NCBI GenBank assembly: GCA_947454355.1
Contig: CANGKR010000007.1
Span: 1 to 36,972, forward strand
Origin: Comamonadaceae bacterium
GTDB taxonomy: Bacteria; Pseudomonadota; Gammaproteobacteria; Burkholderiales; Burkholderiaceae_C
Length of the DNA: 36,972 nucleotides
Direction: 5' to 3'
Below the pieces are notes generated by a model. The model had not been told where the DNA came from and made no database searches. It worked only from the letters and a program-made list of their open reading frames with translations. Shown here one piece after another: positions 1 to 36,972 of the stretch. Each line of letters starts with the position of its first letter. The first letter of the stretch is position 1. The position numbers and the translations under genes are program-made.

Positions 1-45
1 AGGACTCCATCGCTTTTGTTTCTGTGTTTTGAGGAGTCCCTTTCA

Positions 46-570
46 ATGGGCAAAAAACTTTACGTCGGCAACCTGCCGTACTCGGTTCGTGATGGCGATT
101 TGGAACAGGCTTTCGGCCAGTTCGGTGCCGTGACCAGCGCCAAAGTCATGATGGAGCGCGATACAGGTCGTTCCAAAGGCTTCGGCTTTGTGGAAATGGG
201 CACTGACGAAGAAGCCGCAGCAGCGGTCAACGGCATGAACGGTCAGCCTTTGGGCGGCCGCAGCATCGTCGTGAACGAAGCCCGTCCGATGGAAGATCGT
301 CCTCCACGCAGTGGTGGCTTCGGTGGCGGCGGTCGTCGTGAAGGCGGCGGCGGCGGTTACGGTGGTGGCGGCGGCGGTGGTTACGGCGGCGGTGGCGGCG
401 GTGGCTACGGCGGTGGCGGTGGCGGTGGCGGCGGTCGTCGCGAAGGCGGCGGCGGTGGTGGCGAGAGCGGTTTCCGCAGCCCCTACGGTTCCGGCCCACG
501 TGGCGGTGGCGGCGGCGGTCGTCGTGAAGGCGGCGGTGGCGGTTACGGCGGCGGCGGTAGCAGCTACTGA
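46..570 (+). CDS. RRM-domain RNA-binding protein with glycine-rich C-terminal tail
   Basis: MGKKLYVGNLPYSVRDGDLEQAF and RSKGFGFVEM are RNP-2/RNP-1 motifs; GAGGAG Shine-Dalgarno at ~31-36 favours ATG at 46 over 16; C-terminus is repeated GRREGGGGGYGGGG. Confidence 0.93.
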   Translation: MGKKLYVGNLPYSVRDGDLEQAFGQFGAVTSAKVMMERDTGRSKGFGFVEMGTDEEAAAAVNGMNGQPLGGRSIVVNEARPMEDRPPRSGGFGGGGRREGGGGGYGGGGGGGYGGGGGGGYGGGGGGGGGRREGGGGGGESGFRSPYGSGPRGGGGGGRREGGGGGYGGGGSSY

Positions 571-599
571 TCAGCCCCAAGCCTGAACGCTTGACGCAC

Positions 600-626
600 A
601 AAAGCCCTGCAATGCAGGGCTTTTTT
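600..626 (+). terminator. Rho-independent terminator after the RRM gene (near-symmetric, may also serve the convergent SDR)
   Basis: AAAAGCCCTGCAATGCAGGGCTTTTTT perfect stem plus T-tract. Confidence 0.85.
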
Positions 627-635
627 CATGGGCGG

Positions 636-1427
636 TCAGTGAGGCTCGCGGTGCTTGCGCGGTTGGCCTTGCATGATGCGGTCAAACCATGCGTTGGGCA
701 GCAGGCGCAACAATTTGGCCACGACGCCCATTGGCCATGGAATCACGGCATAGGTGCTGCCCGCTTCAATGCACTGGAAAGCACGATCGGCAAAGTCTGA
801 GGCCGACATCAAAAACGGCATGGGGTATTTGTTTTTGCGCGTCAAAGGCGTGGCGATATACCCCGGCGCGATGGTGACCACGCGCACACCCTGAGGCCCA
901 CGCAGTTCCCCACGCAAGCTCTCGCAGTAAGTGATGACCGCGGATTTGCTGGCGCAGTAAGCTGCATGACCTGGCAGGCCGCGGATGCCGGCGACACTGG
1001 CGATACCCACCAGCGTGAAGGGCCCGCCATCGGCCGAGGCTGCTTGCATGGGTCGGATGAAGGGCTGGAATGTGGCTGCCAAGCCCAGCACGTTGGTGCG
1101 CATGACCCGCTCTAAAACGGCCAGATCTTCTCGCTCAGCCGCGTCCATGCCTTGGCTGATGCCTGCATTGGCGATCACCACCTGCGGCAAGCCCCAAGTG
1201 GCCATGCACTCCTCGGCGGCCTGCAGGATGCTGCCGTTGTCGGCCACATCGGCCGCAAAAATGCGAACACGGTCATCGGCGATGCCTTGGGCCTGCACCC
1301 ACTCGGCCATGACGTCTGCGCGGCGAGCAACCAGGGCCAGGCGCCAACCGGCCTGGAGATAACGCCAGGCCAGGGCCTGACCGATGCCGCTGGAGGAGCC
1401 TGTGATGAAAACAAGGGGTGATGTCAT
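636..1427 (-). CDS. SDR family NAD(P)-dependent oxidoreductase
   Basis: TGSSSGIG nucleotide-binding motif, NAG, YCASK catalytic motif. Confidence 0.92.
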   Translation of the reverse strand: MTSPLVFITGSSSGIGQALAWRYLQAGWRLALVARRADVMAEWVQAQGIADDRVRIFAADVADNGSILQAAEECMATWGLPQVVIANAGISQGMDAAEREDLAVLERVMRTNVLGLAATFQPFIRPMQAASADGGPFTLVGIASVAGIRGLPGHAAYCASKSAVITYCESLRGELRGPQGVRVVTIAPGYIATPLTRKNKYPMPFLMSASDFADRAFQCIEAGSTYAVIPWPMGVVAKLLRLLPNAWFDRIMQGQPRKHREPH

Positions 1428-1431
1428 GGGT

Positions 1432-2049
1432 TCAGCGGCGGGCGGGCATGATCACACCCTGAACCCGTCCTTGCAGTTGGTAGATGCCGCTGTCGCCATT
1501 CAAGTCCATGGTGTTGGCGGTGAAGTGGTCTTTGCCCCGAATGAATTCCACGGGCGAATCAGAAATCACACGATGGCTTTGGGTGAAAGCGGTGATTTTG
1601 TCACTGCGCAATTCGGTGGCCTCTGCTCCTTGGACGCGATCGCGGATCACTTGAGCCCGACCGGTCAGGATGATCTCGGGGTCAGGGTGCGTGGACTCGC
1701 CTTCGGCCAGCGCATGGTCGGCGCGGGCCACCATGCGCTGACCCTCGTCATTCATGACATGGATTTGTACGGCATCGATTTCCAACACATCCTTGTCCGG
1801 ATAGTGCCGGGCATGGGCACCTTGAAGCTCACGTGTCAGTCGACCCGAGGCATCGAAGGATTTGACCGAAAAACCATGCAGGTAGTAATCGGGGTCTTTG
1901 CGAATGGCTTTGTTTGCTGTCGGGGTCTGCAGGTCCGGCACGCTGCGCACCAGCCAAAAGGAGCCCAAGGCAAAGAGACTCAACACCAAAGCTGGCAGGT
2001 AGAGTGTGAGCCGGTCAAAGCCAGTGCGCAGCAGGGCAAACAAGGGCAT
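1432..2049 (-). CDS. lptC: LPS export ABC transporter periplasmic protein LptC
   Basis: Single N-terminal TM segment, LptC-like beta-jellyroll sequence, located directly after kdsC. Confidence 0.88.
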   Translation of the reverse strand: MPLFALLRTGFDRLTLYLPALVLSLFALGSFWLVRSVPDLQTPTANKAIRKDPDYYLHGFSVKSFDASGRLTRELQGAHARHYPDKDVLEIDAVQIHVMNDEGQRMVARADHALAEGESTHPDPEIILTGRAQVIRDRVQGAEATELRSDKITAFTQSHRVISDSPVEFIRGKDHFTANTMDLNGDSGIYQLQGRVQGVIMPARR

Positions 2050-2055
2050 GGTGGT

Positions 2056-2616
2056 TCAGGATGTTTGCTGCGACAGCAAGCGGGCATAGTGCCCACCGGC
2101 CACCAGCAACAGATCGCAAAATGCGCGGGCCGCGCCCTCACCGCCACGCTGTGCGGTCACATGGTGGGCCATGGCCAAGGCTTGCGCATGGGCGTTGGGT
2201 GGCGCACAGGCAAAGGCGGCGTGTTGCATCACCGGCAAATCGGGCCAATCGTCACCCATGGCGGCCGCTTGTGACCAATCCAGGCCCAAGCGGCGCAAAT
2301 GTTCTTGAGCAGCTGGCAGTTTGTCTTCGGTGCCGAAGGTGGCATGTGTCACGCCCAAGGCAGCGAGGCGTTTGCGCAAAGGCAAAGAATCGCGTCCGGT
2401 GATGACCACCGGCGTGATGCCTGCTTGCATCAGCAATTTGAGGCCGTGGCCATCCAGCGTATTGAAGCGTTTGAGTGTTTCACCATGCTCGGAGAAATAC
2501 AAGCCGCCATCGGTCAGTACGCCGTCTACATCCAAGAATGCGACGCGAATGCCTTGAGCTTGCAGCAGCAACTCGGGCGGGTAATGCAAGGCCGGTTTCA
2601 AATCGGGATGGGTCAT
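2056..2616 (-). CDS. kdsC: 3-deoxy-D-manno-octulosonate 8-phosphate phosphatase (KdsC, HAD family)
   Basis: FLDVDGVLTDGGLYFSEHGE and ITGRDS HAD motifs; synteny with kdsD. Confidence 0.94.
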   Translation of the reverse strand: MTHPDLKPALHYPPELLLQAQGIRVAFLDVDGVLTDGGLYFSEHGETLKRFNTLDGHGLKLLMQAGITPVVITGRDSLPLRKRLAALGVTHATFGTEDKLPAAQEHLRRLGLDWSQAAAMGDDWPDLPVMQHAAFACAPPNAHAQALAMAHHVTAQRGGEGAARAFCDLLLVAGGHYARLLSQQTS

Positions 2617-2619
2617 GGC

Positions 2620-3597
2620 TCAGATGACCTTGGCACGCATCAAGTCGTTGCTATTGAGGGCGCCGCACAGGCAACCGGCTTCATCCACCACCAGCACACT
2701 GGTGATGCGGTGCGCTTCCATCAACTCGGCGGCCACGACAGCCAATTCCGATGGTTGGACCACCCGGGGCTCTGGGTGCATCACATCGCGTGCCCGCAAG
2801 TCGCGCAGGTCGGTACCCTTTTCAATCAAGCGGCGCAGATCGCCGTCGGTGAAGATGCCCACAACCCTGCTTTCGGTATCCACGATGGCTGAAGCTCCCA
2901 GACCTTTGTGGCTCATCTCGCGCATGAGTTCGGTCAAGCTGGCCTCGGGCGAGACCTGTGGCACCTGGTGGCCCGAGCGCATCACATCGCTCACATGCGT
3001 GAGCAGGCGCCGACCCAATGAGCCGCCGGGGTGCGAGCGGGCAAAGTCTTCGGCCTTGAAGCCACGTGCATCGAGCAAAGCCACGGCCAAGGCGTCACCT
3101 AAAGCCAGTTGGGCCGTGGTGCTGGCGGTGGGCGCGAGGTTGAGGGGGCAGGCTTCTTTGTCGACGCTGCTGTCCAAGACCACATCGGCATGTTGCGCGA
3201 GGGTCGATTGCAAACCGCCGGTCATGGCGATCAAGGGCACACCCTGGCGTTTGAGCATGGGCAGGATGGCGACCAACTCGTCGCTCTCGCCACTGTTGGA
3301 GATGGCCAGCACCACGTCAATCGATTTGATCATGCCCAGGTCACCGTGACTGGCTTCACCGGGGTGAACGAACATCGCGGGTGTGCCCGTCGAAGACAAA
3401 GTGGCGGCGATCTTGCGGCCGATGTGACCGCTTTTGCCCATGCCCGTCACGACCACACGGCCTTGCACTTGCAGCATGCGTTGCACCGCTTGCGCAAAGC
3501 GCTCGTCCAGTCGGGACTGGAGGCCCATCAGCGCTTGCGCTTCGATGTCCAGTGTGTCGCGGGCCAACTGGAGGGCCTGAGCTGAATTGAATGCCAT
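2620..3597 (-). CDS. kdsD: D-arabinose 5-phosphate isomerase (SIS plus two CBS domains)
   Basis: VVTGMGKSGHIGRKIAATLSSTGTPA SIS motif, C-terminal CBS pair. Confidence 0.95.
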   Translation of the reverse strand: MAFNSAQALQLARDTLDIEAQALMGLQSRLDERFAQAVQRMLQVQGRVVVTGMGKSGHIGRKIAATLSSTGTPAMFVHPGEASHGDLGMIKSIDVVLAISNSGESDELVAILPMLKRQGVPLIAMTGGLQSTLAQHADVVLDSSVDKEACPLNLAPTASTTAQLALGDALAVALLDARGFKAEDFARSHPGGSLGRRLLTHVSDVMRSGHQVPQVSPEASLTELMREMSHKGLGASAIVDTESRVVGIFTDGDLRRLIEKGTDLRDLRARDVMHPEPRVVQPSELAVVAAELMEAHRITSVLVVDEAGCLCGALNSNDLMRAKVI

Positions 3598-3685
3598 GCA
3601 CCGATTTTATCGGGCGAAACCCGCGTGTGCGCAAAAGATAACCTTCTCATGCAGGGCTTGTTTGTCCATTGATAACATGGAAAGC

Positions 3686-5671
3686 ATGAGCTCGCTCGAA
3701 TTGACCTTGATGTATTTGCTGGCTGCCGTGTTGGGTGTGGTGGGCTGCCGCATGCTCAAGTTGCCACCTATGCTGGGTTATTTGCTGGTGGGTGTGTTGA
3801 TCGGCCCCAATGCGTTGGCGCTGGCGCAGAACTCCGAGGGGGTGAAGCACCTGGCGGAGTTTGGCGTGGTCTTCTTGATGTTCGTGATCGGCCTTGAATT
3901 CAATCTGCCCAAATTGCGCTCCATGCGTCAGCATGTGTTCGGGCTGGGTTTGATGCAGGTGGTGTTGACCATCCTCATAGTCACCCTTACGTCCTTGCTG
4001 GCTGCCACCATGGCGCCCAGCCTGTGGCACATGCAATGGCAAACCGCGGTGACCTTATCGGGCGCTTTGGCCATGAGCAGCACGGCCATCATTGTCAAGC
4101 TGATGGCCGATCGACAAGAGTTGTCTTCAGAACATGGCAAGCGGGTGGTGGGCGTGCTGTTGTTTCAGGACTTGGCGGTGGTGCCCTTGCTGGTGCTGAT
4201 CCCTGCATTGAATGCGCCGCCCGAAGCCCTCATGTCAGCGCTGGGGATGGCCGCCATCAAAGCCACCGTGTTGATCACCTTGTTGTTGACCGGTGGGCAG
4301 CGCGTCATGCGTTGGTGGCTTCACATGGTGGCTCAGCGTAAAAGCGAAGAGTTGTTCGTTCTCAACTTGTTGCTGGTCACCTTGGGCCTGGCTTGGCTCA
4401 CCGAATTGGCAGGCTTGAGCTTGGCACTTGGCGCCTTCATCGCAGGCATGCTGATTTCTGAAACCGAATACAAGCACCAGGTGGAGACCGACATCCGCCC
4501 CTTTCACGATGTCTTATTGGGCTTGTTCTTCATCACCATTGGCATGCTGCTGGACTGGCATGTGGTGATCCAGCATTGGCCGATGGTGCTCTTGCTCACC
4601 ACCGTGCCGGTATTGTTCAAGTTGGGCATGGTCACAGCCATAGCGCACGCCAGTGGCGGCGGTTTGGGCACCGCTTTGCGCACCGGCTTGTATTTGGCGC
4701 AGGCCGGTGAGTTCGGCTTTGTCTTGTTGACTTTGGGTGCGCAACACCAACTGGTGCCACCGCAGTGGCTCAACCCGGTGTTGGCCAGCATGGTGCTGTC
4801 GATGTTGGCGGCACCTTTCATGGTGATGCACAGCAACCGCATCGTGATGAAACTGGTGGCCAGCGATTGGCTGCAGCAGTCCATGCAAATGACCCAGATC
4901 GCCCGAAAATCCATCAACGTTCACCGGCATGTGATCATTTGCGGTTATGGACGATGCGGGCAGAACTTGGCGCGGGTGCTGGAGTCCGAAGGCATTCCCT
5001 ACATGGCGCTGGACTTGGACCCGGACCGCGTCCGTCAAGCCGCAGCGGCCGGCGACTCGGTCGTGTTTGGTGATGCAGCGCGACTGCAGTCCCTGATGGC
5101 TGCAGGCCTGGCGCGGGCAAGTGCCGTGGTGGTGACGTATTTGGACGCTGGCGCAGCCCTCAAGGTACTGGGCCATACCCGTGGCCATGCGCCGCAGGTG
5201 CCCGTGATCGTGCGCACCCAGGACGACCACCTGCTCGAACAGTTGCAACAAGCCGGTGCCACCGAGGTGGTGCCTGAAGCCATCGAAGGCTCGCTCATGC
5301 TGGCCACCCATGCCCTGGCCTTGGTGGGTGTGCCCATGCGGCGGGTGATCCGCATCGTGCAGGAGCAGCGCGATGCACGCTACAACATGCTGCGCGGCTA
5401 TTTTCATGGCAGTGACGATGACTCGGTCGACGAGCTGGACCACGAACGTTTGGGCACCGTCAGTTTGCCATTGGCTTCAGTGTGGGCGGGTCAGACCGTG
5501 CACAGACTGGCTTTGCACGCGCAAGGGGTTCGACTGGTCAGCTTGCGACGCGGCAATGGGCGCAGCGTGCCTCTGGCCGATCAAACCCTGCTGCAAGGTG
5601 GTGATACGCTCGTGCTTTCCGGTACCCCCGCCGCCTTGGCTGTGGCCGAAAACACCTTATTACGAGCTTGA
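3686..5671 (+). CDS. CPA2-family monovalent cation:proton antiporter (KefB/KefC-like) with RCK/TrkA-N and TrkA-C domains
   Basis: Multiple TM helices, [28 protein letters not shown] Rossmann motif; ATG at 3686 (or 3677) preferred to 3587, which would overlap kdsD. Confidence 0.92.
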
Positions 5672-5673
5672 AC

Positions 5674-6228
5674 ATGCACGACATGAAAGTCAACGACTAT
5701 TTGCGCAGCCACATACGCACCGTGCCGGACTGGCCGGCGCCGGGTGTGCAATTTCGTGACATCACGCCATTGCTACAAGACCCGCGAGTCTTTCGTGTCT
5801 TGATCGATGCCTTTGTGCATCGTTACATGGATCCGGCTTTACGCCCCACGGTGGTTGCTGGCCTCGATGCACGCGGTTTCATCTTGGGCTCGGTGGTCGC
5901 CTATGAGCTGGGTTTGGGTTTTGTGCCGATCCGCAAAAAAGGCAAGCTGCCTTTCACCACCGTGGAAGAAACTTACGAACTCGAATACGGCAGCGCCACC
6001 GTGGAGTTGCATACCGACGCGGTCAAAGCTGGCGATCGTGTGTTGTTGATCGACGACCTGATTGCCACAGGCGGCACCATGATGGCTGGCAAAAAGCTGC
6101 TCGAAAAACTGGGTGCCACCGTGACCGAGGGCGCAGCCATTGTTGACTTGCCCGAGCTTGGCGGCTCAAAACGCTTGCAAGACGCGGGCTTGAAACTCTT
6201 CACCTTGGTGGCCTACGACGGCCACTGA
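5674..6228 (+). CDS. apt: Adenine phosphoribosyltransferase
   Basis: [18 protein letters not shown]-binding motif, [31 protein letters not shown]. Confidence 0.96.
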
Positions 6229-6233
6229 GGATT

Positions 6234-6950
6234 TCAGCAACCGAGCTGATCGGCCAAACCGTTCAAGTTCGTTGCATGCAGGTCATTGCCTGCTTGGGGC
6301 GAGACATCTTTGGGTTGGTTCGCACCAAATTCCAAGGGCCGCTCGATGTAGGCGGTGCGCAGGCCGCAGGCTCGAGCGCCTGCCAAGTCCTCGTGGTGCG
6401 CGGCCACCAGCATGACTTGCTCAGGGGCCAGGTTGAACACCTTGGCTACCCCCAAGTAGGTGGCCGGGTCCGGCTTGTAAGCATGGAACACTTCGGCGCT
6501 CAGCACACAGTCCCAAGGCAGGCCGGCTCGCTTGGCCATGTTGGTGAGCAAGCCGATGTTGCCGTTCGATAAAGTGGTGATGGTGTATTTGCGCTTTAAA
6601 CGCGTGAGCCCCGCCACACTGTCGGGCCATGCATCGAGGCGGTGCCAGACGCGGTTGAGGTGTTGAAGTTCAGCCTCATTCAAATGCGTCAGGCCAAAGT
6701 CCGGCAGCAAGTTGTCCAGAATCATGCGGTTCAAATCGTCGATCAAGGTCCAGCCCAACTCGCCGCTCATCACCCGCTGCATGGCCGGTTTGTAGCCCGC
6801 CCGCCAGGCCAGGGCAAAAGCATCGCCATCCACTTGGGGGTACAGGGCCTGCATCTCGCGCACGATGCTGCCGTGCCAGTCGACGACGGTGCCGAAAATA
6901 TCAAACGCCAGAACCTGGCAGCTGTCGGGGGCGAATTGAGGTGTGTGCAT
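6234..6950 (-). CDS. Type II haloacid dehalogenase-like HAD hydrolase
   Basis: LAFDIFGTVVDWHGS, TTLSNGN, YKPDPATY HAD motifs; start placed at MHTPQF. Confidence 0.9.
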   Translation of the reverse strand: MHTPQFAPDSCQVLAFDIFGTVVDWHGSIVREMQALYPQVDGDAFALAWRAGYKPAMQRVMSGELGWTLIDDLNRMILDNLLPDFGLTHLNEAELQHLNRVWHRLDAWPDSVAGLTRLKRKYTITTLSNGNIGLLTNMAKRAGLPWDCVLSAEVFHAYKPDPATYLGVAKVFNLAPEQVMLVAAHHEDLAGARACGLRTAYIERPLEFGANQPKDVSPQAGNDLHATNLNGLADQLGC

Positions 6951-7049
6951 AGCGCCATTGTTCCACGCACAGCCTGACGGCCTGTCACCCAAAGAGCAGA
7001 CACGCTGCGCTGTTGCCATTAAGGTGAGAGATTGTTGAATGGAGAGCCC

Positions 7050-7565
7050 ATGAGTGACGCTGACGACCGCCAGCCCTATGCCAAACCACAGCCTTGGGGC
7101 ATGTCCCCTGACATGGTGGTGCCCGATGTCATGACCGATGACGAACGCCTGTGGGCCCCGATTGCCCCGGGTATCTGGTCACGACCCATGCACCTGAATG
7201 TCACGGGTGGGTTTTATGTGCACCTGCTCAAAGTCAAGCGATCAGGCTTGTTGCAACGCCACCGTCATTCAGGCCAGGTGCATGCCTATGTGATTCGCGG
7301 CAAGTGGCTTTACCTGGAGCACAACTGGGTCGCCGAAGAAGGCAGCTATGTGTTCGAGCCGCCTGGCGAAACCCACACCTTGGTGGTGCCAGATGATTGC
7401 CAGGACATGGTCACCCTGTTTACCGTACACGGTGCGTTGATGTACGTCGACACGCAAGGCAATGCCACCAGCTATGACGATGTGTTCACCCGCATCGACA
7501 AATACCGCGCCCACTTTGAAAACGTCGGCTTGGGCGCTGACTATGTGAAGAACTTCATGCGCTGA
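7050..7565 (+). CDS. Cupin-domain protein of the 2,4'-dihydroxyacetophenone dioxygenase-like family
   Basis: HRHSGQVHAYVIRGKWLYLEHNWVAEEGSYVFEPPGETHTLV cupin metal-binding pattern. Confidence 0.8.
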   Translation: MSDADDRQPYAKPQPWGMSPDMVVPDVMTDDERLWAPIAPGIWSRPMHLNVTGGFYVHLLKVKRSGLLQRHRHSGQVHAYVIRGKWLYLEHNWVAEEGSYVFEPPGETHTLVVPDDCQDMVTLFTVHGALMYVDTQGNATSYDDVFTRIDKYRAHFENVGLGADYVKNFMR

Positions 7566-7584
7566 AACTGTGGCATTCGCCCAC

Positions 7585-7612
7585 AAAAAAGGCCTGCATT
7601 GCAGGCCTTTTT
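7585..7612 (+). terminator. Bidirectional Rho-independent terminator between the cupin gene and livM
   Basis: AAAAAAGGCCTGCATTGCAGGCCTTTTT. Confidence 0.85.
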
Positions 7613-7630
7613 GGCGTCAAGGGAGACTGA

Positions 7631-8590
7631 TCACAAAGGCTTTTTGATCCAGTGGGCGATCTCACCAATCACGCCACGGCGGAAGGCCATCACGCAGATC
7701 ACAAAAATAACGCCCTGCACCACGGTCACCCAAGCACCCAGTTGGGCAAGGTAATTTTCCATGCTGACGATCACCGCTGCGCCCACCAAGGGGCCAAACA
7801 GCGTGCCCATGCCGCCCACCAAGGTCATCAAGACCACCTCGCCCGACATGGACCAGTGCACATCGGTGAGTGAGGCGAGTTGAAACACCAGCGATTTGGT
7901 CGCACCCGAGGTGCCGGCCAAGGCGCCCGAGATCACAAAGGCCAAGAGCTTGAAGGTATCGGTGTCATAACCCAAAGACGTGGCGCGATCGGGATGCTCG
8001 CGAATGGCTTTGAGGATTTGACCAAAGGGCGAATGGACCACGCGCCAGATCAATAAAAAGCCCAGCAGGAAAATGCTCAACACGAACAGGTACATGTTGA
8101 AGTTGTCTTCCAGGTTGATCAGGCCAAACAACTTGCCACGCGGCACCGCTTGAATGCCGTCTTCACCTCCCGTGAAAGGGGCTTGCAAGCAAAAGAAGAA
8201 CACCATCTGCGCCAAAGCCAAGGTGATCATGGCAAAGTAAATGCCTTGACGGCGAATGGCCAAGAGACCCACCACCAAGGCCAGCACGGTCGAAGCAGCC
8301 GTGCCCAGCAGTACGCACCACTCGGGGTTCAGCCCCCAGGCCTTGGCCGAATAGGCGGCCACGTATCCGGCCGAGCCCATGAACATGGCATGGCCAAAAG
8401 ACAGCAGGCCACCAAAACCCAAGAGCAGATTGAAGGCTCCGGCGAACAGCGCGAAGCACATCACCTTCATCAGGAAAATCGGGTAGACCCAGATCGGGGC
8501 GATGGCAAAAATCATCACCATGATGACAAAGGCCACCCACTGGTGGGTGAGCGACTGCGTCTTGGGAGCGAGAGGCATTGCGTTGGACAT
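7631..8590 (-). CDS. livM: Branched-chain amino acid-type ABC transporter permease (LivM family)
   Basis: Hydrophobic permease with LLGFGGLLSFGHAMFMGSAGY and LVGGMGTLFGPLVGA. Confidence 0.92.
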   Translation of the reverse strand: MSNAMPLAPKTQSLTHQWVAFVIMVMIFAIAPIWVYPIFLMKVMCFALFAGAFNLLLGFGGLLSFGHAMFMGSAGYVAAYSAKAWGLNPEWCVLLGTAASTVLALVVGLLAIRRQGIYFAMITLALAQMVFFFCLQAPFTGGEDGIQAVPRGKLFGLINLEDNFNMYLFVLSIFLLGFLLIWRVVHSPFGQILKAIREHPDRATSLGYDTDTFKLLAFVISGALAGTSGATKSLVFQLASLTDVHWSMSGEVVLMTLVGGMGTLFGPLVGAAVIVSMENYLAQLGAWVTVVQGVIFVICVMAFRRGVIGEIAHWIKKPL

Positions 8591-8594
8591 GGGA

Positions 8595-9479
8595 TTACTT
8601 CTGGGTACCGAACAGCCCGGCGGGTTTGATCAAAAGAACGATGGTCATGATCACGAAAATGACCACATTGGACGCCTCGGGGTAGAACACTTTGGTCAGG
8701 CCTTCGATCAGACCCAGTCCAAAGCCCGTGATGATGGCGCCCAGGATCGAGCCCATGCCGCCGATCACCACCACGGCAAACACCACGATGATCAAATCAG
8801 CACCCATGGTCGGGTTGACTTGGTAAATCGGTGCGGCCATCACGCCCGCCAATGCGGCCAGGCCCACGCCAAAACCATAGGTCAGCGTGATCATCCGTGG
8901 CACGTTGATGCCAAAGGCCTGCACCAGGCTGGGGTTCTCGGTGGCAGCCCGCAGGTAGCCGCCCAGTTTGGTGCGCTCAATCACGTACCAGGTGGAGATG
9001 CACACCAAAAGCGAGGCCACGATCACCCAAGCCCGGTATTTGGGCAGGAACATGAAGCCGGTATTGAACGCACCTTGAAACACTTCGGGCACCGGATAAG
9101 GCATGCCCGAAGAGCCAAATTCATTGCGGAACAGCCCTTGAATGATCAGGGCCAGTCCAAAGGTCAAGAGCAGACCATACAGATGGTCGAGTTTGTAGAG
9201 TTGTTTGAGCATGGTGCGCTCGATCAGCACACCTGTGGCGCCCACCACCAAGGGCGTGATGACCAGCGCCGCCCAATAGTTGATGCCCAGTTTGTTCAGG
9301 CCCAAATAAGCCACAAAGGCGCCCAGCATGTACTGGGCGCCGTGGGTGAAGTTGATGATGTTCAGCAAGCCGAAAATCACGGCCAGGCCCAAGGAGAGCA
9401 GCGCGTAAAAGGACCCGTTGATGAGTCCGATCAGCAGCTGCCCGAACAGCGCTTGAGAGGGAATGCCAAAGATTTCCAT
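8595..9479 (-). CDS. livH: Branched-chain amino acid-type ABC transporter permease (LivH family)
   Basis: GLINGSFYALLSLGLAVIFGLLNIINFTHG, VIGGMGSILGAI. Confidence 0.94.
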   Translation of the reverse strand: MEIFGIPSQALFGQLLIGLINGSFYALLSLGLAVIFGLLNIINFTHGAQYMLGAFVAYLGLNKLGINYWAALVITPLVVGATGVLIERTMLKQLYKLDHLYGLLLTFGLALIIQGLFRNEFGSSGMPYPVPEVFQGAFNTGFMFLPKYRAWVIVASLLVCISTWYVIERTKLGGYLRAATENPSLVQAFGINVPRMITLTYGFGVGLAALAGVMAAPIYQVNPTMGADLIIVVFAVVVIGGMGSILGAIITGFGLGLIEGLTKVFYPEASNVVIFVIMTIVLLIKPAGLFGTQK

Positions 9480-9512
9480 GGTGATTTCAGGCTTGCAAGA
9501 ACATCAGTGGGT

Positions 9513-10730
9513 TTACTTCTTCGCGACGAGTGGGCAGTCGCCTTCGTTCAGAGGGCGGAAAGCTTCCGCTGCGGGAATCGTGGCGGCCACTTTGTAGTAG
9601 TCGTAAGGGCCTTTGGATTCCGAAGGCTTCTTGACTTCAAACAGGTAAGCGGGGTGGATCTTGCGACCGTCAGCGCGGATCGAGCCTTTGCCGAACAAGA
9701 TGTCGTCGGTCGGCAGCTCTTTCATCTTGGCTACCACCTTGGCACCGTCATCGGTCTTGGCAGCGTCCACGGCTTTGAGGTAATGGAGCACGCCAGCGTA
9801 AACACCTGCATGGTCAGAAGAGGGCATTTTGCCGCCGTGCAATGCTGCAAAGCGCTTGGACCATGCGCGGGTGCTGTCGTTCAAGTCCCAGTAGAAGGTC
9901 TCGGTCAACAGCAAACCTTGGGCTTTTTCAAGACCCAGGGCGTGCACATCGGTCAAGAAGACCAGCATGCCGGCCAGGTTCTGGCCGCCCTTGACGATAC
10001 CGAACTCGGCGGCTTGTTTGATCGAGTTGATGGTGTCGCCACCGGCATTGGCCAAGCCGATGATCTTGGCCTTGGAGGCTTGGGCTTGCAGCAAGAAAGA
10101 GGAGAAGTCTTGTGTCGGGAACGGTGTGCGGACCTTACCCACCACTTTGCCGCCGTTTTTAAGCACAACGGCTTCGGTGTCGCGCTCCAGGGCGTGGCCG
10201 AAAGCGTAGTCAGCGGTCAGGAAGTACCAGGTGTTGCCACCGTTTTTGACAATCGCCTTGCCTGTGCCGTTGGCCAGCATCCAAGTGTCGTACAGATAGT
10301 GCACCACGTTGGCATTGCAGGACTTGCCGGTCAGGTCGGCGGTGGCCGAGCCGGTGTTCACGTTGGCTTTGTTTTTGTCCTTGGAAATCTGGGCAATGGC
10401 CAGACCGACAGACGAGGTGGGCACGTCGGTGATCATGTCGACCTTGTCGGTGTCATACCACTGGCGTGCAATGTTGGAGCCCACGTCGGGCTTGTTCTGG
10501 TGGTCGGCGCTGACGATTTCCACTTTCAGCGTGCTCTTGGTGGCCTTGATGTAGTCTTCAACGGCCATTTTGGCAGCGACCACCGAGCCGGGGCCGCCAA
10601 TGTCAGCGTAGGGGCCCGACATGTCGTTGAGCACACCGATCTTGACGATGCCATCTGAAATATCCGCTTGGGCGGTGCTGGCGAATGCGCAGGCCGCCAA
10701 AGCAGCGGTGGCGAGAAGTTTGCGTTTCAT
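9513..10730 (-). CDS. ABC transporter periplasmic substrate-binding protein (LivK-like)
   Basis: Signal peptide MKRKLLATAALAACAFASTAQA, then IKIGVLNDMSGPYADIGG-type type I periplasmic binding fold. Confidence 0.93.
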   Translation of the reverse strand: MKRKLLATAALAACAFASTAQADISDGIVKIGVLNDMSGPYADIGGPGSVVAAKMAVEDYIKATKSTLKVEIVSADHQNKPDVGSNIARQWYDTDKVDMITDVPTSSVGLAIAQISKDKNKANVNTGSATADLTGKSCNANVVHYLYDTWMLANGTGKAIVKNGGNTWYFLTADYAFGHALERDTEAVVLKNGGKVVGKVRTPFPTQDFSSFLLQAQASKAKIIGLANAGGDTINSIKQAAEFGIVKGGQNLAGMLVFLTDVHALGLEKAQGLLLTETFYWDLNDSTRAWSKRFAALHGGKMPSSDHAGVYAGVLHYLKAVDAAKTDDGAKVVAKMKELPTDDILFGKGSIRADGRKIHPAYLFEVKKPSESKGPYDYYKVAATIPAAEAFRPLNEGDCPLVAKK

Positions 10731-10760
10731 GGAAATCTCCTGTGGATGGAAAGAAAAAAA

Positions 10761-11471
10761 TCAGACGCCGAGGTATTCGTGCAGCATGGGCATCTTGGCC
10801 TTCAACTCGCTGGCGGCAAAGCCCTCGATGATGCGGCCATGCTCCATGACGTAAAAACGGTCTGCCAGCGGTGCGGCAAAACGGAAGTTTTGCTCGACCA
10901 TGATGATGGTGAACCCCTTGGACTTGAGCGAGAGGATCATTCGCGCCAAAGCCTGCACGATCACGGGAGCCAGGCCCTCCGAGATTTCATCCAGCAGCAA
11001 GAGCTTGGCGCCCGTGCGCAAAATCCGGCCCACGGCCAGCATTTGCTGCTCACCACCCGACAGGCGGGTGCCGGGGCTGTTTTTGCGCTCGAGCAAGTTG
11101 GGGAACATCTCGTAAATTTCGTCCAGCGACATACCGCCTTCGGCGATCACGGGCGGCAGCAGCAGGTTTTCTTCGCAACTGAGCGAGGCAAAAATACCGC
11201 GCTCTTCGGGGCAGTAACCCAGCCCCAGCTTGGCAATCTGGTGCGGCGGCATGTCGATGGATTCGCTGCCGTTGATGGTGATCGAACCCGTGCGCTTGCC
11301 AACCAAACCGAGGATGGACTTGACGGTGGTCGAGCGACCCGCGCCGTTGCGGCCCAGGAGTGTGACCACCTCGCCTTGGTGGACCGTCAGATCCACGCCA
11401 TGCAAGATGTGAGACTCGCCGTACCAGGCGTGCAAATTGCTGATGCGCAGCATTTCCTTGGGCTCAGCCAT
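10761..11471 (-). CDS. livF: ABC transporter ATP-binding protein (LivF-like)
   Basis: Walker A GRNGAGRST, LSGGEQQ signature, LLLLDE; start at MAEPKEMLRISNLH. Confidence 0.92.
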   Translation of the reverse strand: MAEPKEMLRISNLHAWYGESHILHGVDLTVHQGEVVTLLGRNGAGRSTTVKSILGLVGKRTGSITINGSESIDMPPHQIAKLGLGYCPEERGIFASLSCEENLLLPPVIAEGGMSLDEIYEMFPNLLERKNSPGTRLSGGEQQMLAVGRILRTGAKLLLLDEISEGLAPVIVQALARMILSLKSKGFTIIMVEQNFRFAAPLADRFYVMEHGRIIEGFAASELKAKMPMLHEYLGV

Positions 11472-12240
11472 GGGCACCCTCCAGCTCGTTGTCGGCGGTG
11501 CCCATGTAGGCTTCCAGCACTTGGGGGTTTTGTGAGACCACGGCGTAGGGCCCTTCGGCAATCACTTGGCCGCGCTGCAACACGCTGATGGTGTCGGCGA
11601 TGCTGGCCACCACGTTCATGTTGTGTTCCACCATCAAAATCGTGCGGTTGGCGCCGACCTTCTTGATCAGCTGCGTGACGCGGTCCACGTCTTCGTGGCC
11701 CATGCCTTGCGTAGGTTCGTCCAGCAGCATGAGTTCGGGGTTCATGGCCAAGGTGGTGGCGATTTCCAAGGCGCGTTTACGGCCGTAAGGCAACTCCACG
11801 GCCGTCAAGTCGGCCATGGCGCCCAAGTCCACCTCATCGAGCAGGCTCATGGCCTGGTCGTTGAGCTTGTCCAGGATGCGCTCGGAGCGCCAAAAGTGCA
11901 TCGACGTGCCCGTGCTGCGTTGCAGGGCAATGCGCACGTTTTCCATCACCGTGAGGTTGGGGAAGGTGGCCGAAATCTGGAACGAGCGCACCAAGCCGCG
12001 CCGCGCCACTTGGGCTGGTTTTTCGGCGGTGATATCTTGTCCATTGAACAAGATCTGACCGCGTGTGGGGATCAAAAACTTGGTCAGCAGGTTGAATACT
12101 GTGGTTTTACCGGCGCCGTTGGGGCCGATCAAGGCGTGGATTTGTCCCCTCTGGACACCCAGGTTGACGCCGTTGACGGCGACAAAGCCCTTGAACTCTT
12201 TGACGAGTTCAGTGGTTTTCAAAATGAAATCTTCAGACAT
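11464..12240 (-). CDS. livG: ABC transporter ATP-binding protein (LivG-like)
   Basis: Walker A GPNGAGKT, LMLLDEPTQGMG; start at MSEDFILKTTELV; overlaps livF by 8 bp. Confidence 0.93.
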   Translation of the reverse strand: MSEDFILKTTELVKEFKGFVAVNGVNLGVQRGQIHALIGPNGAGKTTVFNLLTKFLIPTRGQILFNGQDITAEKPAQVARRGLVRSFQISATFPNLTVMENVRIALQRSTGTSMHFWRSERILDKLNDQAMSLLDEVDLGAMADLTAVELPYGRKRALEIATTLAMNPELMLLDEPTQGMGHEDVDRVTQLIKKVGANRTILMVEHNMNVVASIADTISVLQRGQVIAEGPYAVVSQNPQVLEAYMGTADNELEGAHG

Positions 12241-12380
12241 GAGGCTTGGCACCGGATCCTGTGGAATACAACGCAATCTTGCAAAGGCAAATGCGTGTCG
12301 TATTTTCAGGGGTGCTGATCGTACGAATGCTTATGGTTATCCCGAGTTTTGTCTCTCAGGTGCCCCAATTTCCAGCGAAA

Positions 12381-13163
12381 TCAGCTCAAAACCATGCCGC
12401 CGTCGATGTGAATCGACTGGCCAGTCATGCCGCTAGACTCGGCGCTGCCCAGATAAACCGCCAAGCCGGCGATCTCTGAAGGCTCCAATACGCGGCCCAA
12501 AGGCACCCGGGTCAAGGCAGCTTTGACCATGTCTTCAGGGCTGGTGCCGGTGGTGCGGGCCACTTGGGCTTTCAGGTTCTCGACCATGTCGGTTTGAATG
12601 AAACCGGGGCATATCGCATTGACTGTGACTGCAAAGGGGCTGGCTTCGAGCGCCACGCAGCGGGTGATGCCGACCACCGCATGTTTGCTCACGTTGTAAG
12701 CGCTTTGATTGCGCGAGCCCCACTTGCCAGCCGTTGACGCCATATTGATGATTCGACCATGTCGCCGCGCCTGCATGCCGGGCAGACAGGCCTGCATGAA
12801 ATGCAGGACACCGAACAAGTTCACGTCCAGCATGTCCTGAAAGTCTTGTGCGCTGTATTCCAAAAACGACTTGGCTCGGTAAACACCTGCGTTGTTGACC
12901 AACACGTCCACACGACCAAATCGCTTTTCGACTTGGGCCACCGCATCGAAGCAGGCTTCGCGTTCGGTCACGTTCACGCTCAAAGTCATCACCTGATCGG
13001 CAGGCAAGCCCAAGCCGTCTTGAACTTCTTTCAACTTGGCGGTGTCGGTGGCAATCAGGCACAGGGTCGCGCCTTCGGCCGCGTAGGCCTGTGCAATGGA
13101 CAGACCGATGCCGCGACTGGCCCCGGTGATGATGGCAACCTGGTGGGCAAGACGTTGGCTCAT
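12381..13163 (-). CDS. SDR family oxidoreductase (3-hydroxybutyrate dehydrogenase/FabG-like)
   Basis: TGASRGIG, NNAG, YNVSK, CPGFIQTDM. Confidence 0.9.
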   Translation of the reverse strand: MSQRLAHQVAIITGASRGIGLSIAQAYAAEGATLCLIATDTAKLKEVQDGLGLPADQVMTLSVNVTEREACFDAVAQVEKRFGRVDVLVNNAGVYRAKSFLEYSAQDFQDMLDVNLFGVLHFMQACLPGMQARRHGRIINMASTAGKWGSRNQSAYNVSKHAVVGITRCVALEASPFAVTVNAICPGFIQTDMVENLKAQVARTTGTSPEDMVKAALTRVPLGRVLEPSEIAGLAVYLGSAESSGMTGQSIHIDGGMVLS

Positions 13164-13179
13164 GGGCAATCCTGGGGGG

Positions 13180-14187
13180 TTAAATCATGGAAGCGCTGCG
13201 GCGCGTGGTGTCAAGACCACCCGAGCCACTGTTGCTCGAGGGGTCCTTGGAGGTGGCCATACGCAGCACTTGCCAGTAGCCTTGCGCCAGCTCCATCTGG
13301 GGGGCAAAGCCCTTGCTGACCAGCATGCGGTGCGCCAAAGGCAGCTTCCAGCAGGGTGTGTAGACAAACAAATGGTGCTCTAAGTGGTAGTTGACCCAGT
13401 AGGGCGCTAAGACCATGCGCATCAAGCTGTTGGTCAGGGTGGTGCGGGTGTTGCGCAAGCGGTCGTGGTTGTCGCCCACCATCGCATGCTCGGCGATGTT
13501 GCGCACCCGGCTGATCACCTGATACCAAGTCATGAGCGGCAGCAACCACAATACAAAGTAGGCCCACCCAAAACCTGCGAGCGACAGGATCAACAGCAGC
13601 GCAGCATTGCTGGCGATGAAGTACTTCTCATGGGCCACCAATTTGGCCAGCCGCTTTGCCAAACTCGGGTCGTCGCCCATGGTGAATTTGAATTGCTCCA
13701 GGCGCCTTTGGTAACCGGTCACACCCAAAATGTCGCGCCACATCTTGCGCTTGAAGCTTTGTCGCGTGATGGGGAATGGTGCTGACAAGATCAGGTCTGG
13801 GTCCTCAGGCTGCTGCGTATGGCGGTGGTGGCTCAGGTGGTAAGGCCTGTACAAAGCCAGGCTGGCGCCCACGGGAAAACCACAAAAATGTGCGCCGACA
13901 AAATCATTGAGCCGGGTGTTTTTGAACAGCGCACGGTGGGCAGCGTCATGCATCAAAATCGCCAAGCCCAACTGACGACCGCCGATCAAAACCATCGCCA
14001 CCACAAAAGTCAGCGGATTCGGCCAAGCGATGAATAAGGCCATCGCCAAAGCAATCACCACCCAGGCGTGTAACACCAAATAAAAACCCATCAGGTCAGA
14101 ACGCGCACGCAACTGCGCTTCTTCTTGCGGGGTCAATACAGGTTTATCGGGTGTGTCCATGGCGGGCATTGGGCTGAGGTGCTGCAT
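13180..14187 (-). CDS. Membrane fatty acid desaturase
   Basis: Three His boxes: HDAAH, HLSHHRH, HLEHH; several TM segments. Confidence 0.92.
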   Translation of the reverse strand: MQHLSPMPAMDTPDKPVLTPQEEAQLRARSDLMGFYLVLHAWVVIALAMALFIAWPNPLTFVVAMVLIGGRQLGLAILMHDAAHRALFKNTRLNDFVGAHFCGFPVGASLALYRPYHLSHHRHTQQPEDPDLILSAPFPITRQSFKRKMWRDILGVTGYQRRLEQFKFTMGDDPSLAKRLAKLVAHEKYFIASNAALLLILSLAGFGWAYFVLWLLPLMTWYQVISRVRNIAEHAMVGDNHDRLRNTRTTLTNSLMRMVLAPYWVNYHLEHHLFVYTPCWKLPLAHRMLVSKGFAPQMELAQGYWQVLRMATSKDPSSNSGSGGLDTTRRSASMI

Positions 14188-14238
14188 CTTGGCTTCAATG
14201 CCTTGAGGTTTCAGTCACTGACGTGACCTTTTCAGGCT

Positions 14239-16023
14239 TCAGGCATTGAACTGCAAGGCCGCCAAGCCCGCGTAAACGCCGCCTTGCGCCACCAGTTGCG
14301 CATGCGTGCCTTGCTCGACCAATTGGCCATGGTCCAGCACCACAATCCAGTCGGCTTTTTGCACTGTGGCCAAGCGGTGCGCCACCACCAAGGTGGTGCG
14401 GTTTTGCATGGCCGACTCCAGCGCGGCTTGCACCATGCGCTCGCTTTGCGCGTCCAGGGCGCTGGTCGCTTCGTCCAGCAACAACAGCGGTGGGTTTTTC
14501 AGTATGGCCCGCGCAATCGCAATGCGTTGGCGCTGACCGCCCGACAAGCGCACGCCGCGCTCACCCAAAAAGGTGTCATAGCCTTGCGGCAAGTCTTGGA
14601 TGAACTCGTCTGCAAAGGCGGCCACAGCGGCGGCATGCACTTCTTCGTTGCTGGCGCCGGGTTTGCCATAGCGGATGTTCTCCAGGGCGCTGGTCGAAAA
14701 AATCACAGGCTCTTGTGGGACGATGCCGATTTGATCGCGCAAGGCTTCCAGGCTGATGGCATCGATGGAGACGCCGTTCAAGGTGATGCGGCCTGACTGC
14801 GGATCGTAAAAGCGCAGCAACAAACCAAACACCGTGCTTTTGCCCGCGCCGCTCGGGCCCACAATGGCCACGGTTTGGCCAGGGGCCACGGTCAAGCTCA
14901 CATGGTCCAGCGCCGCTTGTGCGGGCCGAGAGGGGTAATGAAAGAGCACCTGCTCTAGTGCCAAAGCACTGCCTTGCCCGCCGGCAGGCAGGCGCACAGG
15001 CTCGCGGGGCGATTGCACCGGCGAGACGCTGGACAACAATTCCATCAAACGCTCAGTGGCTCCGGCAGCCCGCAACAGGTCGCCATAGACTTCGCTCAGC
15101 ACGGCCACGGCGCCGGCAAAAATCACGACGTACAAAGCCGCTTGGCCAAGCTGCCCGGCTGTGAGTTGGCCGGCGATCACCGCTTGTGTGCCCAAGTACA
15201 AGCCCCACAGCATCAAGGCGGCATTGGCAATGATGATGAAGGCGACCAAGATGGAGCGAGCACGCGTGCGGCGCACTGCGGTTTGAAAGCCTTGCTCTGT
15301 GGAGTCCGCAAAGCGGTCGGCCTCGCGGGACTGTGCGTTGTAGCTTTGCACAATCGGGATGGCGTTGAGCACTTCGGTGGCGATCGTGCTGGAGTCGGCC
15401 ACCCGGTCCTGGCTGGCGCGTGAGAGGCGGCGCACCCGGCGTCCATACCAAGTGGCCGGCATCACCACCAGCACCACCGTCAGGATCACTTGCAGCATGA
15501 CCGTGGGATGTGACCAAACCAGCATCAGCAAGGCACCCAGGCCCATCACGGTGTTGCGCAAACCCATCGAGAGCGAAGAACCCACCACGGTTTGCACCAG
15601 CGTGGTGTCAGCGATCAAGCGGCTGGTGACTTCACCTGCCGAAGTGGTTTCAAAAAACTCAGGGCTTTGCTGCAGTACATGCCGGTAGACCGCGTTGCGC
15701 AGATCCGCGGTGACCCGCTCGCCCAGCCAGCTGACGGTGAAAAAACGCCCTGCCGAAAAAACGCCCAAAGCCACGGCCACGCCAAACAACATCAAGAAAT
15801 TGCCGCGCATCGCCATGACCTGATCACTGCGATCGGCTGGCGCCATGCCGCTGTCAATCAAATGACGGATGGCCCAGGGGAACATCAAGGTGGTGGCCGC
15901 TGCCAAAACCAGCAGCACCAGCGCCAAGCCGATTTGCCATCGGTAGGGACGCAAAAAGGGCAGCAGGCCCGTCAGCGATTGCGGTGATTTGGCGGCGGGA
16001 CGGTCAGGTTTGGCAGTGGCCAT
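14239..16023 (-). CDS. ABC exporter, fused permease/ATPase (MsbA-like)
   Basis: N-terminal 6-TM domain, GPSGAGKST, LSGGQRQRIAIARA, LLLLDEATSALD. Confidence 0.94.
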   Translation of the reverse strand: MATAKPDRPAAKSPQSLTGLLPFLRPYRWQIGLALVLLVLAAATTLMFPWAIRHLIDSGMAPADRSDQVMAMRGNFLMLFGVAVALGVFSAGRFFTVSWLGERVTADLRNAVYRHVLQQSPEFFETTSAGEVTSRLIADTTLVQTVVGSSLSMGLRNTVMGLGALLMLVWSHPTVMLQVILTVVLVVMPATWYGRRVRRLSRASQDRVADSSTIATEVLNAIPIVQSYNAQSREADRFADSTEQGFQTAVRRTRARSILVAFIIIANAALMLWGLYLGTQAVIAGQLTAGQLGQAALYVVIFAGAVAVLSEVYGDLLRAAGATERLMELLSSVSPVQSPREPVRLPAGGQGSALALEQVLFHYPSRPAQAALDHVSLTVAPGQTVAIVGPSGAGKSTVFGLLLRFYDPQSGRITLNGVSIDAISLEALRDQIGIVPQEPVIFSTSALENIRYGKPGASNEEVHAAAVAAFADEFIQDLPQGYDTFLGERGVRLSGGQRQRIAIARAILKNPPLLLLDEATSALDAQSERMVQAALESAMQNRTTLVVAHRLATVQKADWIVVLDHGQLVEQGTHAQLVAQGGVYAGLAALQFNA

Positions 16024-16029
16024 AGCAAT

Positions 16030-17433
16030 TCATTTACCGATGCAAAAACTGGAGAATATGACGCCCAGTAAGTCGTCCGACGTGAATTCGCCGGTGATGG
16101 CATTCAGGGCATTTTGTGCCAGCCGCAGTTCTTCGGCCAGCAAATCGAGCGACTGCGCCTGCGCTTGCAACAGGGACTGCGCCACGTCCAGGTGTGCATG
16201 CACTTCGCGCAAGGCTTGCACATGCCGCTCACGGGCAATGTACAGGCCTTCACTGGCCTGCTGCCAGCCGGCCACTTCAAGCAGCAGCTGACGCAATTCG
16301 GTCAAGCCTTGGCCGGTTCGCGCGGACAAGGTCAAGCCCGTGGCAGTCAGTGGTGCGGTGTGGGCATCGCATTTGTTCCAAATGTCCAGCACGCGCACAT
16401 GGTTGGGCAGCCGGGTCAATTGCTGGGCGATCTCTTGATCGGCCAATGCATACGCGGCATCATCCATTCGCGTCAGGTCATGTAAAAACAAAACTGCATC
16501 GGCCGATTCAATTTGGCCCCAGGCGCGTTCGATGCCAATTTTCTCGACTTCGTCATGGCTGTCGCGCAGGCCAGCGGTGTCGATCACATGCAAGGGCACG
16601 CCCTCGATTTGAATGGTTTGCTGCACCACATCCCGCGTGGTGCCAGCGATCGGTGTGACGATGGCCAACTCTGCGCCCGCCAGGGCATTGAGCAGCGAGC
16701 TTTTGCCCGCATTGGGTTGACCGGCAATCACCACCTTGATGCCTTCACGCAGCAAAGCGCCTTGCCGGGTGCGTTGCATCACCGTGGTCAATTGGACTTG
16801 CAAACGATCGAGTTGGCCCTGAGCATCGGCCTTTTGCAGGAAGTCGATTTCTTCTTCCGGAAAATCCAGTGTGGCTTCCACCAGCATACGCAAATGGATC
16901 AGCGCATCGCGCAGCACATGGATGTCGCGCGAAAAATCGCCCGCCAAAGAGCGGCTCGCACTGCGCGCTGCAGCGCTGGTGGAGGCATCGATCAAATCGG
17001 CAATCGCCTCGGCCTGGGCCAGGTCGATTTTGTCGTTCAAAAACGCGCGTTCGGTGAACTCACCCGGCTGCGCCACACGCAGACCGGACAAGCGGGCTTG
17101 GCCAGTGCTCGCGTCCACTTCTGCGCCAGCTTGCAGACAGCGCGACAGCAAGAGCTGCAACACCACCGGTCCGCCATGGGCTTGCAACTCCAGCACATCT
17201 TCACCGGTGTACGAGTTCGGGCCTGCAAAGTAAATCGCCAGTCCTTGGTCGATGGACGATCCATCGGCATCCCGAAAGGGCACATATGCGGCCTGGCGGG
17301 CTTGCAACACCTTGCCGCACAGCGCCTGCACCAAGCTGTGCAAGCCGCGCCCCGAAACACGCACGATGCCCACCGCACCGCGACCGGGGGCGGTGGCAAT
17401 GGCAACGATCGGGTCGTGGTGACGGGCCAGCAT
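16030..17433 (-). CDS. mnmE: tRNA uridine-5-carboxymethylaminomethyl(34) synthesis GTPase MnmE
   Basis: [22 protein letters not shown]-terminus, [15 protein letters not shown]-terminal FCIGK motif; start placed at MLARHHDP. Confidence 0.96.
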
Positions 17434-17440
17434 GGACAGC

Positions 17441-17463
17441 AAAAAAAGGCCGCTTGCGCGGCC
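17441..17463 (-). terminator. Rho-independent terminator downstream of yidC
   Basis: Minus strand GGCCGCGCAAGCGGCC followed by TTTTTTT. Confidence 0.85.
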
Positions 17464-17471
17464 ATTTCCAG

Positions 17472-19202
17472 TTACTTGAACTTGGGCAGATTGAACTGCG
17501 GTGGCACACCCATGCGGGTGTTGATGACCCACTGCTGAGCAATCGACAAAATGTTGTTGGTGATCCAGTACAGCACCAGGCCGGACGGGAAGGCGAAGAA
17601 CATTACCGAAAACAACAGCGGCATGATCCACATCATTTTGGCTTGCATCGGGTCAGGCGGTGCGGGATTCAAGGCGGTCTGTAGCAGTGTGGTCAAAGTC
17701 ATCAAGATGGGTAGCAGTCCAATAGGTAAATTGATTCCAGGTATTGTCCCGAACAGAGTGTCTGGTGCTGACAAGTCGTGGATCCAACCCACCCAAGGGG
17801 CGTTGCGCATTTCCACGGTGGACAACAGCACCCAGTACAAGGCAATGAACACCGGGATCTGGACCATGATCGGGAAGCAACCGCCCATGGGGTTGACCTT
17901 CTCTTCACGGTAGATTTTCATCATCTCCTGCTGCATTTGCTGCGGGTTGTCTTTCAGGCGTTCACGCATGTCCATGATGCGCGGGTTGATGGCTTTCATC
18001 TTGGCCATGCTGGCATAGGCCTTGGCATTGAGCCAATAAAAAGCGATTTTGAGCAACAAGACCAAAGCCATGATCGACCAGCCCCAGTTGTTTAACAAGC
18101 CGAACAGCTTGTCCAACAACCAGAACAAGGGTTTGGCCAATATGGCCAACCAACCGTAGTCTTTGAGCAGGTCAAGACCCGTAGCCAAGGCTTCGAGTTT
18201 CTTTTCTTCTTGCGGGCCGGTGTACAAAGTGGCTTCCACCGATTTGGACTGGCCCGGAGCCACGTCCTTGATCGGGGTGATCATGCCCACGGCATACAGA
18301 TTGGTGTCCACTTTGCGGGCAAAGTTTTCGCGGGCCACACCATCGGCCAGCAACCAGGCCGACGCAAAGTAATGCTGCACCATCGCCACATAGCCTTTGT
18401 CAGCTGTCTTGTCGATGTCGACTTTGTTCTTTTCAATGTCGCTGAACTCCACCTTGTGGTACTTCTTGGCTTCGGTGTAAATCGCCGGGCCGGTGAAGGT
18501 GGAGTAGAAAGACGACTCACCTGCAGGCTTGTTGCCATCGCGCACCAGCTGCACATACAACTGGGGTGACACGGCGGCCGAGCCGGTGTTGATGACTTCG
18601 TGCTTGACGCTGATCGCGTAACTGCCGCGCTGCAGCGTGTAGGTTTTGACCAGCTTGACGCCGCCTATATCGGCCGATTCAAAGCGCAGGTTCAGGTTGT
18701 CTTGGCCGTCTTTGAGGCTGCGTTCGCCGCTGAAGGTCATCGGTGTTTTGTGGTTGGCCAAGGCCACGCCATTGACGCCACCGATCAAGCCGGTTTGGGC
18801 CACATACACACGCTCCCGACTCTCATCGAGCAGTACAAACGGTTTGCTGTGGTCGGCCATATCGGAGTGCTGGCTGAATTCCGAGCGCACCAAGGAGCCG
18901 CCTTCGCTGTCAAAGGTCAGCTTGAGCACGTCGGTGCTGACTTCAATGCGTTCGCGAGGCACGGCCACGGCAGGCGAAGGCGTGCCGGGTACTTGATTCA
19001 CCCCAGCGGCAGCGGCTGCGGGCGTCGATGCCGTGGGCACGCTCGCATCCGCTGGCAATGCGCCAGGAGCGGCGGCTGTTTTCACGGCGGGTTGCGGGAA
19101 GAAGGTGGCCTTCTGGCCGTTGTGAATCTGCCATTGGTCCCACAACAGGACCAGCGAGAAACCAAAAACCACCCACAAAATGGTGCGACGGATATCGTTC
19201 AT
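17472..19202 (-). CDS. yidC: Membrane protein insertase YidC
   Basis: [25 protein letters not shown]-terminus, [21 protein letters not shown] core. Confidence 0.97.
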
Positions 19203-19471
19203 GAAGACTTCTTCGAAGAGGTGTGAGAAAGCAAACTGGAAAAGATGCGAGGCGCTTGCGCCGGCACCGCATCGGTGCCGCCCGCACACCAGGGGTGACA
19301 ACGCACCAACCGGGCCACGGTCATGTAACTGCCTGCAGCGGCGCCATGCGCCTGCAAGGCCTGCAAGGCGTACACCGAGCAGGTGGGCTCAAATCGGCAA
19401 GCCGATCCAAGCCAGGGGCTGAGCAACAGGCGATAGCCTTTGACCAGCGCGATCAATGCGCTTTGCATCAT
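19199..19471 (-). CDS. yidD: Membrane protein insertion efficiency factor YidD
   Basis: YRLLLSPWLGSACRFEPTCSVYALQAL; position between yidC and rnpA. Confidence 0.93.
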   Translation of the reverse strand: MMQSALIALVKGYRLLLSPWLGSACRFEPTCSVYALQALQAHGAAAGSYMTVARLVRCHPWCAGGTDAVPAQAPRIFSSLLSHTSSKKSS

Positions 19472-19920
19472 GCCGCGCTCCCTTGGCGAACAGGGCCGGC
19501 GGCAAGGGCGTGGGCGAACAACTGCTCGAGCTCGCTGCGCACGGCGGCTTTCAGCACATCGGAGGTGGCACTGATAAATTGCCGGCGGTCAAAGCCGCTG
19601 CGCAGGCGCACCACATGTGCTGCGCAGGGCAAAGCATCGGCAAACCGAGCCGACACGTTGTAGATCTGCCGTTTGATGGTGTTGCGCGTGACGGCGCGGC
19701 GGGCCCACTTCTTGGGGACCAAGGCGCCCAACCAGACGTCAAAAACGTCAAACAGGGCCTGCTCTGGTGAGAGAGCAGGCCCTGAGGCGTTGGGTTGGTC
19801 GGTAGCCTGTGCCACCTGTGGGACCAATGTCAGTCTGTGCAAAGCAAAATGCGAGGTGCGTGCCACCGTGCCGCCAGCCATGGCCGCTTGAAACTGCGGG
19901 CGAGTCTTTAACCGCTGCAT
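19468..19920 (-). CDS. rnpA: Ribonuclease P protein component
   Basis: MQRLKTRPQFQAAM, AVTRNTIKRQIY (RNR-like motif); 4-bp overlap with yidD; start could be upstream at 19950. Confidence 0.92.
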   Translation of the reverse strand: MQRLKTRPQFQAAMAGGTVARTSHFALHRLTLVPQVAQATDQPNASGPALSPEQALFDVFDVWLGALVPKKWARRAVTRNTIKRQIYNVSARFADALPCAAHVVRLRSGFDRRQFISATSDVLKAAVRSELEQLFAHALAAGPVRQGSAA

Positions 19921-19975
19921 TTCAGGGGGCTGAACCGAGCAGGCGTCCACACAGCTGCTCGCAGAGGCAGACAGA

Positions 19976-20110
19976 TCAGGCAGCCAGGCGCTTGCGGCCC
20001 TTGGCGCGGCGAGCGTTGATCACGGCACGGCCGCCACGGGTTTTCATGCGAACCAGAAAGCCATGGGTACGGGCGCGACGGGTCTTGGATGGTTGGTAAG
20101 TGCGTTTCAT
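19976..20110 (-). CDS. rpmH: 50S ribosomal protein L34
   Basis: [44 protein letters not shown], 44 aa. Confidence 0.98.
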
Positions 20111-20270
20111 GGAATGAGTCCTCAATGCCCCCCAATTCTTTCGGGGGTAACCCGCGATTATCGCAAACTTTCGAAGGACGGGCAAATTTTCACAAAATCC
20201 TAGGGTTTGCAGGCATCCGGCGGCGCCCCTTTTCTGGTTTATGATGCCCTCAAGAACGCTGACGCTGGCA

Positions 20271-20328
20271 TGTGGATAAACTCTTGATAAATCAGAATTC
20301 CCACGCCAACATGCCCCATCTATCCACA
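20271..20328. promoter_or_regulatory. DnaA-box pair in the rpmH-dnaA intergenic region (putative oriC and/or dnaA autoregulation)
   Basis: TGTGGATAA (reverse complement of TTATCCACA, perfect) at 20271-20279 and CTATCCACA (8/9) at 20320-20328 in opposite orientation. Confidence 0.75.
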
Positions 20329-20345
20329 CAAAAACAAGAAAACAC

Positions 20346-21746
20346 ATGAACGAGGGAATCCTCCCCCAAGATGCCGGCGATCCGGGACTGGCCTTGTGGC
20401 AAATCTGTCTCGATGAACTTGCCCAAGAACTGCCCGAACAGCAGTTCAACACCTGGATCAAACCCCTGACAGCGCAAGTCGCTGAAGACTTCTCCAAGGT
20501 CACTATTTTTGTCGCCAACCGCTTCAAACTGGACTGGATCCGTGCCCAATATGTGGGCAAATTGACCGCCATGTTGGAGCGTTTGCAGGGTCAAAAAATG
20601 GTTGTGGAGTTAGCGCTCGCTACCAGAGAAGCCCCCGTCAAAACGGCATTTGCAACGCAAAAGGCTGCTCAAGAGGCCCTGGCCGAGACCGCCGAGCCTG
20701 TCGAAGACAGTCCTGCCAATGGTTTCAAGAACCGGCTCAACACCGCGCTGACTTTTGACAACCTGGTGGAGGGCTCGGCCAACCGCATGGCGCGTGCCGC
20801 TGCCATGCATGTGGCGAGCATGCCCGGGCATTTGTACAACCCCCTGTTCATCTACGGCGGGGTGGGCTTGGGCAAGACCCACTTGATGCATGCTATTGGC
20901 AACAAAATGCTGGCCGACCGCCCGGATTCGAAGGTTCTCTACATTCACGCCGAGCAGTTTGTGTCGGATGTGGTTAAGGCCTACCAGCGCAAGACTTTTG
21001 ACGAGTTCAAATACCGCTACCACTCGCTCGATTTGCTGCTCATCGACGACGTGCAGTTCTTCGCCAATAAAGACCGCACCCAAGAAGAGTTTTTCAATGC
21101 CTTCGAGGCTTTGCTGGCCAAAAAGTCCCACATCGTGATGACCAGTGACACCTACCCCAAGGGCCTGGCGGACATCCACGAGCGGCTGGTGTCGCGCTTT
21201 GACTCCGGCTTGACGGTAGCGATCGAGCCGCCTGAGCTCGAAATGCGGGTGGCCATTTTGATCAACAAGGCCATCAGCGAAGGCAGCGTCATGCCCGAAG
21301 AAGTGGCCTTCTTTGTGGCCAAAAACGTGCGTTCCAACGTGCGCGAACTCGAAGGCGCTTTGCGCAAAATCCTGGCTTATTCGCGCTTCAACCAAAAAGA
21401 CATTTCTATCCAACTGGCCCGCGAAGCCTTGCGCGACCTGCTGTCCATCCAGAACCGGCAGATCAGCGTCGAAAACATCCAAAAAACCGTGGCCGACTAC
21501 TACAAGATCAAAGTCGCCGACATGTACAGCAAAAAACGCCCAGCCAGCATTGCCCGGCCGCGCCAGATTGCCATGTACCTTGCCAAGGAATTGACGCAAA
21601 AAAGCCTGCCCGAGATCGGTGAGCTGTTTGGCGGGCGCGACCACACCACGGTGCTGCATGCGGTTCGCAAAATCAGTGCCGAACGCCAGCAATTGACCGA
21701 GTTGAACCAGCAGCTGCATGTGCTGGAACAAACCCTGAAGGGCTGA
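20346..21746 (+). CDS. dnaA: Chromosomal replication initiator protein DnaA
   Basis: [19 protein letters not shown] Walker [24 protein letters not shown]-terminal box-binding motif. Confidence 0.98.
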
Positions 21747-21882
21747 GCCCCCGCAAGCCCCGAATTTATCCAGCAAATAGGTGGGCTTGCCCCCTAAAAC
21801 GCTCCAAAAACGACGAAAATGTCGAAATGGATTTCCAAATGGCACACAGGGCCACCCAGTACGTACCACCACCGAGGTTGAC

Positions 21883-22992
21883 ATGATTGTTCTGAAAACC
21901 ACCCAAGACAAACTGCTGTCTGTTTTGCAATCCGTTTCAGGCATTGTCGAGCGGCGTCACACCCTGCCCGTTTTGGCCAACGTGATGATCCGTAAATCCG
22001 GCAGCGCGGTGCAGTTGACCACCAGCGACTTGGAAATCCAAATCCGCACCACCGCCCAGCTCGATGGCGACGCGGGCGACTTCACCACCACCGTGGGTGC
22101 GCGCAAGCTGATCGACATCTTGCGCACCATGCCGTCCGATCAAACCGTCAGCCTGGAGTCCAGCCAGAGCAAAGTCATCTTGAAAGGTGGCAAGTCCAAG
22201 TTCACGCTGCAAACCCTGCCCGCAGAAGACTTTCCGCTGGTGCAAGAAGCCGCCAGCTTTGGCCCCGCCTTCAGCGTGCCGCAAAAGACGCTCAAAACCC
22301 TGCTCAGCCAAGTCTCGTTTGCCATGGCGGTGCACGACATCCGTTACTACCTCAACGGCATTCTGTTTGTCGCTGAAGGCAAAAAGCTCAGCCTGGTGTC
22401 CACCGACGGGCACCGCTTGGCCTTTGCATCGGCCAAGCTCGATGTGGACGTGCCCAGCAAACAAGAAGTGATCTTGCCCCGCAAAACCGTGCTCGAATTG
22501 CAGCGTCTGCTGTCTGACGCCGAAGGCGCCATCGACATGCAATTTGCCAACAACCAAGCCAAATTCAGTTTTGACGGCATGGAGTTTGTGACCAAGCTGG
22601 TCGAAGGCAAGTTCCCCGACTACAACCGCGTGATCCCCAAGGGCCACCGCAACAACGTCACGCTGGGCCGCCAAGCCCTGCTGTCGTGCTTGCAGCGCAC
22701 CGCCATCTTGACCAGCGATAAGTTCAAAGGCGTGCGCCTGAACCTCGAGCCCGGCACCCTGCGTGTAGCGTCCACCAACGCCGAGCAAGAAGAAGCCGTG
22801 GACGAGCTCGACATCGACTACGGCGGTGACGCCATCGAGATCGGTTTCAACGTGACCTACATCATCGATGTGCTGGGCAACATGGGCCAAGACATGGTTC
22901 GCATCGACCTGGCCGATGGCAACAGTTCGGCGCTCATCACCATCCCTGAAAACGAAGACTTCAAATACGTGGTCATGCCCATGCGCATTTAA
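21883..22992 (+). CDS. dnaN: DNA polymerase III subunit beta (sliding clamp)
   Basis: MIVLKTTQDKLLSVLQSVSGIVERRHTLPVLANV; C-terminal YVVMPMRI. Confidence 0.98.
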   Translation: MIVLKTTQDKLLSVLQSVSGIVERRHTLPVLANVMIRKSGSAVQLTTSDLEIQIRTTAQLDGDAGDFTTTVGARKLIDILRTMPSDQTVSLESSQSKVILKGGKSKFTLQTLPAEDFPLVQEAASFGPAFSVPQKTLKTLLSQVSFAMAVHDIRYYLNGILFVAEGKKLSLVSTDGHRLAFASAKLDVDVPSKQEVILPRKTVLELQRLLSDAEGAIDMQFANNQAKFSFDGMEFVTKLVEGKFPDYNRVIPKGHRNNVTLGRQALLSCLQRTAILTSDKFKGVRLNLEPGTLRVASTNAEQEEAVDELDIDYGGDAIEIGFNVTYIIDVLGNMGQDMVRIDLADGNSSALITIPENEDFKYVVMPMRI

Positions 22993-23060
22993 GCCCGCGC
23001 CCCCGTTCTGTAGCCCGGAAACCCGCGACACATCGCGGGTTTCGGCCATTCAAGAGATAG

Positions 23061-25676
<2,616 letters not shown>

Positions 25677-25684
25677 TCGATTAA

Positions 25685-25866
25685 TGACCTCATGTTGTCA
25701 AAAACCTATTTTGGCACCATGACGCGGATTGCGCGTACTCGCCAAGAACATGAGGGCGGCCTCATGTTCGAAAAGTTGAATTATTGCGACGCATTTGCTT
25801 GACGTGTCGCTCTTGAGAACATATTCTTCGAACATGTTTCAATAATTAAATTTTAAGTACATGTAC
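25685..25866. promoter_or_regulatory. Cluster of CATG-centred partial and perfect palindromes upstream of the Fic gene (putative operator region)
   Basis: TGACCTCATGTTGTCA 25685-25700; GAACATGAGG-GCGG-CCTCATGTTC 25746-25769 (10-bp perfect arms); GAACATATTC 25817-25826; GAACATGTTT 25830-25839; GTACATGTAC 25857-25866 overlapping the start codon. Confidence 0.5.
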
Positions 25867-26976
25867 GACATCGAAGGCGTTTGGCAGCCAGACCGGGCGC
25901 ACGACCAGTTACCGACACTGCCTCCGGGGCAAGACCTAGAGAGCAAAGCAGTGCTGCGTGCCTGCATTGCGGCCCGCGTTGCATTGGCGGAGTTGAAACA
26001 AGCCGCCGAGCTGATCCCCAACCAGACCATGCTCATCAACACCATTCCGCTGTTGGAAGCCAAAGACAGCTCGGAAATCGAAAACATCGTTACCACCACC
26101 GACCAGCTGTTCCAACACCAGGATGGTGATGGGCAAGCGGATCACGCCACCAAAGAAGCATTGCGTTACCGAACCGCACTGAACCATGGCTATCGGTCAC
26201 TCCGATCCAGGCCACTGTGCACGGCCACTGCGGTCGAGGTGTGTCGCACTCTCAAAGGTGCAGACATGGATATCCGGCGAACACCCGGCACCCAACTGGC
26301 CAACGACCGAACGGGCGAAGTGATCTACACACCGCCTGAAGGGGAAGACCGGTTGCGAACCCTGCTGGCCAACTGGGAACGGTTTCTGCACAACGAAACC
26401 GAACTGGACCCATTGATACGCATGGCTGTTGGGCATTACCAATTTGAAGCCATTCACCCCTTCACGGACGGAAACGGACGCACAGGCCGTGTCGTCAACA
26501 TCCTGTTTCTGATCCAGCAAGAGCTGCTGAACCTGCCCATCCTCTATTTGAGTCGGCACATCATCGCGAACAAAGCCGACTATTACCGCCTTTTGCTGGA
26601 AGTCACACGGGACCAGGCTTGGGAGCCTTGGGTCTTGTTCATGCTCAAAGCGGTAGAAGAAACATCGCGATGGACCACCGGAAAGATCGCGGCCATCCGG
26701 CAATTGGCCGAGCACACTACCGAACACGTACGGCTGAGCTTGCCCAAAATCTACAGCCGCGAACTGGTGGATGTGATCTTTGAACAGCCCTACTGCCGAA
26801 TTGGCAACCTTGTGGACAAGCAGATTGGCCAAAGGCAAGCCGCATCTCGGTATTTGAAAGAGCTCGTGGCCTTGGGCGTGCTGCGCGAGATGACTTATGG
26901 GAAAGAAAAGCTCTTCATCCACCCCAAACTGATGCAATTGCTCAGCCGCGACAGCAACGAGTTTAAAGCGTACTAG
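25861..26976 (+). CDS. Fic family AMP-transferase (Fic_N plus Fic domain, class II with N-terminal inhibitory helix, SoFic-like)
   Basis: [12 protein letters not shown] active-site motif; upstream SSEIEN matches (S/T)xxxE(G/N); C-terminal winged-helix-like region. Confidence 0.95.
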
Positions 26977-27344
26977 GCGGTCAGCCCAAACACGATGCCC
27001 AAAGCGGCGTGGCGGATCATTTCGTCGCCGCGTTTGCTGGTCGGGTCGGTGGCGTTCTGGCTTTGCCAGTGAAAGTGCGTGTCATCGATCCAGTGGTCCA
27101 TGTACTTGTGCGCGTCAGCTCGGCCTTGTTTGTTGAGCGTGACCAGCAGGATGTGCGCCTTTTTCTGGACCAGCACCACATGGCCGACATTCCAATTGCC
27201 GGGGTTGTAGGCCTCGCCAAACAGAGGCGGAATGTCTTCGCGCATGAAAGACTTACCGAGCGCCAGATCCAGTGGATCGATGATGTTGCGCAGGCGAGCG
27301 AGCGTGCGCATGTCGTCGGTGGTGGGCCGATCTAGGGCCCTCAA
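26973..27344 (-). pseudogene. Orphan DUF3427-like fragment, probably truncated at both ends
   Basis: REDIPPLFGEAYNPGNWNVGHVVLVQKKAHILLVTLNKQGRADAHKYMDHWIDDTHFHWQSQNATDPTSKRGDEMIRHAALGI resembles the core of DUF3427-type C-terminal domains but stops shortly after the H...G motif; only a TTG start, overlapping the stop of the upstream gene. Confidence 0.55.
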
Positions 27345-29443
27345 CTGGCCAGACCAGGCTTATGAAATGGTTCGGTTTCGGAATGCCACTCGCGGCAGCC
27401 GCATTTAATGAGATAACTCGCAATGTCGTCATACATGAGCGGATCACGCGTTTCATCATCACCTGTCTTATCACCAAGTGGGACAAAAATGATCATCCCC
27501 TTCCGCGCACGCGTAAGTAGTACGCGATAGCCATTTGTGGCAATGGCCAGCTCTTTGTCTTTTTGCCAATTAGACCCCGACATCTTCCAGGCCTGCCACT
27601 CACTGACGTTCCGTCGCAAATCACCATCCCAGCACACTACTGTGTAGTCCATTTCAAGGCCTTGCACTTGATACTGGTTCTGCACGGTTTCAAGCATGTT
27701 CGAAGATCGGACATCACCGCTTGGTTCGAGCATCCATTTTGCGATGTCTGGTTTGAGGTCTACGAACAAACCTTCCGCTGCAAGTCGCCTAGCTTGTCCC
27801 GAGGCGATGATTCCGGCGCGCTCTTGGGCAACTCGGCGCTGTCGAACCCAGTGCCTTGCAGTTTGTAGGCTGCGCGTAATCCAAACCGTGTCACCCCGTT
27901 CGTCAAGTTCGTGAGCCAATTTGCCCGCAGTGTCGACATTTCCGCTCAGGATGTGGTCAGCCCAGCGCTCAATATCGCCGTTCCTGTAGTAACGCATCGA
28001 ATGCGGAAGGTGACCAGTTGTCAAATGGTCTCGCAACGAATGTTGGGACCACTGGCCACTTGAGGTGACTTCATCGAGCGACAAGGTCTGTTCGCTTATG
28101 GCAAAACGCCATCCGCATACCTCAGCCGCTGTGAACCAAGCCTTAATGCCCATTTCGCCACTGTTGATGGCCTGGTTATGGCCAATAAGTGCGACCACGA
28201 TGGCACCTCGAGGATGAGTTTTTTGAATAGACTCGAGAATCAGTTGGGCCTCATCAGCTGCCAATGGTTTACGTAAAACGAGACGTCCTTTGCGATACGT
28301 CCGTTGCGCTTCATCGAAGATCACAACTCGACCATCTGCACTGTCTAGATGTTTACCGCGTTCACCTAGAAATGCGTGCGCCTTTACTAATTTGAAGGTT
28401 GACATGCTCATTACGCGAGCCGCATCTTCATGTGCATAACCACTCGCTACGACGGCTTGCATCGCTTGTTTGCTGCGACGTTTATACGCCCCTTTGAGTG
28501 CTTCACCGAGGACCTCTACCAGAGGGCTGTTACCAGTGACGAAAACTGCGTCGCTACGTAACCGCTTGTCGAATGCGAGCTTCAGTCCAACGAGAGTCTT
28601 ACCAGCGCCTGGTGCACCCGATACAAAAATAATTCGATTCGTACCATCACGTTGTGATTGTTCCGCAATTTCAGCGACTTCACGCGCACATTGATCAATC
28701 ATCTCGACGGGTGCGGCATGCGCTGCTATGGCGCTCACATCGTGTTGGCCATAAAGTGATATCGCAGCATCAAGGATGGAGGAGGATGGTGAAAAGCGTG
28801 CAGATAACCAGCGCCGACAATCGATAGGTATCCGGCCTCTGCGCTGTTCAAGAGAAAAATGCAATGCTGCATGAAGGGTGGTGCTATCACACTCCAATGG
28901 GCGACCAATCACACTGCCCCATGGTTCGCGAAGAAAACCGCCCTTAAAGCCAGAGGACTTGCCAGTCTTAGTGCCTGTTGTGAGCGTCAGCAGAGGTGCG
29001 ACGATGCATTGCTCTTCATTGATTAGCCTGCGCGTTTCCTCATGGAATTCAACGAGATTAACGGCATAGTTGGTGACCTGCTCACGGTCCGAGGCGCTCA
29101 GTTTTGTCCGTTTGAACTCAACAATAGCGACTATCCCATCTCCAAGAAGAACGCAGTCCATGCGAAGTCCGCGACGCTTGAAATCAAACTCAAGTAAAAC
29201 GTGACGGAAATCAGTCAACTCATCGGACGCTAGTGTTGACTTGAGAAGCTCAATTTCAGCTGTATGTTGATGGAGCTGACGTTGAAGAACGCCAACGCTC
29301 GCACGCCACTCCTCGTGCTGATCTGCTTCGACATGCAAACCCTCTGCCGCCGCACTGCTTGCCAGTTGACCGACAACAGCTTGTATGGGATCGCGGACAA
29401 ATGCTTCCCGCGCATTTACGTACCAAGCAGCACCAGCACTCAA
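27341..29443 (-). CDS. DUF2075 (Schlafen-like) DNA/RNA helicase with N-terminal PD-(D/E)XK-like nuclease region
   Basis: Walker A VSGAPGAGKT, Walker B VVIFDEAQR, QVQGLEMDYTVVCW and NGYRVLLTRARKGMIIFVP motifs; N-terminal RMDCVLLGDGIVAIVEFKR fits D-x(n)-ExK; TTG start with AGGAG upstream. Confidence 0.85.
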   Translation of the reverse strand: MSAGAAWYVNAREAFVRDPIQAVVGQLASSAAAEGLHVEADQHEEWRASVGVLQRQLHQHTAEIELLKSTLASDELTDFRHVLLEFDFKRRGLRMDCVLLGDGIVAIVEFKRTKLSASDREQVTNYAVNLVEFHEETRRLINEEQCIVAPLLTLTTGTKTGKSSGFKGGFLREPWGSVIGRPLECDSTTLHAALHFSLEQRRGRIPIDCRRWLSARFSPSSSILDAAISLYGQHDVSAIAAHAAPVEMIDQCAREVAEIAEQSQRDGTNRIIFVSGAPGAGKTLVGLKLAFDKRLRSDAVFVTGNSPLVEVLGEALKGAYKRRSKQAMQAVVASGYAHEDAARVMSMSTFKLVKAHAFLGERGKHLDSADGRVVIFDEAQRTYRKGRLVLRKPLAADEAQLILESIQKTHPRGAIVVALIGHNQAINSGEMGIKAWFTAAEVCGWRFAISEQTLSLDEVTSSGQWSQHSLRDHLTTGHLPHSMRYYRNGDIERWADHILSGNVDTAGKLAHELDERGDTVWITRSLQTARHWVRQRRVAQERAGIIASGQARRLAAEGLFVDLKPDIAKWMLEPSGDVRSSNMLETVQNQYQVQGLEMDYTVVCWDGDLRRNVSEWQAWKMSGSNWQKDKELAIATNGYRVLLTRARKGMIIFVPLGDKTGDDETRDPLMYDDIASYLIKCGCREWHSETEPFHKPGLAS

Positions 29444-29556
29444 AATTCGCTCCTAAATTATTCGTTTTAGTTTATCGGATGATGCTTGTGCAGTCTGCGC
29501 TTGGAAAGTTATTTTTACCTCGTTCCTCCCTTGTTTTATAACCCTTGTTGTTGCTT

Positions 29557-29742
29557 TTAGTAAGGGTCTTGGGTTTTAAAAGATGATGAAGGCGGCATCG
29601 GCCAACCATTGGTGATATTGCTTGCGCTGTTGAAGGCGCAGTATTTGAATCGCATGCACTCCAGCTGCCCAAATGGCAGTTGCAGGTAAATGTGAAACGC
29701 AGCCAATGTTTCGTTGCGCGTCCAGTCGGTGGATCGTGGCAT
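29557..29742 (-). pseudogene. Remnant of an HNH-endonuclease-type N-terminal domain
   Basis: MPRSTDWTRNETLAAFHIYLQLPFGQLE resembles the WTRDELxxAxxLYxxxPFGxL start of a family of HNH endonucleases; the sequence after that does not continue the family pattern and no HNH motif follows. Confidence 0.35.
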
Positions 29743-29767
29743 GTGTTGTTCTCCCTGACGGCAGATG

Positions 29768-30190
29768 TTAGCTGTCCTCGTCCCACGGGATCGGTTTGGC
29801 TTGTCTGCGCAAATCGTTGGGGCGGGTGTTTTGCCGGAAGGTGTCGGGTGGCCTGAAGCATTCTTCTGGCGTCACCACATAGACCGTCCAATCGCCGTAC
29901 AGCTTGCCGTCAAAGCACAGCAGGTCGCCGTTGATGGCCAAGTCCATGAGCGTGTCGTGGGTGCCTGTGAACAGTTGGGCATCTGTGGGGCTGACAAATT
30001 CCACATTCACCGAGCAGGCGTAGGTGGTGTGAAAGTACCTGAGCGGCCCAATGGCCGGACCATCAAAGCCCCAGCCGTTCATGACTTGGTTGGGTGTATC
30101 GCGGCCATGAAACAAGCCCAGATATAAGCCGGGCTTGCTGGGGCGAACGCCATAAACAGGCGTGGTGCTTGGGTCTGTTGCGGGGTGCAT
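29768..30190 (-). CDS. Hypothetical protein (GLYLGLFHGRDTP...)
   Basis: Intact ORF with a composed, protein-like sequence; start chosen at MHPATDPS; family not recognised. Confidence 0.65.
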   Translation of the reverse strand: MHPATDPSTTPVYGVRPSKPGLYLGLFHGRDTPNQVMNGWGFDGPAIGPLRYFHTTYACSVNVEFVSPTDAQLFTGTHDTLMDLAINGDLLCFDGKLYGDWTVYVVTPEECFRPPDTFRQNTRPNDLRRQAKPIPWDEDS

Positions 30191-30279
30191 GTTGCCTCCA
30201 TGTGGGTGAGGCAATCAGCTTAAGAAAAGGGTGCGGCTTTGTGTACCAGGGCTTTGCCTGGGTCAATCGCCCATGCCGG

Positions 30280-30990
30280 TCAATTCAGCCCATCCACAAC
30301 CATCACCCCCCGCAGCCCCACCCCAAAACTCTTGAACCCTTGCGCGTCCCACTGGGCGCTGCTGTCAATGTTGTCGTGTTGGTGGCCGTGCACCGTCATG
30401 CGCACGCCCATGCGGCGGGCCAATGTGTCCAGCTCATTGAATCCGTGTTCGTGGTAACCGGGCGCTTCGTGGGTGATGAGAATGTCGGCTTGCAGCGCGG
30501 CAAGTTGTTCCAACTCGTCGGGGTAAATGCTGGACCAATGCTTCAGGTGCACGCTGCCTTGCCAGCGGTCTTGGCGCGGGGTGACGTGGGCGTGATCTTT
30601 GCGGTTGCGAAACTTGGGTTCTTGTGCGTCTTTGGGGTACCACACCGCCCCGCGAAACACGCCGCCCAGCCCGGCCACACGAGTGCCGCAGGGCAGCGTG
30701 ACGACACGGCCGTGCAGGCTGCGCTCGCTCACTTCGTCGTGCCAGACGTTGGCAAAGTTGTCCGCATGGTCCGTGTCGTGGTTGCCGTGGATGAACCAAA
30801 CGCGTTCCCAAATCGCTTCCAGCTCGATGTGCAGCGGCCGTGCCGGCTCCAGATCGCCCAGCAAGATGACGGCGCGGGCGCGGGTTTGCTCGGCCGCATC
30901 GATGATGTGCTGCCATTGGCCGTGCGGGTCGCCGCAGAAGAGGATGGGGCCGGGGTGCATGGGCGTGAGTGAATGAAGTTTCTTTCGCAT
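30280..30990 (-). CDS. Calcineurin-like metallophosphoesterase
   Basis: GDPHGQ, LGDLE, HGNHDTDH, THEAPGYHEHG, HGHQHDN motifs; start at 30990 or 30960. Confidence 0.9.
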   Translation of the reverse strand: MRKKLHSLTPMHPGPILFCGDPHGQWQHIIDAAEQTRARAVILLGDLEPARPLHIELEAIWERVWFIHGNHDTDHADNFANVWHDEVSERSLHGRVVTLPCGTRVAGLGGVFRGAVWYPKDAQEPKFRNRKDHAHVTPRQDRWQGSVHLKHWSSIYPDELEQLAALQADILITHEAPGYHEHGFNELDTLARRMGVRMTVHGHQHDNIDSSAQWDAQGFKSFGVGLRGVMVVDGLN

Positions 30991-31051
30991 TGTGCAGGTC
31001 TTTGCAGCGCTGTTGACAAGGCCTTCGGATAAGCTTGAACAGTTCTCCCGA

Positions 31052-31705
31052 ATGCCTTCCGCTACGCCACCCATGTCCCCCATCGCCGTCATCGACTTTG
31101 AAACCACAGGCATCTCGCCGGGCATGGGCGACCGCGCCACCGAGGTGGCCATCGTCATGCTCGAAGGCGGGCAGGTGGTGGACCGTTACCAAAGCCTGAT
31201 GAACGCAGGGGTTCGGGTGAACAGTTTCATCACGCAACTGACGGGCATCACCAACGAGATGCTGCAAGCCGCGCCCCCAGCCGATCAGGTCATGCGAGAG
31301 GCGGCCCGCTTTGTGGGCGGGCGGCCGATGGTGGCGCACAACGCGTCCTTTGACAAAAAATTTTGGCAAGACGAGCTGAGCCGTTGTGGGCAAGACGCGT
31401 CGCACCCCTTTGCCTGTACTGTGTTGCTTTCGCGCAGGCTGTACCCGCAAGCGCCGAACCACCAGTTGGGGACCTTGGCGGCGTACCACCATTTGCCCTC
31501 GACAGGTCGGGCCCACCGCGCCTTGGCCGATGCCGAAACCGCAGCCTATTTGCTGGCGCAGATGCAGCACGACTTGCAGGCCCGTCATGGCTGCGGGCGG
31601 GTGGATCACGCCCTGCTCATGGGTTTGCAACGGGTCAGCCGCCATGCGGTGGGTGCTTTTTTGCGGCAACGTGCGGCAAGCCCTGTTCTTGAGTCTGGCC
31701 TCTAA
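31052..31705 (+). CDS. DnaQ-like 3'-5' exonuclease
   Basis: IAVIDFETTGISPGMGDRATEVAIV (ExoI), HNASFDKKF (ExoII), HRALADAETA (ExoIII). Confidence 0.92.
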   Translation: MPSATPPMSPIAVIDFETTGISPGMGDRATEVAIVMLEGGQVVDRYQSLMNAGVRVNSFITQLTGITNEMLQAAPPADQVMREAARFVGGRPMVAHNASFDKKFWQDELSRCGQDASHPFACTVLLSRRLYPQAPNHQLGTLAAYHHLPSTGRAHRALADAETAAYLLAQMQHDLQARHGCGRVDHALLMGLQRVSRHAVGAFLRQRAASPVLESGL

Positions 31706-31794
31706 AGTGGCCAAACCCCCGGGTTTTCCCTTGCTTTGATTTTGCTGCGGTGCAACAATTCACTCACTGCAACAACATCTCCAAGGAAATCACC

Positions 31795-32352
31795 ATGACA
31801 TTCAATACAGAACAACTCGTCGCTGCTCAACAAGCCAACCTGGCCGCTGCCAACGACGTGTCCAAAACTTTCATGAGCGGCTTCGAGCGTTTGGTCGAGC
31901 TGAACATGGCTGCATCCAAAGCTGCTTTCAGCGAGTCTTTCTCGGGTCTGGAAACCCTCATGTCGGTCAAGACGCCTCAAGACCTGATGGCCGTGCAAGC
32001 CAGCATGGGCCAGCCTGTGTACGAAAAGTCGGTGGCTTACAGCCGTCATTTGGCTGACATCGCCACCACCACAGGTGCGCAATTGGCCAAAACAGCCGAA
32101 GGCAAAGTGGCCGAAGCCCAAAAGGCTTTCACCGCTGTGCTCGAAACCAGCCTGAAGAACGCACCTGCCGGCTCTGACGCCGCTGTGGCCGCGATCAAGT
32201 CGGCCATCGAAGCCGGTAACACCGCGTTGGAAAACGCCCAGAAAGCCGCCAAGCAAGCTGCACAAGTGGCCGAGAACAACTTCAAAGCCGCCACCAGCCA
32301 AGCTGAAGCCGCTGTGAAGTCCGCCATCACCAAGGCCAAAGTCAAGGCCTGA
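31795..32352 (+). CDS. Phasin family protein
   Basis: MTFNTEQLVAAQQANLAA..., Ala/Lys-rich helical protein typical of TIGR01841/PhaP-type phasins. Confidence 0.92.
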   Translation: MTFNTEQLVAAQQANLAAANDVSKTFMSGFERLVELNMAASKAAFSESFSGLETLMSVKTPQDLMAVQASMGQPVYEKSVAYSRHLADIATTTGAQLAKTAEGKVAEAQKAFTAVLETSLKNAPAGSDAAVAAIKSAIEAGNTALENAQKAAKQAAQVAENNFKAATSQAEAAVKSAITKAKVKA

Positions 32353-32391
32353 GCGGTTGACCCCTCTTGAGGCCTGAACGGTCTTGAGTTC

Positions 32392-32417
32392 AAAACGGAG
32401 CCTAAGGGCTCCGTTTT
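32392..32417. terminator. Bidirectional Rho-independent terminator between phasin and EamA genes
   Basis: AAAACGGAGCC-TAAG-GGCTCCGTTTT. Confidence 0.85.
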
Positions 32418-33247
32418 GCGTTGAACGCGCTGCCCATGGAGGCGGTCATGATCAAAGCGATGGCGGCCAGTTGCTGCGCCGTCAATTGTTCTGACAACAT
32501 CAACCAACCCGCCACCGCGCCCACCGCGGGCTCCAGGCTCAACAGCACGCTGAAAGTGAGCTTGGGCAAATGTTTGAGCGAATACATTTCCAGCGAGTAC
32601 GGCACGGCGCTGCTGACCAAGGCCACGATCAATCCGGTGATCAACCAGGGTGTGTCGAACATCGTGGTGCCAGCTGAATACAAACCAAAAGGCGTGACCA
32701 CCATCGCGGCGATCAGCATGCCCATAGGTGTGGCCATGGCGCCATAGCGGGCGGCCACCCGTTGACCAAACACGATATACAGTGCCCAACAACAACCAGC
32801 GCCCAGCGCAAATGCCATGCCGAGCGGGTCCAGCGCTTGAATGCTGCCAGGCCAAGGCAGGATCAAGCCCAACCCCAGCACCGCCAGCGCGATCCACACA
32901 AAGTCGATGGGTTTGCGCGATGACCACAGGGCTACGGCCAAGGGTCCGGTGAATTCAATGGCCACCGCCAGGCCCAGCGGGATGGTCTGGATCGCAAAGT
33001 AAAACTGCAGGTTCATCAAACCCATGGGCAGGCCATACAGGAGCAGCGGCGCCAGATCGGCCCGGTTCCAGCTTCGGCGCCAGGGGCGTAAAAACAGCAT
33101 CAGCAACAGGGTGGAGAACACCAGCCGCAAGGTGGTGGTGCCTGCCGCACCCAGCACAGGAAACAGACTTTTTGCGTACGAGGTGCCAATGCACAGCGAC
33201 ACCAGACTGCCCATCAGGGCGGCCACGGGCCAGACGGGAAAACTCAA
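32402..33247 (-). CDS. EamA/DMT family transporter (RhtA-like exporter)
   Basis: ~10 hydrophobic segments with RhtA-like sequence; upstream-most start is TTG overlapping the preceding stop. Confidence 0.88.
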   Translation of the reverse strand: MSFPVWPVAALMGSLVSLCIGTSYAKSLFPVLGAAGTTTLRLVFSTLLLMLFLRPWRRSWNRADLAPLLLYGLPMGLMNLQFYFAIQTIPLGLAVAIEFTGPLAVALWSSRKPIDFVWIALAVLGLGLILPWPGSIQALDPLGMAFALGAGCCWALYIVFGQRVAARYGAMATPMGMLIAAMVVTPFGLYSAGTTMFDTPWLITGLIVALVSSAVPYSLEMYSLKHLPKLTFSVLLSLEPAVGAVAGWLMLSEQLTAQQLAAIALIMTASMGSAFNAKRSP

Positions 33248-33645
33248 GGTAAGGCGTCCAGAACAATCGCTTCGCCGTGCGGGGTGCGGGCGGCGGCGTC
33301 TTCCCAGGCATGTTCCAGTTCATGGATTTGATCGGGCGTGCCCAGTTGGCGATCGATCACCATGCGCTCGAGTGCATTGAGCCAATGCTGGTAATAGTGG
33401 TGCCCATCGTCCGGATCGCCTAGCGCTTGCGCTTGACGAATTTCATGGGTCAAGACGGCCGCCCATTCGGGCCAGGTGAACACGCCTTTTTCATGCAGCT
33501 GCAAGGTCATGGCAAAGGCATGGGCTTGCCAAGGCTCGGCAAACACCAAGCCGTCATGGCTTGTAGGCAAGGGCAAGCCGTCGGCGCATTGGCGGGCAAT
33601 GTCTTGCAAGGTCAGCTGTGTGGCATCGGGCGAAAAAGAGCTCAT
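33244..33645 (-). CDS. Nitrile hydratase accessory/activator protein
   Basis: LVFAEPWQAHAFAMTLQLHEKGVFTWPEWAAVLTHEI...YYQHWLNALE; overlaps the nitrile hydratase beta gene by ATGA. Confidence 0.88.
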   Translation of the reverse strand: MSSFSPDATQLTLQDIARQCADGLPLPTSHDGLVFAEPWQAHAFAMTLQLHEKGVFTWPEWAAVLTHEIRQAQALGDPDDGHHYYQHWLNALERMVIDRQLGTPDQIHELEHAWEDAAARTPHGEAIVLDALP

Positions 33646-34319
33646 GCGTACACCGCTTCGAGGTAAGGCTCCCAGGCGTCCACACTCACTTGTACCTGAG
33701 GGTCGGCGGCTTCGCCCCACAGTTCTGTGCCTTCAAACACCACGGTGTAGAGCCATTCGGCGTGGGCATCAAAGGGCGGTAATGTCTGGCTCACGTGCCG
33801 GTCGGGGTAGACATGGGCACCGTGCACATGCACTACCGTGCCCGTGTGGCCACGCACATAACGCGGCAATCGCGTGTGCCCTTGAGGGTGGATGTTGCGA
33901 GCCTGCACCCGTTGACCGATGGCGAAACGCGCGGGATTCAACGCGGGGCGCTGCGTAGGCGTGCCCGCGGCCAGCGCGGCGTCGACGGTGTCTGTCCGCA
34001 GCACGCGGGCCACTGGGCGCGGTGGCTCTTGCATGTGACCGCTCGCGAGTTCATCAACCGACACCATGCCGCGTTCGAGCAGCAATTTTTCTAAAGCACG
34101 GATCCAGATTTCGTAGTAACTGCTGGACAGGTAGACCGCAGGCGGCAAAGACTCGCGGGCTGAGCGGGCCAAATCGATATTCCATTGACCGCTGGCGCCC
34201 ATGGCCACGGTGACCGCCATGGCCCGGCTTTCCCAATCGGCATGGAACAAGGGCTCGTTCAGCTCCGGCATGACCGGGCCAAAGCCCTGCAGGCCGCCCA
34301 TGTCGTGCACGCCGTTCAT
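33642..34319 (-). CDS. nthB: Nitrile hydratase subunit beta
   Basis: [16 protein letters not shown]...[12 protein letters not shown]-terminal RHxxRYxRGHxGTV domain. Confidence 0.94.
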
Positions 34320-34957
34320 GGGGCCTCCGTCAGGGCCAGGCCTGTGCCGATCATGGCGTTGCGTGTGACGCGCAGTGCTAATTCGGCTTCGCTCAGTTGT
34401 TCGGTGCCCGCGGGGCGCATCGGCAAGACCAAATAGCGCACTTCGGCGGTGGAGTCCCACACCCGGAAGGTGGTGTGCTCGGGCAGGCTCAAGCCAAAGT
34501 CGGCCAGCACGCCGCGCGGGTCGATGACTGCTTTGGCGCGGTAGGCGGCACTTTTGTACCAAACCGGGGGCAAGCCCAAGATGGGCCAAGGGTAGCAACT
34601 GCACAGGGTGCAGACCACCATGTTGTGCACTTCAGGGGTGTTGGCCACGGCCACCATGTGCTCGCCTTGACGGCCTGTGTATCCCAGGGATGCGATGGCG
34701 GCGGTGGCGTCTTGCAGTAGCCAGTCATGAAAGGCCGCATCCGTCCAGGCCTTGGCCACGACCCGGGCCCCATGGTGGGGGCCGACTTCGGTTTCGTAGG
34801 TTTCAATAATGCGGTCCAGCGCGGCCGAGTCCACATAGCCTTTGCGGGTGAGCAAGGTCTCCAGGGCGCGCACGCGCACGTCCATCTCGCTCAAATGACT
34901 GTGTTCGTGGCTGTGCTCGTCAGGGCCGTGGCTGTGGTGGTGGGTGTACGCGCTCAA
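34316..34957 (-). CDS. nthA: Nitrile hydratase subunit alpha (Co-type metal motif)
   Basis: [23 protein letters not shown] metal-binding claw; TTG at 34957 follows GAGGAGA, so it is preferred to ATG at 34996. Confidence 0.94.
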
Positions 34958-35101
34958 CAGGGGTCTCCTCAAGAAGCCATTGGCTTGAAAGGACAAGGAC
35001 TTTAGTGCACATCATAGCCCCGCATACAATCTCGGGTTGTCCTGTCCAGGCGGCTGGTGTCGCATCCGATGGGCGTTTACAGAATTTATTGGAGATCGAT
35101 G

Positions 35102-35437
35102 ATGTTTTCATCTGCTTTTGCACAAACTGCACCCGCTGTGGCCGCCTCTGGGGGTACCGACATTCAGTCTTCCTTGATGAGCATGTTGCCCTTGCTGTTG
35201 ATGTTTGGCGTGCTGTATTTTGTGATGATTCGCCCCCAAATGAAGAAGCAAAAAGAGCACAAAACCATGATCGACGCCTTGGCCAAGGGCGATGAAATCA
35301 TCACTGCAGGTGGCTTTCTGGGCAAGGTCTCCAAGCTGGGCGATGCTTATTTGGGCGTCGAATTGGCCAATGGCGTGGAAGTGCAAATGCAGCGTTCCGC
35401 CGTGGTGCAAGTGCTGCCCAAAGGCACCATCAAGTAA
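35102..35437 (+). CDS. yajC: Preprotein translocase subunit YajC
   Basis: LLMFGVLYFVMIRPQMKKQKEHKTMIDALAKGDEIITAGGFLGKV; start 35099 or 35102. Confidence 0.95.
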   Translation: MFSSAFAQTAPAVAASGGTDIQSSLMSMLPLLLMFGVLYFVMIRPQMKKQKEHKTMIDALAKGDEIITAGGFLGKVSKLGDAYLGVELANGVEVQMQRSAVVQVLPKGTIK

Positions 35438-35464
35438 TTTTTCCCGTTTGAAACGCGACCCATC

Positions 35465-36972
35465 ATGAACCGTTACCCGGTATGGAAATACGCGATCATC
35501 GTGATCGCGCTCTTGTTGGGGGTGATCTACACCCTGCCCAACTTTTTTGGTGAAGCGCCAGCCGTGCAGGTGTCTTCCAGCAAGGTGACGTTCAAGGTGG
35601 ACACCGCAACGCTGGCTAAGGTTGAAGATGCACTGCGTGCGGGTGGCGTACCGCCCACACTGGTATCTTTGGAAGGCGCGTCCATCCGTGCGCGTTTCGA
35701 AACCACCGAAGCGCAGCTCAAGGCCAAGGACATCATTCAAAAAGCGCTGGTGCCCGATGCGGCCGATCCGGCCTACGTGGTGGCGTTGAACTTGATCTCG
35801 CGTTCGCCCAGCTGGCTCACCGCATTGCATTCGGCGCCCATGTATTTGGGTCTGGACTTGCGCGGCGGTGTGCACTTCATGTTGCAAGTCGACATGAAGG
35901 CTGCACTCACGCAAAAAATTGACTCGCTGGCGGGCGACATCCGCACCAACTTGCGCGAAAAAGATGTTCGCCATGGTGGCATCAACCGCAATGGACAGGC
36001 TATTGAAATCCGCGTGCGCGACACTGCGCAGGCTGACAAAGCCATGGGTGTGATTTCTGCGCAGTTCCCGGATTTGCTGGTGACCCAAGCGCCGGATGGC
36101 AGTGAGTTCAAACTCTCGGCCACCATCAAGCCTGAAGCGGCCCGCAAGGTGCAAGAGCAGGCTTTGAAGCAAAACATCACCACCTTGCACAACCGGATCA
36201 ACGAACTTGGCGTGGCCGAGCCCGTGATTCAGCAGCAAGGCCTGGACCGCATCGTGGTGCAACTGCCCGGCGTGCAAGACACGGCCAAGGCCAAAGACAT
36301 TCTGGGTCGTACCGCTACGCTGGAAGTGCGCATGGTCGACGAAAGCAGTGACGCCCGCACTGCCGAGCTGGGCACTGGCCCCGTGCCGTTTGGCGCGGAG
36401 CGTTATCTCGAGCGTTCGGGCCAACCGGTGGTGGTCAAAAAGCAAGTCATCTTGACCGGCGACAACCTGACCGATGCCCAGCCTGGCTTTGACAGCCAGA
36501 CGCAAGAGCCGGTGGTCAATTTGTCGTTGGACGCCAAAGGCGCCCGCATCTTCAAGGACGTCACCCGCGAGAACGTGGGCAAGCGCATGGCCATCATCTT
36601 GTTTGAAAAAGGCAAGGGCGAGGTCGTGACCGCACCCGTGATCCGCAGCGAAATTGGCGGTGGGCGTGTGCAGATTTCGGGTCGCATGACTTCGGTGGAA
36701 GCCAATGACACAGCATTGCTGTTGCGTGCGGGTTCACTGGCCGCTCCCATGGAGATCATTGAAGAGCGCACCATCGGCCCGAGCCTGGGCGCTGAAAACA
36801 TTGCCAAGGGCTTTCACAGTGTGACCTGGGGTTTCCTGGTCATTGTGGCCTTCATGTGTGTTTACTACATGGTCTTTGGTTTGGTGTCGGGCATTGCACT
36901 GGGTGTGAACCTGTTGTTGCTGGTGGCCGTGCTGTCCATGTTGCAAGCCACCTTGACCTTGCCGGGTATGGC
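35465..36972 (+). CDS. secD: Protein translocase subunit SecD (partial, runs off the window)
   Basis: MNRYPVWKYAIIVIALLLGVIYTLPN..., LGLDLRGGVHFMLQVD; frame open to the window end (not in the supplied ORF list because there is no stop). Confidence 0.95.
   Translation, partial: MNRYPVWKYAIIVIALLLGVIYTLPNFFGEAPAVQVSSSKVTFKVDTATLAKVEDALRAGGVPPTLVSLEGASIRARFETTEAQLKAKDIIQKALVPDAADPAYVVALNLISRSPSWLTALHSAPMYLGLDLRGGVHFMLQVDMKAALTQKIDSLAGDIRTNLREKDVRHGGINRNGQAIEIRVRDTAQADKAMGVISAQFPDLLVTQAPDGSEFKLSATIKPEAARKVQEQALKQNITTLHNRINELGVAEPVIQQQGLDRIVVQLPGVQDTAKAKDILGRTATLEVRMVDESSDARTAELGTGPVPFGAERYLERSGQPVVVKKQVILTGDNLTDAQPGFDSQTQEPVVNLSLDAKGARIFKDVTRENVGKRMAIILFEKGKGEVVTAPVIRSEIGGGRVQISGRMTSVEANDTALLLRAGSLAAPMEIIEERTIGPSLGAENIAKGFHSVTWGFLVIVAFMCVYYMVFGLVSGIALGVNLLLLVAVLSMLQATLTLPGM

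Follow-up and report, generated by a model that had tools for sequence, protein, structure and literature searches.

Between gyrB and an eamA-type gene, genomes of the freshwater genus Limnohabitans carry what is, as judged from its gene content, a defence hotspot, of which the block described here is one allele. This allele holds the two ends of a displaced operon, and we propose that cassettes would be exchanged at the locus by recombination anchored in such relics.

The gyrB-proximal block

The window, i.e., the whole stretch of 36,972 nucleotides that was analysed, is one contig of a metagenome-assembled genome (2.69 Mb, 222 contigs, 85% complete) of the genus Limnohabitans, a name also carried by the congeners retrieved with the DUF3427 tail. 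As dnaA lies at 20346-21746, the block on the gyrB side is near the region of the replication origin. The relevant features are the following:

23073..25676, plus strand: gyrB, left border of the hotspot
25677..25860, plus strand: gyrB-SoFic spacer, conserved upstream of SoFic genes when these regions are aligned, and containing GAACATG/CATGTTC boxes
25746-25769: GAACATG/CATGTTC palindrome in this spacer, with a second box at about 25817-25842
25861..26976, plus strand: SoFic, an intact class II Fic AMP-transferase
26973..27344, minus strand: DUF3427 tail of 372 nt, convergent with SoFic, with an overlap of a few bases at the SoFic stop
27341..29443, minus strand: intact DUF2075 (SLFN-g3) helicase gene, PDC-S41
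29663..29742, minus strand: HNH gene stub of 80 nt, a start codon (start at 29742) and about 27 codons
29768..30214, minus strand: orf148, right flank of the variable part, with two alleles in the genus that are ∼72–79% identical
30280..30990, minus strand: metallophosphoesterase (MPP) gene, right flank
32402..33247, minus strand: eamA-type gene, right border at empty sites

The four elements of the original prediction (Fic, DUF3427 piece, DUF2075 gene and HNH stub) were all found at these coordinates, the last three on the minus strand, opposite to Fic. The AT-richness of the DUF2075 gene, previously noticed by eye, was borne out by the GC, GC3 and codon-fit profiles: its GC content is 0.519 and its GC3 0.482, compared to 0.596 and 0.768 for gyrB and 0.629 and 0.781 for the MPP gene, and its codon fit is the worst among the long ORFs of the window. 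The 1-kb stretch at 28601-29600, with a GC content of 0.498, falls in the lowest 0.3% of the 1-kb stretches of the window.

The two intact genes

The SoFic protein is a full-length match to the NCBIfam equivalog NF046030 (646 bits, cut-off 550), scores 409 bits against the PADLOC SoFic profile and comprises three Pfam domains: Fic_N, Fic and the SoFic-like C-terminal domain. It also matches the solved SoFic chains (3EQX and 3ZCN) over the full length, with ∼526–530 bits. In the alignment to solved SoFic, we identified both the N-terminal inhibitory motif of class II, SSEIEN, and the catalytic motif HPFx(D/E)GNGRxxR, present as [12 protein letters not shown]. SoFic has been described as a class II Fic anti-phage system, acting as an abortive-infection AMPylator (PMC12249575). 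By homology with this system, the window protein would AMPylate host targets, upon which infection would be aborted. However, whereas the E. coli system includes a 47-aa antitoxin, AS1, encoded downstream (PMC12249575), the DUF3427 relic lies directly downstream of the window SoFic in convergent orientation, and we recognised no AS1-like ORF there. The gyrB-SoFic-tail order of the window was also found in isolate 15K.

The DUF2075 gene starts with TTG, with an AGGAG ribosome-binding site. Its product belongs with PDC-S41, a PADLOC phage defence candidate family, which it matches over nearly the whole protein (556 bits; residues 5-687 to positions 3-654 of the 657 of the profile), and it scores 180 bits against Pfam SLFN-g3_helicase (PF09848). 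The Walker A (GAPGAGKT, residues 276-283) and DEAQ (residues 377-380) motifs are kept in eight homologues, the former as GxPGAGKT, showing that the ATPase motifs are intact. At the N-terminus, E85, D96 and E109-x-K111 are invariant, a pattern typical of PD-(D/E)XK nucleases, and this region is therefore putatively PD-(D/E)XK-like; structure prediction was poor (mean pLDDT 55.5) and searching the PDB by sequence returned no related solved structure. The protein may thus be an ATP-driven nuclease-helicase acting on foreign nucleic acid. No experimental study of PDC-S41 was found in the literature searched, and we designate the gene as a candidate defence gene only. The equivalog match of SoFic and the near-full-length PDC-S41 match uphold the earlier claim that the Fic and nuclease-helicase genes are intact, and for both of them an anti-phage activity can be proposed from homology. 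DUF2075 homologues were found in 11 of the 60 genomes searched. Among these, the type present in the window occurs elsewhere only in isolate Bal53 (97% identity), and a second PDC-S41 type in the genus is 31–34% identical and lies in the opposite orientation. Plasmids carry only distant homologues of the gene (25–28% identical).

The displaced HNH and SauUSI-like operon

The DUF3427 piece matches only the C-terminal part of the Pfam DUF3427 profile (E = 1.5e-10), and the HNH stub matches the PADLOC HNH profile over residues 2-29 only (E = 1e-6). At the same locus, Limnohabitans sp. G3-2 has an intact HNH gene (258 aa; PADLOC HNH, 308 bits) followed on the same strand by a gene encoding 1292 aa, with methyltransferase, PLD, SF2 helicase, S24 and DUF3427 regions (PADLOC mREase_IV, 386 bits). 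The HNH stub of the window aligns to codons 1-27 of the G3-2 HNH gene. The DUF3427 tail corresponds to codons 1128-1240 of the large gene followed by its last codons, with an in-frame deletion of 40 codons at a GCATCG direct repeat. As aligned here, the two fragments are the 3′ and 5′ ends of one displaced operon. The PLD, helicase and DUF3427 set is complete in this intact congener and absent from the window fragment, which retains the C-terminal part only.

Comparison of the two loci shows that an HNH and SauUSI-like operon once faced gyrB at the window locus and that the DUF2075 cassette took the place of its body. Of the operon, 372 nt remain at the DUF3427 end and, from the HNH 5′ end, 80 nt; the SoFic cassette is placed between gyrB and the DUF3427 tail. 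Because both DUF2075 borders are the same in isolate Bal53, the replacement is genuine rather than a product of misassembly. The block had been described as partly decayed: fragments are indeed present; however, instead of independent decayed genes, they are by this comparison opposite ends of a single operon displaced by newer cassettes.

Variable defence cargo between gyrB and eamA

The gyrB-downstream locus was compared across congeners, as the original prediction had proposed. In several of them the site is empty, eamA lying directly after gyrB, and others carry different systems: the HNH and DUF3427 system, HipBA, HigBA, the second type of PDC-S41, SoFic, AbiEi with a Fic/Doc protein, AbiEi/AbiEii, a PD-Lambda-4-like protein, an Mza-like gene and a C5 methylase with an EcoRII-N piece, or Dnd-like DndB/FtsK-DndE/DndD. 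PADLOC, which matched SoFic and PDC-S41 in the window, also scored cargo of the interval elsewhere, and the other interval genes across the genus are PADLOC-scoring or toxin-antitoxin genes. As a control, ten ORFs of the core flank were submitted to the same analysis and a single one was PADLOC-positive, the housekeeping gene dprA. The locus thus combines conserved flanks, empty sites and varied defence cargo in relatives. The idea of a small defence hotspot next to oriC is supported, the elements not being conserved in relatives, the GC and codon anomaly being real and the cargo consisting of defence or toxin-antitoxin genes.

Divergence at synonymous sites was then compared between the block and its flanks. 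Between the window and congeners, dS is 0.38–0.50 for gyrB, 0.56–0.70 for exo and 0.28–0.47 for the MPP gene, compared to 0.14–0.20 for SoFic and 0.18 for the DUF2075 gene (Bal53). For orf148, dS is 0.12–0.15 when compared to L. parvus II-B4 and 15K, and 0.55 when compared to Bal53. As the values differ by piece, neighbouring pieces have different closest relatives. This comparison shows the block to be, at the level of its synonymous sites, a recent horizontal mosaic, younger than its flanks.

Recurrent gene-end relics

Among 34 named loci, truncated DUF3427 3′ tails were found between cassettes, up to four per locus and always on the strand opposite to gyrB; at least two tails are present in nine of these loci and a full-length gene in seven. 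The codon at which the tail starts varies with the neighbour: next to the second DUF2075 type it is 1169-1175 (ten loci), next to HipA 1191-1197 and next to the DUF2075 type of the window 1128. Outside the genus, in members of the family, DUF3427 is mostly part of one long ORF (14 of 16 matches lie in frames of at least 595 aa). Relics of the gyrB 3′ end are found at other cassette borders in ∼12 congeners, and six SoFic copies that do not have gyrB as immediate neighbour have gyrB relics directly upstream. Repeated gene-end relics therefore flank different cassettes in one orientation, the arrangement of a displacement array, and the local block first proposed as a hotspot stands as part of a cassette array that spans the genus and has recurrent gene-end relics as its boundaries.

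Tails of the same genome are more alike than tails of different genomes (94.9% versus 87.7% identity; label permutation, p = 0.0002), a difference to which lineage and relatedness contribute. Two tail haplotypes, ∼80–86% identical, were distinguished, and SoFic is 94–98% identical across both backgrounds. No virus carrying the DUF3427 tail was found in IMG/VR.

Proposed cassette exchange and alternative explanations

In the simplest account, the cassettes would enter and leave by RecA-dependent homologous recombination anchored in the relics, the DUF3427 tail, the gyrB 3′ end and the orf148/HNH side serving as anchors. Each cassette would first be joined by homology-facilitated illegitimate recombination, for which natural transformation is the probable occasion; ComEC was found in each of the eight genomes searched, and the core flank close by includes dprA. 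A broader reading, which we put forward tentatively, is that the 3′ ends of the restriction gene and of gyrB are reusable homology sockets of a genus-wide, integrase-free array, in which cassettes would be inserted, stacked and removed by ordinary recombination and relics kept alike within each genome. What looked like a gradient of crossovers in the tail next to the second DUF2075 type was dropped as evidence of recombination, as the profile is much the same beside HipA and SoFic, which points to uneven divergence. The between-haplotype identity profile differs little from one cassette context to another, showing no crossover gradient inside the tails, and for this reason the exchange points were not located.

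Could a simpler history account for this locus? An artefact of the metagenome assembly might come to mind for one contig of a fragmented and incomplete genome, but it is hardly conceivable, the same junctions being shared by isolates Bal53 and 15K as well as by other assemblies. We regard as very improbable that these are vertically inherited accessory genes undergoing slow decay, with no hotspot: this would fit the second-type DUF2075 cassette, the divergence of which between genomes is about equal to that of gyrB, but SoFic, the window DUF2075 gene and orf148 have a much lower dS than the core genes on the flanks, and many congeners lack these genes, carry other systems or have empty sites.

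A site-specific mobile island targeting the gyrB 3′ end would turn the gyrB-end copies into att duplications and the tails into passengers. The ∼18–37-codon duplications of the gyrB 3′ end located downstream of gyrB in several genomes do resemble regenerated att sites. However, the length of the duplicates varies widely, from ∼10 to more than 400 codons, neighbouring cassettes differ and have only the relics in common, and neither tyrosine integrase (PF00589) nor rve transposase (PF00665) genes were found inside the hotspot in 14 genomes, in a search limited to these two families. In the window, no att-like direct repeats of note flank the block. Such an island is improbable. Somewhat less so, though still unlikely, is that the DUF3427 tail is kept as a functional small protein (e.g., a modified-base reader or an antitoxin-like partner) rather than as an anchor. 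The frames are open in all 17 copies examined with a dN/dS of ∼0.20, the residues are strongly conserved and an ATG immediately precedes the conserved part in the second DUF2075 type. Against this, the window copy lacks 40 codons, the tails are truncated at points anywhere between codon 978 and ∼1255 with no common start, and the tail adjoins many unrelated cassettes. Exchange anchored in the relics is the reading that we retain.

Discussion

For most of the defence hotspots described so far, the explanation lies in mobile elements that bring their own recombinases. Here, defence genes turn over next to a core gene of replication, no integrase is in sight and the joints between cassettes are still visible. 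If these joints are recombination anchors, Limnohabitans offers a testable case of immune genes being stacked and swapped by homology alone, and the relic pattern provides a search rule for similar hotspots elsewhere. In the literature searched we found nothing on point regarding a gyrB hotspot, DUF3427 tails or defence in Limnohabitans; the genes themselves are of known families and it is the scar pattern that is unusual.

Each part of the locus can be set against a known system. SauUSI is a type IV restriction enzyme with PLD, helicase and C-terminal DUF3427 regions (PMC3874153). The displaced gene, as preserved in G3-2, has the same order of PLD, ATPase/helicase and DUF3427, and differs from SauUSI by an additional N-terminal methyltransferase, an S24-like region and an HNH partner. 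Defence hotspots of E. coli likewise have variable defence content between conserved core genes and are often empty (PMC10121019); however, what fills them is mostly mobile elements, many of which carry integrases, and no such gene was seen in the Limnohabitans hotspot (PF00589/PF00665, 14 genomes). A closer parallel is found in the T6SS immunity arrays of V. cholerae, for which displacement by homologous and homology-facilitated illegitimate recombination has been proposed (PMC5361080): leftovers likewise lie behind successive insertions, with no integrase. In contrast to these arrays, the Limnohabitans cassettes are phage-defence and toxin-antitoxin modules, the relics derive from gyrB and a restriction gene, and the relics of one genome are alike, whereas the V. 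cholerae immunity genes are not.

Putative SoFic operator

Partly palindromic GAACATG/CATGTTC boxes lie 5' of SoFic, the class II Fic AMP-transferase gene that follows gyrB, at 25746-25769 and at about 25817-25842 of the window. Alignment of the SoFic upstream regions showed that these boxes are kept ahead of the gene in all of the SoFic loci compared (10/10). The boxes are a putative operator, possibly recognised by the C-terminal domain of SoFic itself. An 18-nt sequence with an 89% match to the inverted box is also present within the coding sequence of the DUF2075 nuclease-helicase gene (27689-27706); this match may have arisen by chance. Elsewhere in the window, a plus-strand ORF of 718 aa (8502-10658) overlaps long minus-strand ORFs and has no match in Pfam or NCBIfam; it is probably antisense and spurious.

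Variation of the hotspot among Limnohabitans

Two features recur among the hotspot loci compared across the genus (L-numbers):

Second DUF2075/PDC-S41 type, same slot, opposite orientation (10 loci): L123, L124, L126-L130, L132, L134, L136
Duplicated gyrB 3' end within the hotspot: L068, L076, L098, L104, L108, L109, L111, L114, L134, L137, L139

The second type shares 31-34% identity with the DUF2075 protein of the window. One of its carriers, L128, is a Limnohabitans gyrB hotspot on a contig titled Akkermansia muciniphila, which looks like a mislabelled or misbinned record. The gyrB duplications range from about 17 to 178 codons, and a second gyrB copy exceeding this range is found in the hotspot of L103. 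In part of the genus (L098, L099, L104, L134, L136 and L139), the hotspot and its relics, the gene ends left at cassette borders, adjoin recG rather than gyrB, pointing to a rearrangement that separated gyrB from the cassette array.
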